Position numbers and translations under genes: made by a program. Below the pieces are notes generated by a model. The model was not told the DNA's origin. It was given only the letters and a program-made list of their open reading frames with translations, and searched no databases. Below are positions 1 to 64,000 of a stretch of 64,000 nucleotides of DNA, piece after piece. The stretch is from Bacteroidota bacterium (GTDB lineage: Bacteria > Bacteroidota > Bacteroidia > B-17B0 > Aurantibacillaceae), in NCBI GenBank assembly GCA_030692515.1, contig JAUXZS010000028.1:62001-126000 (forward strand), written 5' to 3'. Every line of letters begins with the position of its first letter. Within the stretch, counting starts at the first letter, position 1.

Positions 1-16
1 TTAAATTCGTTGTTTA

Positions 17-65
17 AGATTGCTTCTTACCTTTTGCTTAAACGCAAAACTCTTCGCAATGAAGG
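17..65. repeat. degenerate copy of the dispersed palindromic repeat
   Basis: The stretch begins with AGATTGCTTC and ends with TTCGCAATGAAGG, which is the outline of the clearer palindrome at 413-508, but the centre has diverged. It lies just downstream of the GIY-YIG gene. This is a weak similarity judged by eye. Confidence 0.3.
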
Positions 66-70
66 TATAT

Positions 71-370
71 TTATTCCGCACCAACTTCATTTGATAAATC
101 ATACCAATTAGGGCTTATTGATAAAATTAGATTCTCTTTTTTTAATCTGCTACCACCCTTAATTTGTTTTTCCCTTGCAATAGCATCTTCTATATTTAAA
201 AATACTTCGTAATAAACTAATTTAGTAAGCCCATATTTACTGGTAAAACTTTTTTTATATAGCACATTTTTATGGTCATATAACCTTTTAACAATATTAG
301 ACGTAACTCCAGTATATAAAGTTGTATTGTTTTTATTAGTCAATATATAAATAGCACGACCTTTTGTCAT
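71..370 (-). CDS. GIY-YIG nuclease family protein (99 aa)
   Basis: The small single-domain protein starts with an AIYILTN stretch and continues with LYTGVTSNIVKR, which together are the GIY-YIG core (here IYI...YTG), followed by the Arg of the catalytic helix and YDHKN. The C-terminal part has the usual VYYEVF and EDAIAREKQIK stretch of the UvrC/YhbQ-like mini-proteins. Its length is normal for stand-alone members of about 80-100 residues. Such proteins are very common in Bacteroidota, often near repeats, and their substrate is not known. It sits between two copies of a palindromic repeat. The family call is firm; a nuclease activity is inferred from the family. Confidence 0.85.
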   Translation of the reverse strand: MTKGRAIYILTNKNNTTLYTGVTSNIVKRLYDHKNVLYKKSFTSKYGLTKLVYYEVFLNIEDAIAREKQIKGGSRLKKENLILSISPNWYDLSNEVGAE

Positions 371-412
371 CGAAAATTAAACTACTATTATTTTTGTTTT
401 AAACCTAAGTTT

Positions 413-508
413 GAGATTGCTTCGTCGTTCCTCCTCGCAATGACGGTTTATGGTTTCTTTGTTTTACCAATTTATCCAACCCGTCATTGCGAGGAACGAA
501 GCAATCTC
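413..508. repeat. inverted pair of a dispersed palindromic repeat
   Basis: The left arm at 413-446 (GAGATTGCTTCG...TGACGG) and the right arm at 481-508 (CCGTCATTGCGAGG...) are reverse complements of each other with a spacer of about 34 bases. Together they can form a long hairpin between the GIY-YIG gene and the end of the macroglobulin gene. A third, degenerate copy of the left arm lies at 543-575. Copies of this kind of repeat are scattered through many Bacteroidota genomes. It could also terminate transcription of the macroglobulin gene, although no clear T-run follows. Confidence 0.7.
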
Positions 509-577
509 ACACACAGTTTGTCTATTGCTCAATTCTATGTTAGAGATTACGTCGTTATTCCTAATTGCAATTACGAA

Positions 578-3500
578 TTATTTCCCGGCTACGCCATCTG
601 ATTTTTGCTTCACCACTTTTATCCACTGGCCTTTAGTGCGTGCAAAAATGCTATTATCATACATTGCTTCGATGTTAAGGGCCGGTAAATAATACTTTCC
701 CTCGTAACTTGCGTTAAGCATTAAGTTAAAGGTTTTACTTTCATTAGTATTTAAATCAAAATAAGTAAGTACTTTATCATCCTTAATATCTTGATAAGTA
801 TAACTTGAGTTTTTTAATACCGCCTCATTATCATCCATACGAGCATTGTGTATTTCCCAACCTGATGGTATATAATTTATGATGGCAATATTTTTTATCT
901 CGCCAACCATGCCTAAGTTTTTTACGTTAACCGTTAACATAAAATTAGTGCCTTGTACTAATTCTTCAGGGTTGATGATATTTCCAGCCATGTCTTTATA
1001 ACTTACACTTGTACTAATATTTTCGTTAGCCGCTACTTCCTCACCAATTGGTGGTTTACCACGATTTATTAAACGCACATAAAGCATACCTTTGCCATTA
1101 TTAATGATGTTGAAATTGCCCGCAGCATTCCCTTTAAAATCAATTGGTATTTGTGCAATCACCGATTTACCTTTTAAGCTAACCGCTTTACCGTTTACAG
1201 TTATTTGAGCTTGCATAGCAGAAGAACCACCAAACTTTTTAATAAAGCTACTCACTGCTACCAAACCGTAAGCCGTTGTTTGTGTACTTAACCAACTTTT
1301 GGATGATAAAATATCAGCAACCTTTTTTAATTGTGTAAAAGCTTGTTGTTTTTTATTAATAAGACATAACACATCTAAAATAATAGCCATATCTCTATCG
1401 GAAGAACCGTAAGTGTAGTAATTTACTCGGTATGGACTAACATCAGTTGTGGCTTTAGAAATTAATTTTTCTGCTTCGTCTGTTTGTCCAATTTGTGCAT
1501 AAGCACCCGCTAATAACCAGCGCGCTTGATTAGAAAGCATGGCATATTCACGTAAACGATTCATAGCGCTTAATACAGGTTGATTAGCCAATGCTAAAAC
1601 AAATAGTCGGTAAGCTTGTTGCTCATCGTTATTATAATATTTGTTTTTGTTTACTTCAAAATTCTGAGCCAAATTAGTTTGGTATTTTACCCAAGCGCTT
1701 TTAAAACCGCTTGGTAACTCAAAGCCTTTTTTCTCGGCAGAAATCATAAAATGTCCTGCGTAAGTTGTTCCCCATTCATCAGGTTGATTCATACCTTGCC
1801 AATAAGATAAGCCGCCGCTATTTAATTGAAACTTACGTAACTCGTTAATACCGTGTTTAATATTGGCTTCAATTGAAGATTTACTATCAGCTGATAATTC
1901 CATAATATCTGTCAAATACAATTGCGCAAATGTTTGAGAAGTAGTTTGTTCAACACAGCCATGCGGGTAAGTAATTAAATATTTTAAGCGTTCCTCTAAA
2001 TTTATTGGTGGAATAGTGGAGAGCTCCAATACACCGCTATTAGTGCCCGCTAAACCTAATGGATTAAATGTTTCTTTAATTGTTTTACCACCATCAACCC
2101 AAAAATCTGTAATGTTAGTTTGGTAAGGGTTAGGATTTCTTACATCTAATTCTATTTCATAAACAGCCGTGTGACCGCCACCAGTTGCAGTAATTTTTGC
2201 TTTAGCAATACCTGTTTGGTTTTTTACTTTAATATCAAACACAACCAATTGCTCATCGTTTTTACCAACCTTAATTAATTTCGAGTTTTTACCAACGGTT
2301 TGCAATAAACCATTTACTTCAACTTTTACAGTTGTGTTGCCAATTGCGTTATCGCCTCCAAAAACAGAAATTGGTAATTTTACTTCTTCGGTAACACTTA
2401 AAACTCTTGGTAAAGTACCAAGAACCATTAACGGTGCTTTAACCGGTGTGGTTTGTTCCGCCATGCCATAAGCGCCTTTTGATCCGGCTATTAACATCGT
2501 CCGAACAGAACCAACATACATTGGCATTTTAAAAGTAATGTTTCTTTTTTCGCCTTTATTTAAATGGTATGGACCAAAAAATTTAACCATTGGTTTAAAA
2601 CGATTTGCTTTAGCGCCATCGTCACCCACTTCGCTGCCATCACCACCAATACTTAAAATGCGTTCAAGTTCGGCTCCAAATGCACCAATAACATTATCGT
2701 ATACATCCCAAGTTTTTACCCCTAATGCTTCTTTCGCATAGAATGTATTATGAGGATTTGGAGTTTTATATCTTGTAATATCTAATAAACCTTCATCAAC
2801 TACAGCTAAAGTAAAGGCCATCTCCTTGCTATTTTCTTCGCCAATAGTAATAGTAACATTTTGCTCAGGCACTATTGTTTTAGGCATTGCAATGGTTGGC
2901 CGCAAATGTGTTTCAGGGTCATCAATACTTATGGGAACAACACCGTATAAACGAATAGGTAAATCGTTTGTTCTGGCGTGAGGTTGCATTAGCGACACGT
3001 GAACATAAACATTTGGCGCCATTTGCGGCGTTATTTTAAATTTAAAAACGGTATTACCTTTTTCAGTTTCTAACCAATGAGCTTCTAAAACTCTACTTCC
3101 ATTTTCAATAGAAACTAGAGCTCGTCCACCTTGCGGTGAAGGAATAGTAATTGTTGCTTCTTCGCCGGTTTTATATTTTGCTTTATCGTTAGAAAAACTT
3201 AACATGCTTGAAACGATTTTATTATCGCTTCCGCCATCACGATCCATCCAATTACTCCAATCAAAATAAACAATTTGAGAAGAAGAATGTCCGCCCTCTA
3301 AATCAATTACACGAATTAAATAACGTCCCCATTCGTTTTGTTTTATTTTTACTTTAACTTTTCCAGAACCATTAGAAGTTGAAAAATTTTCTTGCTGAAT
3401 GCTTCTATGGTAATCATCCGAGGCATAGTTAGCTAATTCATCATTGTATTGGTCCCACCACCAACGCCATTCTAATTTATATAATTCAAATTTTAAATTT

Positions 3501-6259
3501 GCTCGCGATACAGGATTACCGAGAGGATCAACAGTTGCTATATCAATCAAATGCTCTTTATCTGTATAAAGTATTCCTGAATTTTTTTCTCCTGTTGGCA
3601 TTTTAATTCCTGTATAAAAAGCATAGGGCGAATAATCAACCGAAAATCTATCTACACTAAAAGCACCGCCTTGTTCAAAAACCATGGTGTTAAAATTGGC
3701 TTTTAATAAACCAGGAGCATTTTTACCAAGGTCTAATTTTAAAGGTATGCTAGCATTACCGTTTTCATCCACTTTGCCATCAAAAACAGTAATTTGTTGG
3801 GCATCAAAACGAATAGTTTGGTCGTTAAAATTATGATCAGGATATTTTTTAAACTCGGTTCTACTCGAACTTAATGACACATTAATGTTTGCAGCTAATC
3901 CTCTTGCAGTTGCACCAGTTAACCAATTTGTGTGTAAATTAATAATGTTGTTTTTGGTACCAACTAATAATTTATTATCACCTACGTTTACTTCAATCTT
4001 TAAACGGTTAGGCATAATTGTTTCAATACGAACACTTTTGCTGAAATGCATGGAGCCAATTTTTACATCAACGTTCCATAAACCCGTTGGCGCATTTTTA
4101 TCGGTAACGCAAGAAAAATTATAAAAACCATCTACGCTTTTATTGCTTAAAATACGTTTGTATAATTGGCCTTGCGGATTAGTTAATTCGAATTGAACAG
4201 GATGACTCGTAGGAATAGAGCCTTGTTTATCCTCTAAAATAAAATTAAGGAATAAAGAATCGCCGGGACGCCAAACGCCGCGTTCGCCATAAATAAAACC
4301 TTTTACTCCTTTTTTAATTGCATTACCCGAAACATCATACATGCTTAATGATAAAGTTGAACCATCATCTAATTTTAAATAAGCACGTTGTTTATCTTTT
4401 TTAGCAATTATAAAATAAGGTTTTTGACCAGGAGAAATAAAAGCTTGACCATCAGAATTAGTTTTTGATGAAATGATTAATTGTTTTTGGTAATCATACA
4501 TTTCAATTTCTACACCACTCATAGGAGTAGTTGTAACTATATCATTTACTACAGCAAAAAAGCTGCCATCATTTCCTTTTTTAACAGTTAAACCTAAATC
4601 GGAAGCTAGAATACTTTTAGAAACATTTCTTCCATACTGACGGTAATAAGCTGCTTTACAAGGATTATCACGATGTTTCCAACTATATTCGTCGCCATCT
4701 CCATTGTCGCTATTGCCTTCGTATTCGTAGTCATAATCGTAGTTATAAGAATACTCATCATAATAATATCCAAAGTATGAAGTGTTATCTTCATCTTCTG
4801 GCGCTTTAATTTCTTCCATTTCATTCCGATAGCTATCGGAATTATTATCACCATTATTTCCGATACAAGGAAAAGTAGAGTAGGACTTTTTAAAACTTAA
4901 ATACACTTTATAAATAGCACCGGGCTCAGATTTTATTAATGAGCCAAGATCTAAAGAGAATTTTTTCCAAACACCATAATCGCCCGGATTTGTAATTCCA
5001 AGGTTTATACGTTTCTCAATAATTTTTTTACCAACTTGTGCAATTTGATTATTCCCATCCAAATCATTTGTTTGTAAAAATTGCAGAACGTTGTTTTCGT
5101 ATATTTTAATAATTTTTACATCAACTGCTCGTAAATTAACGGTTTCAAAAGGCATAGATAAATTATTGCTTGATGGTAAAATATTACCGGTACCCGAAAA
5201 TTTAACCGCAGGTTTTACTTCAGTAAAAACAATATTATGTTCAGACGCTTCTTTTAGATACTTACCTTTTGTATCCTTTACGCTTTCAACCTTCATTACA
5301 TAAGAACCACTTTTTACTTTTGAAGGGTATATTAAAACTTGATTATTGTTTACAATGTATTTTGTTTCGGTTAAGTTTTTAATTGTAATTAATCCTTCCA
5401 AAGATTGATTTTGGTCGATAGGATTTGAAAAATTAACTAAAACGTAAGGGTCTGCGTCTGCAGTTACTACTCGGGTATTTAAGAGCACTAAGTCGTTTTG
5501 TTTAGGAATTTCAAAGCTTTGCTTAGCAGTATAAGTAATGTTAAGGTCTTTGGCATCGCAACTTAAATTTAATTTACTTTCCGAATTTGGTGAACGCTCG
5601 ATACTATCAATTACAAATTTGTGCAAAGTTCCTTTATCGTTATGAATCCATTTAATGTTTAGAGATTTATTATCGAGTTTAGCATCTAAGGTTTTTTCGA
5701 GAATAGCTGCATCGGCATAATCAGCAGTAGAAAGGTTTCCGGCAAGACTATAAAAAGAAAAATCATTTGAATGGTAACTTTTTAAATCGTTAACTTGAAG
5801 TTGTGCAGATTGTTTGATGGATTGAAATTGGAATTCAAAATCTTCTAATTCTTTCTTTACTTCAACCAACTTACTAAGGTGAAAAGTTGCTTTATATATT
5901 TGTCCTGGCTTTAACCTTTCTTTTGGCTTAAACTCCATTGTTTGGCCATCTTTCCAAACAGCTTCGCCCTCAATACTTGGCTCGAACGAAAAATATTTTT
6001 CTTTTAAGGGTGCGTTTAATTGGGTGTTATTTACAAACTCACTACTTAATTTAATTTTTATGGTTGAGCCGGTAGAAATATAACCGGTTGTAAAAGCGCT
6101 AATATAGCTGGCAAACTCTGGATTTATTTTATTAACGATACCTGCATTTTTATGGCTGCCTGTTAAATTTTTAAAGATATCACGGTTATTATAAATTAAT
6201 ACAACCCCGGTAGTAATAGCTACACCAATAGCCATATACTTAATTTTGCTTAATAACAT
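578..6259 (-). CDS. alpha-2-macroglobulin family protein with thioester motif (1893 aa)
   Basis: This is a giant envelope protein of the bacterial alpha-2-macroglobulin (YfaS/YfhM) family, which is thought to trap foreign proteases in the periplasm. It starts with one hydrophobic segment (about residues 9-23) that acts as a signal anchor; there is no lipobox. Repeated macroglobulin beta domains follow. A low-complexity stretch rich in Tyr, Asp and Glu lies near residues 490-550. The signature MG7/bait region is followed by the YPHGCVEQ thioester motif with Cys1435 and Gln1438, then the alpha-helical thioester domain. The intact CxEQ suggests a working covalent trap. It is divergent from ruvB, with 201 bases between the two starts. 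The usual partner, penicillin-binding protein 1C, is not next to it in this window. Confidence 0.93.
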   Translation of the reverse strand: MLLSKIKYMAIGVAITTGVVLIYNNRDIFKNLTGSHKNAGIVNKINPEFASYISAFTTGYISTGSTIKIKLSSEFVNNTQLNAPLKEKYFSFEPSIEGEAVWKDGQTMEFKPKERLKPGQIYKATFHLSKLVEVKKELEDFEFQFQSIKQSAQLQVNDLKSYHSNDFSFYSLAGNLSTADYADAAILEKTLDAKLDNKSLNIKWIHNDKGTLHKFVIDSIERSPNSESKLNLSCDAKDLNITYTAKQSFEIPKQNDLVLLNTRVVTADADPYVLVNFSNPIDQNQSLEGLITIKNLTETKYIVNNNQVLIYPSKVKSGSYVMKVESVKDTKGKYLKEASEHNIVFTEVKPAVKFSGTGNILPSSNNLSMPFETVNLRAVDVKIIKIYENNVLQFLQTNDLDGNNQIAQVGKKIIEKRINLGITNPGDYGVWKKFSLDLGSLIKSEPGAIYKVYLSFKKSYSTFPCIGNNGDNNSDSYRNEMEEIKAPEDEDNTSYFGYYYDEYSYNYDYDYEYEGNSDNGDGDEYSWKHRDNPCKAAYYRQYGRNVSKSILASDLGLTVKKGNDGSFFAVVNDIVTTTPMSGVEIEMYDYQKQLIISSKTNSDGQAFISPGQKPYFIIAKKDKQRAYLKLDDGSTLSLSMYDVSGNAIKKGVKGFIYGERGVWRPGDSLFLNFILEDKQGSIPTSHPVQFELTNPQGQLYKRILSNKSVDGFYNFSCVTDKNAPTGLWNVDVKIGSMHFSKSVRIETIMPNRLKIEVNVGDNKLLVGTKNNIINLHTNWLTGATARGLAANINVSLSSSRTEFKKYPDHNFNDQTIRFDAQQITVFDGKVDENGNASIPLKLDLGKNAPGLLKANFNTMVFEQGGAFSVDRFSVDYSPYAFYTGIKMPTGEKNSGILYTDKEHLIDIATVDPLGNPVSRANLKFELYKLEWRWWWDQYNDELANYASDDYHRSIQQENFSTSNGSGKVKVKIKQNEWGRYLIRVIDLEGGHSSSQIVYFDWSNWMDRDGGSDNKIVSSMLSFSNDKAKYKTGEEATITIPSPQGGRALVSIENGSRVLEAHWLETEKGNTVFKFKITPQMAPNVYVHVSLMQPHARTNDLPIRLYGVVPISIDDPETHLRPTIAMPKTIVPEQNVTITIGEENSKEMAFTLAVVDEGLLDITRYKTPNPHNTFYAKEALGVKTWDVYDNVIGAFGAELERILSIGGDGSEVGDDGAKANRFKPMVKFFGPYHLNKGEKRNITFKMPMYVGSVRTMLIAGSKGAYGMAEQTTPVKAPLMVLGTLPRVLSVTEEVKLPISVFGGDNAIGNTTVKVEVNGLLQTVGKNSKLIKVGKNDEQLVVFDIKVKNQTGIAKAKITATGGGHTAVYEIELDVRNPNPYQTNITDFWVDGGKTIKETFNPLGLAGTNSGVLELSTIPPINLEERLKYLITYPHGCVEQTTSQTFAQLYLTDIMELSADSKSSIEANIKHGINELRKFQLNSGGLSYWQGMNQPDEWGTTYAGHFMISAEKKGFELPSGFKSAWVKYQTNLAQNFEVNKNKYYNNDEQQAYRLFVLALANQPVLSAMNRLREYAMLSNQARWLLAGAYAQIGQTDEAEKLISKATTDVSPYRVNYYTYGSSDRDMAIILDVLCLINKKQQAFTQLKKVADILSSKSWLSTQTTAYGLVAVSSFIKKFGGSSAMQAQITVNGKAVSLKGKSVIAQIPIDFKGNAAGNFNIINNGKGMLYVRLINRGKPPIGEEVAANENISTSVSYKDMAGNIINPEELVQGTNFMLTVNVKNLGMVGEIKNIAIINYIPSGWEIHNARMDDNEAVLKNSSYTYQDIKDDKVLTYFDLNTNESKTFNLMLNASYEGKYYLPALNIEAMYDNSIFARTKGQWIKVVKQKSDGVAGK

Positions 6260-6460
6260 AATTTTTAATTTGAATCTAAAAATAGCATTTTTACTTAAAG
6301 TAGTGCTTTAAGTAGAAGGGTAATTGTAAGAATTTGTCAACCGAAAATGAGCTAACTGTAATTCTATCAATTATCTAATTTATAAAACTGTTTTTTTAGT
6401 TTATTCATAAATCTATAAATTGTAGCAAGATGCAAGTAAATTTAAAATTACCTTTAGGCT

Positions 6461-7489
6461 ATGAATGAAAATTTAGACCCAGATGGTGAAAATTTAAATA
6501 TAACTGATAAAGAGATTGAACGCGCACTGCGTCCTTTAGCCTTTACAGATTTTAACGGACAAGAAAGTGTTATTGATAATTTACGCGTGTTCGTTGCCGC
6601 AGCTAAACAGCGTAACGAAGCCTTAGATCATGTTCTATTACATGGTCCTCCGGGTTTAGGGAAAACAACTTTAGCACATATAATTTCAAACGACTTAGGC
6701 GTAAATTTAAGAGTAACTAGCGGTCCGGTTTTAGATAAGCCAGGCGATTTAGCCGGACTATTAACAAATTTGGAACCCTTTGATGTATTGTTTATTGATG
6801 AAATACATCGTTTAAGCCCAATTGTGGAAGAATATTTATACTCCGCCATGGAAGATTATAAAATTGATATTATGATTGATAGTGGACCAAACGCAAGAAC
6901 GGTTCAAATAAAATTAAATCCTTTTACTTTAATTGGGGCAACCACCAGAAGTGGCTTATTAACCTCTCCTTTAAGAGCCAGATTTGGAATTAACAGCCGA
7001 TTAAACTATTATAATAGCAAAGTTTTAACTGGTATTGTGCAACGGAGTTCTGAAATTTTAAACGTAGGCATTAAGGATGAAGCCGCATTTGAAATTGCAC
7101 GCAGGAGTAGAGGAACTCCACGTATAGCAAATGCTTTATTAAGAAGAGTACGAGATTTTGCACAAATAAAAGGCGATGGCTCTATTGATATTGAAATGGC
7201 AACTTATTCTTTAAAAGCCTTAAATGTAGATAAGAATGGTTTAGATGAAATGGATCTTCGCATACTTTTATGCATCATAGATAAATTTAAAGGTGGTCCG
7301 GTTGGTATAAATACTATTAGTTCGGCTGTGGGTGAAGAATCTGGCACTATTGAAGAAGTTTATGAACCATTTTTAGTTCAAGAAGGGTACTTAATTCGCA
7401 CACCTCGAGGTCGTGAAGCTACCGAAAAAGCTTACAAACATTTGGGTAAAAACGTTTGGAAAAAAGACGGCGGTTTGTTTGATGTTTAA
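6461..7489 (+). CDS. ruvB: Holliday junction branch migration helicase RuvB
   Basis: RuvB is the hexameric AAA+ motor that drives branch migration of Holliday junctions together with RuvA and RuvC. The 342-residue length is normal. Walker A is GPPGLGKTT with Lys68, Walker B is LFIDEIHRL with Asp113, sensor 1 is ATTRSG, and the Arg finger region PLRARFG follows. The C-terminal winged helix ends with the conserved TPRGR. The ATG start gives the usual acidic N-terminus ahead of RALRPLAF. No ruvA or ruvC is adjacent, so ruvB is a single gene here, divergent from the macroglobulin gene. Confidence 0.97.
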
Positions 7490-7574
7490 ATATTAAACTT
7501 ATTGGTTGTAAAAAGTCTATAAGTCAAGCATCTCCCCACAAATAAAAAAACCTATTTTTACGATTCTTAAACAC

Positions 7575-8627
7575 ATGCAGCGTAATTTAGGCTTAGATAT
7601 TCTTAGAACAGGTTCAATCTCTTTGGTTTTATTGCATCATAGTGGTATAACAATTCCACAATTGGTTCGCCCGGGTTTAGGTGGCTTAGGCGTTGAATTT
7701 TTTTTTGTTTTAAGTGGCTTTTTAATTGGCAATATTTTATTGAATCAACTTCAAAAAGAAAATTCCTTTAAAACAATTAAAACCTTTTGGTATAGACGGT
7801 GGTTAAGGATATTGCCAGCGTATTATTTTATGATTTTGTTGAAATTTATTTTTATAGATCATTCTGTAGGTTTAAATATTATCTACTATTTATTGTTTTT
7901 ACAAAATAATTTTTACGGGATACAGTTTTACGATGTAACCTGGAGTCTAGTTTTAGAAGAATGGTTTTACATTATGTTACCATTCTTTTTAACAGTTTTT
8001 TTAAAGTTTAATGGCGCAAAATTAAAAAATGGATTGTTGTTTTTTGTTTTGTTTATAGTTGGCGAATTTGCTTTAAGGTTTATATACGTGCAACTAAAAG
8101 GAGGCAATTTCTCGGGACTTAATGGTAATGTTCTTTTGAGATTTGATTCGTTTATGATAGGTGTAATTTTGGCATATTTAAAAATTAATTATGTAACTAT
8201 CTTTAATAAATTAAATAATAAATTACTTTTTTTTACTTCAATATTGGGCTTAATTGGCTATTTATTTTTAATTAATTCATTTAAAAATCCGGTAAGTTAT
8301 TTTGACAATTCAACCCTTTTAAAAACCTTTCACTTTTCTATAGTTTCAATTTTTATAGGCTTAATGATTCCCAGCTTTTTCTTTTTAACTATTGATGGCA
8401 TTAATAAGAAAGTAGCCAAAGTAATTAGTTTTATTTTCACCAATTTCAGTAAATTAACCTATTCGCTTTACTTAGTGCATCCTTTATTTTACTTTGTATT
8501 ACTTACATTTAACCCAAATTATAATAAGCTATTTTTCTTTTTGTTTACTTTTGTATCGGCAATAGCCCTATATTATATAGTTGAAAAGCCATTTTTAAAA
8601 TTACGTGATAAAAAAATAAAAGAATAA
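7575..8627 (+). CDS. acyltransferase family 3 (OafA-like) membrane protein
   Basis: This is a polytopic inner-membrane O-acyltransferase of 350 residues. The N-terminus has the family pattern LDILRTGSISLVLLHHSG, in which the first transmembrane helix carries the catalytic His region, followed by GVEFFFVLSGFLIG and a RRWLRILPAYY stretch. About ten hydrophobic segments follow, and the end has YSLYLVHP and a final VEKPF. Relatives acylate sugars of lipopolysaccharide, exopolysaccharide or peptidoglycan; the substrate here is unknown. The next gene, a methyltransferase, starts one base after the stop, so the two are probably co-transcribed and may both modify surface glycans. Confidence 0.88.
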   Translation: MQRNLGLDILRTGSISLVLLHHSGITIPQLVRPGLGGLGVEFFFVLSGFLIGNILLNQLQKENSFKTIKTFWYRRWLRILPAYYFMILLKFIFIDHSVGLNIIYYLLFLQNNFYGIQFYDVTWSLVLEEWFYIMLPFFLTVFLKFNGAKLKNGLLFFVLFIVGEFALRFIYVQLKGGNFSGLNGNVLLRFDSFMIGVILAYLKINYVTIFNKLNNKLLFFTSILGLIGYLFLINSFKNPVSYFDNSTLLKTFHFSIVSIFIGLMIPSFFFLTIDGINKKVAKVISFIFTNFSKLTYSLYLVHPLFYFVLLTFNPNYNKLFFFLFTFVSAIALYYIVEKPFLKLRDKKIKE

Positions 8628-8628
8628 T

Positions 8629-9393
8629 ATGTTTCATTTCTTATTAAGAACAATACCACGCCCAATATTAATCCAGTTAAGTTTAATATTCAGTAAAATT
8701 GCTCCTATAATTTATTATGGTAAACGTTACGAAGACCCAATAAGCGGAAAAACTTATCGTAAATTTTTACCTTACGGGTATGGCGGAAAAGCTAAACGTA
8801 AAAATGTATTATGTCCCGGAAGTTTGTCATTAGAGCGTCACCGATTGTTGTGGTTATACTTAAAACAAAAAACAGATTTTTTTACAAAGCCGCATAACAT
8901 GTTACACATTGCACCGGAGCAGTGTTTTTATAAATTATTTAAAGCTCAAAAAAACTTAAAATACACTACAGGCGATTATAATAGTCCTATTGCAGATATT
9001 CATTTCGACTTGCACCATGCACCTTTTGATGATAATACTTATGATGTAATATTTTGTAACCACGTTCTAGAACATGTTGAAGATGCCGATCAGTGTATGA
9101 GAGAATTATATAGAATTATGAAGCCCGGTGGTTGGGGAATTTTTCAGGTGCCCTTGGATACTACAAGAGCAACTACTTACGAAGATAAAAATATTACTAG
9201 CGAAGCAGACAGGGAACTTCATTTTTGGCAAAAAGATCATTTACGTTTATTTGGATTGGATTATAAAGACAAGTTAGCCGCAGCTGGCTTTACAGTAAAG
9301 GCAGATGATTTTATAAATACACTTTCGCCTGAATTAGTTGATAGATATCGTTTACCTGCAGGTGAGCTCATTTATTTTTGTAGTAAAATATAG
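8629..9393 (+). CDS. class I SAM-dependent methyltransferase (254 aa)
   Basis: The central part is a Methyltransf_11-type Rossmann fold. The SAM-binding region around MLHIAPE is followed by TTGDYNSP, the acidic loop FDLHHAPFDDNTYDVIFCNHVLEHVED and the post-motif MKPGGWGIFQVPL. The first 60 residues carry a hydrophobic segment and a basic linker, as seen in a common Bacteroidota subgroup. The final strands run to IYFCSK. It is translationally close to the acyltransferase gene upstream. The methyl acceptor cannot be told from the sequence. Confidence 0.85.
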   Translation: MFHFLLRTIPRPILIQLSLIFSKIAPIIYYGKRYEDPISGKTYRKFLPYGYGGKAKRKNVLCPGSLSLERHRLLWLYLKQKTDFFTKPHNMLHIAPEQCFYKLFKAQKNLKYTTGDYNSPIADIHFDLHHAPFDDNTYDVIFCNHVLEHVEDADQCMRELYRIMKPGGWGIFQVPLDTTRATTYEDKNITSEADRELHFWQKDHLRLFGLDYKDKLAAAGFTVKADDFINTLSPELVDRYRLPAGELIYFCSKI

Positions 9394-9411
9394 GGGTGCT
9401 TATATAGAATA

Positions 9412-9893
9412 GTTATACGCAATGGCGGACAAAATCCTAACAGACAAATGAAATTATATTTTATATTCGCTCTCTTCACCTTGACAGTTCTCCAAGACCA
9501 TCCTTCTTTAAAGCTTGGACAATATGAATCCTTTTCCGTGAAAAAAGGAAACGGTTTTGTCACCGTATTAAAAAACAATGTTATCTATGTAGAATTTGGA
9601 AGTTGTTATGGTGATCGCTATTGCAAAGGGACTTACAAAATAAAAGCGGACACTTTAATCGCGACCATTACTCAAGAAGACAAGAGCGAACGGAAGAGTA
9701 ATAAATACATACCAATAACACCTTTTGACCTTAAATTTCTAATTCGACCCAAACTTCTCATTTGCTCTAATTGTCCAAGTCCAACCAAAGTTGACACAAT
9801 TTGGTTTAGCAGGCCTGTTTTTCAAAAATCTAAGTAGACCAATGACAATTGAGTTTGACAATAAACAACTTGACGACCGCCACAGCGTATAAC
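9412..9893 (+). repeat. cassette-like unit with 9-bp inverted ends
   Basis: GTTATACGC at 9412-9420 and its exact reverse complement GCGTATAAC at 9885-9893 frame one small gene. Both are followed by a related word (AATGGCGG after the first, GCCATGGCGCAATGCGG after the second). This is similar in plan to integron gene cassettes, in which GTTRRRY and RYYYAAC ends frame a gene. A full folded attC cannot be seen, so this is only a resemblance. Local GC is higher than in the neighbouring genes. Confidence 0.35.
9448..9837 (+). CDS. hypothetical secreted protein (129 aa)
   Basis: I do not recognise a family. The first 15 residues (MKLYFIFALFTLTVL) form a short hydrophobic signal-like segment. The rest is beta-rich, with KKGNGFVTVLKNN, a GSCYGDRYCKGTYKIKAD stretch containing two cysteines, and later CSNCPSP. 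The four cysteines could form disulfides or bind metal. The gene is framed by the short inverted ends at 9412 and 9885 and stands alone between a methyltransferase gene and a beta-barrel gene. This suggests a recently acquired single-gene insertion. Confidence 0.55.
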   Translation: MKLYFIFALFTLTVLQDHPSLKLGQYESFSVKKGNGFVTVLKNNVIYVEFGSCYGDRYCKGTYKIKADTLIATITQEDKSERKSNKYIPITPFDLKFLIRPKLLICSNCPSPTKVDTIWFSRPVFQKSK

Positions 9894-9929
9894 AGCAAGC
9901 CATGGCGCAATGCGGGCGGAGATACAAGG

Positions 9930-9981
9930 CTTTTGCAAATTCAAGGTCGCTTCGCAAATTGAAATTTTCATTTTGCAAAAG
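9930..9981. repeat. imperfect inverted repeat downstream of the hypothetical gene
   Basis: CTTTTGCAAAT at 9930-9940 pairs with ATTTTGCAAAAG at 9970-9981 around a loop that contains a smaller AATTTGCGAAG-type hairpin. It lies in the 298-base gap before the next gene. It may be the remnant of a mobile repeat or a transcription stop. Confidence 0.45.
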
Positions 9982-10099
9982 TCTAAAAACCATTTATATT
10001 TAAATCACTAATAATTTTCTCAATAAAACTCAAAAACACCGAGAATTTCAATTCATTAATTAGCTAATTAGGGTTAATAACTAAGATTTATGCCTATTT

Positions 10100-10107
10100 T
10101 ATCTTTG
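10100..10107 (+). promoter_or_regulatory. putative -7 promoter element TATCTTTG
   Basis: TATCTTTG matches the Bacteroidota TAnnTTTG box exactly and lies 28 bases ahead of the ATG at 10136. A clear TTTG at the -33 position is not seen, so this is a moderate prediction. Confidence 0.4.
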
Positions 10108-10135
10108 TTAATATTCCTTTATCTTTAAAACTTAA

Positions 10136-10819
10136 ATGAAAGTAGTTTTAAGTCTGTTAATCGTTTGTTTTTCCTTCTTAGGCTTTTCTCAAAGTGATAA
10201 GAAGGAGAATGCTTTATTCACCATTAGAGGAAATATAGGCATTCCAAGAGTTATTGGTAGCCAAATGTTTCGAACTACTTTTGCTGGCCTCTATGAAGCA
10301 AACCTTTCAGCTAATGTAAAATTATTTGATAATTTTTTTATTGGAGTAGGTTACCAAAACACACAATTTCAAAACAATAAATTTTTAAAGTTTCAATATT
10401 TTAACGCAAGTATTCCATACAATACCAGACTTTTATCAAGTGGTATATTTCTTAAACTTGGTTATGATAAGTTTTTCTCAGATAAAAATTATGCAAGCTT
10501 CTCTTTAAACTCTGGCTTAATGCTTAATGAATACTTTAACGTTAATGCCGATACTAGTAAATCTAATAAACCATTCGGACTTTTAAATTTTACTGCGCCA
10601 TATGTACAGCCCGAAGTATCTCTTAATTTTACTGTTGAAAAACATCTATCTTTTTCAATTTTATTAAGCTACACTACCATGTTCTATAAGTACGATCCAA
10701 AAGCTCCTCGCTTTAATCAATTTCAAGAGGTTAAAGATTCAAGAAATAGATATTTTATGAATTGGATTAATATTGGATTTGGGTTCAATATATTATTAAA
10801 TAAAAAAACTAAAGAATAA
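10136..10819 (+). CDS. outer-membrane beta-barrel-like protein, unknown function (227 aa)
   Basis: A classical signal peptide is visible (MKVVLSLLIVCFSFLGFSQS, cleavage probably after FSQ). The mature part alternates polar and aromatic residues in many short strands, for example FFIGVGYQNTQF, GIFLKLGYDKFF and SFSILLSYTTMFY, and ends with an amphipathic strand INIGFGFNILL. That pattern suits an eight- to ten-strand barrel in the outer membrane. No specific family is recognised. It ends 8 bases before the E1 dehydrogenase gene and may be read through into it, but a functional link is not evident. Confidence 0.65.
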   Translation: MKVVLSLLIVCFSFLGFSQSDKKENALFTIRGNIGIPRVIGSQMFRTTFAGLYEANLSANVKLFDNFFIGVGYQNTQFQNNKFLKFQYFNASIPYNTRLLSSGIFLKLGYDKFFSDKNYASFSLNSGLMLNEYFNVNADTSKSNKPFGLLNFTAPYVQPEVSLNFTVEKHLSFSILLSYTTMFYKYDPKAPRFNQFQEVKDSRNRYFMNWINIGFGFNILLNKKTKE

Positions 10820-10827
10820 ATTACAGA

Positions 10828-12831
10828 ATGATGATTACTGCTGAAATGCCCGTAAAATTTGATCGTAAAAAGCATAAAGACTCCACTTTATTAGAGCTTT
10901 ACGTTAACCTTCTAAAACCTCGAATGATTGAAGAAAAAATGTTATTACTTCTTCGTCAAGGAAAAATTTCTAAATGGTTTAGTGGTATTGGACAAGAAGC
11001 AATTTCGGTAGGCGTAGCTTCTGCTTTAGATAAAGATGAATATATTTTACCAATGCACCGTAATCTTGGTGTATTTACAACACGTCAAATTCCATTAAAC
11101 AGATTATTTTCTCAATTTCAAGGCAAGCCCGGGGGCTTTACACAAGGTCGCGATCGTTCTTTTCACTTTGGTACTAATGAATATAAAATTGTTGGGATGA
11201 TTTCACATCTTGGTCCGCAAATGGGCGTGGCGGATGGAATAGCGCTTGCCGATAAATTAAAAAAAGATAAAAAAGTTACCGTCGTTTTTAGTGGTGATGG
11301 TGGCGCAAGTGAGGGAGATTTTCATGAAAGTATTAATACTGCTGCTGTATGGGACTTACCAGTTATTTTTGTAATAGAAAATAACGGTTACGGACTTAGT
11401 ACACCAAGTAACGAACAATTTAGATGTGCATCTTTTGCCGATAAAGCCATTGGATATGGTATTGAGGGAATTTCTATTGACGGAAATAATGTTTTAAAAG
11501 TTTACGAAACAGTAAAAAATTTAGCAGAAAGTATTCGTGAAAATCCTCGTCCAGTAATATTGGAATGTGTTACATTTCGTATGCGCGGTCATGAAGAAGC
11601 AAGTGGTACTAAGTATGTACCTAAAGAATTATTTGAAGTATGGGGAAGAAAAGATCCTTTAAATACATTCGAGAAGTTTTTAATTAACGAAGGTGTTTTA
11701 ACTGAAGAGTTAATTGAAAAAACAAGAGCAGAAATTAAACAAGATATTGAGTCAGGTTTGGAAGTTGCATTTGCAGAACAAAATCCAAAACCAGATACAG
11801 AAAAAGAAATAAGAGAATTATTTAAACCTTATACTACTTCTGATACAACACCAACAAACGGTTCTAAAACTAACATGCGTTTAATTGATGCCATTAGTAA
11901 CGGGATGAAACTTGCCATGCAAAAACATTCTAATCTCGTTTTAATGGGGCAAGATATTGCCGATTACGGTGGTGTTTTTAAAATTACAGATGGCTTTGTT
12001 GAACTTTTCGGAAAAGGAAGAGTAAGAAATACCCCTTTGTGCGAAAGCGCTATTTTAGGTGCAGGTTTTGGTTTATCCATAAATGGTTATAAAGCCATGG
12101 TTGAAATGCAATTTGCTGATTTTGTTACCGAAGGTATGACGCAAATAATAAATAATCTTGCAAAAAGTCATTACCGTTGGGGACAAAATGCGGATGTAGT
12201 TGTTCGTATGCCAACGGGAGCAGGAGTTGCGGCTGGTCCATTTCACAGTCAGAGTAACGAAGCTTGGTTTTTTAAAACACCGGGGTTAAAAATTGTTTAT
12301 CCCGCATTTCCGAGTGATGCAAAAGGTTTATTAATTACAGCATTTGAGGATCCAAATCCTGTAATGTATTTTGAGCATAAAGCATTATATAGGAGTATAA
12401 CAGAAGATGTGCCGGATGAATATTATACCATCCCTTTTGGTAAAGCAAGATTAGTGAAAGAAGGAAATGATTTAACCATAGTTACTTATGGCTTAGGAGT
12501 TCATTGGGCAATTGAAGCTTTAGCTGAAAATCTTGATTTAAGCGCTGACTTAATTGATTTAAGAACTTTAGCACCTTTAGATATTGAAACAATTTTTGCT
12601 TCAGTTAAAAAAACAGGCAAAGTAATTGTAATGCATGAAGATACGTTGACTGGAGGAATTGCCGGAGAAATTGCAGCATTAATTAGCGAAAACTGTTTTG
12701 ATTATTTAGATGCACCTGTAATGCGTGAAGGAAGTTTAGATACACCTGTACCAATGAATGTGGATTTGGAACATAACTTTTTACCAAAAGAAAGGTTCAA
12801 AGAAAAATTAATGAAACTTTGGAAGTATTAA
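10828..12831 (+). CDS. fused 2-oxoacid dehydrogenase E1 component, alpha and beta (667 aa)
   Basis: The thiamine-diphosphate-dependent E1 decarboxylates a 2-oxoacid (branched-chain type or pyruvate) and passes the acyl group to the lipoyl E2. The N-terminal half (about residues 20-330) is E1-alpha, with the TPP motif starting GDGGASEGDFHE near residue 156 and ending ENNGYG. The C-terminal half (about 350-667) is E1-beta with LMGQDIADYGGVF, EMQFADF, PTGAGVAAGPFHSQS and the closing HEDTLTGGIAGEI. The fusion of the two chains is common in Bacteroidota. E2 and E3 genes are not nearby. Two Met codons begin the frame (10828 and 10831); the first is used here. Confidence 0.92.
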   Translation: MMITAEMPVKFDRKKHKDSTLLELYVNLLKPRMIEEKMLLLLRQGKISKWFSGIGQEAISVGVASALDKDEYILPMHRNLGVFTTRQIPLNRLFSQFQGKPGGFTQGRDRSFHFGTNEYKIVGMISHLGPQMGVADGIALADKLKKDKKVTVVFSGDGGASEGDFHESINTAAVWDLPVIFVIENNGYGLSTPSNEQFRCASFADKAIGYGIEGISIDGNNVLKVYETVKNLAESIRENPRPVILECVTFRMRGHEEASGTKYVPKELFEVWGRKDPLNTFEKFLINEGVLTEELIEKTRAEIKQDIESGLEVAFAEQNPKPDTEKEIRELFKPYTTSDTTPTNGSKTNMRLIDAISNGMKLAMQKHSNLVLMGQDIADYGGVFKITDGFVELFGKGRVRNTPLCESAILGAGFGLSINGYKAMVEMQFADFVTEGMTQIINNLAKSHYRWGQNADVVVRMPTGAGVAAGPFHSQSNEAWFFKTPGLKIVYPAFPSDAKGLLITAFEDPNPVMYFEHKALYRSITEDVPDEYYTIPFGKARLVKEGNDLTIVTYGLGVHWAIEALAENLDLSADLIDLRTLAPLDIETIFASVKKTGKVIVMHEDTLTGGIAGEIAALISENCFDYLDAPVMREGSLDTPVPMNVDLEHNFLPKERFKEKLMKLWKY

Positions 12832-12838
12832 TCCTTAT

Positions 12839-12873
12839 AACACCTGTCAGGTTTTAAAAACCTGACAGGTGTT
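12839..12873. repeat. REP-like near-perfect palindrome
   Basis: AACACCTGTCAGGTTTT at 12839-12855 and its exact reverse complement at 12857-12873 are separated by one base. The element starts 7 bases after the E1 stop and ends 13 bases before the start of a REP-associated transposase gene. RAYTs are known to sit beside the palindromes they act on, so this is probably the cognate repeat. It may also act as a terminator for the E1 gene, but only a short T-run follows. Confidence 0.8.
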
Positions 12874-12886
12874 TCCGTAAATAATC

Positions 12887-13468
12887 ATGCAAATAATTGA
12901 ACCATTACAGTACGGGAAATTCTATCACATTTATAACCGTGGTATTAATGGTGATAAACTATTTTATGATGATGGTAATTACAATTATTTTTTAAAATTA
13001 TATGAGACTCATATAGACCCAATTGCTGATACTTATAGCTATTGTTTAATGAATAATCATTTTCATTTTTTAATTAGAATAAAGGAAGAAGATGAAATAT
13101 TGACAAGGCCAATAAAAGCGCCACATCAATATTTCTCTAACTTATTTAATGCCTACACTAAGGCTATAAATAAAAAGTATACCCGAAATAGTAGCCTTTT
13201 TCAGAGAACATTTAAACGGAAATTAATTGATAGAGAATCGTATTTTAAGCAGGTTGTAGTATACATTAATACAAATCCTGTTCATCATAAAGCCTGTGAC
13301 GATCCAAAAGATTATGTCTGGAGTTCTTATTTATCTTGTATTTCTAACGTTCCATCAAAAATTAAAAAAAACGAAGTAATTGATTGGTTTGACAATATTG
13401 ATAACTTTAAATCTGTTCACCAACAAAAATTGAATACAATAGAAATTGAAAATTATTTAGAATTATAA
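12887..13468 (+). CDS. REP-associated tyrosine transposase (RAYT, Y1_Tnp fold, 193 aa)
   Basis: The protein belongs to the Y1 transposase superfamily (HUH endonuclease). The HUH pair is HFH at residues 58-60 within MNNHFHFLI, and the catalytic Tyr is probably Tyr126 in VVVYINTNP, the usual position in RAYTs. The N-terminal YHIYNRGINGD and the central SLFQRTFKRK are also typical. Such proteins act on single-stranded hairpins and are thought to spread REP palindromes. The matching palindrome lies directly upstream at 12839-12873. The gene is intact and runs into the threonine aldolase gene after an 11-base gap. Confidence 0.9.
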   Translation: MQIIEPLQYGKFYHIYNRGINGDKLFYDDGNYNYFLKLYETHIDPIADTYSYCLMNNHFHFLIRIKEEDEILTRPIKAPHQYFSNLFNAYTKAINKKYTRNSSLFQRTFKRKLIDRESYFKQVVVYINTNPVHHKACDDPKDYVWSSYLSCISNVPSKIKKNEVIDWFDNIDNFKSVHQQKLNTIEIENYLEL

Positions 13469-13479
13469 AATAGCATACT

Positions 13480-14505
13480 ATGAATATCATTGACCTAAGA
13501 AGCGATACAGTTACCAAACCATCAAAGCAAATGATGGAAGCAATGTTTAATGCTGAAGTTGGAGACGATGTATTTAAAGAAGACCCAACCATCATTGAAT
13601 TAGAAAAATTTGCTGCTAATTTATTTGGTAAAGAAGCAGGTTTGTTTTGTCCGAGTGGCACTATGACAAATCAAATTGCCATTAAAGTTCATACACAGCC
13701 TGGCGATGAATTAATTTGTGATGTTAACTCACACATTTATAATTATGAAGGCGGTGGAATTTCGTTTAACTCGGGAGTACAAGCAAAATTATTACAAGGA
13801 AATGAAGGTAGACTATCTGCTGAATTAATTGAGCCTGCTATTAATGGCGACTTTGATTGGTTAACCAAAACCAGTTTAGTATCTCTTGAAAATACTGTAA
13901 ATAGAGCAGGGGGGAGTTATTATACAAATGATCAAATAAAACCCATACAAGCTTTATGTAAAAAGCATAATTTAAAATTACATTTGGATGGCGCTCGTAT
14001 TTTTAATGCTTTAGTAGAGTCAAACGAAAGTCCAAAACAAATTGGCGATTGCTTTGATTCAATTTCTATTTGTTTATCAAAAGGGTTAGGTGCGCCTGTA
14101 GGTTCTGTTTTATTAGGCGACAAAGATTTTATAAAAAATTCGCGTCGCATTCGTAAAGTTTTTGGTGGCGGCATGCGTCAAGCAGGAATCCTTGCTGCAG
14201 CAGGATTATACGCTTTGAAAAATAACGTTTCACGTTTAAAAGAAGATCATACACGCGCAAAAAAACTGGAACAAGCATTAAAGCAATTATCCTATATAGA
14301 TTCTGTTTTACCGGTTTATACAAACATTATAATTTTTAATTTAAAATCAGAAATTATTACCGGCGAAGCATTTGAGAAAAAGCTATTAGATAATAATATT
14401 AAAATTGCCGCCTTCGGTAAACATACCATTCGTATGGTAACGCATTTAGATTTTGATGATGCAATGTTGGATAGAACGATTGAGGTGTTGAAGGGTATTT
14501 TTTAA
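13480..14505 (+). CDS. ltaE: low-specificity L-threonine aldolase
   Basis: This PLP enzyme cleaves L-threonine and L-allo-threonine to glycine and acetaldehyde. The 341-residue length fits. The start is typical (IDLRSDTVTKPS), followed by GDDVFKEDPT, FCPSGTMTNQIA and the substrate loop. The PLP-binding Asp is in HLDGARIFNA, and the Schiff-base lysine is Lys201 in SICLSKGLGAPVGS. GGGMRQAG follows, as in the family. It is a plain metabolic gene, placed between a transposase gene and a repeat array. Confidence 0.95.
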   Translation: MNIIDLRSDTVTKPSKQMMEAMFNAEVGDDVFKEDPTIIELEKFAANLFGKEAGLFCPSGTMTNQIAIKVHTQPGDELICDVNSHIYNYEGGGISFNSGVQAKLLQGNEGRLSAELIEPAINGDFDWLTKTSLVSLENTVNRAGGSYYTNDQIKPIQALCKKHNLKLHLDGARIFNALVESNESPKQIGDCFDSISICLSKGLGAPVGSVLLGDKDFIKNSRRIRKVFGGGMRQAGILAAAGLYALKNNVSRLKEDHTRAKKLEQALKQLSYIDSVLPVYTNIIIFNLKSEIITGEAFEKKLLDNNIKIAAFGKHTIRMVTHLDFDDAMLDRTIEVLKGIF

Positions 14506-14599
14506 TAAAACAAGAATTTTAGTAATCATATAAACAAAAAACATCTGTGCAAATCTGTAGAACCTTTTTTGTCTACAAATTTTCTTGATTTAAAAAAAA

Positions 14600-16029
14600 T
14601 CCCGTAGGGACTAAATATTATCGAATAAAGATAATATATAACCTAATGTCCCTTAGTGACGATATAACATCCGGATAATTTCATAGCAATAAATCAAATA
14701 GTTTCTACAATAATTATTTCGTCCCTACGGGACTAACATTGTCACTTTAATTTTTCTATAGTTATTTTGTCCCTACGGGACATCTTATATCCGTAAAAAT
14801 TCAACTAAATCCCGTAGGGATTAAATATTCTAGAATATGAGATTATACAAATTAAAGTCCTGTAGGGACGATGTAACATCCACGAAAATTAACATTAAAA
14901 TAAATTAAAGGTTATACAATTATTATTTCGTCCCTATGGGACTAATTGTTCTCTTTTATCGTTTCCATATATATTTAGTCCCTACGGGAAAAGGAATGAA
15001 AAAAATACATCAATTGAAATTTTAAATACTACAAATTGTAGATGCAGAATATTATAAAACCAATTAATTTTGAATAAAAAAATCCCGTTAAGGATTAAAT
15101 ATTATTGAATAAGGATAATATATAACCTAATGTCCCGCAGGGACGATATAATATCCACGAAAATTAATATTTCAATAAATTAAATGTTAAATAATTATTA
15201 TTTCGTCCCTGTGGGACTATTTGTTCTCTTCATTCATTCTTTCTTTCTATTGATATTTTGTCCCTAGCGGGACAAGCAATTAATAATAATTGTCACAGAA
15301 AATTTCACATACTACAAATTGTAGCCACAGGTTAGTATAAAACTAATTGATTTTGATTCTGAAAAATTACCCGTTAATAATCCCGTTAGGGATTTAATAT
15401 TATAGAAAACACAGAATAAATAAATTTAAGTCCCGTAGGGACGATATAATATCTATATAATTTCATAGCAACAAATCGAATGGTTTCTTAATAATTATTT
15501 CGTCCCTACGGGACTAATTGTTTCTTTTTTATCTTTTCTATAGATATGTTGTCCCTACGGGACATTTAAGAACCTCAATGATGTTCCAACAGTCAATAAT
15601 CCAAACTTTCAATTTTTGAAACTGATCTGTTTTTAATTCTTATATCTTATTTGCTTAAATAAATCTCTCTAGGAATTAAATATTATAGAAATAAATTAAT
15701 ATACAAACCTAAGTCCCGTAGGGACGAAATAAATTCCACTAGAATTTATGTATCGATAATATTGATTTTTTTTCGTCAATAATTATTTCGTCCCTACGGG
15801 ACTATATGTTCCTTTATTATCGTTTCTATAAATATTTTGTCCCTAACGGGACAAGGAACAAAAAAAAATGAATCAATGAAAATTTCACATACTACAAAAC
15901 GTAGCCACAGAATAGTATAAAACCAATTAATTTTACTTCTAAAAAAATAAAAATTGCACTTTAATAATCCCATTAGGGATTTAATATTATAGAAAACACA
16001 GAATAAATAAATTTAAGTCCCGTAGGGAC
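14600..16029. repeat. array of 22 GTCCCTACGGGAC-type palindromes in 5.5 mirrored units
   Basis: The whole gap between ltaE and the TnpA gene is built from short palindromes related to GTCCCGTAGGGAC. Their starts are near 14600, 14648, 14721, 14769; 14810, 14857, 14930, 14978; 15082, 15132, 15205, 15260; 15381, 15430, 15502, 15551; 15664 (degenerate), 15713, 15790, 15839; 15967 and 16017. Each unit is A-B-C-D, where A-B and C-D are inverted copies of each other. Spacings are about 48 (A-B), 73 (B-C) and 48-55 (C-D). Three of the unit joints share a second motif, ACTACAAATTGTAG-like, at 15028, 15311 and 15891. The last half unit ends 12 bases before the TnpA start codon. No coding potential is seen. 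Confidence 0.9.
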
Positions 16030-16041
16030 GAAATAAAATCA

Positions 16042-16503
16042 ATGGCAAATACGTACACACAAATATATCTTCAATTTGTTTTTTCGGTGAAATATAGAGA
16101 TGCTGTAATTAATAATGAATGGAAAGATGAATTATATAAATACATAACCGGGATTGTTAAAAACAACAATCACAAAATGATTTGTATTAACGGTATCCCA
16201 GATCATATTCACATATTAGTGGGATTAAATCCAGTACAATCAATTTCAAATCTCTTACAAGATATAAAAGGGAACTCATCTAAATGGATTAATGAAAAAC
16301 GTTTAGTGAAAGGTAAATTTGAATGGCAAGAAGGTTACGGGGCTTTTTCTTATAGTCAATCACAAATTAAAGATATCGTTGCATATATCGAAAACCAGGA
16401 AGAACATCACAAAAAGAAATCGTTTAATGAAGAATATCTTGATTTCCTGAAAAAATTTGAAGTGAGTTATGATGAGAAATTTACTTTTAAAGAATTGATC
16501 TAA
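16042..16503 (+). CDS. tnpA: IS200/IS605-type TnpA transposase (153 aa)
   Basis: This is a small HUH/Y1 transposase. The HUH pair is HIH at residues 55-57 (GIPDHIHILVG) and the catalytic Tyr is probably Tyr115 in AYIENQEEHH, the IS200 pattern. The length is normal and the frame is intact. There is no tnpB or iscB gene beside it, and no copy of the palindrome is seen downstream. A palindrome of the array ends 12 bases before the ATG. The arrangement suggests a domesticated or RAYT-like enzyme serving the repeat array rather than a simple insertion sequence. Confidence 0.92.
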   Translation: MANTYTQIYLQFVFSVKYRDAVINNEWKDELYKYITGIVKNNNHKMICINGIPDHIHILVGLNPVQSISNLLQDIKGNSSKWINEKRLVKGKFEWQEGYGAFSYSQSQIKDIVAYIENQEEHHKKKSFNEEYLDFLKKFEVSYDEKFTFKELI

Positions 16504-16571
16504 TTTCACAAAGCTCGAAAAAATCAGTGATAACCTGCTATATCAGTGTTATCTGTGTTCCATATCCTAAA

Positions 16572-17051
16572 TCAAAACACCATTTTTATCTGATCCATTT
16601 TATCCATGAATTCAAATACATTACCGGCTTTCATAGTTTTAATATTTTCGTAAAAAGGTGATTTTGATGAAACCACCATTACGCGTTTATCATCAATTTT
16701 TATAGGACCTAAACCAATTGCAACAAAAAATAATATATCCGACATTTCAAAAATAGAACCAATTTTAATTTCTTCGGCCAAATTATTGACTTCTACTTTT
16801 TCTAAAAAACCTAATTCCTGTTCGGCCTCCAATAGTTGTTTAGTATTCATATCGCTATCTAATTGTCCCATTGCTCTGGAGGTTTCGTATTTATCTCCGG
16901 CGGTACTTTTATCAGAACTATTTGCTGCCTCTTGAGCTTGTGAAACTGCAGCTTTAGCATTATCAATACGTTGGTTAATTTGTTTTATACATTCAGATTT
17001 AACCAATTTTTTAAAGGCTAATTTATCGGCTGGGCTTTTTAATTCAATCAT
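16572..17051 (-). CDS. Gre-factor-like protein (159 aa)
   Basis: The first half is a charged helical region (LAFKKLVKSECIKQINQRIDNAKAAVSQAQEAA) followed by DKSTAGDKYETSRAMGQLDSDMN, which resembles the tip of the GreA/GreB coiled-coil finger. The C-terminal half (about 95-159) has FFVAIGLGPIKIDDKRVMVVSSKSPF, like the Gre FKBP-type domain. Members of this group are often mislabelled as 3-oxoacyl-ACP synthase, for which nothing here gives support. A role at the RNA polymerase secondary channel is possible but inferred. The gene is alone on its transcript. Confidence 0.6.
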   Translation of the reverse strand: MIELKSPADKLAFKKLVKSECIKQINQRIDNAKAAVSQAQEAANSSDKSTAGDKYETSRAMGQLDSDMNTKQLLEAEQELGFLEKVEVNNLAEEIKIGSIFEMSDILFFVAIGLGPIKIDDKRVMVVSSKSPFYENIKTMKAGNVFEFMDKMDQIKMVF

Positions 17052-17153
17052 CTGTGTTATTATATTAGAATTTAGGGCAACTTACAACTTTTAGAAGCTA
17101 TTTAGTAAACGATAGAAATTTTGTGTGTGCATTTAAATAAATAATTTTCATGG

Positions 17154-18719
17154 CTATTTTTTTATCAGTTTAAATTCAAAGTCCTTATCTATTTTTTCAA
17201 ATGCTATTGGATCAACATCTACAACAAGAGTCGTATACCCTTCAAATTCTACAATTGCTTTGTATGATTTTAATGGATTAACAATTAAAATAAATTTACC
17301 GGTTTTTGGATTAGAATTATAAGTACCATTTACCGCATTTCCTTCATTATCTAATAGTGTAATTTTTACTTTTGACGGAATGCCATCTTTAAAGGCCATT
17401 CCATGTTTCACTTTTAAATCATTGTCTCCAAAGCGAGTATCAATTTCAAATATATCACTACTACCAATAGTCTCTTCTTTTAGCGAAGAATAAAAACCTC
17501 TTTGCCCGTTAACATTTAAAATAAAAAAAATATCGTTTCCCACATCGTTGATAGGGTAGCCTAAATTCTCTGCTTTAGAAAAAGTATTTGCTTCAGGATC
17601 ATAAACGCTTTTAAATACATCGTATTCGCCCATTGTATTATGTCCTTTGCTACTGAAATACAACGTTACATTATCAGGGTGCAAAAAAGGACTATCTTCA
17701 TCATATAAAGTATTTATGTTTGGTCCTAAATTAAAGGGTAAAGCCCATTTTCCATTTGGGAGCTTTTTTATCCTATAAATATCTTTTCCACCATAGCCAC
17801 CCGGACGATTACTGCTAAAATAGAGTAGGTTGGTGTCATTAGTAAAACATGCACTTGTTTCTGTAAATTGTGAATTTATTTCTTTAATCATTTTTTTTAG
17901 AGGCTCCCATTTATTATCTAAACCCAATTTTGTTATATACAAATCGCCTGTAACTTTATCTTCAGCTGTTCTATACAGAATCATTCTTTGTCCGTCTGGA
18001 CTAATTGCCACACATGCATCGTTAGTTTCAGAATTTATTGGCGTGCCTACATTTTCTGCTTTTTGCCATTTACCATTTTCTTTGTGAGAAACATAAACGT
18101 CTTCAAAATAATTTCCATACGCGTCTTTTTTATTGTTTGAACTCCCTTCTCTTCTTGAAGTAAAGTAAAGTGTATTTTCATCAGGAACTATTACCGGAAC
18201 ATAATCGGAATAAATTGAATTAATTTCTGGCCCCATGTTTTTTATAACAGAACGGTGAGCTTGGCTTATCATTGTTTTTGCTGATTTACAAATATCTATT
18301 AAATAATTAGCTTCCTCAGTAGTGCGTAGGCGACTTTTTGGACTTGCTCTATTATAGTCTGAAAGCAATTGTATTGCTTCATCAAAACTTTTTTGTTGAT
18401 GTTTTATTTTTGCCAAATAATATTTCGCATCAATTAAACCAGAAGAAATTAAACTTGGTATAAAAATTTGTGCGCTATCTAAAGAATAATTTATTTTAAA
18501 AAAAGTAATAGCAATATTAACTCCGGCTTTTTCATTTTTAGAATCTAGCTTTAAAACTTGCCTGTATTGACTCCAAGCTCCTAGATGGTCTTCTATATCA
18601 AAACTTAACTGAGCTTCTTTTAAAAGTTTTTTTACATGCTTTTTATCCTCTTTAGACTGCCCTTGAAGGTTTACGAAAGAGGATATTAATACAGATATGA
18701 TAAAGTACTTTTTAAACAT
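17154..18719 (-). CDS. TPR and PD40 (WD40-like) beta-propeller protein (521 aa)
   Basis: A signal peptide (MFKKYFIISVLISSFVNLQGQS) is followed by helical TPR-like repeats at about 25-150. PD40 blades span about 165-440, for example IVPDENTLYFTSRREGS, ISPDGQRMILYRT, DTNLLYFSSNRPGGYGGKDIY and DVTLYFSSKG-like stretches. A small beta domain of carboxypeptidase-regulatory type ends the protein (about 450-521). Relatives in Bacteroidota usually carry a C-terminal OmpA peptidoglycan-binding domain, which is missing here. It is probably periplasmic or outer-membrane associated. Function unknown. Confidence 0.8.
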   Translation of the reverse strand: MFKKYFIISVLISSFVNLQGQSKEDKKHVKKLLKEAQLSFDIEDHLGAWSQYRQVLKLDSKNEKAGVNIAITFFKINYSLDSAQIFIPSLISSGLIDAKYYLAKIKHQQKSFDEAIQLLSDYNRASPKSRLRTTEEANYLIDICKSAKTMISQAHRSVIKNMGPEINSIYSDYVPVIVPDENTLYFTSRREGSSNNKKDAYGNYFEDVYVSHKENGKWQKAENVGTPINSETNDACVAISPDGQRMILYRTAEDKVTGDLYITKLGLDNKWEPLKKMIKEINSQFTETSACFTNDTNLLYFSSNRPGGYGGKDIYRIKKLPNGKWALPFNLGPNINTLYDEDSPFLHPDNVTLYFSSKGHNTMGEYDVFKSVYDPEANTFSKAENLGYPINDVGNDIFFILNVNGQRGFYSSLKEETIGSSDIFEIDTRFGDNDLKVKHGMAFKDGIPSKVKITLLDNEGNAVNGTYNSNPKTGKFILIVNPLKSYKAIVEFEGYTTLVVDVDPIAFEKIDKDFEFKLIKK

Positions 18720-18728
18720 TAAATTATT

Positions 18729-19031
18729 TTAAGAGTAAAAAGTCTTCTTTTTTTTAAATTGTTTAATTTTTTTAGATGGCAAACTAAATGGTTCCAAACA
18801 AGTTTTTGTATAGGATATGCCAGTAGCAAATGAACTGCTTTCTCCGGAATCAATAATACAATCGCTCCAATTATTGTTAAATGGAAAGTTAAGGTTATAC
18901 GACGAAACACTAAAATCAACAAAATAAGATTTTGGTGAAAGATTACCCAAATAGTAACAAACCATACGGCATTGTTCTTTATCAAATGTTGAAATGATAA
19001 CAGAAACAAAAGTTATTAAACGTTTTATCAT
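18729..19031 (-). CDS. hypothetical small secreted protein (100 aa), uncertain
   Basis: The frame begins with MIKRLITFVSVIISTF, a possible signal segment, and has cysteines in KEQCRMVCYY, WSDCIIDSG and TKTCLEPF. It starts 26 bases beyond the end of rnpB and ends 10 bases before the PD40 gene on the same strand. An overlapping frame at 18719-19009 is more hydrophobic and less protein-like. No family is recognised. The context, between an RNA gene and the PD40 gene, makes a real gene possible but not sure. Confidence 0.35.
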   Translation of the reverse strand: MIKRLITFVSVIISTFDKEQCRMVCYYLGNLSPKSYFVDFSVSSYNLNFPFNNNWSDCIIDSGESSSFATGISYTKTCLEPFSLPSKKIKQFKKKKTFYS

Positions 19032-19056
19032 TTAAATTTTATTACTCATCTTTTTT

Positions 19057-19428
19057 GCAAGTTTGTAAGCCGGGTTCTGTTTCATCCTTCCGTTTAACCG
19101 AAAGGGTATATTCTATCATTTATCTTTGCGACCTACCCATTGCGGCTTTCATTTCTGAAATAAGACGAGCCGCCTTAAACCGCAACCTATTTGGCCTTTC
19201 AACATCCGAGGTTTACCCAACACAATTATCACTAATTATGCTTGTGAGCTCTTACCTCACATTTTCACTATCACCTCATAACCTAAGTTATAAGGCTACC
19301 TTGTTTTCTGTGGCACTTTCTGTTACAAAAACATTTCGGTTTTTGCACCCACCCTTTCAGGTGGCGGATTGCCCTATGTTGCCCGGACTTTCCTCTGTTA
19401 ATAAATTAACAGCGATAGAACAACTTGC
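19057..19428 (-). ncRNA. rnpB: RNase P RNA, bacterial type A
   Basis: On the minus strand the sequence contains the universal RNase P RNA landmarks: GAGGAAAGTCCGGGCAAC near the 5' end, the AGGGTGGGTGCAAAAACC-like region, and the 3' part GGATGAAACAGAACCCGGC. The 5' end GCAAGTTGT can pair with the 3' end ACAAACTTGC to make helix P1, which sets the ends at 19428 and 19057. The length of about 372 bases is normal for type A. It is the catalytic RNA that matures tRNA 5' ends. An open frame on the opposite strand (19055-19456) is an accident of this RNA gene. Confidence 0.95.
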
Positions 19429-19431
19429 ATT

Positions 19432-19464
19432 TAAATTTACGAATAAAAACTATTGAAATACAAA
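19432..19464 (-). promoter_or_regulatory. promoter of rnpB
   Basis: On the minus strand TTTG (19461-19464) and TAAATTTA (19432-19439) are separated by 21 bases, close to the Bacteroidota consensus TTTG-N19-21-TAnnTTTG. The predicted transcript start fits the P1 helix end at 19428. Confidence 0.6.
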
Positions 19465-19538
19465 CAATAGTTAACAAAAAATAGTGATTTATTAATATTA
19501 GTAAGTGACAGCGAACATTTTGTAAATTCCTAAAATAA

Positions 19539-19570
19539 AAAAGCTAATGAACTTTCATCCATTAGCTTTT
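19539..19570 (-). terminator. intrinsic terminator downstream of ridA
   Basis: The 11-bp arms AAAAGCTAATG (19539-19549) and CATTAGCTTTT (19560-19570) pair around a 10-base loop. On the minus strand a T-rich run follows. It lies 22 bases past the ridA stop. Confidence 0.75.
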
Positions 19571-19592
19571 ATTATCAATGAAAATTTATTTT

Positions 19593-19973
19593 TTAAAACA
19601 ACTTTGCTTCTACACTAATCTCAACATGGGCATCTTTTGGAAGGCGAGAAACTTGAACTGTTGCCCTTGCAGGAAAATCACCTTTAAAATAAGAAGCATA
19701 AACTTCATTAACTTGAAGGAAGTCATTCATGTCACTCAAAAAAATAGTGCTTTTTACTACATTATCATATGTACAGCCCCCAGCCTTTAAAATAGCACCT
19801 ATATAATCCATTACCATTTTAGTTTCTTCTTTCACAGTAGTTTTCACTAATTGTTTACTTTGCAAATCCATAGCAATTGTCCCACTTATAAACATACTAT
19901 CGCCTACAATTATTGCTTGATTATATGGTCCAATTGGAGCTGGTGCATCTGGTGTATTTACAATTTTTTTCAT
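19593..19973 (-). CDS. ridA: RidA family reactive intermediate deaminase
   Basis: RidA hydrolyses reactive enamine/imine intermediates such as 2-aminoacrylate made by PLP enzymes. The start chosen at 19973 (MKKIVNTPDAPAPIGPYNQA) gives 126 residues, the normal length; a longer frame up to 20042 would add an atypical 23-residue leader. Family marks include GPYNQAI, FISGTIA, CTYDNVVKSTIFL, the substrate-binding Arg in PARATVQVSRLP and the C-terminal VEISVEAKL. The gene is a single unit ended by the hairpin at 19539. Confidence 0.92.
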   Translation of the reverse strand: MKKIVNTPDAPAPIGPYNQAIIVGDSMFISGTIAMDLQSKQLVKTTVKEETKMVMDYIGAILKAGGCTYDNVVKSTIFLSDMNDFLQVNEVYASYFKGDFPARATVQVSRLPKDAHVEISVEAKLF

Positions 19974-20239
19974 ATTAAATGTTTTAGTCTGTAACAAATA
20001 TAAATAAAGATTTGGAAAATTAGCAACCGTAATTTTGAACACTTAGGTAAATATTTATTTTTTTATGTTGTTTCTATTTAGTTACTTTACAACCAATAAA
20101 TGAAAAAGCAATTTCATAATATGTATTTTACTCCCCGCAATTATAGCAATTGCTGGCATATTATTAATTGTATTATGCGCCGCTTCTAGTTCCGCGGCCC
20201 TTTCAATTTTATTTCTTTTCAAATTTCATTTATTAAACC

Positions 20240-21397
20240 ATGCAAACAATTTCAGATCTTGTTTTAGACAAGTTAAACACCTTAGTAGTTGTTGTTAACA
20301 ACAAAGGCGAAGTAGAATACATAAGTAACTCTTCAAAAGCCATTTTAGGCTTTGATTCAAGCCAACTTTTAGGCGATAACTGGTGGATAATTCCACGACT
20401 CAATATTACCGATGGCTATGCAGTAAAAGAGAAAATAATTTCTATTATGCTTCATGATTCTTATCAGATTGAACAAGGTTTTGAGCATGCTTTAAAAACT
20501 TCAAACGGTTTAATCAAATGGTTTAAATGGAGTTCTGCAATTACTGATGATGATAAGGTAATTGGCATCGGTATTGATATAACTGAAAAGAAAAAAGCAG
20601 AGCAAAGAGCTTTAGAAATCAACAAAACCTTAACAGATAAAAATAAAGAGATTACAGATAGTATTAGTTATGCAAAAAAAATACAGCAAGCAATTTTACA
20701 AAGCGATTCATTTTTAAAAACAAATTTTAAAGATGGTTTTGTTTTATATCTTCCGAAAGATATTGTTAGTGGAGATTATTACTTTTTTTACGAAAATGAA
20801 GAGTTTAAGTATGTTGCGGCAATTGATTGCACTGGGCATGGCGTGCCGGGAGCGCTAATGTCAGTTATTGCAAATTCTTTATTAAAAGAAGTTTTTTACA
20901 ATAAAAATCTAGTTAATCCGGATGAAGTATTATATGCCTTGGATGAATTATTATTTGATTCTTTAAATAAAAATAATTCGGAGGAAATTAGGTATGATGG
21001 TATGGATATATCTTTGTGCGCGATAAACAAAAAAACCAATATTTTAAATTTTGCCGGTGCAATGCGTCCTTTATTTATTGTTAGTGATAATGAATTGATA
21101 GAAATAAAAGGTAGTAAATTTCCTCTTGGCTACTATTTTGATAAAAAAGAGTTTATTTTAAATACTATTCAGTTAAAAGAAAACGACCGTATTTATTTGA
21201 CCACAGATGGGTACGCTGATCAATTTGGTGGAAGTAAAAACAAAAAATTAAACAGAAAAGCGTTTAAAGAGCTTTTGCTTTCATTAGAGGGGATGGATGG
21301 TGATGAACAAAACTCTTTTCTTGATTACTCATTAAAGAATTGGAAACAAGATGCAGAACAAACAGATGATGTTTTAGTGATTGGAATTTTTATTTAA
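20240..21397 (+). CDS. PAS domain-SpoIIE phosphatase (385 aa)
   Basis: This cytoplasmic PP2C-type serine/threonine phosphatase has a PAS sensor. PAS spans about 1-115 (VVVNNKGEVEYISNSSKAILGF...). A helical linker with KEITDSISYAKKIQQAIL at about 134-151 leads to the SpoIIE domain (about 155-385). Metal-binding Asp positions are visible in VSGDYYFF, DCTGHGVPGA, YDGMDISLC, TTDGYADQFGG and EQTDDVLVIGIF. It is the only plus-strand member of the six-gene cluster and converges with the next gene, with two bases between the stops. It probably dephosphorylates an anti-sigma-antagonist-like partner; the partner is not visible here. Confidence 0.88.
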   Translation: MQTISDLVLDKLNTLVVVVNNKGEVEYISNSSKAILGFDSSQLLGDNWWIIPRLNITDGYAVKEKIISIMLHDSYQIEQGFEHALKTSNGLIKWFKWSSAITDDDKVIGIGIDITEKKKAEQRALEINKTLTDKNKEITDSISYAKKIQQAILQSDSFLKTNFKDGFVLYLPKDIVSGDYYFFYENEEFKYVAAIDCTGHGVPGALMSVIANSLLKEVFYNKNLVNPDEVLYALDELLFDSLNKNNSEEIRYDGMDISLCAINKKTNILNFAGAMRPLFIVSDNELIEIKGSKFPLGYYFDKKEFILNTIQLKENDRIYLTTDGYADQFGGSKNKKLNRKAFKELLLSLEGMDGDEQNSFLDYSLKNWKQDAEQTDDVLVIGIFI

Positions 21398-21399
21398 AC

Positions 21400-23394
21400 T
21401 TATAGTCTAATGCCAATTAAACAAACATCATCAACTTGTTCTAATTCTCCTTTCCAATTAGCGAAATTTTGAAATAAAGTTTCTGCTTGATTAGATAAAG
21501 GAAGTGTACTATTTGCTAATAGTTGCTCATTTAATTGCTTGTATTTATACTTTTTTCCTTTAGGTCCACCAAACTGGTCTGCATAACCATCAGTGTAAAG
21601 GTATAAAGTATCACCTTTTTGGGCGTTAATTTCATTTAATGTAAATGGATCGGTACGCTCACCTTTACCAACAGGCATTTTATCTTTTGGTAGATAGATT
21701 ATTTCTCCATCTCTAATAATAATTGGTGAATTATTTGCTGAAGCGTAAGTAATTTTATTTGTGATTTTATCAATACAAAGAATTACGCCATCAAAGCCAT
21801 CTTTTTGTTCTTCTTTACTTATTGAGTTTATTAAACGTTCTCTAACATAATTAAAAATTTTATCAGGTTGAAAAATTAATTTTTCGTTTATAGCTTCACT
21901 TAAAAACCCAATGCTTAATAAACTCATAAATGCGCCTGGAACACCATGACCTGTAGAGTCACAAACTGTTAAAAAGAATTTGTTATCATGTTCACATGCC
22001 CAATAAAAATCGCCAGAAACAATATCTTTTGGATGAAATAATGTGAAATATTTATCTGTTCCCAAATGTGTTGTCAAAAAATCAGAGTGAGCTAAAAGTG
22101 TGTATTGTATTCTTTTAGCATAGTTAATTGAGTCTGTAATCTCTTTATTTTTATTTTCGATAATTGCTTTTTGTTCTTCTGTCTGTTTGCTCTTAGTTTC
22201 AATAATTTCTTTTTGCTTTTTAATAATTCTGAAGCGATTAAAAATTACAATACCAAAAATAAAAACTAAAATAAATCCTACTGTTAAAGCAATTTTTAAA
22301 AGTCTATCTTTTTCAATTTGAGTTTTGCTAGCTTTTATTTTTTCATCTTTTAATAAATTACCCTCAGCGTTTCGTATACTATCTCTTACTGCTCTTTTAT
22401 TAAATTCAAATTCAATTTCTTTCTTATGTAATTCATCTTTTGAGGTTGACGTGGTTAATTCCTCGATTACAGCAACATATTTATCATTATATTCTAAAGC
22501 CTTTTTTAAATTATTTGTAGATTTATAAATGGCTGATAAATTTTTATATACATTTCGTAAACTTGTATTGTCTTCAATTTCTTCTCCAATTTTTTGTGCT
22601 TTTAAAAAATAAGAAGTTGCTAAAGAAATTTGTTTGTTTTTAAAATAAATCTCACCAATATCCATCGCTGATGTGGTTTCCTCATAAGGGTTTCCAGCTA
22701 ATATTGCGAGCTCATGATTTTTAATAAAATTTTTAAGCGCTTCCTCTGTATTATTTAGACCCATATAAGCATTACCAATATTACCATAGGCAGAGCAAAT
22801 TCCGTTCACATCATTCATCTTTGTATAAATCTCTAAAGATTTATTACCATATTCTAATGACTTATTAAAATCAAGAAAATTATTATATAAAAGACTTAAG
22901 TTGTTGTAAATACTAGCTAGCTTATTAGTATTATCTATTTTTTCTGCAATAGCTAAACTTTTTAATTGATATTCTAAAGCTTTATTATTTTGGCCTATAG
23001 TAATATAAATTGCCCCAATATTTCCTAAAGCAACTAAAACAGCTTCATCAATTTTTTTAGACTCTCCAAGATTTAATGATTTTTGATAATAATCTATAGC
23101 TTTAACATAATCACCCTTTACCTGAAAATACGACCCCATTAAATTTAAAATTTTAGTTTGAATTGTTGGGGAACCGGATTTTTTAGCTAAAACAAAAGCC
23201 TTTTTTGAGAACATATAAGCAGAATCGGTATTGGAATATAAATAATCCCATGCTAAATCATAGTAGATGAAAAAGCGTGTACTGTCTGTCATATTAGGAT
23301 CAGCAGCCTCTTTAAATAAGGAATCTTTACTTGCAGAATAGGAGCTATTAGCAATTAAAATAAAAATAAATAGTATAAATTTTTTGTAATTCAA
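21400..23394 (-). CDS. TPR-SpoIIE membrane phosphatase (664 aa)
   Basis: A signal peptide (about 1-20) is followed by a periplasmic TPR array (about 30-330, with AIYITIGQNNKALEYQLKSL-type repeats). One transmembrane helix near 365-388 (ALTVGFILVFIFGIVIF) leads to a cytoplasmic coiled coil with KEITDSINYAKRIQYTLL. The SpoIIE phosphatase domain fills the last 230 residues, with SGDFYWA, CDSTGHGVPGAFMSLL, KDGFDGVILC, YTDGYADQFGGPKG and QVDDVCLIGIRL. The catalytic Asp residues are kept. It reads as an outside-in signal receptor. It is the last minus-strand gene of the cluster, 114 bases from its upstream neighbour. Confidence 0.9.
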   Translation of the reverse strand: MNYKKFILFIFILIANSSYSASKDSLFKEAADPNMTDSTRFFIYYDLAWDYLYSNTDSAYMFSKKAFVLAKKSGSPTIQTKILNLMGSYFQVKGDYVKAIDYYQKSLNLGESKKIDEAVLVALGNIGAIYITIGQNNKALEYQLKSLAIAEKIDNTNKLASIYNNLSLLYNNFLDFNKSLEYGNKSLEIYTKMNDVNGICSAYGNIGNAYMGLNNTEEALKNFIKNHELAILAGNPYEETTSAMDIGEIYFKNKQISLATSYFLKAQKIGEEIEDNTSLRNVYKNLSAIYKSTNNLKKALEYNDKYVAVIEELTTSTSKDELHKKEIEFEFNKRAVRDSIRNAEGNLLKDEKIKASKTQIEKDRLLKIALTVGFILVFIFGIVIFNRFRIIKKQKEIIETKSKQTEEQKAIIENKNKEITDSINYAKRIQYTLLAHSDFLTTHLGTDKYFTLFHPKDIVSGDFYWACEHDNKFFLTVCDSTGHGVPGAFMSLLSIGFLSEAINEKLIFQPDKIFNYVRERLINSISKEEQKDGFDGVILCIDKITNKITYASANNSPIIIRDGEIIYLPKDKMPVGKGERTDPFTLNEINAQKGDTLYLYTDGYADQFGGPKGKKYKYKQLNEQLLANSTLPLSNQAETLFQNFANWKGELEQVDDVCLIGIRL

Positions 23395-23508
23395 AGTAAG
23401 ATTTAATGGCTAAAATAAGGAAAAAAATGCTAAGTTTTGATTATTTTGGTTAACAGATTCCGCTATGATGACGATTAAAAATAAACGCTAGCAGAGTTAT
23501 ATTTATTT

Positions 23509-25653
23509 TTAAAGACGAATTCCAATTACACAAATATCATCCACTTGCTCTAGATCTCCTTTCCATTCTTGAAAACAATTTTCAATTAATTGCTTTTGTT
23601 TTTGTACAGAATACATGTTTATAGAGACTAATAAATCTTTAAATTTGGCAGCTTTAAATTTTTTGGCGTTTTCGCCACCAAACTGATCTTGAAATCCGTC
23701 AGTGAATAAATATAAAGTATCGCCCAAAGATAAATCTAAGTTATGGGTTGGAAAATTAGTTGGGTTAATTGTGACACCTACAGATTGTTTGTGTGATTTA
23801 ATTTCAAGTAATTCGCCGTTTTGAATTAGCCATAAAGGATTATTTGCTCCTGCCCATTTTATTTCTCTTTTGTTGCTGCCATTTTCAGTTTCATGAATAG
23901 CTATTAAAGAAATATCCATACCGTCCTTAACTTCTTCATCGCTTTTACTAAAAGTATCAAGCACAAGTTCTCTGGTTTTATCCAAAATTAATCCAGGTTC
24001 AGTAATACCAAATTCAAAAACTGCTCTGTTTAAAGCATTACTACAAACAACGCTCACCATAGCACCGGGAACACCATGTCCGGTGCAATCAGCAGCCGCA
24101 ATAAAAGAAATTCCATTTACCCTTTCAAACCAATAAAAATCGCCTGCAACTATATCTTTGGGTTTATATAAAATAAAATTATCAGGTATATAATTATTTA
24201 CATATTTAATTGAAGGTAGTATCGCGTCTTGAATTCGTTTTGCGTAGTTAATACTGTTTGTAATATCATTATTTTTAGCCGCAATTTGTTGATTCTGGAA
24301 CTCTAATTTTTTATTTAATTTGCTTTTAATTGAAAAGCGATTAAAAAGCAGAAATCCAAGTAAGATTAAAACTACTAAGCCTGATAGAAGTAAATTTTTA
24401 AAAGATTTTTGTTTCTGTATTTCTAATTCTTTTTTTGAATTTTCTAAATCTGATTCAATTTTTTCTTTTTTAAGCGATTCAATTTGGTTTGTTTTTTGTG
24501 CATCATCATAAAGAGCCTGTAATTCTGCAGTTTTTTTAGAGTTTGCAAGTTTGTATATGGTATCATTTATGTCATTATACATTCTAAGGTTTGTATAGGC
24601 CTTCTCAAAATTTCTTAAGTTAAAGTACATGCCTGCGAGTGCATCGTAAGCCGCTTTTTCAATCTCAGGCATTTTATTTTTCTGTGCAATTCCAATAGCT
24701 ATTTTTAGATATTCTTCGGCCTTTTTTTCTTGATTAACAAACTTATATATCTCCCCAAGATTAATTAAAATACTTGTTCTTAAGTAGGGGTCTGAACTTT
24801 CAGAAAAATATTCCCATGCCAATTCAAAATATTTTTTCGCAGCAACATAATTTTTAAGTTCGTAATTTAATTCTCCCAAATTGTTATAGGTAGTATATAA
24901 GCCTTCTACATCTTCGATCTTTTTTCTAATTTCTATTGCTTTTTCAAAATTAATTTTGGCATTTTTATAATCGTTTTCTTTTAGAAGTATGTTGCCAATA
25001 TTATTATATGCAGCACCAATTCCGTGTCCATCATTGAGAATCAACATTAGTTCTAAGGCTTGTTTTTGAAATTTTAATGCCAGAGTCCTTTTGTTAATTT
25101 TTTCATATACATTACCAATATTTGTATAGGATCTTGCCATTCCTAAACTGTCGTTAATATCTTCTTTTATCTTAAGTGCTAATAAATTATATTCAATTGA
25201 TTTTGTATAATTTGCTAATTTTAAATAAATGGAAGCAATGTTATTATAGGTACTTGCTATAGATTTTTTTGATCCTACAGTTGTGCCATCTTGTTGCTTT
25301 TTTAGACGAATATTAAGTGTTTTAAAATTATATAAATTGGCATTTTGGTAATCACCCATAAAATAATAGGTACCAGAAAGATTGTTGTAGGCGATAGCTA
25401 TATATTTATCTATGTTCTTTTTTAGAGCAAACGATAAATTAATTTTTGAAAAAGCTAGAGCTTGCTTCAAATCTGATTTCCAATAAAAATTAATTATGGA
25501 GTTATATGCTGCAAATTTTAGGGTATCGTGTGCCCTGCTACTAGTAACTATCTTTAAACTATCAATATTAGTTTGAGAAAAAGAAAAACTAATTACCAAT
25601 TGTAACAATATGGTAAAAATAAGTGGCTTATGATTTTTATTGACTTTAAACAC
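23509..25653 (-). CDS. TPR-SpoIIE membrane phosphatase (714 aa)
   Basis: The architecture is the same as that of the neighbours: signal peptide, periplasmic TPR array (about 35-380, repeats such as SYTNIGNVYEKINKRTLALKF), a transmembrane helix near 425-445 (LLLSGLVVLILLGFLLF), a linker with NDITNSINYAKRIQDAIL and a C-terminal SpoIIE domain. Catalytic marks are VAGDFYWF, DCTGHGVPGAMVSVV, KDGMDISLIA, FTDGFQDQFGG and LEQVDDICVIGIRL. Its DCTGHG and DISLIA variants are closer to the PAS member at 20240 than to the other TPR members, which hints at two sub-lineages within the cluster. Confidence 0.9.
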   Translation of the reverse strand: MFKVNKNHKPLIFTILLQLVISFSFSQTNIDSLKIVTSSRAHDTLKFAAYNSIINFYWKSDLKQALAFSKINLSFALKKNIDKYIAIAYNNLSGTYYFMGDYQNANLYNFKTLNIRLKKQQDGTTVGSKKSIASTYNNIASIYLKLANYTKSIEYNLLALKIKEDINDSLGMARSYTNIGNVYEKINKRTLALKFQKQALELMLILNDGHGIGAAYNNIGNILLKENDYKNAKINFEKAIEIRKKIEDVEGLYTTYNNLGELNYELKNYVAAKKYFELAWEYFSESSDPYLRTSILINLGEIYKFVNQEKKAEEYLKIAIGIAQKNKMPEIEKAAYDALAGMYFNLRNFEKAYTNLRMYNDINDTIYKLANSKKTAELQALYDDAQKTNQIESLKKEKIESDLENSKKELEIQKQKSFKNLLLSGLVVLILLGFLLFNRFSIKSKLNKKLEFQNQQIAAKNNDITNSINYAKRIQDAILPSIKYVNNYIPDNFILYKPKDIVAGDFYWFERVNGISFIAAADCTGHGVPGAMVSVVCSNALNRAVFEFGITEPGLILDKTRELVLDTFSKSDEEVKDGMDISLIAIHETENGSNKREIKWAGANNPLWLIQNGELLEIKSHKQSVGVTINPTNFPTHNLDLSLGDTLYLFTDGFQDQFGGENAKKFKAAKFKDLLVSINMYSVQKQKQLIENCFQEWKGDLEQVDDICVIGIRL

Positions 25654-25778
25654 TCTAACACAATAATATAATAAATTTTGAGATTTTAAAAGTGTTTTAT
25701 GGGGTACTTCCTTATTTTAGGTAATAATTTGTAGTATAAATTACTAAATAATACTGTAAACGGGTAAGTTTTAGCAAA

Positions 25779-27635
25779 TCAAATCCGAATTCCTATCATA
25801 CAAACATCATCAACTTGTTCTAAATTACCTTTCCATTCTTTAAAAAAAGAATCTAAAATAACTTTTTGCTCCGCCATTTTTTCTTGTGAAACTGAAACTA
25901 ATAATTCATTTAATTTTTTATAATTAAATTTTTTGCCTTTTGCTCCACCAAATTGGTCTGCAAAACCATCAGTATATAAATACAAACAATCGCCAATTTC
26001 ATAATTAATAGTATGTAAAGTAAAACTTTCTGATTTTTCACCTTTACCAATTGGCATTTTATCTTTAGGTAATTCAATTATGGTATTATTACGAATAATA
26101 ATAGGTGCATTATTAGCAGCAGAGTAGGTAATAGTGTTATTAGTTTTATTAATACAAATTAAAATTCCATCCATCCCATCCTGTGCGCCATCGTGCGACA
26201 GATTCTCAATCAATCTACTTCGAACATGATTTAAAATTTCGTTTGGCTTGGTAATTTTCTTTTCTGTTATAGCTTCGTTTAAATAAGTGATATTTAAAAG
26301 ACTCATAAATGCCCCTGGTACACCATGGCCGGTGCTATCACATGAAGCAAGAAAAAAATTATTATCGAATTCAGTAGCCCAATAAAAATCGCCACTAACT
26401 ATATCTTTTGGATTAAAAAGTACAAAATACTCTAAAAGATTAATGTTAAGTATATTATCTGAAGCGAGTAGGGCATTTTGAATTCTTAGGGCATATTTTA
26501 TACTATCTGTAATTTCTTTATTTTTCTCTGAAATCAGTGTATATGCATTTTTTAAATCTACATTTCTTAATCGCTCTATTTCTTGTTCTTTTTCTTGCAA
26601 AAGCGTGTTTTGTAAAGTATCAATTTTTGTTTCTTTTTCTTTAGAATTAATAATGTTAATCTGATTAATTAATTTTTCATAATAATTAATTGATTGTGCA
26701 TGCTTATTTTCAGTTTTATAAAGTTCAGCTAGCTTTTGATATAAAAAAGATAAACGAACTAAATGATTTGTTTCTAAAGCTATTAATTCAGCCTTTAAAT
26801 AATAGTTTATTGCCTCATTAGAATTACCAATTTCTAAAAAAGTAGAAGCTATTTCTAATAAACTACCTAATACAAAATGTTTTACGTTTGCTTCTTCTCT
26901 AATTTTTAGACCTTGCAAAAAATAGTCAATTGCTTCCTCGTATTTCTTTAGATTTTTATAAATAAATCCAATGTCATTTAAGGCTCTACTCTCACCAATC
27001 TTATTGTTTTCATTCTTTAAAATATCTAAACTTTTAAATGCGAGTTCAAGGGCTTTTTTATATTCACCTCTGTCATTATTAATATTTGATAAACCGGTAT
27101 AAATTCTTCCTAACCAACTACTAGAAATATCATTAAATTCGGCGCCTTTTAAAAAATACTTTTCTGCTATTTCGTTTTTTTTAAGGTCCTTATAAACTGT
27201 TCCAACTACGTAATAAGCCATTAATACATCTTGAATATTTTCCTCATTTTTTTCATAAAATTCTATGCCTTTCATTGCATCATAAAGTGCGGCTTCAGGA
27301 TTTCCTGTGCTATTGTTTATAATTGCAAGAGTAAGTTGGGCATTGGCAATCCATTTATTATTATTAATTTGTTTAAATAGGAATAGAGCTTTGTTAAGGT
27401 ATTTTAATGCGGAATCAATTTTGTGATAAATAATGAAATCACCCATTCCTGCATTTAAATTACATTGAGCTATTCCAAATTTATAATCTAATTTTATTGC
27501 ATTTTCAAAAGCTTCTTCTAGTAATTTAGTTGGATTAAAATTAGCATGAGGTGTTCCCCGATGATTCCATATCATTTCGTTTACTTCATCAATTTTTTTG
27601 ATGATCTCTTCCTCACTTTTTAATTCAGATTCCAT
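25779..27635 (-). CDS. soluble TPR-SpoIIE phosphatase (618 aa)
   Basis: Unlike its neighbours this member has no signal peptide and no transmembrane helix: it begins MESELKSEEEIIKKIDEVNE and runs directly through TPR repeats (about 45-330) and a coiled coil into KEITDSIKYALRIQNALL and the SpoIIE domain (about 385-618). Catalytic marks are intact (SGDFYWA, CDSTGHGVPGAFMSLL, QDGMDGILI, YTDGFADQFGG, QVDDVCMIGIRI). The whole protein should be cytoplasmic. It starts 10 bases after the stop of the upstream gene, so it is co-transcribed with two membrane-bound sisters. Confidence 0.9.
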   Translation of the reverse strand: MESELKSEEEIIKKIDEVNEMIWNHRGTPHANFNPTKLLEEAFENAIKLDYKFGIAQCNLNAGMGDFIIYHKIDSALKYLNKALFLFKQINNNKWIANAQLTLAIINNSTGNPEAALYDAMKGIEFYEKNEENIQDVLMAYYVVGTVYKDLKKNEIAEKYFLKGAEFNDISSSWLGRIYTGLSNINNDRGEYKKALELAFKSLDILKNENNKIGESRALNDIGFIYKNLKKYEEAIDYFLQGLKIREEANVKHFVLGSLLEIASTFLEIGNSNEAINYYLKAELIALETNHLVRLSFLYQKLAELYKTENKHAQSINYYEKLINQINIINSKEKETKIDTLQNTLLQEKEQEIERLRNVDLKNAYTLISEKNKEITDSIKYALRIQNALLASDNILNINLLEYFVLFNPKDIVSGDFYWATEFDNNFFLASCDSTGHGVPGAFMSLLNITYLNEAITEKKITKPNEILNHVRSRLIENLSHDGAQDGMDGILICINKTNNTITYSAANNAPIIIRNNTIIELPKDKMPIGKGEKSESFTLHTINYEIGDCLYLYTDGFADQFGGAKGKKFNYKKLNELLVSVSQEKMAEQKVILDSFFKEWKGNLEQVDDVCMIGIRI

Positions 27636-27645
27636 TAATTTAAAA

Positions 27646-29712
27646 TTAAATTTTTATACCAACAATACAAATATCATCCACTTGATCGTAATTACTTATA
27701 TTTCCATCATTGTCTATCCAAGTTTTCCAATTTTCATGGTTTAATTTAAGTTTTTCTAGTTGTTTATGTTGTGGAAGATTACAAATTCCCATCAAATATT
27801 CATTTAAATTTCTTTTTTTAAACTTTTTTCCAAGAGGGCCTCCGAATTGATCTGAATATCCATCTGTAAATAGATATAGATTATCATTTTTTTGATGGTT
27901 TAAAGTAAATAATGTAAAGCTATCTAGTTTTTCACCTTTACCAACTGGCATTTTGTCCTTTGGTAACTCTAATGCAGTATTATTTCTAATTATAACCGGA
28001 GCGCTATTTGCTGCAGCGTAAGTAATTGTATCTTCAAGTTTATCAAAGCACAGCAAAATTGCATCCATACCATCTTGTCCACCATCGTTGGATAAATTTT
28101 CTATTAAACGATTTCTTACATGATTTAAAATTTCGTTGGGCTCACTAATATTTTTTTCAATGATAGCTTCATTTAAAAAATTAATATTTATTAAACTCAT
28201 AAAAGCTCCTGGCACTCCGTGTCCAGTACTATCACAAACAGCTAAGTAAAATTTATCTTTAACTTCAATTGCCCAGTAAAAATCTCCACTCACAATATCC
28301 TTCGGTTTAAAAAATACAAAATGCTCCGGTAAATGTTTATTCAATAAATTTGCTGGTGCCAGAAGTGCGTATTGAATTCGCTTTGCATAGGTGATAGAAT
28401 CTACAATTTCTTTCTGATTTTGTTCGATAATTGCAGTTTGTTTTTCTGCAATAATGCTTCTATTTACTGCTATTTCTCGTTGTTTATCAACTTCTATAGT
28501 TTGTTTTTCGATAATAAGCTTTTGATTTTTAATTATTTTAATACGGCGGTAAAGAAAAATAGAAAAGAAAATTACAATGAGTAGACAAATAATTGAAGCG
28601 CTAATGATAACTTTATTTCTATTAATTTGTTCGCTATATTCAAAATCTTTTTTTTCTTGTTGCGCTTTTGCAATAACTTCTTTTTTCTCGTATTCATAGC
28701 TAAATTGTTTATTTAGGGTAACTTTTCTGATTTCATCGTTATCAATACTATCAGTCATTCTCGTAGAAAGTTTTAGCATTTCATAGGCTTTATCAAATTT
28801 CTTTTGCTTCACATAAATTTCTTGTAATAAATATGCGGAGGTTCCAATGTTTTTAGGATACCCCAACTTCATAGATATATCTAAAGAAGCTAATGCATTA
28901 GATAAAGCAAGGTCGGTTTTATTTTCATTTAAGTAAAAATTTCCCAAACTACTATATGAGTAAGCTATTCCAGGTGTATCACCAATCTCAGTTCTTATTT
29001 TTAAACTTTTATTATAAAAGAGTAGTGCATTTGCTTTATCACCAGCTGTTTCATAAACCTGACCGATAATTTGAAAAGAATAACCTTGACCTAATTTATC
29101 CTTAATAGCTTGTCTTATACGAAGTGCTTTTTGATAGTACCGTAATGCTTTCGTTAAATTACCAGCTTTATCATACAAATTACCAATGTTACTTAAACTT
29201 TGTGCTATTCCCTCGTTATCAGCAATTCGCTCCCTTATTTTCAAACTCTTCTCATAATAATTTAGAGCACGAATTAAGTCATTTTGAGTGCTATAAATGT
29301 ATCCTAAATTATTTAAAGAATATGCCAGGCCTTGCATATCTCCAACTTCTTCTTGAATTTTTAAACTTTTGTGAAAATAATTTAGGGCGGATTTTACATC
29401 GCCCAGATTAATAAGGAGATAACCTTTGTTATTTAAAAAATCAGCATAATGTTTTGTTGCATTTAATACTATAACGGGGTTTTTATCCTCCATTAATTTT
29501 TGTGATAGTGGCCCTAATAGATCATTATACTTTACCCAAACATCATCTTCATTAATTGATTCAATTAAACTTGTTAGAATGGCTAATTTGGTGGTGTCCT
29601 CTTTAGCTACCCGTAATGTTTTTTTTAATGAATCTAATTGTTGATTTTGAGAATAGCAGAATTTGGGTTGCAAAATCAACGATAAAATCATGAAGGCGAT
29701 TATTTTTTTCAT
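27646..29712 (-). CDS. TPR-SpoIIE membrane phosphatase (688 aa)
   Basis: A signal peptide (MKKIIAFMILSLILQPKFCYSQ) is followed by well-preserved TPR units (about 70-290; SLNNLGYIYSTQNDLIRALNYY-like repeats), a transmembrane helix (about 370-392, VIISASIICLLIVIFFSIFLY), a long coiled coil with IVDSITYAKRIQYALL and the SpoIIE domain. Catalytic marks are SGDFYWA, CDSTGHGVPGAFMSL, QDGMDAILLC, FTDGYSDQFGGPLG and QVDDICIVGIKI. An insert (WIDNDGNISNY) sits just before the last motif. The start codon overlaps the stop of the upstream gene by an ATGA, so the two are translationally coupled. Confidence 0.9.
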   Translation of the reverse strand: MKKIIAFMILSLILQPKFCYSQNQQLDSLKKTLRVAKEDTTKLAILTSLIESINEDDVWVKYNDLLGPLSQKLMEDKNPVIVLNATKHYADFLNNKGYLLINLGDVKSALNYFHKSLKIQEEVGDMQGLAYSLNNLGYIYSTQNDLIRALNYYEKSLKIRERIADNEGIAQSLSNIGNLYDKAGNLTKALRYYQKALRIRQAIKDKLGQGYSFQIIGQVYETAGDKANALLFYNKSLKIRTEIGDTPGIAYSYSSLGNFYLNENKTDLALSNALASLDISMKLGYPKNIGTSAYLLQEIYVKQKKFDKAYEMLKLSTRMTDSIDNDEIRKVTLNKQFSYEYEKKEVIAKAQQEKKDFEYSEQINRNKVIISASIICLLIVIFFSIFLYRRIKIIKNQKLIIEKQTIEVDKQREIAVNRSIIAEKQTAIIEQNQKEIVDSITYAKRIQYALLAPANLLNKHLPEHFVFFKPKDIVSGDFYWAIEVKDKFYLAVCDSTGHGVPGAFMSLININFLNEAIIEKNISEPNEILNHVRNRLIENLSNDGGQDGMDAILLCFDKLEDTITYAAANSAPVIIRNNTALELPKDKMPVGKGEKLDSFTLFTLNHQKNDNLYLFTDGYSDQFGGPLGKKFKKRNLNEYLMGICNLPQHKQLEKLKLNHENWKTWIDNDGNISNYDQVDDICIVGIKI

Positions 29713-31640
29713 AATTTAATTCCAATTAAGCAAACATCATCAACTTGGTCTAAAGTACCTTTCCATTCATTAAAAGTATTTGTTAAAATTTCATTTTGTT
29801 TTTCCATAGTTTCATTAGCAACTGAAACTAACAAGTCGTTGAGCTTTTTGTATTTATATTTCTTTCCTTTAGGACCTCCGAACTGATCGGCAAAACCATC
29901 AGTATATAAATATAAACTATCACCCGAGGTAAAATCAATAGTTTGTAAGGTGAAATTTTGAGATTTCTCACCTTTCCCTACCGGCATTTTATCTTTTTCG
30001 AGTTCACTTGCAATATTATTGTGAATTAAAACCGGTGCGTTGTTTGCAGCAGAGTAGGTAATTATATTTGTCTTTGTATTAATGCATAGTAATATCGCAT
30101 CCATACCGTCTTGCCCTCCTTGTTGTGAAATATTCTCGATCAACCTTTTCCGAACATGATCTAATACTTTATTTGGCTCAGTAATATTTTTTTCAGTTAT
30201 GGCTTCATTTAAAAAAGAAATATTAAGTAAACTCATGAAAGCCCCAGGAACACCATGACCAGTACTATCACAAACGGCAAGATAAAAATTATCTTCTTTT
30301 TTTGTTGCCCAATAAAAATCACCACTAACAATATCCTTTGGTTTAAATAGAATAAAATTATCTGGAATAAATTTATTTACAAATTCATCATGGGCGAGTA
30401 GGGTATTTTGAATCCGTTTTGCATAGTGAATTGAATCTAAAATTTCTTTTTGCTTTTCATCAACTAAGGCTTTTTGCTCAGAAATAATAGTATTAGCTTT
30501 CTTTTTTTGTTTATATCCTCTATAAGAAATAAAAAGTAATAACAATACTAGAACAATACCAATTAATAATAAATTTCTTTGATTATTTTGTTCTGTTATA
30601 AGAGCCTCTTTATCTTTTAACTCACTTTCTTTTTTTGCAATGCCATATTTTACATCCATCTCCAATGCCTTTGCTTTAAATTTAAAAGTTGATACACTGT
30701 CATTATATGCTGTAAATAGTAAATGACTTAAATATGCCTCTTTAGTTTTTCCAATTGCAAAATAACTTTGTGATAATTTAAAATGACAGTTTTTTATTGT
30801 CTCATGAAAAACATTACCCTTCAGAAGCTCTATTGAATGATTGTAATTAGCTATAGCAGAATCAAATTTTTGCTCCCGAAAAAAAATATCACCTAATACT
30901 TCGTGGCAATTACCTGGACCATTTGTTGGATAGTTAATGCTGTGATAAATCTCTAACGACTCCATTGCCTTTTGTTTTGCAGAAACAAGGTCTCCTTTTT
31001 TTAGTTTAATTTCTGCTAATCCTAAAGTAATATTTGCTAACTCACTTTGATTATTGTTTTCACGAAAAACTTGAGCTGCCCTGATCCCATAAATGTAGGC
31101 ACTATCAAAATAATTAAATTTCAAGTGTAATAAACAAATATTGTTGAGAGCCGTTGCATATTGTGTTTTATTCTTTATTGAATCGTAATAATTTAAAGCT
31201 TTAAAATTATAAAATAACGACTCCGAATATTTGTCTTGATTACTTAATAAAATAGCATAAATTTTATAATGATTCATTATTTCACTTTGAAGATTATTTT
31301 CTTTTGCATATTTCATATAATCGAAATAATACTCTAAAGCAACCTCATACAAGCCTCGATAGGTTAAATTATTAATTAGGGATTTAGAAATGCGAATAAC
31401 TCCTGCTTGAAATTTAATTTTCTTTGCGAGATTTAATGCAGAAACAAAATACTCAAATCTTTCCTTTGATTTATTATTATCGTAAAGAGAACCAATTTTA
31501 TAAAGTGAGTTTACCTTATTACTATCTTCTTTTAATTGAGGAATTATTCTTAATAAAGAATCTTGAGTTCGAGTTTGCGAATTCAAATTAATTGAGGCAA
31601 AAACTATTAGAAGTAAAGTATATATTTTTTTTAGGCTCAT
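29709..31640 (-). CDS. TPR-SpoIIE membrane phosphatase (643 aa)
   Basis: The start at 31640 (MSLKKIYTLLLIVFASINLNSQ) gives a proper signal peptide; the frame is open to 31718 but the extra 26 residues look unrelated. A periplasmic TPR region (about 30-330), one transmembrane helix (about 355-373, LLLIGIVLVLLLLFISY), the linker EILDSIHYAKRIQNTLL and a C-terminal SpoIIE domain follow. Catalytic marks are SGDFYWA, CDSTGHGVPGAFMSLL, QDGMDAILLC, YTDGFADQFGGPKG and QVDDVCLIGIKL. It is the first gene of a three-gene phosphatase operon and lies 92 bases downstream of paaZ on the same strand. Confidence 0.9.
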   Translation of the reverse strand: MSLKKIYTLLLIVFASINLNSQTRTQDSLLRIIPQLKEDSNKVNSLYKIGSLYDNNKSKERFEYFVSALNLAKKIKFQAGVIRISKSLINNLTYRGLYEVALEYYFDYMKYAKENNLQSEIMNHYKIYAILLSNQDKYSESLFYNFKALNYYDSIKNKTQYATALNNICLLHLKFNYFDSAYIYGIRAAQVFRENNNQSELANITLGLAEIKLKKGDLVSAKQKAMESLEIYHSINYPTNGPGNCHEVLGDIFFREQKFDSAIANYNHSIELLKGNVFHETIKNCHFKLSQSYFAIGKTKEAYLSHLLFTAYNDSVSTFKFKAKALEMDVKYGIAKKESELKDKEALITEQNNQRNLLLIGIVLVLLLLFISYRGYKQKKKANTIISEQKALVDEKQKEILDSIHYAKRIQNTLLAHDEFVNKFIPDNFILFKPKDIVSGDFYWATKKEDNFYLAVCDSTGHGVPGAFMSLLNISFLNEAITEKNITEPNKVLDHVRKRLIENISQQGGQDGMDAILLCINTKTNIITYSAANNAPVLIHNNIASELEKDKMPVGKGEKSQNFTLQTIDFTSGDSLYLYTDGFADQFGGPKGKKYKYKKLNDLLVSVANETMEKQNEILTNTFNEWKGTLDQVDDVCLIGIKL

Positions 31641-31732
31641 TAAATTTCCAATCTTAGAAACTATATATCTAGATGATAAAAACAATTTCTTGCCGAAAAA
31701 ATAATTCTCTAAACTCATACATTATATTGAGT

Positions 31733-33781
31733 TTAACTTTGTTTTCTCATTTTAACCATCGTTAAAATTGTAGCAATTGCAACAGTTTCACCAGTTTCAT
31801 CATAAACATCTACTAAAAATTTTACAATTCCTTTAGCAATATCTTCTGCATTCTTTTTTTCTTGTTCAATTTTTTCCTTACAGCTAAATCTTACTTGAAT
31901 AGTAGAACCGGGATAAACAGGTTTAGTAAAACGACATTCATCAATTCCATAATTTAATAACACTGGTCCTTTTGGTGCATCAACAAATAATCCGGCAGCT
32001 CTGCTCAAAATAAAATAGCCATGAGCAACTCGCCCTGTAAAAATGGTACCTTCTAATGAATTTGCATCCATGTGGGCATAAAATTTATCGCCACTTAACT
32101 CCGCAAATTTATCTATGTCGTCTAATGTTACTAAATGCTTTTCTGTAATTAATGTTTCACCAACTTCTAAATCTTCAAAGTATTGTTTAAAAGGATGAAT
32201 ATCTTTTATAATTGGTTTTGCTCCTTGCTGATATTGATTGGTGATTGCCGTAATAGTAGTAGGGGAGCCCTGAATTGCAGTGCGCTGCATGTAATGTAAT
32301 ACTCCACGTTTGCCACCCATTTCTTCGCCGCCACCTGCGCGACCAGGACCACCATGAATTAACATTGGCATTGGGGAACCATGACCAGTACTTTCTTTTG
32401 CACAATCTGCATTTAAAACCAAAATTCTTCCGTGCATACAAGCAGCCCCTAAGGTGTACATGCGTGCAATTTTATTATCTGCCGTGATTATTGAACTTAC
32501 CAGCGAGCCTTTTCCCATTTTACTTAATTCAATTGCATCTTCAATTGTTTTGTAAGGCATAATTGTACTAACAGGCCCAAAAGCTTCAACGTTATGGCAA
32601 TCTGTATTCTTAAAAGGATTATCGTTAAAGAAAATAATTGGTGGCATAAAAGCACCTTTATTTTTATCGGCACCTTTAACTTCAAAATTCTCGAAATTTC
32701 CAATTATTATTTTTTGAGATTTAGAAAGTAGTTCTACTTTTTCTTTTACTTCAATTAATTGAGATAATCCAGCCAGTGAGCCCATGCGCACACCCTCAAT
32801 ATTTGGGTCGCCAATTACATTTTGTCCTAAGCGCTTACCTAAAGCAATTTGAACATCTTCTACCATATTTTCAGGAACAATAATTCTACGAACAGCAGTA
32901 CATTTTTGGCCAGCTTTAGTTGTAATCTCTCTTGCTATTTCTTTAATAAAAATATCAAACTCCGGCATTGCTGTTGTAACATCAGTTCCAAGCACACAGC
33001 AATTTAACGAATCTGCCTCCATATTAAAATGAACAGCCTCTTCCAATAGGCGAGGATGGGCCTTTAACATTTTACCGGTACTTGCAGAACCTGTAAACGT
33101 TACAACATCCTGACTGCGCACATGATCTAAAATTCCATTAGCACTACCGCAAATTAATTGCAAAGCACCTTCCGGTAAAATTTTACTGGCAATAATTTCT
33201 TTTACTACAGCTTCGGTTAAAAAAGAAGTAAGCGCTGCAGGCTTAACAATTGCAGGAACTCCAGCTAACCAATTAACAGCAACTTTTTCTAACATTCCCC
33301 AAACCGGGAAATTAAATGCGTTGATATGAATAGCAACGCCTTGTTTTGGTACACAAATGTGGTGCCCTATAAACGTATTGTTTTTCGATAAACGAACTGC
33401 ATCACCATCATAACAAAATGTTTCGTCAGGAAATTGACGACGCAAAGAAGCATAGGTAAATAAATTACCTATACCGCCTTCAATATCTACCCAGCTATCA
33501 ACGCGGGTTGCGCCGGTAGCCCAACTAATTTTATAAAAATCTTCTTTTTTACTTTGTAAATGCAGTGCTAATGCTTTAAGCATTAAACCCCTTTGCTGAA
33601 AAGTTAGTTTACGTAGTTTTGGGCCACCAACAGTGCGTGCATAATCACACATTTTTTCAAAATCAAGTCCTTTACTACTAACTGTAGTAATAACATTTCC
33701 AGTTATTGCATTAAATAATTCTTGTCCATTGCCATCACCAGCAATCCATTGTCCGTAAGCGTAATTCTTTAGTTGGTTCAT
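31733..33781 (-). CDS. paaZ: bifunctional PaaZ-type aldehyde dehydrogenase / MaoC hydratase (682 aa)
   Basis: PaaZ opens the oxepin ring in the phenylacetate pathway and oxidises the resulting aldehyde. Residues about 1-515 are an aldehyde dehydrogenase (NFPVWGMLEKVAVNWLAGVPAIVKPA, FTGSASTGKML, catalytic Cys in TKAGQKCTAVRR, EAFGPVSTIMPY). Residues about 540-682 are a MaoC hot-dog domain (FEDLEVGETLITEKHLVTLDDIDKFAELSGD, AHGYFILSRAAG). The length matches PaaZ. None of the paaABCDE or other paa genes are in this window, so the gene is either isolated or part of another catabolic route. Its downstream neighbour is a SpoIIE phosphatase. Confidence 0.93.
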   Translation of the reverse strand: MNQLKNYAYGQWIAGDGNGQELFNAITGNVITTVSSKGLDFEKMCDYARTVGGPKLRKLTFQQRGLMLKALALHLQSKKEDFYKISWATGATRVDSWVDIEGGIGNLFTYASLRRQFPDETFCYDGDAVRLSKNNTFIGHHICVPKQGVAIHINAFNFPVWGMLEKVAVNWLAGVPAIVKPAALTSFLTEAVVKEIIASKILPEGALQLICGSANGILDHVRSQDVVTFTGSASTGKMLKAHPRLLEEAVHFNMEADSLNCCVLGTDVTTAMPEFDIFIKEIAREITTKAGQKCTAVRRIIVPENMVEDVQIALGKRLGQNVIGDPNIEGVRMGSLAGLSQLIEVKEKVELLSKSQKIIIGNFENFEVKGADKNKGAFMPPIIFFNDNPFKNTDCHNVEAFGPVSTIMPYKTIEDAIELSKMGKGSLVSSIITADNKIARMYTLGAACMHGRILVLNADCAKESTGHGSPMPMLIHGGPGRAGGGEEMGGKRGVLHYMQRTAIQGSPTTITAITNQYQQGAKPIIKDIHPFKQYFEDLEVGETLITEKHLVTLDDIDKFAELSGDKFYAHMDANSLEGTIFTGRVAHGYFILSRAAGLFVDAPKGPVLLNYGIDECRFTKPVYPGSTIQVRFSCKEKIEQEKKNAEDIAKGIVKFLVDVYDETGETVAIATILTMVKMRKQS

Positions 33782-33980
33782 TATAAAAAAAATTAAAATG
33801 TAAATATCTAATCTAGGGTTATAAATATAATAAATAGAAGCTTATTTAAAGCTTTAATTGATATTATTTGATAATTTGCTCAATAATAATAATGTTAGAG
33901 TATTTTAAGATATTTTAGGATATTTGATGGTATTCTTGCACCATTTTTGGAAAGAGTAGGTAACCTTAATTAAAAAATAT

Positions 33981-34745
33981 ATGAAATTAAAATTTACAGT
34001 AATTATTGCAATTGTAGCAATTGCATTTAACGTTAAAGCTCAGGATTTAGGAAAAATTATTCTAAGAAACGGCTATAACAGCTATCCAAAATTTATTGCT
34101 TCATTGAATGGCATTCGTTTATCAAATGAATATAACAGTATTGCCACTTTTGCACTATTAGATGATAACAGCTACAAATTAAAACTATTACAAGCAGGGT
34201 CAACAAATCTATTAACTTTTACATTAAGCAGCGAACCAAAATATTTATCAAAATATTTAATTACGAAAGATAATACAGGTAATTATACCGTTATTTTAGA
34301 AAGCAAATCTTTAATGTTAGATGAGCCTGAGCAACCCGCAACCACCCATACTTTTGTAACAATACCTGTCACCGTGAGTGTTGAGCCAGCTGCTGCGGTA
34401 ACTACAACCGTTCTTACAACAAATCCTACGACATACACAACTTCAACCATAACAAATATTTCTAAAGCAGAGTTTGATGAAAGATTGGCAGCAGTAAAGA
34501 AAGTGAGCTTTGACGAAAAAAGATTAGCTAAAGCTAAACAAGTTTATGATGATGAATATTTAAGTACCAACCAAGTAATCGAAGTAATGAAAGCTTTGTC
34601 ATTTGACGATTCTAAATTAGATTTTGCAAAATGGGCCTATAAAAACACAATGGATAAAAAGAATTATTATAAAGTAGATGATCATTTAACTTTTGGTGCT
34701 TCGAAAACAGATTTAAATACCTTTATCAAAAATCAACCTAAATAA
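33981..34745 (+). CDS. DUF4476 domain protein, secreted (254 aa)
   Basis: A signal peptide (MKLKFTVIIAIVAIAFNVKAQ) precedes a beta-rich N-terminal domain (about 25-110) and a Thr/Val-rich linker (about 118-155, TTTVLTTNPTTYTTST). A C-terminal helical DUF4476 domain (about 160-254) has the typical FDERLAAVKKVSFDEKRLAKAK repeat-like helices and QVIEVMKALSFDDSKLDFAKWAY. DUF4476 is common in secreted Bacteroidota proteins and has no known function. The gene converges with the degenerate DEAD-box gene, 14 bases apart. Confidence 0.82.
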   Translation: MKLKFTVIIAIVAIAFNVKAQDLGKIILRNGYNSYPKFIASLNGIRLSNEYNSIATFALLDDNSYKLKLLQAGSTNLLTFTLSSEPKYLSKYLITKDNTGNYTVILESKSLMLDEPEQPATTHTFVTIPVTVSVEPAAAVTTTVLTTNPTTYTTSTITNISKAEFDERLAAVKKVSFDEKRLAKAKQVYDDEYLSTNQVIEVMKALSFDDSKLDFAKWAYKNTMDKKNYYKVDDHLTFGASKTDLNTFIKNQPK

Positions 34746-34759
34746 TTTTTTTAAATTTA

Positions 34760-35383
34760 TTAGTGTCTCTCCTCTGTAACTTCAATTATATGAGGGGCAA
34801 TAATAAATTTATGAATTAGCTTTTCTATTTTTTCATTTAAACTATCGGTAAACACTAAGTGCTGGCATTTAGGTAGACTTAAAGCTAATCTATCAATATG
34901 CCCTTGAGCTGCAATTTTCAACATCATTTCGGCATCATCAATTACAAAAAGTTTAATCTTATTTAAATTTAAATTTCTAATAAAATAAAGATCTAGTATG
35001 CGCTTAGGCGTTCCAATTAAAATATCTGTTCCAACATAAATCTCTTCAGCTTCCTTATTTATTTTTCCTTCTTCGTAAACGCAGTAGGTTCTTAAATCTG
35101 TATCTTTTGTAAACAATAAAAACAGTTCTTTTAAAGCAATGGCTTTTTCCATATCGGAAACCAAAATTAAAGCTCTTGGTGCATCTTCAATGGCACGCTG
35201 TAACTTTTGAACGGTCATCATGGCAATTAAGGTGGTTTTACCAATATTTGCGGGACCAACTCCTATAACATCAAAACCACCATTTATTTTAGTAATAGCT
35301 TTTGACTGTAACTCTGTAGGCTCTTCAAAACCATTTAAAAGTAAATTGGCGGCTAATTTTTTATGAAATTTTTCTTTGAACAT
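34760..35383 (-). CDS. degenerate DEAD-box protein, N-terminal RecA domain only (207 aa)
   Basis: The sequence follows domain 1 of a DEAD-box helicase: Q motif GFEEPTELQSKAI, motif I GPANIGKTT (normally AxTGTGKT), motif Ia-like ILVSDM, Ib GTPKRILDL (normally TPGR) and motif II VIDDAEMM in place of DEAD. Motif III is TDS rather than SAT. Domain 2 is absent: the protein stops after HIIEVTEERH. Unwinding is therefore unlikely, although the GKT of Walker A remains. It may be an RNA-binding relic, a regulator, or a decaying gene. A full DEAD-box helicase is present at 50499. Confidence 0.75.
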   Translation of the reverse strand: MFKEKFHKKLAANLLLNGFEEPTELQSKAITKINGGFDVIGVGPANIGKTTLIAMMTVQKLQRAIEDAPRALILVSDMEKAIALKELFLLFTKDTDLRTYCVYEEGKINKEAEEIYVGTDILIGTPKRILDLYFIRNLNLNKIKLFVIDDAEMMLKIAAQGHIDRLALSLPKCQHLVFTDSLNEKIEKLIHKFIIAPHIIEVTEERH

Positions 35384-35406
35384 GATTTTTTTTTGATGAG
35401 TACTTT

Positions 35407-36096
35407 TTATGAGGTAAATTTATAACCAACACCTCTAATTGAATGAAAGTGGTTTGGTAATTTAGGATTACTTTCAAAATATTTTCTAAAATTTAAAATA
35501 TAGTTATCAATTGTGCGTGAAGAGGCATTCTCTTCAATGTCCCATAATTTCTCAATAATTTCATCTCGCGAAATAACCTTATTGGCATTTTCGGTTAATA
35601 ATTTTAATAAACCAATTTCGCGTTTGGATAGAGTAGAGGTAGAGCCTGTTATATCTTTAATTTCAAAGGTTTCAAAATTAATTTCGCAATTATTAAATGT
35701 AATAGTAGAGGAAACATCTTTTTGAGTACGCTTAATTAAATTACTTACCCTAAGCAGTAATTCCTCTAAATCAAAGGGCTTTGTAATATAATCATCGGCG
35801 CCCAACTTTAAACCTTCAATTTTATCGGAGATTTGATTTTTAGCGGTTAAAAATATTATTGGTATAGTTGGGTTTATTAATTTAAATTCTTTACAAAGAT
35901 CAAAACCATTTATTTCGGGCAACATAACATCTAGCAGCACCAAATTTATTGAGTTAGAGTTATTTTTAAAAAGCGTTAAAGCATCATTTCCTCGTTTTGA
36001 AATAAGAATTTTATAATTATCTAATTGCAAATTAAGTGCAATAGTATTCGCTAAATTTTCTTCGTCTTCTACAATTAATATTTGGCTTTGTTGCAT
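35407..36096 (-). CDS. OmpR/PhoB-type response regulator (229 aa)
   Basis: A receiver domain (about 1-120) has the acidic pair EDEE, the phospho-acceptor Asp in VLLDVMLPEING and the Lys in YITKPFDLEEL. The C-terminal winged-helix DNA-binding domain (about 130-229) ends with RTIDNYILNFRKYFE and IRGVGYKF. Its start overlaps the stop of the histidine kinase gene by one base, so they form a cognate pair. Target genes are not evident. Confidence 0.93.
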   Translation of the reverse strand: MQQSQILIVEDEENLANTIALNLQLDNYKILISKRGNDALTLFKNNSNSINLVLLDVMLPEINGFDLCKEFKLINPTIPIIFLTAKNQISDKIEGLKLGADDYITKPFDLEELLLRVSNLIKRTQKDVSSTITFNNCEINFETFEIKDITGSTSTLSKREIGLLKLLTENANKVISRDEIIEKLWDIEENASSRTIDNYILNFRKYFESNPKLPNHFHSIRGVGYKFTS

Positions 36097-36905
36097 TATT
36101 TTGGAATAGTAATTAAGTACGAAACACCTTTGTTTTTTTCTATTTCAACTTTTCCGTCCACTTGTTCTGATAACATGTAAATAAGCTGCATACCAAGGTT
36201 AGAATCCTTTTTTACATCAAAATTCTCTTTAAAACCTATACCATCATCTTTAACAGATAAATTATAATTAATATCGTTTGAATTAAGTTCAATAGTAATA
36301 GACCCTGCATCACCATTAAAAGCATATTTTAAGGAGTTACTAATTATTTCGTTTAAAATTAAACCAATTGGTATCATGTAATCAATATCAAAATACAAAT
36401 TGGGTTGAATATTAAAATTAAATTTAATATTAGAATCAATTTTTGATAAAGATTGTTGAATGCCGGTACTAAGGCGTTGAATATATTCGCTAATTTCTAT
36501 TTTACTTAAGTCTTTAGAAGAATATAACATCTCATGTACCAAAGCCATAGAATTTATTCTGTTTCTGCTTTCAATAATTAAATCAAGATAACGCTTATCT
36601 ACAATATTTTCTGTTTGTAGATTAAGTAAACTAGAAACAATTTGGAGATTATTTTTTACTCTGTGATGGATTTCTTTTAACAACTGTTCTTTTTCCTTTA
36701 AAGAAATGGTTGATGATTCAAGCTCCTCGCCTAACATATTAACGCCTGTTCCTATAGCATCCATATAATCATCGCCAACTAGTGTCGTTTTTTTTGTAAA
36801 ATCCAGTCGTGCAAATGACATGATAACGTCAAGAATTTCTTTTACTCTTTCAGGGTTTGTATCGTTAATATTATTTGGCATTATTGTAGATATTGTTTTA
36901 GCCAT
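36096..36905 (-). CDS. soluble histidine kinase, HisKA_2 type (269 aa)
   Basis: There is no transmembrane segment. The first 80 residues are a helical region with no known sensor fold. The dimerisation/phospho-acceptor motif is HHRVKNNLQIVSSLLNLQ (about 95-112), typical of HisKA_2. The HATPase domain follows with ILNEIISNSLKYAF (N box), VKDDGIGF (G1) and LGMQLIYMLSEQVDGKV (G2). Input must come from the N-terminus or a partner. It overlaps the upstream STAS-like gene by 25 bases and the response regulator gene by one base, so all three are one operon. Confidence 0.9.
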   Translation of the reverse strand: MAKTISTIMPNNINDTNPERVKEILDVIMSFARLDFTKKTTLVGDDYMDAIGTGVNMLGEELESSTISLKEKEQLLKEIHHRVKNNLQIVSSLLNLQTENIVDKRYLDLIIESRNRINSMALVHEMLYSSKDLSKIEISEYIQRLSTGIQQSLSKIDSNIKFNFNIQPNLYFDIDYMIPIGLILNEIISNSLKYAFNGDAGSITIELNSNDINYNLSVKDDGIGFKENFDVKKDSNLGMQLIYMLSEQVDGKVEIEKNKGVSYLITIPK

Positions 36906-37288
36906 TCAATAGCATCTTCTTCATTATCAAACAAACGAGCTGGCACTTTAGGTTTATTTAATCCCATAAAAAAATTGCCAATTACTCGGCTTAGTGGAGA
37001 CTTAACTATAACTGCAAAAGAATTTATTTTTGTATCCCTTCCATTTGTTGAAAAATGTTGACGAGCATCGCGGGCCATTGACTTAATTTCCGTTGAATCT
37101 ATCAATAAAGGAAACTTTTTATTCGTAAAAAAAGAAGATACAGCTATAGAGTTTTCTTTGGCTTCTTTTAAAGTAATTTCAGCAAACGGTTTTGCTTTAG
37201 TACGGCAAATACCATCTCCGCCCATCCAGGTATAAAATACCGAGAGTTCTATTGCGTTTTCGGGTGGCGTTAATGTATTCATAATCAA
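36881..37288 (-). CDS. STAS/SEC14-like small protein (135 aa)
   Basis: The fold suggested by the alternation of helices and strands (FPLLIDSTEIKSMARDARQHFS, FAVIVKSPLSRVIGNFFMGLNKP, RLFDNEEDAIEWLKQYL) matches the SpoIIAA-like/STAS-SEC14 proteins common in Bacteroidota. The last line, with EDAIEWL, is the usual C-terminal mark. It is encoded first in an operon with a soluble histidine kinase lacking a sensor domain, overlapping it by 25 bases, so it may be the sensory or regulatory partner of that kinase. This role is inferred. Confidence 0.65.
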   Translation of the reverse strand: MIMNTLTPPENAIELSVFYTWMGGDGICRTKAKPFAEITLKEAKENSIAVSSFFTNKKFPLLIDSTEIKSMARDARQHFSTNGRDTKINSFAVIVKSPLSRVIGNFFMGLNKPKVPARLFDNEEDAIEWLKQYLQ

Positions 37289-37358
37289 TTAGACTTTAAA
37301 TTTAATTAATAAATAAATAAGAGCGACTTTTTATTTTTACCTTCACAAAGATATAAAA

Positions 37359-37832
37359 ATGAAAAATACACTCATAGAAATTTATACCGATGGAAGCTGC
37401 AACCCACAGTTATTAATAGGGGCCTGGGCCGCATTAGTTTTTGTTAATGGTAAAAAAACAATTTTAAATGGAACAGAAAACGATACCACTCATAACCGAA
37501 TGGAATTATTGGCGGTTATTAATGCCATAAAACATGTTGAAGCAACTCTAAAAAGTAAAGAAACGTTACATGTATACTCAGATAGCCAATACGTTGTTAA
37601 TTTAAACAGCAGAAGAACAAAATTAGAAGCTAAAAATTTTATTACCAATAAAGGCACTCCAATTCAAAATTTAGATTTGGTGCAGGCTTTATTAAAATTG
37701 ATTGATACAAATAGCATTGAATTTGTAAAAGTAAAAGCGCATCAAAAGCCCGATGGTACCCAAAATTTTAATAGAGAAGTAGATATTATAGTTCGTAAAT
37801 TAGTAAGAGAAAACGTAATCGCCAATGACTGA
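37359..37832 (+). CDS. rnhA: ribonuclease HI family protein (157 aa)
   Basis: RNase HI cuts the RNA strand of RNA-DNA hybrids. The four catalytic carboxylates are visible: Asp11 in IYTDGSC, Glu49 in HNRMELLA, Asp75 in VYSDSQYVV and Asp142 in [11 protein letters not shown]. The last motif is usually N-x-x-A-D and is slightly different here. The length is normal. Divergence from classical RnhA suggests the Bacteroidota RnhA-like subgroup. The gene overlaps the VF530 gene downstream by 8 bases. Confidence 0.88.
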
Positions 37833-38049
37833 AATAAAATCGACCGATCCTTTACACGGAAAAACTTTGGAAATGGTAGTAAAACATTTAGTGTTTTATT
37901 ATGGCTGGGAGCATTTAGGAACTAAAATAAACATTCGTTGTTTTAACGAAAACCCAAGTATAAAATCGAGTTTAACTTTTTTACGCAAAACACCATGGGC
38001 GCGTAAAAAGGTTGAAGATTTGTATATAGAAGTTATTGAAAAACAATAA
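37825..38049 (+). CDS. VF530 family (DUF2132) DNA-binding protein (74 aa)
   Basis: The sequence [25 protein letters not shown] followed by [26 protein letters not shown] is the complete VF530 fold, a small helical protein described as DNA binding. The length is normal. It overlaps rnhA by 8 bases and should be translated with it, which hints at a role in DNA or RNA-DNA hybrid handling. Confidence 0.9.
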
Positions 38050-38088
38050 TTTATTTTTCAAAAAAAAAAATACTAATAAACTACTTAC

Positions 38089-38259
38089 TTAACGCTTTTT
38101 AGCAGCCTTTTTTGGAGCGGGGCGCTTAACGGCAGTTTTTTTGACTATTTTTTTAGCTACAACTTTAACTTCTGGTGTTGAATTTATTTTTAAAAGCTTA
38201 AGAATTGATTCTTGATTAGCTATTATTTGTTTAAGCATTGCTTTTGATACCTTACTCAT
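38089..38259 (-). CDS. Lys-rich histone-H1-like small protein (56 aa)
   Basis: The N-terminal half is helical (SKAMLKQIIANQESILKLLKI) and the C-terminal half is an H1-like tail (VVAKKIVKKTAVKRPAPKKAAKKR). The protein is very basic and could bind DNA or RNA. The frame runs from ATG at 38259 to TAA at 38089. Its N-terminal helix resembles that of the 47-residue protein encoded at 39479-39622 (MLNKIIKNQEKIIKALNI). It is converging with VF530. Function unknown; nucleoid binding is a guess from composition. Confidence 0.7.
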   Translation of the reverse strand: MSKVSKAMLKQIIANQESILKLLKINSTPEVKVVAKKIVKKTAVKRPAPKKAAKKR

Positions 38260-38298
38260 AAGTTTTATTTTACCTTAAATATAACTAAAATTACTTTT

Positions 38299-38565
38299 TT
38301 AAACAATCTTATTTAAATGAAACATGAGTGATTCGAAATACTTTTCATAATCGCGTATAAAGCTGGGTGTATTGTATTCTTTAGGATTACCATAAGAAAG
38401 GCTCTCGAAATTTGAGTGTATGAAGTTAAAATCGTTAGCATCCATTTTATCTAAAAAAACTCTTTTATTATTTTCCATTAAGCGGTAAATGTGAAGGGCC
38501 GATTTATGGTTAGATTCTTTTTTTAAATCCTTAAGTTCTACTATAAGTTGCTGAATTTTTGACAT
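38299..38565 (-). CDS. hypothetical protein (88 aa)
   Basis: The product is a soluble helical protein without signal peptide. It starts SKIQQLIVELKDLKKESNHKS, contains LMENNKRVFLDKMDANDFNFIHSNFESL and ends YEKYFESLMFHLNKIV. No family is recognised. It lies 39 bases upstream of the Lys-rich small gene on the same strand and may be co-transcribed with it. Confidence 0.6.
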   Translation of the reverse strand: MSKIQQLIVELKDLKKESNHKSALHIYRLMENNKRVFLDKMDANDFNFIHSNFESLSYGNPKEYNTPSFIRDYEKYFESLMFHLNKIV

Positions 38566-39125
38566 TGTTATAAAGGTAGCTAAGAATTGCGGCTAAGCAA
38601 GTGAGTATTAAACAAATTAAACACATAGAAACATAGAAAAATACTTTCATAGGTTCACAAAGATTTATTCGCTTTGCGAATAAATTGCTATGTTTCCTTA
38701 AAAAATTTAGATCTTCCTAAAACTATGCACCCTATGTGGTTTAAATCTTCACCTAATCTTAACCACTTAACCACAAGGGTTAACAACCTATAGTCTTTTG
38801 CGATACTTAGATAAACCAAAATCACATGGCGTTACTGGGACTTGGAAGGATTGGTGAGTTATTATGATTTTTTATCGTCTAATAGGTCTAAATATTGTTA
38901 TCTTAATCTTATTAAGTCTTTTTTTTAAAGCCTTTAATTCGGCTTTGTTTTTGCCTTGCAATTTTGCGCTTAGTGGGTTTTGATTTATATAACTCATATT
39001 ATTATATACAGTTTTATTGTAAATATTAACTTATGAGTAAAAATAAATATAGTGACTAGGTAGAGTGTGTTAATGTAACGTTTGGTTTCTCTTTATATCG
39101 ACTTTGCTTGCAAAGAATTGATTAG
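38566..39125. other. 560-base region without a confident gene
   Basis: The left part holds degenerate words of the type CACATAGAAACATAGAAA and CTATGTGGTTTAA and a small palindrome (GATTTATTCGC/GCGAATAAAT near 38663-38688), a kind of debris common between Bacteroidota genes. One possible minus-strand micro-ORF (38872-38997, 41 aa, very basic, starting MSYINQNPLSAKLQGKNKAE) is present but cannot be confirmed. The right end (39088-39112) has a small hairpin, CTTTGCTTGCAAAG, that is the counterpart of one near attC-like copy 2. Confidence 0.5.
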
Positions 39126-39272
39126 GGGCAGGAATGAAAGACTAAAATCTTTTATTTTAAGTCTTCATTGGCGGCTATTTACCGAAGGCAAGGCTTTAGC
39201 CGCAGACATAACGTTAATTATATAAGGAGAAATATCAAAGATGTTTTGATGGATATAATTGTACGTTCATGT
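39126..39272 (+). repeat. attC-like folded repeat, copy 1, with long conserved leader
   Basis: The core at 39206-39272 begins with ACATAACGTTAATTATAT and ends with ATATAATTGTACGTTCATGT. The ends are complementary apart from a small irregularity, and the centre contains the hairpin ATCAAAGATGTTTTGAT. The 99 bases at 39126-39224, which include two more hairpins (AAGACTAAAAT.../ATTTTAAGTCTT and GCGGCT.../AGCCGC), recur identically at 41937-42035. The plan fits an integron attC site or a related folded mobile repeat. Confidence 0.65.
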
Positions 39273-39320
39273 TAAATAGCTTCGCCTTAGTGTTAGCGTT
39301 AACCCTTAAAACTAATACAA

Positions 39321-39473
39321 ATGTCAGACCAAGAAATTAGATTACGTTGCTTAGAATTAGCTTATAAAATATGGGACACAAATGACCGTGTTGATAATTT
39401 AACAAAATTAGAATCTTGCGCAGATACATTATTCAATTATACACTGAAAGACAAAAAGAAAAGAATAAAATAG
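39321..39473 (+). CDS. small hypothetical protein (50 aa)
   Basis: The frame ATG 39321 to TAG 39473 encodes a helical product, MSDQEIRLRCLELAYKIWD..., ending KDKKKRIK. No family is recognised, though short proteins beginning this way occur in phages and cassettes. It is the first gene after attC-like copy 1, in the orientation expected for a cassette gene. Confidence 0.55.
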   Translation: MSDQEIRLRCLELAYKIWDTNDRVDNLTKLESCADTLFNYTLKDKKKRIK

Positions 39474-39478
39474 ATTAA

Positions 39479-39622
39479 TTAATCACCTCTTTTTTTAATC
39501 ACAAATTTTTTTCCATCCATGCTTCCAAGTATTTTTTTGTTTTCTTCAATGTTTAATGCTTTAATTATTTTTTCTTGATTTTTAATAATTTTATTTAGCA
39601 TTTTTTTTAACTCAGGTTCCAT
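39479..39622 (-). CDS. small basic helical protein (47 aa)
   Basis: The frame runs from ATG at 39622 to TAA at 39479 and encodes MEPELKKMLNKIIKNQEKII, KALNIEEN and a basic end with KKFVIKKRGD. The N-terminal helix is similar to that of the Lys-rich protein at 38089-38259. It converges with the 50-residue gene, with 5 bases between the stops. It may be a paralogue carried in a cassette. Function unknown. Confidence 0.5.
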   Translation of the reverse strand: MEPELKKMLNKIIKNQEKIIKALNIEENKKILGSMDGKKFVIKKRGD

Positions 39623-39653
39623 GATTTAGTCGTTTTAAATTATGTGAATAATT

Positions 39654-39684
39654 AGCCCAATGTTTCAGCGTTGGGCTTTTTCTT
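39654..39684 (+). terminator. intrinsic terminator
   Basis: AGCCCAA (39654-39660) pairs with TTGGGCT (39671-39677), followed by TTTTCTTTT on the plus strand. It probably ends transcription through the cassette that carries the 50-residue gene. Confidence 0.65.
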
Positions 39685-39832
39685 TTAAAGTTACATTCTA
39701 TTTTATAAAAAATATGCGTTGTTGATAAATCGACTTTTCGCAAGAAAAGGATATTCCAGTACGATACGAATAGTGAAAGGAAAGAGAATAGCGAAAACTT
39801 TTTTGTTTTCCGCATTCGGGGCGGCTATTTAC

Positions 39833-39898
39833 ACATAACGTTAATTATATAAGGAGAAATATCAAAGATGTTTTGATGGATATAATGCAGAGTTATGT
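39833..39898 (+). repeat. attC-like folded repeat, copy 2
   Basis: The 66-base element starts with ACATAAC (39833-39839) and ends with its exact complement GTTATGT (39892-39898). Inside, ATTATAT pairs with ATATAAT and ATCAAA with TTTGAT, with unpaired spacers between the stems. This matches the R''-L''-L'-R' plan of attC sites (RYYYAAC...GTTRRRY) except for one position in each box. The upstream leader (39731-39769) shares ACTTTTCG...GATATTCCAGT with copy 3 but lacks the middle part seen in copies 1 and 3. Confidence 0.65.
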
Positions 39899-40099
39899 TA
39901 ATATAGCTTAGGTATGTGCGAAAGGGTCGGGTTGGCTTTGTGCTGACGCCACTTTCTATACAGTAGTAATTTCCATATAAACAACATATAGTTGTTAACA
40001 TAGTGTTTATATCTTTCTATCACATTTCACGATAAATATATCATAAACTATCATACTCTATCTTAAAAAGTATTATATTTACATTATAATACAACAACC

Positions 40100-40519
40100 A
40101 TGAGTTTAAAAGATAAAGAAAATGAAATACTGTCCTCATTAGAGATTCTATATAGGGGGAAGGTTGAATTTTATACTAAAAAATTAGAGGCAATACTTAC
40201 ATTAAAAGAAGATGAAACTGTTGGTCATTTAAACGCAAAATCTGTTCTTGGAGATATTCCAAAAGTAACAGCATTTAATGTTCCGTTACAATATGATAGA
40301 AATTTCAGTCAAGACCAAAAAGTATATTTTGCTTTAAGAAATATAGAGTCTGGTTTTGTTGATGATGTAGCTACCGAGTTAGCTAAGCTTCAAAGTGATA
40401 CTTATGATTTTGATTCAGCTAAGAAAATTGCAACTCAAAAACTTTCAAAATTAAATGGTGAGCAAAAAATAGATTTTATTAAAATTGGAAATAAATATAA
40501 ATACTTGATAAAAAAATAA
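40100..40519 (+). CDS. hypothetical protein of the cassette island (139 aa)
   Basis: The N-terminus is a coiled helix (KENEILSSLEILYRGKVEFYTKKLEAIL). The C-terminal half (about 75-139) has the helix-helix-strand order of a small winged helix (QKVYFALRNIESGFVDDVATELAKL, then KIDFIKIGNKYKYLI). No family is recognised. It is the first gene after attC-like copy 2. A regulatory or DNA-binding role is possible but inferred only from the apparent fold. Confidence 0.6.
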   Translation: MSLKDKENEILSSLEILYRGKVEFYTKKLEAILTLKEDETVGHLNAKSVLGDIPKVTAFNVPLQYDRNFSQDQKVYFALRNIESGFVDDVATELAKLQSDTYDFDSAKKIATQKLSKLNGEQKIDFIKIGNKYKYLIKK

Positions 40520-40532
40520 AAGAAACAAAAAA

Positions 40533-40552
40533 CCACATCTTGCCGGATGTGG
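40533..40552 (-). terminator. hairpin, terminator-like on the minus strand
   Basis: CCACATC (40533-40539) pairs with GATGTGG (40546-40552). The T-run that would make it a terminator lies on the minus strand, while the nearest gene ends on the plus strand just before it. It may work in both directions. Confidence 0.45.
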
Positions 40553-40742
40553 TGTAATGTATATGAAAGTTTAAACAGCAAATTTAAATGTAAATCGGCA
40601 AATATGGTTCCCAACCTAAGTCCCTATTACTTGATATCAGTAGTGGGGATTTTGCTTTTACAAATATATACATATATTTCAAGTAAACAATAAAAATGTA
40701 CACCCAATGGGTGACAATGTGTTAACAATTTGTAAACATTTG

Positions 40743-40750
40743 TATATTTG
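40743..40750 (+). promoter_or_regulatory. -7 promoter element TATATTTG
   Basis: The word is an exact match to TAnnTTTG and ends only five bases before the ATG at 40756. If used, transcription would begin at or next to the start codon, giving a leaderless messenger. A -33 TTTG is not clear. Confidence 0.4.
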
Positions 40751-40755
40751 TGTGC

Positions 40756-40899
40756 ATGAAAGAAAAAAGGTTAAGTGTTAGAGCTAATCAAGAACTTCTT
40801 GATAAATTAAAAGAATTATCTACTAATAGCAAACGATTAGAAAGTGATTATATTAGACTTTTAATTGAATATGCTTTTGATAATAAAATAAAATTATAA
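40756..40899 (+). CDS. small CopG/Arc-like (ribbon-helix-helix) protein (47 aa)
   Basis: The sequence KRLSVRANQELLDKLKELS followed by SNKRLESDYIRLLIEYAF-like residues has the beta-strand, helix, helix layout of ribbon-helix-helix DNA-binding proteins, with RLSVRA as the DNA-contacting strand. The frame is ATG 40756 to TAA 40899. It may be an antitoxin-like repressor of the genes that follow, 173 bases downstream, or of itself. The assignment rests on pattern only. Confidence 0.6.
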   Translation: MKEKRLSVRANQELLDKLKELSTNSKRLESDYIRLLIEYAFDNKIKL

Positions 40900-41072
40900 T
40901 AAAATTCATCATAAAACCTAATAAGCATAGCGTTTTTCAGATATTAACATTCTCAAAATGAGAAAAAATTGTTAAATTGATAAAATTTTAAAACTTTTAT
41001 GTTACTTTTGGTGTATAACCAATAAATAATAAATGTTTAAATGTTTAAATATTTATTTTAGATAACGATAAA

Positions 41073-41237
41073 ATGGCTATTCCAATTAAAGATACTCCGG
41101 TATTAAAAGGCAACGACGCTAAAGAATTTTCTAAGCAAATAGAAGAAAGTTCAAGGAAAGCTATTTCTCAATCTGAATTACAAAAATTGAGACAATCCCA
41201 AGAAACTTTTCAAAAATTATTTGATAATAAAAAATAA
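41073..41237 (+). CDS. putative antitoxin of a GNAT toxin pair (54 aa)
   Basis: A short acidic/basic helical protein starts MAIPIKDTPVLKGNDAKEFS and ends with ELQKLRQSQETFQKLFDNKK. It ends 5 bases before the ATG of an acetyltransferase gene. Small proteins with the IKDTPVLKG start are often found ahead of such acetyltransferases in Bacteroidota. No known antitoxin domain is certain, so the antitoxin role is inferred from size and position. Confidence 0.6.
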   Translation: MAIPIKDTPVLKGNDAKEFSKQIEESSRKAISQSELQKLRQSQETFQKLFDNKK

Positions 41238-41242
41238 TTTTA

Positions 41243-41875
41243 ATGGCATCCGTTCAAGAAATTCTTTCTGGCGCAAATCACAGAAGGATAGAAAGTGCAT
41301 TAGAATTAAAAGATTTTGATTGTGATGACGGCGATTTAAATGAATTTTTTCATAAAGACGCTAGCGTTTCTCAAGAAATTTTACTTTCTGTAACATATGT
41401 TATAGAAACTGAAAAAGAAACAATTGCTTTTTATAGCTTATCTAACGATAAAATTTCTAAATCGGACGGTCCGAGTAATAATCAATGGAATCGTTTTAGA
41501 GAAAATAAATTTCAAGATTGGAAGGCAAAACTCTCTAGCTATCCATGTGTCAAACTTGGTAGGCTTGGAGTTAATAAAAAATATCAATCTGCGGGGATTG
41601 GCGAGTTTTTAATCAACCACATTAAATTATTATTTATAACAAATAATAGAACTGGATGCAGGTTCATTACAGTTGATGCGTATAACAAGGATAGAACTTT
41701 AAAATTTTATGAAAGAAATGGATTTCTTTTTTTGCCTGTTAAGGATAGCGAGGAGAAAGAAGAGAATCCAAGAACCAAGTTAATGTATTATGACCTTATA
41801 CAAATTACAAATGCTCAAAATGGTTCTTTTAATAACGAAGAATCCAAATTTACAAACTCAACAAACTTAATGTAA
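41243..41875 (+). CDS. GNAT N-acetyltransferase, putative toxin (210 aa)
   Basis: The acetyl-CoA binding motif is VKLGRLGVNKKYQSAGIG (about 107-124), with QSAGIG as the pyrophosphate loop. The last motif is RTLKFYERNGFLFLP. The N-terminal LELKDFDCDDGDLNEFFHKDA matches the start of GNAT toxins of the TacT/AtaT type, which acetylate aminoacyl-tRNA. With the small gene 5 bases upstream it forms a probable toxin-antitoxin pair. It could instead be a general acetyltransferase. It is the last gene before attC-like copy 3. Confidence 0.75.
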   Translation: MASVQEILSGANHRRIESALELKDFDCDDGDLNEFFHKDASVSQEILLSVTYVIETEKETIAFYSLSNDKISKSDGPSNNQWNRFRENKFQDWKAKLSSYPCVKLGRLGVNKKYQSAGIGEFLINHIKLLFITNNRTGCRFITVDAYNKDRTLKFYERNGFLFLPVKDSEEKEENPRTKLMYYDLIQITNAQNGSFNNEESKFTNSTNLM

Positions 41876-41936
41876 GCTCTCTCAACTTTTCGTAGAAAAG
41901 GATATTCCAGTCCGATACGTTTCTATGGGAGGCGCA

Positions 41937-42101
41937 GGGCAGGAATGAAAGACTAAAATCTTTTATTTTAAGTCTTCATTGGCGGCTATTTACCGAAGGC
42001 AAGGCTTTAGCCGCAGACATAACGTTAATTATATATGAGCAAATACCTTAAAAAGAACCTCGTATTTGAGGTATTTGTGAAAGATATAATTAACATTATG
42101 T
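41937..42101 (+). repeat. attC-like folded repeat, copy 3, with long conserved leader
   Basis: The leader 41937-42035 is identical to 39126-39224. The core at 42017-42101 begins ACATAACGTTAATTATAT and ends ATATAATTAACATTATGT, complementary at 17 of 18 positions. Its centre differs from copies 1 and 2 and holds another perfect stem, AAATACCT/AGGTATTT. Conserved ends with a variable centre are a mark of attC sites and also of miniature inverted-repeat elements. Confidence 0.65.
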
Positions 42102-42120
42102 TAAGTAGAAATATCCAAAA

Positions 42121-42142
42121 AAAGAGGAAATAAAACCTCTTT
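42121..42142 (-). terminator. intrinsic terminator of the small lipoprotein gene
   Basis: AAAGAGG (42121-42127) pairs with CCTCTTT (42136-42142). On the minus strand a T-run follows. It lies 8 bases past the lipoprotein stop. Confidence 0.75.
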
Positions 42143-42149
42143 AAAAGGA

Positions 42150-42278
42150 TTAAATTGATTTGTTTGTACTCTTCTTCTCTACTTTAGAATAAGCAGGACA
42201 CTTCTCGTGGCTTTTGCAAGAACTTAAACTAATAGCAACAATGATAGTTACAATTGAAAGGGAAATTACTTTTTTCAT
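42150..42278 (-). CDS. small lipoprotein (42 aa)
   Basis: The frame ATG 42278 to TAA 42150 encodes a lipoprotein signal (MKKVISLSIVTIIVAISLSSC, lipobox LSSC) and a very short mature part with CPAYSKVEKKST. A terminator follows at once, which supports a real gene. The mature peptide has one more cysteine. Function unknown; similar tiny lipoproteins are frequent in Bacteroidota. Confidence 0.7.
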   Translation of the reverse strand: MKKVISLSIVTIIVAISLSSCKSHEKCPAYSKVEKKSTNKSI

Positions 42279-42363
42279 AGGCAATAAATTTAAAGATTCT
42301 TTTTTACTCCTAAAAATAAATAATGTTACTTTACCACCTATTTAATAACAATTTAACATTAAT

Positions 42364-43044
42364 ATGTGTTTTAATACTATTCCATTTGATTGGAAAAATT
42401 TACTAGCCTTAGAATTTGAAAAGCCTTATTTCCACAATTTAACTCATGCTGTAAATGAAGCTTATAAATGTCATACAATATTTCCACCTAATAATTTAGT
42501 TTTTAATGCGCTACAACTTAGTTCTTTTAATAACACCAAAGTGGTTATAATTGGTCAAGACCCCTATCATAAAGCCGGACAAGCCAACGGCTTAAGTTTT
42601 TCTGTTAATGATGGTGTTAGAATACCACCTAGTTTAAAAAACATTTTTAAAGAGTTAAAAACAGATATTCCGGGCTTTGAAATCCCAGTTTCAGGTAATT
42701 TAGAAGCTTGGGCAAAACAAGGTATACTAATGCTTAATGCTGTACTCACCGTTGAAGAAGGTTTAGCCGGCAGCCATAAAAATTTTGGTTGGCAACATTT
42801 TACCGATGCAATTATAAAACTAATTAGCGAAAAAAAAGAAAACATAGTTTTTTTACTTTGGGGTAATTACGCCATTGAAAAAGAAGCCCTAATTTTAAAT
42901 AAAGACAAGCATAAAATTCTTACCGCAGCTCACCCATCGCCATTAGCTCGCGGCGCTTTTTTTGGATGCCAGCATTTTAGCAAAACAAATACTTATTTAG
43001 TTGAAAATGGTTTAAGTCCTATTATTTGGAACTTAACTTATTAG
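42364..43044 (+). CDS. ung: uracil-DNA glycosylase, family 1
   Basis: Ung removes uracil from DNA and starts base excision repair. The water-activating loop is VIIGQDPYHKAGQANG with Asp66, the uracil-binding FSV and NAVLTVE segments follow, and the DNA-binding loop is AAHPSPLARG with the catalytic His. The length of 226 residues is normal. The 3' end overlaps the convergent MORN gene by 23 bases. Confidence 0.97.
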   Translation: MCFNTIPFDWKNLLALEFEKPYFHNLTHAVNEAYKCHTIFPPNNLVFNALQLSSFNNTKVVIIGQDPYHKAGQANGLSFSVNDGVRIPPSLKNIFKELKTDIPGFEIPVSGNLEAWAKQGILMLNAVLTVEEGLAGSHKNFGWQHFTDAIIKLISEKKENIVFLLWGNYAIEKEALILNKDKHKILTAAHPSPLARGAFFGCQHFSKTNTYLVENGLSPIIWNLTY

Positions 43045-43780
43045 CGTCGTATTTTTCGGTGCGTTTGTTTTTACCGTTACTATCATAAAAATTCCAAACA
43101 CCGTCTTTTAAATAAGATTTTCCATCCAATGATAAAATCATTGTGCCTTCACTTTTTATTTGACCGTTTTCGTAGAAAAATTTTTGAGTATATTTTTTTT
43201 CTTTCGCGTCTGATAATTCCATTGCTTCTTTTATCTGTCCGTTATTATACCAAGCTTTTTTAAGTGTTATATACTTCATTTCTTTTTCATTTTCTTCGGT
43301 GTATTTTGGTAAACCGTTTTCATAAAAAAGATATAGTTTTTGTGGTAAGCCGTTATAATAGTTGGTGAGTTTACGCTGTTTTCCGTTTTCAAAATAAACA
43401 TCAATATTACAATGTAATGGATCGGGATTTACAACAGTGCGTTCACATTGTCCATTCTCAAAAAAGTTTTTAAAAACAATTGCTTTACCATCAATATAAT
43501 AACCACGATGTAATAATTTTCCACTTATATAATAATCTTCGTTCCAACCTTGCAAGTTGTAACCTGCTTTATTATAAGTAACAGAATCGCCACCAATGGC
43601 TTCAATTAATTTATTGTAAATTTTTATTCCTTCGGCAGTATCAACAACATCTTTTTGCAAGTACCTTCTTATTTGAGGAACCTGATCGGCAAAACGTTGT
43701 GCTTGTAATTTATCTATTAAGATAAATACACTAAAAATACTAAATATGTAATATGCCTTTTTCAAGAAATGTGATATCAA
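43022..43780 (-). CDS. MORN-repeat variant (YwqK-like) secreted protein (252 aa)
   Basis: A signal peptide (about 1-27, ending KLQAQ) precedes a set of MORN_2 repeats: YYIDGKAIVFKNFFENGQCE, DVYFENGKQRKLTNYYNGLPQ, LFYENGLPKYTEEN, WYNNGQIKEAMEL and FFYENGQIKSEGTM. In databases this family is often labelled antitoxin YwqK, but no toxin is next to it. It is probably an exported repeat protein of unknown function. It overlaps ung by 23 bases at the 3' end. Confidence 0.82.
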   Translation of the reverse strand: MISHFLKKAYYIFSIFSVFILIDKLQAQRFADQVPQIRRYLQKDVVDTAEGIKIYNKLIEAIGGDSVTYNKAGYNLQGWNEDYYISGKLLHRGYYIDGKAIVFKNFFENGQCERTVVNPDPLHCNIDVYFENGKQRKLTNYYNGLPQKLYLFYENGLPKYTEENEKEMKYITLKKAWYNNGQIKEAMELSDAKEKKYTQKFFYENGQIKSEGTMILSLDGKSYLKDGVWNFYDSNGKNKRTEKYDANKLSSK

Positions 43781-43859
43781 ATATAATCAATCTAAGTAAC
43801 TTTTAAATTGACATTTTGCATATTTATCAAACAAGAATTGTTCCAAACTACTGAATTTA

Positions 43860-44303
43860 TTATGCCTTTAACCTCATTTTAGTATGAGGAATATCGTCTT
43901 CAAGATACTCTTGACCTTCGGCTTTAAAACCTAAATCGGTATAAAACTTAACTAAATGCGATTGGGCGGAGAGCAAAATATCCAAGTTTTTAAAGGAATC
44001 TTTCATTACATCAATACTCTGTTGCATTAAAAGTTTACCAAGATCTTTTCCTCTATAACTTTTTTTAACTACAACCCTACCAATTGCAGGTTCTTTGTAA
44101 GTAATGCCAGGAGGGATAATTCGGGTATAAGCAGTTAAAATATCATTTTCAAATAGCATTAAATGCTTTGCTTTCATATCCACTTCATCAATATCCTGAT
44201 AAGCACAGTTTTGCTCTACAACAAAAACTTCACTTCTTAATTTATAAATTTCAAAAAGTTGTTTTATTGAAAGCTGATTAAAATTTTTTAATATAAATTC
44301 CAT
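43860..44303 (-). CDS. ElaA-like GNAT acetyltransferase (147 aa)
   Basis: The pattern IYKLRSEVFVVEQNCAYQDIDEVDMKAKHLM is the ElaA hallmark. The acetyl-CoA loop is AIGRVVVKKSYRGKDLGKLLM and the end is VKFYTDLGFKAEGQEYLEDDIPHTKM. The length is normal. The substrate is unknown. It is the last gene of a minus-strand operon and starts 2 bases after the CoA-binding gene. Confidence 0.9.
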   Translation of the reverse strand: MEFILKNFNQLSIKQLFEIYKLRSEVFVVEQNCAYQDIDEVDMKAKHLMLFENDILTAYTRIIPPGITYKEPAIGRVVVKKSYRGKDLGKLLMQQSIDVMKDSFKNLDILLSAQSHLVKFYTDLGFKAEGQEYLEDDIPHTKMRLKA

Positions 44304-44305
44304 GA

Positions 44306-44665
44306 TTAATAATTTCCGATGCTTAACATAACTAAGGTGCAGCCTTCAATACATTCAATACCCTTTTGAGTGGCTCTAATATAAAAATCTAAGTTTTCGG
44401 TTCCAGGATTGAAAATAATACGTTTTGGATTTAATTCTATAAGGTAGTCTATCCATTCGGTTTGATTTTTTGGTCCAACATAAAGTGTAACCGTATCAAT
44501 ATCTGTTAATTGAGGTTTGTTAGTTGAAATTTTAATTCCAGCAACTTCGCCACTTCTTATCCCAAGAGCAATAACTTCATGCCCGTGGTTTTTTAAACTT
44601 AAAATGGCTTTATTACTGTATCTATCTATATTTTCAGAAGCGCCTATTACTAATGTCTTTTTCAT
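44306..44665 (-). CDS. CoA-binding domain protein (119 aa)
   Basis: This is a stand-alone Rossmann CoA-binding domain like YccU. It starts KKTLVIGASENIDRYSNKAILSL, continues with GHEVIALGIRSGEVAGIKI and has the RIIFNPGTENLDF segment and the EGCTLVMLSIG end. The reaction is unknown. The start codon overlaps the stop of the MFS gene by one base. Confidence 0.88.
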   Translation of the reverse strand: MKKTLVIGASENIDRYSNKAILSLKNHGHEVIALGIRSGEVAGIKISTNKPQLTDIDTVTLYVGPKNQTEWIDYLIELNPKRIIFNPGTENLDFYIRATQKGIECIEGCTLVMLSIGNY

Positions 44666-45930
44666 TATTCTGTATAATTTAAATCCTTACCAAAAGTTTC
44701 TTCTAAGAAATAAAGAGCAACAAACCCTAAACTAATTATGATAGCGCCAGTAATTTTAGTGGCCAGTAATTTATCTACATCACAAACCGAAATAATTAGG
44801 TTTAATAAAATTGATATTAAAATAGTTGAGGCTCTAACAAAATTTGGTGCTGTAGTTGTAGCTGTAGAGCGAATGTTGGTTCCAAACAATTCCGCTGCCG
44901 TACTTATAAACACTGCCCAATATCCAGTAGCAAAGCCAATAAAAGCAACGATAGCATAAAAAACAGCAACAGAAGTTCCACCAAATAAAAAATATAAAAT
45001 GGTACCAATAACCGTAAGAGATAAAAATAAGGCTAATGCTTTTTTTCTTGATTTAAGGAGCTGACTTATTAAGCCAGATGCAATATCGCCAACCGTTATA
45101 CCGGCGTATGCAAACATAATTGCTTTTCCGGCAGAAATAGATTTTTCGGGTAAACCCATTAATTCACTTAATTCGGGCGAAAATAAAACCAAAGTCCCCA
45201 TTACATACCAAACAGGTACAGTAACAAAAATTATACAGACATATTTTAAGAGACTCTTTTTATTAGAAAAAAGTTGCAAAATATTTCCTTTCTTAATAGT
45301 TGTTTCGGTTTTAATAGAAGCAAACATACCCGATTCAAAAACCCCTATTCGTAAAAACAAAAGCGCCAAACCCATTGCGCCGCCCAAATAAAAAGAGTTG
45401 CGCCAGTTCTCAATTACTTCGCCCATAAAACCCGCTACTACGGCGCCAAACACACCCACAGTAGCAACTATCATGGTACCATAACCGCGCTTTTCTTTAC
45501 TCATACTTTCGCTTACTAAAGTAATACCTGCGCCTAATTCGCCAGCTAAGCCAAAACCAGAAACAAAGCGTAAAACAATATAAGCATTGGTACTTTCTAT
45601 CATACCATTTAAAATATTAGCAATAGAATAAACTAGAATTGATCCGAATAAAACAGATAATCTCCCTTTTTTATCGCCAAGAATTCCCCAAAAAATGCCG
45701 CCAATTAACATGCCGGCCATTTGCCAATTTAATAACAACTTACCGTATGAAGCATTTAGCATTTTTAAAACAGTATCAGAAATACCAGGAAATTGTATTG
45801 GTAAAATATCATTAAGACTTGCCGTTCTCTCAACACCAAATAATAACAAATCATAGATGTCTACAAAATACCCTAAAGCAGCAACAATAATTAATTTGTT
45901 TAAAACAGCACCGGAAGCTTTTTGATCCAT
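44665..45930 (-). CDS. MFS transporter (421 aa)
   Basis: Twelve hydrophobic segments are visible. The MFS signature after helix 2 is GILGDKKGRLSVLFGS, and the sugar/metabolite porter type marks RFVSGFGLAGELGAGITLVSE and EKRGYGTMIVATVG follow. This places it near the metabolite:H+ symporters, but the substrate cannot be called. It starts 5 bases after the protease gene and overlaps the CoA-binding gene, so it belongs to the same operon. Confidence 0.88.
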   Translation of the reverse strand: MDQKASGAVLNKLIIVAALGYFVDIYDLLLFGVERTASLNDILPIQFPGISDTVLKMLNASYGKLLLNWQMAGMLIGGIFWGILGDKKGRLSVLFGSILVYSIANILNGMIESTNAYIVLRFVSGFGLAGELGAGITLVSESMSKEKRGYGTMIVATVGVFGAVVAGFMGEVIENWRNSFYLGGAMGLALLFLRIGVFESGMFASIKTETTIKKGNILQLFSNKKSLLKYVCIIFVTVPVWYVMGTLVLFSPELSELMGLPEKSISAGKAIMFAYAGITVGDIASGLISQLLKSRKKALALFLSLTVIGTILYFLFGGTSVAVFYAIVAFIGFATGYWAVFISTAAELFGTNIRSTATTTAPNFVRASTILISILLNLIISVCDVDKLLATKITGAIIISLGFVALYFLEETFGKDLNYTE

Positions 45931-45935
45931 AAAAT

Positions 45936-47591
45936 TTATTGCTTCACAATTTTTTTCAGTTGGCTTGAGGAATTAGCATCACTTAATTTTATAAAATAAA
46001 TACCCGAACTTAAATCTGATAAATCATAACTAATGGAACTCCCCGGATTATTTTCTTTAGATGATTTTAAAAGTTTACCAACAACATCATACAATTGAAT
46101 TGAAATTGCAGAAGGTGTTGATTGCTCTAATCTTATAGTAATCAATGAATTAAAAGGGTTTGGTGCAACAGTAAAGTTAAATCCAAATTCATTAATCATA
46201 TTGTTTTTAAATACTGTAGTTATTGGAACAGCGCACATATTAGGTCGACCCCAACCAATTGAATTATTTGGTGAAGCAAAGTTTGAAGCTGTTTTTCTTA
46301 AAGTATCAATTACTTTATAGGCATTTAAATATGGATGTGCTTGCCAAAAACAAGTCATAGCCCCAGCTAAAATGGGACAAGAAAATGAAGTGCCGTTTGC
46401 TTGAAAACAATTTCCAGCTGCACCACTACTAACCCAAGCTTTACCACCACGGGCAACTAAATCTGGTTTAATTCTTCCATCGGCGGTTGGTCCAATTGAA
46501 CTAAAGCCGGTAACAATATTTAAACTATCAATTGCCCCTACAGTACAAATACTATCAGCATCTGCTGGAATTCCGATTTTTGGCCAGCTGCTTCCATTTC
46601 CGTTACCCGCGGAGTTTAAAACTAACAAACCTTTACGAGCAGCTAAATTTGCTGCTATACTCATTGGCGCAGTTTTACCATCCAAATCTGCAAAAATGTG
46701 ATTTTGCGCTGAGTTATCAAAAACGGTATAACCCAAAGATGTTGTTAGCACATTTGCCCCAACACTGTCGGCAAATTCTGCACCTCTTATCCAATTATAT
46801 TCTTCAACTAATTTTTCTGTTGGAGCATCTTCGGTTCTTAATAACCAATAATCTGCTCTTGGCGCAGAACCCATAATAGTGTTTGGTTTTATTGCTGCCA
46901 TACAAGATAATACCATTGTGCCATGTGCATCATCATCATATACATTATTTCCACCACTTACAAAATCGCGAGTACCTAAAACCCCTCCCCTATTAAATAA
47001 ACTATCAAAAACAGGATTAACATCTACATTTAAAAATCCTGCATCTAAAACGGCAATCACCATACCTTGACCTCTGAATCCTTGAGAGTGTATACAATCT
47101 AAATTTAATTGCTTTGTTTGCCAAAAAGAGCCGCCATAATTAAAAGTTGCAGAAGAACTTGCACGCATTTCTTGTCGCGGAATAAATGGTGGTTCTTCAA
47201 CAACTGGCATATCTAATTTGTATTTATTTACAACACCTGTAGTTGTTACAAACGAAAATGAATTAATGGTTGTAATTGCGGTAGTATTTGTTATTGAAAC
47301 CACTACCCCATTTAACCATTTTGAAACATAAAGTACTGTAACACTTGGCACAGCATCAATTTGAGATACGTAAGAAGGGGTAACCGGTAAGTCTGTAAAA
47401 TGAACAGGCACATTGTAAGTTATTCTTCTTTGAACTGCCGCAGGAGTTAAAAAAGCACTTGGATTACTAATAGTATAAGGCGTACCATTTTTGTTACTCA
47501 ATTTTACCCAATATTTTGTTTGAGCATTAAAGGAAGTTAAGATTCCTAAAACAGATAAAACCGTTAAGATTTTAGTTTTATTCATAGCCAT
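45936..47591 (-). CDS. S8 subtilisin-like protease with type IX secretion domain (551 aa)
   Basis: A signal peptide (about 1-24) is followed by an inhibitor-like prodomain and the S8 domain with Asp183 (IAVLDAGF), His223 (DDAHGTMV), Asn330 (NSAGNGNG) and Ser402 (GTSFSCPILAG). The last 80 residues are a type A T9SS sorting domain (FTVAPNPFNSLITIRL...IQLYDVVGKLL...LSSGIYFIKLSD...KKIVKQ). The protease is therefore exported by T9SS. A second start (47585) is possible. It overlaps the upstream lipoprotein gene by 14 bases. Confidence 0.95.
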   Translation of the reverse strand: MAMNKTKILTVLSVLGILTSFNAQTKYWVKLSNKNGTPYTISNPSAFLTPAAVQRRITYNVPVHFTDLPVTPSYVSQIDAVPSVTVLYVSKWLNGVVVSITNTTAITTINSFSFVTTTGVVNKYKLDMPVVEEPPFIPRQEMRASSSATFNYGGSFWQTKQLNLDCIHSQGFRGQGMVIAVLDAGFLNVDVNPVFDSLFNRGGVLGTRDFVSGGNNVYDDDAHGTMVLSCMAAIKPNTIMGSAPRADYWLLRTEDAPTEKLVEEYNWIRGAEFADSVGANVLTTSLGYTVFDNSAQNHIFADLDGKTAPMSIAANLAARKGLLVLNSAGNGNGSSWPKIGIPADADSICTVGAIDSLNIVTGFSSIGPTADGRIKPDLVARGGKAWVSSGAAGNCFQANGTSFSCPILAGAMTCFWQAHPYLNAYKVIDTLRKTASNFASPNNSIGWGRPNMCAVPITTVFKNNMINEFGFNFTVAPNPFNSLITIRLEQSTPSAISIQLYDVVGKLLKSSKENNPGSSISYDLSDLSSGIYFIKLSDANSSSQLKKIVKQ

Positions 47592-48294
47592 AATTTACTA
47601 GTGTTTGTTTATATATTATTCCGTCTTCTATTCTACCTTCCACAGGTACATTTGCAATAACATTATTTGAAAGAACATCGGTTATCTCGCGATAAACCAA
47701 GCCAATACCTTTTGCATACTTTTCGTTATAATTTTGGTAAGAAATTAAAGTTCTGTTTTCTTTTTGTTTTACTAGTAACACTTTATCTAATACTTTTGTT
47801 CCGATAGTTTCCGATTTATCAATGTAATTATAAGAGTATAACCACTCACCTATTGTGTTTTTTGCATTACCATTCCAATTTGCAAATTGTTGTATTGGAA
47901 AAATGAGTTTTGTAAAACGAACGTTCCCTTCAACAACTTGTATGCTTTTATTTGTTGCGTTAATCATCCAAACCTCTTTAATCATCCAAGGCATACTATC
48001 ATAGGATTTTAAGGGATTAAACTTTTTAATAAATCGCTCCAACCTCAAGGCTTCCTGACCTTCATTATCAATAAAATTTTCAGTAATTTTTTCCTTTATT
48101 TGATATTGGGTTGTTACAGATGTTTGGGTTAAACTATTGTATATAGTGCTATCCACATTATACACTACAAATTTGCCAATAGTTGTTGGATAATAGTCCA
48201 AGCCAAGTAATACCGAACTGTCGGGTATTTTTTTCTTGGCGCATGAAAAAAATAAAATGCTTGAGATAATGAATATGAATGTGTTAACTTTCAA
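47578..48294 (-). CDS. hypothetical lipoprotein (238 aa)
   Basis: The lipoprotein signal is MKVNTFIFIISSILFFSC with the lipobox Cys at 18. The mature part is beta-rich: YYPTTIGKFVVYNVDSTIYN, IKEKITENFIDNEGQEALRLERF, and YAKGIGLVYREI. The last element is typical of a family of Bacteroidota lipoproteins of unknown function that share the IGLVYRE mark. It is the first gene of a five-gene operon (lipoprotein, protease, MFS, CoA-binding, ElaA-like). Confidence 0.75.
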   Translation of the reverse strand: MKVNTFIFIISSILFFSCAKKKIPDSSVLLGLDYYPTTIGKFVVYNVDSTIYNSLTQTSVTTQYQIKEKITENFIDNEGQEALRLERFIKKFNPLKSYDSMPWMIKEVWMINATNKSIQVVEGNVRFTKLIFPIQQFANWNGNAKNTIGEWLYSYNYIDKSETIGTKVLDKVLLVKQKENRTLISYQNYNEKYAKGIGLVYREITDVLSNNVIANVPVEGRIEDGIIYKQTLVNYGYE

Positions 48295-48348
48295 CTATTT
48301 AAAGGTAATAAAAAGAAAGGATAATTTACAAGGGATTACGAATGGATT

Positions 48349-49203
48349 TTAAAACTTATAGTCTTTATATTCCTTAGTAAACTCGCCTGCTTCAAATGTT
48401 GGATTAACAATTAAGTTATGGTAGTTATATTCTTCAAACAAGCCCTTATCATCTAATATTTTTAAACTAATTGGTAAAAAATATTGCTTATCAACATACA
48501 TTATAACAGATTTACAATACCAAGTTGGAATCTTAATTACCTGACCTTTTTTTAGTAAATCAAAATAATCATTAAACTTTGGATTTTTTTCAAGTATCAT
48601 ATATTCTGCTATAAAAAACTTGCGAGCAATAGTTGTAATACTTTCATGATCGCCAACAGTGTAATCTACATATCCAAAATCTTTATTATCAATAATTATT
48701 TTATAGCAATATCGGTTGTTAATTTTTTCTTCTCCCACTAACTTAAAGTAGTCATCAAAATCAGCCCCAATTTTATATTTATTATATTCAATAATAGCTG
48801 CAAAGTAGTCATATCCCATTTCATTTAGTGTATGATGTTGGTCTTGCCTCATTAGGCTTCCCATTGGATCTAAGTTTAAATTAAAATATGGGAAAGAATT
48901 AGGTTTAACCAGCGCCTTACCATTATTTTTGCCTTGCACCCATAACAACTCAATACCTTTAATGTATAAATATATCTGGCGAGGGCTTCGGTTAAACTTT
49001 ACATTACTTTCATAAAAGTTAAAACCTTTTTTACCTCTTTCCGTAATATTTAAATGATATTTTAAACCCTGAATTTCTTTTATTGATTTTAAACTCTTGG
49101 TTACTATTTCATTACAAGTTAGCTCAGCTTTTTGAGCAAAAGAAAAATAATTTAAAATAAAGAAAACGGAAACTATTAAAAGCTTATTTAATTTAAAAAT
49201 CAT
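48349..49203 (-). CDS. DUF1571 family protein with inserted LysM (284 aa)
   Basis: The ATG at 49203 is preferred over a GTG at 49221 because it gives a clean signal peptide (MIFKLNKLLIVSVFFILNYFSFAQ). The body has the DUF1571/LolA-like beta layout (LKYHLNITERGKKGFNFYESNVKF, YLYIKGIELLWVQG, YFLPISLKILDDKGLFEEYNY). In the middle (about 180-225) there is a LysM-like unit, YTVGDHESITTIARKFFIAEY followed by LKKGQVIKIP. The combination suggests a periplasmic protein that binds peptidoglycan, with a role in envelope or lipoprotein handling. This role is inferred. Confidence 0.8.
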   Translation of the reverse strand: MIFKLNKLLIVSVFFILNYFSFAQKAELTCNEIVTKSLKSIKEIQGLKYHLNITERGKKGFNFYESNVKFNRSPRQIYLYIKGIELLWVQGKNNGKALVKPNSFPYFNLNLDPMGSLMRQDQHHTLNEMGYDYFAAIIEYNKYKIGADFDDYFKLVGEEKINNRYCYKIIIDNKDFGYVDYTVGDHESITTIARKFFIAEYMILEKNPKFNDYFDLLKKGQVIKIPTWYCKSVIMYVDKQYFLPISLKILDDKGLFEEYNYHNLIVNPTFEAGEFTKEYKDYKF

Positions 49204-49340
49204 GAAGCGCAAAAATAGCACAATCCATTAAAAGATGGTAGTAAATTAACCATATTTAAAAATATTTAATAAAAAAGGACTTTTCATTTAAATTGATTGG
49301 GTATATTTATGGAAGAACACTAAATTTGTAGTCCGACAAG

Positions 49341-50432
49341 ATGAATGTGCAACAAACCATAATTAAAGGTATAAAAGAACAGTTGTTCTTTCATAACTAT
49401 TTGGTATTGCCAAACTTTGGGGGCTTTGTTCTTAAAGCTAGTCCCACTCACTTTTCTAACTCTGGTGCGCTTTTAACGCCTCCATCAAAAACATTAAGCT
49501 TTAATTCTCAGCTCAAACAAAACGATGGCATTTTAGCATTATGGCTTCAAAACCAAACACAATGCACTTCAAGTGAAGCTTTAAGTAGTTTAAATGAATT
49601 TGCTGATTATTGTAAGACGATTTTATCTGCCCGCAGACGTTTAAGTATTGAAGGTATTGGCTTTTTTTATCTTGATTTTGAGAATAACACTTGTTTTGAA
49701 CCACAATTAGAAACTAATTTTTTAGCGGATAGTTTTGGATTAAAGCCAATTACATTAATTGAATTATCTGAACCAAGTCCTAGAATTGAGGTTAAGAAAG
49801 AAGTGGTGTTTGAAAATAGAATTGGAAATGATGAAATTAATATAAATACCGAATTAAAAAAGCAAAGAAATTTTCGCCGTGTAATTGCTCCTTTAGCTAT
49901 ATTAATTGCTATTTTTAGTTTACTATCATTACTTGTAACTAACACAAAAATTAGCGGCAAACTAAAATCTGCTATTTACGGAACAAATGATGTTGCTAGT
50001 TATTCTCCTCTAAATTATTCTGATTTAACACTTACTGTTTCTGATAAAGAAAATACAGGTTATGTTACCGATGCTAATGGCGTTGCTAATATTGAATTAG
50101 AAAATAACAAAACATTAGCCGTTAAAGTAATTGAAACAGCTGAGACTTCAGTTTTAGTAAAAGATTCACATATTGCACATAAGGTTTTTACTCACAAATC
50201 GTCCAACTTTGAAGTTGTTTTAGGTGTATTCTCTGTTTTGGATAATGCCGAGAGGATGATGAAAAAATTAAAACGTCAGAATGTTAACGCCGTTATTTCG
50301 GAGCAAAACTCTAAAGGAATGTACGTTGTTAGTAATGGCGATTTTCAAACAAAAGAACAAGCTATTTTAAACCTTGAAAAAATTAGCGATGTTTGCCCTA
50401 ACGCCTGGGTAAAGAAACCGGGGAATTATTAA
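49341..50432 (+). CDS. HU-CCDC81/SPOR domain membrane protein (363 aa)
   Basis: Residues 1-130 form the two-part bacterial HU-CCDC81 domain (FHNYLVLPNFGGFVLK..., LSIEGIGFFYLDFEN). A basic stretch and one transmembrane helix follow at about 175-195 (VIAPLAILIAIFSLLSLLV). The C-terminal SPOR domain (about 290-363) has EVVLGVFSVLDNAERMMKKLKRQN and MYVVSNGDFQTKEQA. SPOR domains bind denuded peptidoglycan at division sites. The protein probably links the cytoplasmic side to the septal wall. It is a single gene, convergent with the helicase. Confidence 0.9.
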   Translation: MNVQQTIIKGIKEQLFFHNYLVLPNFGGFVLKASPTHFSNSGALLTPPSKTLSFNSQLKQNDGILALWLQNQTQCTSSEALSSLNEFADYCKTILSARRRLSIEGIGFFYLDFENNTCFEPQLETNFLADSFGLKPITLIELSEPSPRIEVKKEVVFENRIGNDEININTELKKQRNFRRVIAPLAILIAIFSLLSLLVTNTKISGKLKSAIYGTNDVASYSPLNYSDLTLTVSDKENTGYVTDANGVANIELENNKTLAVKVIETAETSVLVKDSHIAHKVFTHKSSNFEVVLGVFSVLDNAERMMKKLKRQNVNAVISEQNSKGMYVVSNGDFQTKEQAILNLEKISDVCPNAWVKKPGNY

Positions 50433-50498
50433 TATTTGTAAAGACTTCCGGAAACCCTGCCGTATTAAAACTATCGAAAAAATTCAAAATCAGAAAAA

Positions 50499-51749
50499 CT
50501 ACTTCTTCTTTTTCTTCTTACTTTTTTTTGCTTGATGAGCCAAATCTTCTTTTGCGGCTTCGCGCATTAAGAGTTTCCAATTATCTGTTGTGTCTTCGGT
50601 ATACAAAAGAGTTTCGGTATAATCGTCTTTATTGACATCTAAAACCCTAATAGGTTTTGTTAGAAAGGATTCTATTTCTGCTAAAATTACTTTTTCTTCT
50701 GGCGCACAAAGCGTAACGGCATTTCCTTTTTGCATGCCCCTACCCGTTCGTCCAACACGGTGAACATAATTTTCGGGTTGGTCGGGTAAATCATAATTTA
50801 CAACGTAATCAACATTATCAATATGAATTCCTCTAGCACTAATATCGGTGGCAATTAAAATTTTAATTTCTCCGGTTTTAAATTGATTCATTACTAACAA
50901 ACGGTCTTCTTGTTCTTTTCCGCCATGCATCGTAATGGTTTTAATTCCCACACGCTCCATTGCAGCAAATACACGCTCTGCCCTCACCTTTGTTCTCACA
51001 AAAACTAAAATTTTACTTTCAGGATTTTCATTTACCAAACGCTCTAAAAAAAAGCGTTTGTCATCCATTGCAACAAACATCACCGAATGGTCTACATTTT
51101 TTGAAACAGGGTCTTTCGGCGAAATTTGTATACGTATTGGATTTTTAACCAATGTATAAGCTAAATCTTTAATGTGTAAATTAATAGTAGCCGAGAAAAA
51201 TAACGTCTGACGGTGTTGAGGTAAATAAGTAATTAATTCTTTAATGTCTTTATAAAAGCCAAGATCCAACATATGATCGGCCTCATCTAAAACCAAAATA
51301 TCAACAGTCCGTAATTTTATATGTCGTTGACTAACAAGGTCAAATAAGCGGCCGGGTGTAGCAACAATAATATCAACACCTTCTTGCAATTTTTTAATTT
51401 GAGGATCCTGCTCAACTCCGCCATAAATTCCAGCCACAGTAATAGTTGTGTATTTAGCAATGTTTTCAAAAACTTCGCTAATTTGAATGGCTAATTCATG
51501 AGTTGGAACCATAACAACACATTTAATGCCATCGTATCCAGTAAGCTTTTTACGTGTAAACAATAAATTAATAACTGGTATAGCAAAAGCTGCGGTTTTA
51601 CCAGTACCGGTTTGGGCAATTGCCATTACATCTTCTAATTTTAAGATGGAAGGAATGGCTTTAAACTGAATATCTGTTGGTCGGCGATAACCAAGTTCTT
51701 CTAAACTTTGTTTTATTTCGGGGGCAATATGGTACTCTGAGAATTTCAT
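50499..51749 (-). CDS. DEAD-box RNA helicase, RhlE-like (416 aa)
   Basis: All helicase motifs are intact: Q motif YRRPTDIQFKAI, motif I AQTGTGKTAAF, Ia PTHELAIQ, Ib TPGRLFDL, II VLDEADHMLD, III FSATI, IV ILVFVRTK, V ATDISARGIHID and VI HRVGRTGR. The tail is basic and Lys-rich (AKKSKKKKKK). It probably remodels RNA in ribosome assembly or decay. In contrast to the half-gene at 34760 it is complete. Confidence 0.95.
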   Translation of the reverse strand: MKFSEYHIAPEIKQSLEELGYRRPTDIQFKAIPSILKLEDVMAIAQTGTGKTAAFAIPVINLLFTRKKLTGYDGIKCVVMVPTHELAIQISEVFENIAKYTTITVAGIYGGVEQDPQIKKLQEGVDIIVATPGRLFDLVSQRHIKLRTVDILVLDEADHMLDLGFYKDIKELITYLPQHRQTLFFSATINLHIKDLAYTLVKNPIRIQISPKDPVSKNVDHSVMFVAMDDKRFFLERLVNENPESKILVFVRTKVRAERVFAAMERVGIKTITMHGGKEQEDRLLVMNQFKTGEIKILIATDISARGIHIDNVDYVVNYDLPDQPENYVHRVGRTGRGMQKGNAVTLCAPEEKVILAEIESFLTKPIRVLDVNKDDYTETLLYTEDTTDNWKLLMREAAKEDLAHQAKKSKKKKKK

Positions 51750-51845
51750 AATTGATGATTACAAAATTACAACATATAAAATTAGTATTAAGAATAAAGT
51801 GGTTAAGGGGAGCTAATTATAGAAATTAGCATAAAAGTGCTGAGC

Positions 51846-52913
51846 TTAAAAATATTTACTAATATAAAGTTCAAGTTTTTTTATATCCGTTATTGAAATG
51901 TTACTTCCTTTAATTTCAATTAAACCTTCATGTTTAAAATCACTTAAGGTTCTGATTAAAGATTCTGTAGCGGTACCAACAATATTGGCTAAATCTTCGC
52001 GAGAAATAGAAATGCTAAAAACATCTTTTGAATTTACTTGATATTGTTTTTGTAATTTAACTAAAGCTTCGGCAACACGTTTTTTAACGCTACTATAAGC
52101 CATTTTTAAAAGCTGCTCTTCTTTTTCTTGAATTTCGTTAGATAACAACTTAACAAAGCGTTTCATAACGCCATGATTATTATTTAATAATGCGTAAAAA
52201 TCCTCCTTCGGAATTAATACAACGCTAGAATCTTCCAAAGCTTCGGCACTTTCGTTATAAGGAGTTTCATCTAAAAGAGCCGTATATCCAAAAAAATCAC
52301 CTTCTTTTTGAAGAGAAATAATTAATTCTTTACCATATTCATGAGCTCTAAATGTTTTTATTTTTCCTTTTTGAAGAAGATAAAGGTAATTTGGATTATT
52401 ACCTTCTGTATAAATTAATTCTTTTTTTCTGTAAGTTTTTAGTTTTGCTGCATCACTTAAATTTTTCAATTCTTGTAAAGATTTAGCTTCGTCTAAAAAA
52501 GTATTTATTCCCGCTTCATCTCTGGTGTAATCACTTTTAAGGGCTTCTGCTTTTTTTAATCTGCTTTCAACAGCTCTCAAAAGTTCAATGTCATCAAATG
52601 GTTTTGTTATATAATCATCGGCACCCATTTCCATACCTTTTCTAAAATCGCCTCTTTCAGATTTAGCAGTTAAAAATATAAAAGGAATTGAAGCTGTTTT
52701 TGCATTTTTACTAAGTAAATGAATTACACCATAGCCATCTAAAACAGGCATCATAATGTCACAAATAATTAAATCAATTTTATTTGTTGTGGCTATCTCA
52801 ACTCCGGTTTTACCGTTTTCGGCTTGTAACACTTTATAATTTGCCAATTCTAAAATTTCAGCGGTATTATCTCTAACCTCTGTGTTATCTTCAATTACTA
52901 ATACTGTCTTCAT
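51846..52913 (-). CDS. response regulator fused to a CRP/FNR-type regulator (355 aa)
   Basis: A receiver domain (about 1-122) with Asp52 in IICDIMMPVLDG and Lys in YITKPFDDIEL is joined by a helical linker to a cyclic-nucleotide-binding-type beta barrel (about 155-255, YLLQKGKIKTFRAHEYGKEL). The C-terminal HTH_Crp domain (about 275-340) contains ISREDLANIVGTATESLIRTLSDF. The ESLIR part aligns with the recognition helix ETVGR/ETVSR of CRP/FNR, in which Glu and Arg read TGA half sites. There is no N-terminal Cys cluster for an Fe-S centre. The start overlaps the histidine kinase gene by 23 bases. I infer that it binds the TGAYnnnnRTCA boxes at 54172, 56863, 58580 and 61061. Confidence 0.9.
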   Translation of the reverse strand: MKTVLVIEDNTEVRDNTAEILELANYKVLQAENGKTGVEIATTNKIDLIICDIMMPVLDGYGVIHLLSKNAKTASIPFIFLTAKSERGDFRKGMEMGADDYITKPFDDIELLRAVESRLKKAEALKSDYTRDEAGINTFLDEAKSLQELKNLSDAAKLKTYRKKELIYTEGNNPNYLYLLQKGKIKTFRAHEYGKELIISLQKEGDFFGYTALLDETPYNESAEALEDSSVVLIPKEDFYALLNNNHGVMKRFVKLLSNEIQEKEEQLLKMAYSSVKKRVAEALVKLQKQYQVNSKDVFSISISREDLANIVGTATESLIRTLSDFKHEGLIEIKGSNISITDIKKLELYISKYF

Positions 52914-54111
52914 TTTGTAATGGTAAATTTATATGAAAAATTGTTCCTTTATTTAATTCACTTTCAAATTTTATAGTTCCATTAAGAACTTCGATGTATT
53001 TTGCTACAATACTTAATCCTAGCCCTGTACCTTGAATATTTGAAGCATTTTTTGCTCTAAAAAATCGTTCAAATAAACTTTTTTGTTCATCCAAAGGAAT
53101 ACCCATTCCATTATCTTTAATAATTATTTGCAATTCAGAATTGGTATTAATCGTGTTAATCTCAATTTCTTTGTTTTCAGAAGAAAATTTACTTGAATTA
53201 GAAACTAAATTAATAACTATATTTTTTAAAAATTGTTTATCGCAAACAAATATTTCATTTCCGGCATGACTATATTTTATTTCTTGCCCTACTTTTAAAA
53301 AATTACTAAGCTCATTTAAACATTCGTTAACGTATAAGGGAATATTTATTTTAACCAAACTAACACTAATTTTCCCTTCTTCTAATTTGCCAGCCGATAA
53401 AAAATCATTTAAAATCAGTGTCATGTTTGAAACTGCTGATTTTATTCTTACAACGTGTTTATTTCTTTTTTCTTCTTCCTCAGTGCTTTTATATTTACCA
53501 ATTAATGAGGCAGACGATAATATGGTGCTTAACGGCGTTCTAAATTCATGCGAAGCCATCGTTACAAAACGCGACTTCATATCATTTAATTCTTTCTCTC
53601 TCTCAAGAGCAACGCTCAATTCGTCCTTAGAAGCCTCAAGTTCACGTAAAGTTTCTTTCAATATCTTAGTGCGCTCTTCAACTTTTAATTCAAGCTCGGC
53701 ATTTATACGTTTTATATTTTCTTCGGCTTGCTTACGTTCAGATACATCAATAATAAATGCAATTACAAACAACTCATCATTAGTTTTATAGTGACTTAAA
53801 CTAATTTCAACAGGAAACTCTTGTCCGTTTTTATTTTTCCCAAATAAATTCAGCCCTTTCCCCATCGACCTCGGATGCGGATTTTTATTATAGCCTTCTC
53901 TGTGCTTTTCGTGATTATGACTTAAATGGGTTGGAACTAAAACTTCAATTTTTTGATTAGTTAGTTCTCCACAATCGTAGCCAAACAATTTTTCGGAACT
54001 TGGATTAGCACGAATAATAGTACCAGACCTATCGGCAATAATTATTCCTTCTGTAGCGTATTCAAACAAAGCTTTTAAGCTTTCCATTTTTATTGAATTA
54101 TTTTCCTCCAA
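52891..54111 (-). CDS. PAS histidine kinase, FixL-like (406 aa)
   Basis: There is no transmembrane segment. A PAS domain (about 8-125) has LVPTHLSHNHEKHREGY and RSMGKGLNLFGKNKNGQEFPVEISLS, the subgroup that includes FixL; His70 falls at or next to the place of the FixL haem ligand, but many haem-free PAS domains also have His there. A coiled coil (about 125-180) leads to HisKA with His188 (TMASHEFRTPLSTIL) and a HATPase domain (NLVSNSSKFS, IKDNGMGIP, GTGLGLSIV). It is the first gene of the kinase-regulator operon and has a candidate operator 61 bases upstream of its start. Confidence 0.9.
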   Translation of the reverse strand: MEENNSIKMESLKALFEYATEGIIIADRSGTIIRANPSSEKLFGYDCGELTNQKIEVLVPTHLSHNHEKHREGYNKNPHPRSMGKGLNLFGKNKNGQEFPVEISLSHYKTNDELFVIAFIIDVSERKQAEENIKRINAELELKVEERTKILKETLRELEASKDELSVALEREKELNDMKSRFVTMASHEFRTPLSTILSSASLIGKYKSTEEEEKRNKHVVRIKSAVSNMTLILNDFLSAGKLEEGKISVSLVKINIPLYVNECLNELSNFLKVGQEIKYSHAGNEIFVCDKQFLKNIVINLVSNSSKFSSENKEIEINTINTNSELQIIIKDNGMGIPLDEQKSLFERFFRAKNASNIQGTGLGLSIVAKYIEVLNGTIKFESELNKGTIFHINLPLQNEDSISN

Positions 54112-54171
54112 GTTATCTATTTTTTTAGAAATACAACTGATAAAGATATTTATAAGGATTTTCCTCTAAAC

Positions 54172-54183
54172 TGACTTAAATCA
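54172..54183. promoter_or_regulatory. FNR/CRP-type box upstream of the kinase operon
   Basis: TGACTTAAATCA fits TGAYnnnnRTCA. It lies 61 bases upstream of the histidine kinase start, between that gene and the end of the P-type ATPase gene. No second copy is seen 22 bases away on either side. Confidence 0.6.
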
Positions 54184-54285
54184 TAAAAAGGGAATTATTT
54201 TTTTGCTTCCTAGAAAGATAGAAATTATTGGAAATTAAGCAAATAATATGAAAATAGTTAGGTTTCAAATTGTTTCGTCAACAGC

Positions 54286-56784
54286 TTAGTTCATTAATCT
54301 TTTTCTCCATTTAATTATTTCGTACCAAATAACAAAAACGAAACCAGTGCCTATACTTATCAGTAATTGAGTAACATTTAAAGGTTCAAATTGAAAGAAA
54401 TTTGCGAAAGGGATAAAATAAAGTAGCAAACCAGAAATTAAAATGGTAAAACTGATAATAAGTAAAACCAAATTATTTTTATATTTTAATGTTGAGATTA
54501 TTGAATAATAAAACGAACGATTAACCAGCGTTAAAAATATATTTGAAGAGATTAATGTTGTAAATACCATAGATCTAGTTAAAGACTCATTATACCCTTC
54601 GTTAACTGCATAGTGGTAGATTACAAAATTTCCTGCGGTAATCATTAAACCTTGTACAACGCTAATAGAAAGTTCTTTCCAATTAAAAAATGTAGTAGTA
54701 AACTTACGAGGTTTTTGAGACATTGTGTTTCTTTCCATAGGCTCATTTTCATATATAATTGAGCATGTGGGACCCATAATTAATTCTAAAAAAATAACAT
54801 GAATGGGCGAAAAAATATTGGGGTAAATCCAACCTAATGCAACCGGAAAAAACACAGTTAAAATAATAGGTATATGTATGGAAATAACATATTGTATTGC
54901 TTTTTTTAAATTGGCATAAATTTTCCTACCTATGGCAACGGCATCTACCATTTTAGATAAATCATCGTCTACTAATATTAGAGAGGCTGCTTGCTTAGCA
55001 ATTTCGGTGCCTTTTTTACCCATGGCAATACCTATATGAGCAGCTTTTAATGCAGGGCCATCATTAACTCCATCACCGGTCATAGCAACAATTTCATTTT
55101 TTATTTTTAAAGCATTAATTATTTTAAGTTTAGCATCTGGAAACATTCTCGTAAATATATTAGTGTCTACTACTCTTTCTTGTAATTCCAAATCAGATAA
55201 TAGCATTAATTCATCACCAGATAAACTTTTTTCATAGCCTCTAAATTCAATTTGTTTTGCAATTGCAATGGTTGTAGCAGCATTATCACCAGTAACAATT
55301 TTTACATTAATACCAGCTTTATAAAAATTTTCAAATACTTCTTGTATGTTTTTCTTAGGAGGATCATAAAAAGCTACAATACCTTTTAATTTAAATTTAA
55401 AATCTTGTTGGTTTTTAGGAAAAACGGATTCGGTAAATTCAGCTTCCCCAACACCTAAAACTCTATAACCATCGGAGGCAAAATTTTTGATAGCCTCTTC
55501 TATTTGAAATTTTTCAGTATCAGATAAATTAGATACGTTCATCATTGCTTCGGGAGCTCCTTTCGCAGCAATTATTCGTATTCCACTCGCATTTTCAAAA
55601 ATATGGGTCATCATAGGTGGTTTACCTCCCAAAGCATATTCATGAATCATTTTATAATTTGGTCGCTCGTTTAAGTCTATGTGATCTGAATAAGCCTTAT
55701 GCAAGGCAACTTCCATTGGATCGAAGGGGATTGGTTCACTTGCCCACATCGCCAAAGTTATTAGCTCCTTTGCTTCATCAGATATACCGATATCAAGATT
55801 TGTTATTTTCGACGACTTAAGAACAAATAATTTAGCAAGACTCATTTTATTTTCAGTAATGGTTCCGGTTTTATCTGTGCAAATAACCGTTGCGCTGCCT
55901 AAAGTCTCAATCGTTTTCATTTGCTTCACAACAACTCCCATTTTCATTAGTCGCCATGCACCAAGGGCCATAAAGGTTGTAAAGGCAACAGGAATTTCTT
56001 CAGGTAAAATACTCATGGCTAAAGTGAGAGCTTTTAATAAACTATCCAAAAGATTAAAAGAACGAAAGTAGTTTAGTGCCCAAACCACAATAAAAACTAT
56101 TGCGCCGGCTATAACCATTTTTTTAACAAAATTATTTATCTGAAGCTCTAACGGTGTTTTCTCTTCTTTAATATTTTCAAGGCTTTTTCCAATCTCACCC
56201 AATTTAGTTTCGTTGCCAATGGCTGTAATTTTAGCAATGGCTAAACCGCTAGCAACAGTTGTTCCAGAGTAAACAAAATTGTTTTCTGAACTTTTATTTT
56301 TAAATACGGCTAGAGATTCTCCTGTGAGTATAGATTCATTTACAGAAAAATCATTAGAATGAACAATTATTCCATCTGCAGCTATTGAACCACCCTCTTC
56401 AATAATTAAATAATCACCAACAACTAACTCTTCAATACTTATTTCAATACTTTTATCATTTCTAATAACCTTACAGTTGGGTTGAATTAAGTTTTTTAAT
56501 TTTAATAAGGCATTTCTGCTTTTAGAATCTTGATATAAAGAAATAGCAGACACAATAATTATCGCTGATGCCAAAAAAATACCGTCATCTGTATTTCCCG
56601 TAAAAAAATAAATTAAAGATGCTATTAAAAGTAATAGCACCATAGGTTCTTTTGCAATACTTTTTACATATGCAAAAACAGCATTTTGTTTTTTTGAATC
56701 TAATTTATTAAAGCCAAATTTTTTTCTTGCCGACAAAACTTCCTGATCTGATAATCCTTTTATATTAAAATTGTTTGATGACAT
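54286..56784 (-). CDS. P-type cation ATPase, P2 (calcium-like) class (832 aa)
   Basis: The actuator TGES motif is in VNESILTGESLAVF. The M4 ion-binding motif is SILPEEIPVAF (PEEIP in place of PEGLP), the phosphorylation motif is CTDKTGTITENKM, and the hinge is MTGDGVNDGPALKAAHIG. The N-terminal cation-ATPase domain starts with GLSDQEVLSARKKFGFNKL. Ten transmembrane helices fit. Calcium or another divalent cation, or a monovalent one, could be the substrate. A paired FNR/CRP-type box lies upstream, which suggests regulation with the oxidase genes. Confidence 0.92.
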   Translation of the reverse strand: MSSNNFNIKGLSDQEVLSARKKFGFNKLDSKKQNAVFAYVKSIAKEPMVLLLLIASLIYFFTGNTDDGIFLASAIIIVSAISLYQDSKSRNALLKLKNLIQPNCKVIRNDKSIEISIEELVVGDYLIIEEGGSIAADGIIVHSNDFSVNESILTGESLAVFKNKSSENNFVYSGTTVASGLAIAKITAIGNETKLGEIGKSLENIKEEKTPLELQINNFVKKMVIAGAIVFIVVWALNYFRSFNLLDSLLKALTLAMSILPEEIPVAFTTFMALGAWRLMKMGVVVKQMKTIETLGSATVICTDKTGTITENKMSLAKLFVLKSSKITNLDIGISDEAKELITLAMWASEPIPFDPMEVALHKAYSDHIDLNERPNYKMIHEYALGGKPPMMTHIFENASGIRIIAAKGAPEAMMNVSNLSDTEKFQIEEAIKNFASDGYRVLGVGEAEFTESVFPKNQQDFKFKLKGIVAFYDPPKKNIQEVFENFYKAGINVKIVTGDNAATTIAIAKQIEFRGYEKSLSGDELMLLSDLELQERVVDTNIFTRMFPDAKLKIINALKIKNEIVAMTGDGVNDGPALKAAHIGIAMGKKGTEIAKQAASLILVDDDLSKMVDAVAIGRKIYANLKKAIQYVISIHIPIILTVFFPVALGWIYPNIFSPIHVIFLELIMGPTCSIIYENEPMERNTMSQKPRKFTTTFFNWKELSISVVQGLMITAGNFVIYHYAVNEGYNESLTRSMVFTTLISSNIFLTLVNRSFYYSIISTLKYKNNLVLLIISFTILISGLLLYFIPFANFFQFEPLNVTQLLISIGTGFVFVIWYEIIKWRKRLMN

Positions 56785-56862
56785 AATTCAAAGTTAGTTT
56801 TTTTTAGAAGATTGAATAATTTAAAATTATAGCTAATAAATTGCTAAACCCAGCGATAAATA

Positions 56863-56896
56863 TGATTTAAGTCAGGCATAAAAATGATTTTTATTA
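56863..56896. promoter_or_regulatory. paired FNR/CRP-type boxes upstream of the P-type ATPase gene
   Basis: TGATTTAAGTCA (56863-56874) fits the consensus and lies 79 bases upstream of the ATPase start. TGATTTTTATTA (56885-56896) has 7 of 8 consensus positions and is centred exactly 22 bases away. They sit in the 306-base divergent gap between the ATPase and DUF1003 genes, which otherwise shows only AT-rich promoter-like sequence. Confidence 0.6.
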
Positions 56897-57090
56897 GATT
56901 TTATAACATATCGCAGTAATAATTAATTTGTATTAAACTAACATAACACTCTACATTCAATAAGTTATTTACACTATAACCTTTAAAAAAAGCTTTTGTG
57001 GTTCATTGCCAGTATTTATAATAGAATTTAACTCTATTTCACGTTTGTAAAAACAATAGTAAGGATTATCTTTATTCAAATTTACATCCA

Positions 57091-57789
57091 ATGGAAGTCG
57101 TATGCGCAATTACAAAAAAGAACTATGAATTGTCTTCATGCAACAGATTAGATGAAATTGCTTTACCAATAAAAGATTTAATTATAAAAGATTATCCCAA
57201 TCTAATTTACTCGGATACTATTTCGCTTGAGCAAATAACAATTTATCGAAAAAAATATTTAAATAATTTAATAGAAATTGAAAGGAGAGAAATTAATACT
57301 TTAGAAAAAAAGGTAATAGATGCAATTTCTAAAAATGAAAAATTATCTGAAAATACCGAAGAAGATTTTAATGTATCCCTAAAATTAGGTGAAAAAATGG
57401 CCGATAAAATTGCAGAGTTTGGGGGCAGTTGGTTATTTATTTCTGCCTTCTTTTTATTTATTTTAATTTGGATTTTAATAAACGTTATTGCAATTTCTTC
57501 ATCTTTCTTTGACCCCTACCCTTTTATTTTGTTAAATTTAATATTGTCTTGCCTTGCCGCTATTCAAGCTCCAATAATTATGATGAGTCAAAACCGTAAA
57601 GAGCAAAAAGACAGAAAAAGAAGTGAAAATGATTATAAAATAAATTTAAAAGCTGAACTTGAAATTCAATTATTGCATGAAAAATTGGATTATTTAATGA
57701 TAAATCAAAGTAAAAAATTATTAGAAATACAGCAAATTCAATTAGATTTTTTTGAAGATGCGTTTAAAAAAATAAACACTAAAAATTAA
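57091..57789 (+). CDS. DUF1003 membrane protein (232 aa)
   Basis: The N-terminal 90 residues are soluble, with two cysteines (CAITKKNYELSSC). A DUF1003 core follows: KMADKIAEFGGSWLFISAFFLF, a second helix after DPYPFILLNLILSCLAAIQAPIIMMSQNR, then a coiled-coil tail (ELEIQLLHEKLDYLM). The two transmembrane helices and the NR mark are canonical. Function unknown. The stop overlaps the start of the patatin gene by one base (TAATG), so they are translationally coupled. Confidence 0.9.
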   Translation: MEVVCAITKKNYELSSCNRLDEIALPIKDLIIKDYPNLIYSDTISLEQITIYRKKYLNNLIEIERREINTLEKKVIDAISKNEKLSENTEEDFNVSLKLGEKMADKIAEFGGSWLFISAFFLFILIWILINVIAISSSFFDPYPFILLNLILSCLAAIQAPIIMMSQNRKEQKDRKRSENDYKINLKAELEIQLLHEKLDYLMINQSKKLLEIQQIQLDFFEDAFKKINTKN

Positions 57790-58544
57790 TGTCTACAACG
57801 TACAACTTAATATTGTCAGGCGGTGGCGCAAGAGCTTATGCTCAACTAGGGGCAATTAAAGCCTTAAATGAAAATAACTTTATATTTAATGCAATAAGCG
57901 GAACTAGTGCAGGTGCTGTTGTTGGTGCATTTTATTGCGATGGTTTTTCAGTTGAAGAAATAATCGAATTGGTTTCAAAAAACAATTCCTTTTTAAATTT
58001 TAATTATTCTTTAAATAAGGGTTTTTTGTCAAACGAAAAGTTAGATAAATTCTTAAAAAAGAATTTAAGAAGTACCGAATTTGAAGCGCTAAAGCACCCA
58101 CTATTTGTTAGCGCAACAAATTTAAACGATGGAACGCAAAGGATTTTTAATTCCGGTAAAATTATTGATACTTTACTGGCAGCCACATCAATCCCAATCC
58201 TTTATAAGCCAATATGGATAGATGGAATTCCTTATGGCGATGGCGCAATTAGTAGTAATTTACCAGTAGAACCGTTTTATAATTCAGAATTTAAATCTAT
58301 TGGAATTCACGTAAATCCTATTGCTAAATTTGATTCTGATGATAATATAGGTAAGCAATTAGAACGTCTTTTTCATTTATGTGTCAAAGAAACAACTTTT
58401 AAAAATACCAATAAAGTTAGTTTATTCATTGAACCTCCTGAATTAAGCCAATATGGAATATTCGATTTTAAAAAAATTAATGAAATAATTGATATTGGTT
58501 ACAACTATACTTTACAACTTCTTCAACAATTGCCAGTTTCTTAA
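57789..58544 (+). CDS. patatin-like phospholipase (251 aa)
   Basis: The oxyanion loop LSGGGARAYAQLG, the nucleophile elbow SGTSAGAVVG with Ser40 and the DGA-type Asp in PYGDGAISSNLP make a complete catalytic dyad. There is no signal peptide, so it is likely cytoplasmic and acts on phospholipids or acyl-proteins. It is coupled to the DUF1003 gene and lies 104 bases ahead of ccoI, between two sets of predicted FNR-type boxes. Confidence 0.92.
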   Translation: MSTTYNLILSGGGARAYAQLGAIKALNENNFIFNAISGTSAGAVVGAFYCDGFSVEEIIELVSKNNSFLNFNYSLNKGFLSNEKLDKFLKKNLRSTEFEALKHPLFVSATNLNDGTQRIFNSGKIIDTLLAATSIPILYKPIWIDGIPYGDGAISSNLPVEPFYNSEFKSIGIHVNPIAKFDSDDNIGKQLERLFHLCVKETTFKNTNKVSLFIEPPELSQYGIFDFKKINEIIDIGYNYTLQLLQQLPVS

Positions 58545-58579
58545 CTAATCAAAACAAATGTTTTGTATAAGTCGTCTTT

Positions 58580-58613
58580 TGACCTTAATCAGCAAATAAC
58601 CTGATTAATATCA
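58580..58613. promoter_or_regulatory. paired FNR/CRP-type boxes upstream of ccoI
   Basis: TGACCTTAATCA (58580-58591) and the perfect palindrome TGATTAATATCA (58602-58613) are centred exactly 22 bases apart. A TATATTTC word (58618-58625) close to the -7 consensus follows, then the ccoI start at 58649. Confidence 0.7.
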
Positions 58614-58648
58614 GTTTTATATTTCGCAAGGCCAGCTAAGTTTACCTT

Positions 58649-61063
58649 GTGATAGTTAAAGATAAGCCTGAACAAAAAACAATCTGTTTTCATTGCGGTG
58701 AGGATGCTCAAGATCAAAGTTTTAAAATAGAGGCTAAACTATTTTGCTGTAGAGGTTGCCAAACTGTTTATGAGATTATTAACAAGAATAATTTATGTTC
58801 TTATTACGACAATCAAAATTCCCCAGGTATTAATCAAAAACAACCAATCAGAAATGGTAAATTTGATTTTTTGGATGACGAAAAAATATCCAATCAATTA
58901 ATTTATTTTCAAGATAAATCCCAAAAACATGTGATTTTTTATTTACCTCAAATGCATTGTAGTTCATGCATATGGATATTGGAGCACCTTAATAATATTG
59001 ATAAAGGCATTATCAAATCGCAGGTAAATTTCATTAAAAAAGAAGTTTCTATCATATTTGATTTCCATCAAACAAATCTAAAAAAAGTTGCAGAATCATT
59101 AGCTCTTATAGGATATGAACCTCATATAAGCTTAAATGATGCCGATAAAAGTAAAATAAAAAAGTACGATACAACAAAAATTGTAAAAATTGGAATTGCA
59201 GGATTTTGTTTTGGAAATATAATGATGTTGAGTTTTCCAGATTATTTTTCAATTGGTAAATTAGAAGATCCTAATCTCAAATTTTGGTTTAATTATTTAA
59301 ATCTATTACTATCCTTACCGGTATTTTTTTATTGTGCCGCTGAATTTTTTATTTCTGGTTTCAAAGGATTGCGCCAAAAGTTTTTAAATATCGACGCGCC
59401 GATAGCATTAGCAATATTAATAACCTTTTCTCGTAGCGTTTATGAAATTATATCAGATACCGGTTCAGGTTATTTAGATTCTATGAGCGGTATTGTATTT
59501 TTTATGTTAATTGGAAGATATTTTCAAAATAAAACCTATCAAAACATTTCCTTTGACCGAGATTTCACATCATATTTTCCATTAGGTGTAATTATAATTA
59601 ATTCGGATGGTTCAGAAAAACAAGTTTCAGTATCGGAATTAAAAGTTGGCGATAGGATAAAAATTCATAATGATGAAATTATTCCTGCAGATTCAATTTT
59701 GTTTCTAGGTAAGGCTACTATTGATTATAGTTTTGTTACAGGAGAATCAATTCCTGTCGAAAAATCAATCGGAGAAATTGTATATGCAGGTGGGAAACAA
59801 ACCTCTGGTGCAATTGAATTAGAAGTTATAAAAAAAGTATCTCAAAGTTATTTAACTCAACTTTGGAATAATGAAGTTTTTAAAGATACTAAGGATGAGC
59901 AAAAAGTTTCTTTTATTCATAAAATAAGCAAATATTTCACCTATGTTTTATTTTCGATAGCCATTATTGCTGCTACATACTGGCTAATATTTGATAATAC
60001 AAAAGTTTGGGGTGCTGTTACTGCAATTTTAATTGTTGCATGCCCTTGCGCTTTATTATTAAGTTCAACCTTCACTAATGGTAACATGATTCGTATTTTA
60101 AATAAATATAAATTGTATGTAAAAAACGCGTCTGTAATTGAAAAAATATCAGATGTTGATACAATTGTATTCGACAAAACAGGAACAATAACAGAACAAG
60201 TAAAATCTCAAATTATTTTTAATGGGATGGATTTATCCTCAGAACATTCGCAGTTAATTCGATCATTAGCTAATCAATCAAACCACCCGCTAAGCAAAAG
60301 TATTATAAGTTTTTTGCCTTTTAGTAAAAATTTAAATATCAAAAATTTTAAAGAATTTAAAGGATTCGGTACTTCCGGATTGGTGAATAATCATTTTTTA
60401 AAAATGGGTTCTTCAGAATTTGTTTTAGGTCAAAATACAATACAATTAAACTCCGGAAGCAAAGTTTATATAAGCATTGATGATGAATTTACGGGATATT
60501 TTAATATTAAAAATAATTATAGAAAAGACTTAGAAAAAATTGTTACTGCATTAGGAAAAAATTTTGATTTAAAGATTTTGTCTGGAGACAATGATTCAGA
60601 GAAAAATAATTTAGAAAACATATTTGGAAATAAAACAGAAATGCTTTTTAATCAAAAGCCAGAGGATAAATTAATTTTCATACAACAACTTCAAGATAAG
60701 GGTAAAAAGGTATTGATGATTGGAGACGGATTAAACGACGCCGGAGCCTTAAAACAAAGTAATGTTGGTATTGCTATTAGCGACAATACAAATAATTTTT
60801 CGCCGGCCTGTGATGCAATATTATCGGGTAATAATTTTTATTTACTAAAAGAATTAATTAATTATTGTAGAAAAGGGAAAACGATTATTTATTCAAGTTT
60901 TATTATTTCAGTCCTATACAATTTTGTTGGATTGTTTTTTGCCGTACAAGGTGATTTAAAACCTGTAATCGCCGCTATTTTAATGCCTATTAGCTCCATA
61001 AGTATTGTTTTATTGACAACAAGTTTAAGTTCTTATTACGAAAGAAGATTGACTAAAACCTGA
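58649..61063 (+). CDS. ccoI: cbb3 oxidase copper-loading P1B ATPase CcoI/FixI (804 aa)
   Basis: CcoI exports copper for assembly of the cbb3 oxidase. An N-terminal Cys-rich zinc-ribbon-like domain (ICFHCGED...LFCCRGCQ) is followed by an HMA domain with MHCSSC (residues 102-107), eight transmembrane helices, the CPC motif at 465-467 (VACPCALLLSS), DKTGT with Asp509, and GDGLNDAGAL. The start appears to be GTG at 58649; no in-frame ATG precedes FHCGED. The stop overlaps the FNR-type box of the next operon. Confidence 0.94.
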   Translation: MIVKDKPEQKTICFHCGEDAQDQSFKIEAKLFCCRGCQTVYEIINKNNLCSYYDNQNSPGINQKQPIRNGKFDFLDDEKISNQLIYFQDKSQKHVIFYLPQMHCSSCIWILEHLNNIDKGIIKSQVNFIKKEVSIIFDFHQTNLKKVAESLALIGYEPHISLNDADKSKIKKYDTTKIVKIGIAGFCFGNIMMLSFPDYFSIGKLEDPNLKFWFNYLNLLLSLPVFFYCAAEFFISGFKGLRQKFLNIDAPIALAILITFSRSVYEIISDTGSGYLDSMSGIVFFMLIGRYFQNKTYQNISFDRDFTSYFPLGVIIINSDGSEKQVSVSELKVGDRIKIHNDEIIPADSILFLGKATIDYSFVTGESIPVEKSIGEIVYAGGKQTSGAIELEVIKKVSQSYLTQLWNNEVFKDTKDEQKVSFIHKISKYFTYVLFSIAIIAATYWLIFDNTKVWGAVTAILIVACPCALLLSSTFTNGNMIRILNKYKLYVKNASVIEKISDVDTIVFDKTGTITEQVKSQIIFNGMDLSSEHSQLIRSLANQSNHPLSKSIISFLPFSKNLNIKNFKEFKGFGTSGLVNNHFLKMGSSEFVLGQNTIQLNSGSKVYISIDDEFTGYFNIKNNYRKDLEKIVTALGKNFDLKILSGDNDSEKNNLENIFGNKTEMLFNQKPEDKLIFIQQLQDKGKKVLMIGDGLNDAGALKQSNVGIAISDNTNNFSPACDAILSGNNFYLLKELINYCRKGKTIIYSSFIISVLYNFVGLFFAVQGDLKPVIAAILMPISSISIVLLTTSLSSYYERRLTKT

Positions 61064-61095
61064 TATTAGTCAGTTATCCTCTTGATTTAAGTCAA
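61061..61095. promoter_or_regulatory. paired FNR/CRP-type boxes upstream of ccoS
   Basis: TGATATTAGTCA (61061-61072) contains the ccoI stop codon, and TTGATTTAAGTCAA (61082-61095) includes a second box centred exactly 22 bases from the first. The second is also a good match to the classical FNR form TTGATnnnnATCAA. A TAAATTTA word (61118-61125) may be the -7 element of ccoS. Confidence 0.7.
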
Positions 61096-61134
61096 GTATG
61101 GCAAATTTTAACTAAACTAAATTTACAACCGAAA

Positions 61135-61338
61135 ATGAGTGCAATTTTTGTAATGATAGGCGCAAGTTTACTAATAGCAATTGGCTTTTTAATAGCCTTT
61201 ATTTGGTCGGTAAAATCAGGTCAGTATGAAGATGACTATACCCCATCCGTAAGAATGCTGTTCGATAACACAACTCCTCAAGAAAAAGAAACTGCAATAA
61301 ATCAAGAAACATTTACTAAAACAAAAAACAAAAAATAA
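61135..61338 (+). CDS. ccoS: cbb3 oxidase assembly protein CcoS
   Basis: A single transmembrane segment near the N-terminus (MIGASLLIAIGFLIAFIWSVKSGQYEDD) followed by a short acidic tail is the CcoS signature. CcoS is needed to place cofactors in the cbb3 oxidase. The length is normal. It ends one base before the ccoNO start, so the two are co-translated. Confidence 0.92.
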   Translation: MSAIFVMIGASLLIAIGFLIAFIWSVKSGQYEDDYTPSVRMLFDNTTPQEKETAINQETFTKTKNKK

Positions 61339-61339
61339 T

Positions 61340-63466
61340 ATGGAACTTCAAAAATTTCAGTACGATAACAAAACGGTTAAAATGTTTGCTTACGCAACCA
61401 TACTTTGGGGTTTAGTTGGTATGTTGGTAGGTTTAATTGCAGCTATTCAGATGTATTTACCATCTGTAAATTTATCTCTTCCTTATACAACATTTGGTCG
61501 TATTCGTCCGCTACATACAAATGCGGTAATTTTTGCATTTGTGGGTAATGGCATTTTTATGGGCGTTTATTATTCATTACAACGATTATTAAAAGCGCGT
61601 ATGTTTAGTGATTTACTAAGCAAAATTCATTTTTGGGGCTGGCAAATTATTATTGTTTTAGCTGCTGTAACATTAGTATTAGGTAAAACTACTGGTAAAG
61701 AATATGCTGAATTAGAATGGCCAATTGATATTTTAATTACTTTGGTTTGGGTTGTATTTGGTTGGAACATGTTCGGAACTATTATCCGTCGTCGTGAGCG
61801 CCACTTATATGTTGCAATTTGGTTTTATATAGCAACATTTGTAACGGTTGCCATGTTGCACATTGTTAACTCAATCGAAATTCCTGTTTCATTTTGGAAA
61901 TCTTATCCCGTATATGCAGGTGTTCAGGATGCTTTAGTACAATGGTGGTACGGACATAACGCAGTAGCCTTTTTCTTAACTACTCCTTATTTAGGTATGA
62001 TGTATTATTTCTTACCAAAAATAGCACAACGTCCGGTTTATTCTTATCGTTTATCTATAATCCATTTTTGGGCATTAATCTTTTTATACATATGGGCTGG
62101 TCCTCATCATTTATTGTACACCTCTGTTCCTGACTGGGCACAATCATTAGGCGTTGTTTTTTCTATTATGTTAATTGCTCCATCATGGGGTGGAATGATA
62201 AACGGATTACTTACATTAAGAGGAGCTTGGGACAGAGTACGCGACAATGTAGCTTTAAAGTTTTTAGTTGTTGCTGTAACTGCTTACGGTATGGCAACGT
62301 TTGAAGGCCCAATGTTGTCTTTAAAAAGTGTAAGTGCAATTGCTCACTACACAGATTGGATTGTGGCACATGTTCATGTTGGCGCTTTAGGTTGGAATGG
62401 TTTTATGACGTTTGGTATTTTGTATTGGTTAATACCACGTTTATTTCAAACAAAACTATATTCTGAAAGATTAGCAAACATGCATTTTTGGATTGGAACT
62501 TTAGGTATTGTTATATATGCTGTACCAATGTATTGGGCAGGTTTTATGCAAAGCTCTATGTGGAAAGATTTTACTCCTGAAGGTCAATTAAAATGGCAGT
62601 TTTTAGATACTGTAACTAAAATGATTCCCTTTTATATAGCACGTTCAATAGGCGGCACTTTATTTTTAACTGGTGCCATAATGATGACTTACAATTTAAT
62701 TAAAACAATTAAAATTGGGACGTTTTTAGAAATTGAAGAAGATGAAGCTCCAGCTTTAACCGGAGAATATCAATCTCATTCAAAAGATCATTGGCATCGT
62801 TGGATTGAACGCAAACCAATTCAACTTATGATAATAAGTTTAGTAGTAGTTGCAATTGGTGGGTTAGTAGAATTTGTTCCAGTATTTTTAGTAAAATCAA
62901 ACATTCCAACTATTGCAAGCGTTAAGCCTTATACACCTTTAGAGTTAGAAGGTAGAGATATTTATATTCGAGAAGGTTGTTATACCTGCCATTCACAAAT
63001 GATTCGTCCGTTTAGAAGTGAAACTGCGCGTTATGGTGAGTACTCAAAGGCTGGAGAATTTGTTTATGATCATCCTTTCCAATGGGGAAGTAAAAGAACC
63101 GGACCCGATTTAGCACGTATTGGCGGAAAATATCCTGATAGTTGGCATTATAATCATATGTTAGACCCTACCTCTATGGCCCCAGGTTCAATCATGCCGC
63201 AATATCCTTGGTTATTAGAAGATCAATTGGATGGAAATTCAACCATGGCTAAAATAAAAGCCATGAAACGTTTAGGTGTTCCATACCCTGATGGTTTTGA
63301 AAAAATTGCCATGCAAGAAATGGAAAAACAAGCTAAAGAAATTACCGAAAACTTAAAAAAAGATGGTATTGAAACATTGGCTGACAGAGAAATTGTTGCG
63401 CTAATTGCCTACCTACAACGTTTGGGAAAGGATATAAAAGCAGAAGTATTAAAAGCTGAAAAATAA
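61340..63466 (+). CDS. ccoNO: cbb3 cytochrome c oxidase, fused subunits I and II (708 aa)
   Basis: The N-terminal part (about 1-460) is CcoN, the haem-copper subunit, with the haem and CuB ligand histidines in RPLHTNAVIFAFVGN, QWWYGHNAVAFFLTTPYLG, GPHHLLYTSVPDW and DWIVAHVHVGALGWNG. A transmembrane link leads to CcoO (about 490-708), a membrane-anchored cytochrome c with CYTCHSQ (Cys547, Cys550, His551) and a distal Met in PTSMAPGSIMPQYPW. The fusion of the two subunits is typical of Bacteroidota. It is the high-affinity terminal oxidase for low oxygen. Confidence 0.96.
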   Translation: MELQKFQYDNKTVKMFAYATILWGLVGMLVGLIAAIQMYLPSVNLSLPYTTFGRIRPLHTNAVIFAFVGNGIFMGVYYSLQRLLKARMFSDLLSKIHFWGWQIIIVLAAVTLVLGKTTGKEYAELEWPIDILITLVWVVFGWNMFGTIIRRRERHLYVAIWFYIATFVTVAMLHIVNSIEIPVSFWKSYPVYAGVQDALVQWWYGHNAVAFFLTTPYLGMMYYFLPKIAQRPVYSYRLSIIHFWALIFLYIWAGPHHLLYTSVPDWAQSLGVVFSIMLIAPSWGGMINGLLTLRGAWDRVRDNVALKFLVVAVTAYGMATFEGPMLSLKSVSAIAHYTDWIVAHVHVGALGWNGFMTFGILYWLIPRLFQTKLYSERLANMHFWIGTLGIVIYAVPMYWAGFMQSSMWKDFTPEGQLKWQFLDTVTKMIPFYIARSIGGTLFLTGAIMMTYNLIKTIKIGTFLEIEEDEAPALTGEYQSHSKDHWHRWIERKPIQLMIISLVVVAIGGLVEFVPVFLVKSNIPTIASVKPYTPLELEGRDIYIREGCYTCHSQMIRPFRSETARYGEYSKAGEFVYDHPFQWGSKRTGPDLARIGGKYPDSWHYNHMLDPTSMAPGSIMPQYPWLLEDQLDGNSTMAKIKAMKRLGVPYPDGFEKIAMQEMEKQAKEITENLKKDGIETLADREIVALIAYLQRLGKDIKAEVLKAEK

Positions 63467-63490
63467 TTTTAATTAATAAAAAATTTAGAT

Positions 63491-63658
63491 ATGAAATTTA
63501 TAAACTATTTGGAAAGTATATCTGGCATAGGAATATATCCATTAATCTCACTAATTGTTTTTGTAGGTTTTTTTGCTTTGGTTACTCTTTATATAATAAA
63601 AGGTAATAAAAACCATTTCGAAAAATTAAGGAATTTACCACTAAACGAAAAAAACTAA
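63491..63658 (+). CDS. ccoQ: cbb3 oxidase subunit CcoQ-like (55 aa)
   Basis: The frame ATG 63491 to TAA 63658 encodes a protein with one transmembrane helix (ISLIVFVGFFALVTLYIIKG) and a short basic-acidic tail with FEKLRNLPLNE, which is the CcoQ pattern. It lies between ccoNO and ccoP, as expected. Confidence 0.85.
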   Translation: MKFINYLESISGIGIYPLISLIVFVGFFALVTLYIIKGNKNHFEKLRNLPLNEKN

Positions 63659-63667
63659 CCTAGTCGT

Positions 63668-64000
63668 ATGAAAAATTTTACTAAAATAAAATTGTTGGCA
63701 TTTGCAATGATGTTTCCATTTTTGGGGTTTTCGCAGAATCAAGCAGGCCAAGAAAATTCAACCTATTTTTCGAATGCTTTATTTCTAACTTTATTGGTAA
63801 TCATAATAGTGCTTGCTATAGTTATTGTTGCATTTAGTAGTGCATTTAAAAATATTGCAGACAGTAATTTTTTAATTAATAAATACAAAAGTAAAAAGCC
63901 AGAAGATGCTACAAAAATCGGTAAAATAACTATTCTTGTTTTATTATTGTCTTCAATTTCCATGATGGCTCAAGACAATTCTGCAATTCAAGTAAAAAGC
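63668..64000 (+). CDS. ccoP: cbb3 oxidase subunit CcoP, 5' part (partial)
   Basis: The frame is open from ATG 63668 to the window end (111 residues seen). A signal peptide (MKNFTKIKLLAFAMMFPFLGFSQ) is followed by a transmembrane helix (LFLTLLVIIIVLAIVIVAF) and a second hydrophobic stretch (ITILVLLLSSISMMAQ). Bacteroidota CcoP proteins have this extended N-terminus before the cytochrome c domains, which would lie beyond the window. Position after ccoQ supports the call. Confidence 0.8.
   Translation, partial: MKNFTKIKLLAFAMMFPFLGFSQNQAGQENSTYFSNALFLTLLVIIIVLAIVIVAFSSAFKNIADSNFLINKYKSKKPEDATKIGKITILVLLLSSISMMAQDNSAIQVKS

Follow-up and report, generated by a model that had tools for sequence, protein, structure and literature searches.

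Hairpin doublets beside a stationary IS200-class transposase gene in Bacteroidota: a possible REPtron-like system

In the 64,000-nt stretch of Bacteroidota DNA analysed here (the window; G000:C58:62001-126000, from a genome of 4.33 Mb, with a window G+C of 31%), a regular array of palindromes runs up to the start codon of an IS200-like transposase gene, tnpA, and this raises the question of whether the enzyme and the palindromes belong together. We consider it likely that they do, as a REPtron-like system in which an IS200-class enzyme would act on a hairpin doublet.

All 22 GTCCC-type palindromes of the original prediction were recovered at 14600-16029 with up to two mismatches, the degenerate A of unit 5 included, and a window scan with up to one mismatch gave 21 at 14600-16028. 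The exact pattern TCCCNNNGGGA has 14 matches in the 64-kb window, every one within the array (shuffles, mean 0.17, maximum 2). Start-to-start spacings are 48-50 nt for A-B, 72-77 nt for B-C, 48-56 nt for C-D and 40-128 nt from D to the next A, with A-to-A unit lengths of 210-304 nt; near-constant spacings within units of variable length (previously given as 210-303) are thus borne out, as are the 12 nt between the last palindrome (16017-16029) and the ATG at 16042. The description of A-B and C-D as inverted copies of each other needs qualification. They are inverted, but the likeness is rough: within species, reverse-complemented C-D is 56% (0.564) identical to A-B, which is less than the 70% (0.695) between A-B doublets of different species, and for this reason the two look like old, distinct types. 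Doublets are more alike within species (0.77, 0.81) than between species (0.70, 0.68). Likewise, units do hold four palindromes, but not in the proposed order A-B-C-D; because aligned dispersed copies have the order C-D-A-B (see below), the array is better read as one A-B doublet, then five C-D-A-B units, then tnpA. The features are as follows, with all doublets taken from the palindrome scan.

13480-14505, plus strand: aldolase gene (NF041359, 391.8 bits; in 9 of 11 regions compared), left syntenic anchor, outside the system
14600-16029, plus strand: array, A-B then five C-D-A-B units, 22 palindromes (palindrome scans, shuffle control)
14600-14659, plus strand: A-B doublet 1
14721-14780, minus strand: C-D doublet 1 (inverted)
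14809-14868, plus strand: A-B doublet 2
14930-14989, minus strand: C-D doublet 2
15083-15143, plus strand: A-B doublet 3
15205-15272, minus strand: C-D doublet 3
15381-15441, plus strand: A-B doublet 4, 95% identical to doublet 6 (identity comparison)
15502-15562, minus strand: C-D doublet 4
15664-15724, plus strand: A-B doublet 5, A degenerate
15790-15851, minus strand: C-D doublet 5
15968-16028, plus strand: A-B doublet 6, directly before tnpA
16017-16029, plus strand: B hairpin beside the ATG, GTCCCGTAGGGAC, at a similar position in orthologues
16042-16503, plus strand: tnpA, 153-aa HUH Y1 transposase, TnpA-Y1 subclass 1.2 by motif (PF01797, NF033573, motifs)
16572-17051, minus strand: 159-aa ORF without Pfam match, right syntenic anchor, outside the system

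The gene encodes an intact IS200-like enzyme and no classical RAYT, as had been proposed. It scores 103.4 bits with PF01797 (Y1_Tnp) and 79.3 bits with the IS200 model NF033573 (cut-off 55), and the RAYT model NF047646 gives 30.4 bits, below its cut-off of 80. Its motifs are D54-H55-I-H57, W95-Q96 and Y115...Q119..H122-H123 (YIENQEEHH); D54, H55, H57, W95, Q96, Y115, Q119, H122 and H123 are invariant in a 16-sequence alignment, and Y...Q..HH is found in 136 of 141 full-length relatives. The Y...NP motif of class 2 REPtron enzymes is absent, with Y115IENQ in its place. A profile of 16 relatives found the ISDra2 and IS608 TnpA among solved structures (8 distinct sequences in all). In a Foldseek search with the AlphaFold2 model (mean pLDDT 87), 29 of 30 matches at E <= 0.001 were IS200-type chains; the RAYT 4er8 came 30th by E-value, yet had the lowest rmsd in monomer superposition (2.6 versus 5.2-15.8 for IS200-type chains). 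The predicted lack of tnpB agrees with the five neighbouring proteins scanned, none of which is a TnpB. A defence role was also considered and rejected, with no PADLOC match for either Y1 protein, TnpA or the RAYT-like one described below. Two further Y1_Tnp matches occur in the genome (G000:C54:21869-22090 and C57:319-495), the latter spanning half of the profile and lying some 319 nt into a short contig. The closest named TnpA among the matches listed, at 90% identity, is from a Bacteroidia MAG (L137).

Table 1 of Quentin et al. 2018 (PMC6006769) gives DH[IV]H, WQ and Y...Q..HH together as the motif set of TnpA-Y1 subclass 1.2. The accessible part of that paper gives for this subclass a REP entry of 'no', a mean of 1.7 copies per genome, 36% identity (Table 1), a median length of 148 aa, low copy number and occurrence in Bacteroidetes, generally without typical terminal IS200 structures. 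Motifs, length, low copy number (one copy in G000) and occurrence in Bacteroidetes are alike here. Judged by protein motif, the window enzyme is a member of subclass 1.2, with a feature missing from the accessible published description, namely its hairpins. A literature search, which took in at most 20-25 matches per listing and few subscription papers or preprints, returned no link of subclass 1.2 to repeats.

Hairpins beside tnpA recur well beyond the window. They were scored in 150 TnpA loci, 70 of the window's family and the best 80 of 577 named ones, a set that leans to close relatives, as stems of at least 5 bp with loops of 3-5 nt and three or more G/C pairs; a second hairpin 43-56 nt off was counted as the partner. 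Upstream, 63 of 137 loci have a hairpin no more than 25 nt from the ATG, and in 50 of them it has a partner, compared with means of 2.5 and 0.03 (maxima 5 and 1) in dinucleotide shuffles and with 12 and 4 of 243 other ORFs. Downstream, 67 of 138 loci have a hairpin within 25 nt past the stop codon, 54 with a partner (shuffles, means 3.0 and 0.07, maxima 6 and 1; other ORFs, 44 and 19 of 285). Among the 136 loci with both flanks, B and C are both present in 28, B only in 35, C only in 38 and neither in 35; hence a gene-adjacent hairpin on the start or stop side is found in 101, its partner usually about 50 nt off, and a one-sided hairpin in 73. Both A-B and C-D closely flank the gene in 18. The original statement that no palindrome follows the gene is right for the window, where none lies close behind tnpA and the next downstream match with up to one mismatch is at 17750, but 53 of the 136 relatives have a hairpin pair after the stop codon. 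The description of subclass 1.2 as free of REPs and generally of typical IS200 ends, as given in the part of the source cited above, does not fit here, with hairpins at 101 of 136 genes (35 being without) and copies elsewhere in the genome.

Loops are purine-rich upstream (B, 51/63; A, 30/50) and pyrimidine-rich downstream (C, 47/66; D, 34/53), and the sides are therefore for the most part inverted relative to each other. In 16 of 28 loci B and C agree in their inner-stem letters (permutation mean 2.7, maximum 9). Stem identity of A with D is at the edge (6/18, largest permuted 6), and that of A with C and of B with D is not above permutation (3/23 and 3/22, largest permuted 5). The outer hairpins, A and D, have a common 3' tail with the consensus AATATTNGTAGA: at offset 9 beyond the 3' side of the 5-bp stem, GTAG is found in 19 of 50 A hairpins and in 14 of 53 D hairpins, whereas 0 of 63 B and 4 of 66 C hairpins have it at any position of their 40-nt tail. 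On the 5' side, the 15 nt ahead of the stems have a consensus that is mostly A- or T-rich and lacks a conserved GT[AG]G foot. Plasmid genes served as a small control. Five IS200-like TnpA without Y...Q..HH have no upstream doublet, and all five have a hairpin within 100 nt downstream; among three plasmid or megaplasmid TnpA with Y...Q..HH, none has an upstream hairpin within 25 nt, although one of the three, from Bernardetia, carries two equal hairpins upstream, at distances of 32 and 85 nt from its ATG. Y...Q..HH was also seen in a Rickettsiales plasmid TnpA (L344, Candidatus Megaera).

Hairpins at such a place might instead work as RNA, as attenuator, terminator or translational control of tnpA, and not as DNA substrates. 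Of the 63 loci with an upstream hairpin within 25 nt, 55 indeed have the end of the nearest one 8-17 nt ahead of the ATG, and the tnpA of IS200 is regulated by structure in its 5' UTR. However, the RNA fold of 15955-16080 is unremarkable (z -1.5), whereas in single-stranded DNA folding both hairpins form on both strands of the one A-B and the one C-D doublet folded (z -2.9 to -4.3). Moreover, copies stand at sites without tnpA, and no Rfam family reaches threshold in 14400-16700, where the best sub-threshold rows are plant miRNA models. We regard control at the RNA level as a highly improbable explanation of the hairpins, and the suggested autoregulation by the hairpin beside the ATG receives no clear support from RNA folding. 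Seven sub-threshold matches to Acido-Lenti-1 (RF01687; 18-21 bits, cut-off 37) cover hairpin and tail in the array, on both strands.

In favour of the doublet as a DNA substrate of TnpA, the reading that we prefer, stem and enzyme vary together. Stem similarity follows TnpA identity with a Mantel r of 0.655 for B (largest permuted 0.31), 0.48 for A and 0.43 for C; D stems follow weakly (r 0.21; among pairs under 75% identity, 0.13 against a permuted maximum of 0.22). The B stem is identical in the nearest TnpA neighbour in 40 of 63 cases (permutation mean 9.4, maximum 19). Paralogues of one genome have different stems in 22 of the 23 pairs in which both have an inner hairpin, which is weak evidence alone and close to expectation for unrelated pairs, given that neighbours drawn by permutation agree in the stem in only 9.4 of 63 cases.

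Repeats and enzyme also occur in the same genomes. At least three GTCCC palindromes are present in 23 of 44 genomes with a TnpA match and in 1 of 43 without, at least three GCTCC palindromes in 24 of 44 versus 4 of 43, and at least three copies of the third stem, TTGCCCC, in 3 of 44 versus 0 of 43, all uncorrected for genome size and relatedness. GTCCC totals are 219 with and 21 without TnpA, compared with 36 and 20 for the reversed pattern. With the tnpA-locus copies subtracted, counts are still higher in cognate genomes than in the rest (p 5e-5 and 9e-6), but only modestly higher than in genomes with other TnpA (p 0.04 and 0.02); in this comparison the 'no tnpA' group includes five genomes with TnpA matches whose loci were not taken in. 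For the third stem, TTGCCCCNNNGGGGCAA, every copy in the three cognate genomes stands at a tnpA locus. Copy numbers are low, 27 in G000 and at most 68 for any pattern and genome searched, the latter being the GCTCC palindromes of G067. The predicted link between repeat and enzyme is supported by copies elsewhere, by co-occurrence with TnpA and by variable array length, with the reservation that a few genomes have repeats without a detected TnpA, namely G043 (7 GTCCC) and G049 (25 GCTCC).

The copies elsewhere, which the original prediction had proposed to look for, are readily found. G000 has 27 exact places of GTCCCNNNGGGAC and none of the reversed pattern; 16 of the 27 lie outside the window array, on other contigs, and no Y1_Tnp match stands within 10 kb of any of these 16. 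From five genomes 25 dispersed loci (7 + 18) were taken, of which 15 were chosen for alignment and aligned as four-hairpin C-D-A-B elements; in each of the ten left out, between one and six hairpins were recognised, arranged differently or incompletely. Unit order was read from the alignment because loop composition often fails to orient single hairpins. The consensus has inverted ends, taaTATTTCGTCCCTACGGGACTT and aAGTCCCGTAGGGACGAAATAtt (capitals, at least 80%; small letters, at least 60%), the tails of B and C point outward, and similarity among the copies ends about 8-10 nt beyond the outer hairpins. Between hand-set ends, 11 of the 15 measure 142-159 nt, two are shorter (103 and 123 nt) and two longer (218 and 220 nt), and 14 overlap no reading frame of at least 100 codons.

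Sites of dispersed elements differ in occupancy between species. The element at C19 is present in G000, G026, G034 and G011 and absent in G016 and G015, with longer gaps in G005 and G012. That at C66 is absent in G034, G016 and G039; G015 has a lone A-B there, and in G005 a longer gap is filled with other sequence. At C68 the element is shared, with one A-B fewer in G026, and no clean empty site was found at this locus in the synteny comparison.

Could such repeats grow and spread by replication slippage, unequal recombination or foldback, with the enzyme having an unrelated job? Tandem copies at C54 and C68 include flanking DNA, and G011 has two tandem A-B doublets that are 99% identical and about 242 nt apart. 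Array length alone is therefore no proof of enzyme action, and the unit-wise copying by the enzyme that had been suggested stays a conjecture, since some tandem copies, with their flanking DNA, fit ordinary duplication. However, slippage leaves unexplained both the C-D-A-B elements at unlinked intergenic sites with species-variable occupancy and the co-variation of stem and enzyme; as a full account, an enzyme unconnected with its repeats seems quite improbable to us. With TnpA taken as the agent of spread, growth of the array was probably a mixture of enzyme action and tandem duplication.

The gene itself has a stable location. At the same site between the aldolase gene and the 159-aa ORF, tnpA and array are present in five of nine species, with 22 (G000), 12 (G026), 15 (G011), 4 (G005) and 4 (G012) palindromes at up to two mismatches, the G012 count leaving out one far-off match; the proposed comparison of array length, run here between species, gives different lengths at one site. 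Both are absent in G034, G016, G015 and G039, where the gap is 8-156 nt. Genome-wide, GTCCC palindromes number 27, 17, 21, 7 and 7 in the five species as ordered above, and 2 in G015, 1 in G016 and 0 in G039 (73% complete); G034, with 20, lacks tnpA at the site but has other TnpA genes. Presence and absence are interleaved on the tree of the flanking genes, which by hand count needs at least four changes, e.g. one old presence and four losses. For tnpA, dN is 0.04-0.14 and dS at least 0.88 (near saturation), a low dN/dS and similar to the neighbouring genes, and the G005 gene has one in-frame stop. Behind the window tnpA (about 16520-16570) there is a repeat-like stretch ending in ATCTGTGTTCC, and a similar stretch was seen between the flanking genes where tnpA is absent (L249, L255).

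These data bear on a further alternative, in which A-B-tnpA-C-D is an insertion sequence of the IS200 type, A-B its left and C-D its right end; the window copy would have lost the right end, and array and dispersed copies would be MITEs formed by internal deletion. Both pairs closely flanking the gene in the 18 loci mentioned (at least B and C in 28), and the keeping of A-B and C-D as two distinct types between species, are what such an element would show. Nevertheless, no near-identical tnpA exist within a genome: 48 same-genome pairs have a median identity of 45% and a maximum of 78%, none reaching 90%. In addition, tnpA sits at one site in five species with dN and dS like its neighbours, and the dispersed copies in the alignment have the order C-D-A-B rather than A-B-C-D, the tails of B and C facing outward. 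A low copy number also belongs, in the accessible part of PMC6006769, to the traits of the subclass. We hold an insertion sequence to be unlikely, although it is the strongest of the alternatives considered.

A second Y1 gene lies nearby, at 12887-13468, and the repeats might belong to it. Its protein is RAYT-like and of class 2 type, with Y...NP in its sequence and 64.4 bits with NF047646 (under the cut-off of 80); it stands 1.1 kb from the array and is found in four of the five array-bearing species and in none of the four without tnpA. The exception is G011, which has array and tnpA and no RAYT match at the locus, and because of this the gene is rejected as the driver. Furthermore, no palindromes adjoin it (none at up to one mismatch in 12443-14599), and the hairpins adjoin tnpA in many genomes and co-vary with tnpA. 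Ownership by this gene has scarcely any probability left.

We therefore return to tnpA and propose the following. Subclass 1.2 TnpA would recognise its own family of hairpin doublets, each of two short hairpins in the same orientation about 50 nt apart, with A-B beside the start codon and the inverted C-D after the stop codon or elsewhere in an array. TnpA would act on single-stranded DNA and bind both hairpins of a doublet; dimers of IS608 TnpA bind two hairpins, and a same-strand pair about 50 nt apart would suit an enzyme of that kind. Elements end some 8-10 nt beyond the 3' side of the outer hairpin, which is near the distance of the IS608 right-end cut, and we therefore predict that TnpA cuts within the conserved AAATATT tail or directly behind it, some 8-11 nt 3' of a hairpin. 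In this way it would move or copy small non-autonomous elements, namely C-D-A-B of mostly about 150 nt and sometimes A-B by itself, into intergenic sites, and tnpA itself would stay put under vertical inheritance. What appears to be a matching family of hairpin pairs around the gene and across the genome suggests that the enzyme spreads the repeats.

Among known systems, the REPtron is closest in working. Class 2 RAYTs share with our case a low-copy stationary gene, inverted flanking hairpin repeats, copies in trans and co-variation of enzyme and repeat, as far as the accessible parts of PMC6006769 and PMC8266576 describe them, and here too the gene is flanked by hairpin repeats with copies in trans. 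The present system works like a REPtron, yet is no class 2 REPtron: the enzyme is of class 1 with Y...Q..HH in place of Y...NP, the 5' GT[AG]G foot is not conserved and a AATATTNGTAG motif instead lies 3' of the outer hairpin, and the unit is a doublet of hairpins. With IS200/IS605 elements (IS608, ISDra2; subclass 1.1) it has the best profile matches, the best Foldseek E-values and subterminal hairpins in common, but those elements have high-copy, near-identical mobile tnpA, whereas here 0 of 48 pairs reach 90% identity, hairpin pairs are inverted and the location is stable (one site, five of nine species). REPINs and BIMEs are likewise inverted repeats of hairpin units in tandem arrays and intergenic DNA, and inverted pairs dispersed between genes are found here as well (15 of 25 loci aligned, 14 of the 15 intergenic), but with four hairpins per unit, two per arm, and far fewer copies.

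More tentatively still, and as something we would put at somewhat under an even chance, IS200-class enzymes may have given rise, independently of RAYTs, to a second stationary lineage that spreads hairpins, with a two-hairpin substrate whose stem is a changeable address, each enzyme clade, and each paralogue within one cell, reading its own. Subclass 1.2 has so far stood as related to IS200 without properties of an IS and without REPs, and it gains a substrate if the link holds; a second, separately derived stationary transposase with its own repeat family would then be open to comparison with RAYTs. As the stems are clade-specific and the tail is constant, the specificity of enzyme for hairpin is directly testable. 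If true, this would also explain a class of GTCCC/GCTCC-type palindromes in the intergenic DNA of Bacteroidota.

CGTC-tagged REPs were considered as an identity for these palindromes. No dedicated transposase is reported for them, and stems are of 8-9 bp, in the part of Di Nocera et al. 2013 (PMC3733652) drawn on here. In the window clade CGTC does overlap the foot of the outer hairpin, but the stem is of 5 bp and includes TC, where CGTC REPs have an unpaired tag and the longer stem, and other clades of the system have other letters there; the identity was rejected. Two further observations concern repeats. In locus L022 a D-type palindrome occurs twice, at 2365 and 3502, a distance of 1137 nt; the surroundings of the two are similar and include hairpins like CAGAATTTATAATTCTG. 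Another dispersed repeat, at about 2719-2788 of L020, is 87-93% identical over about 40-66 nt, with several copies in G012 and one in G026.
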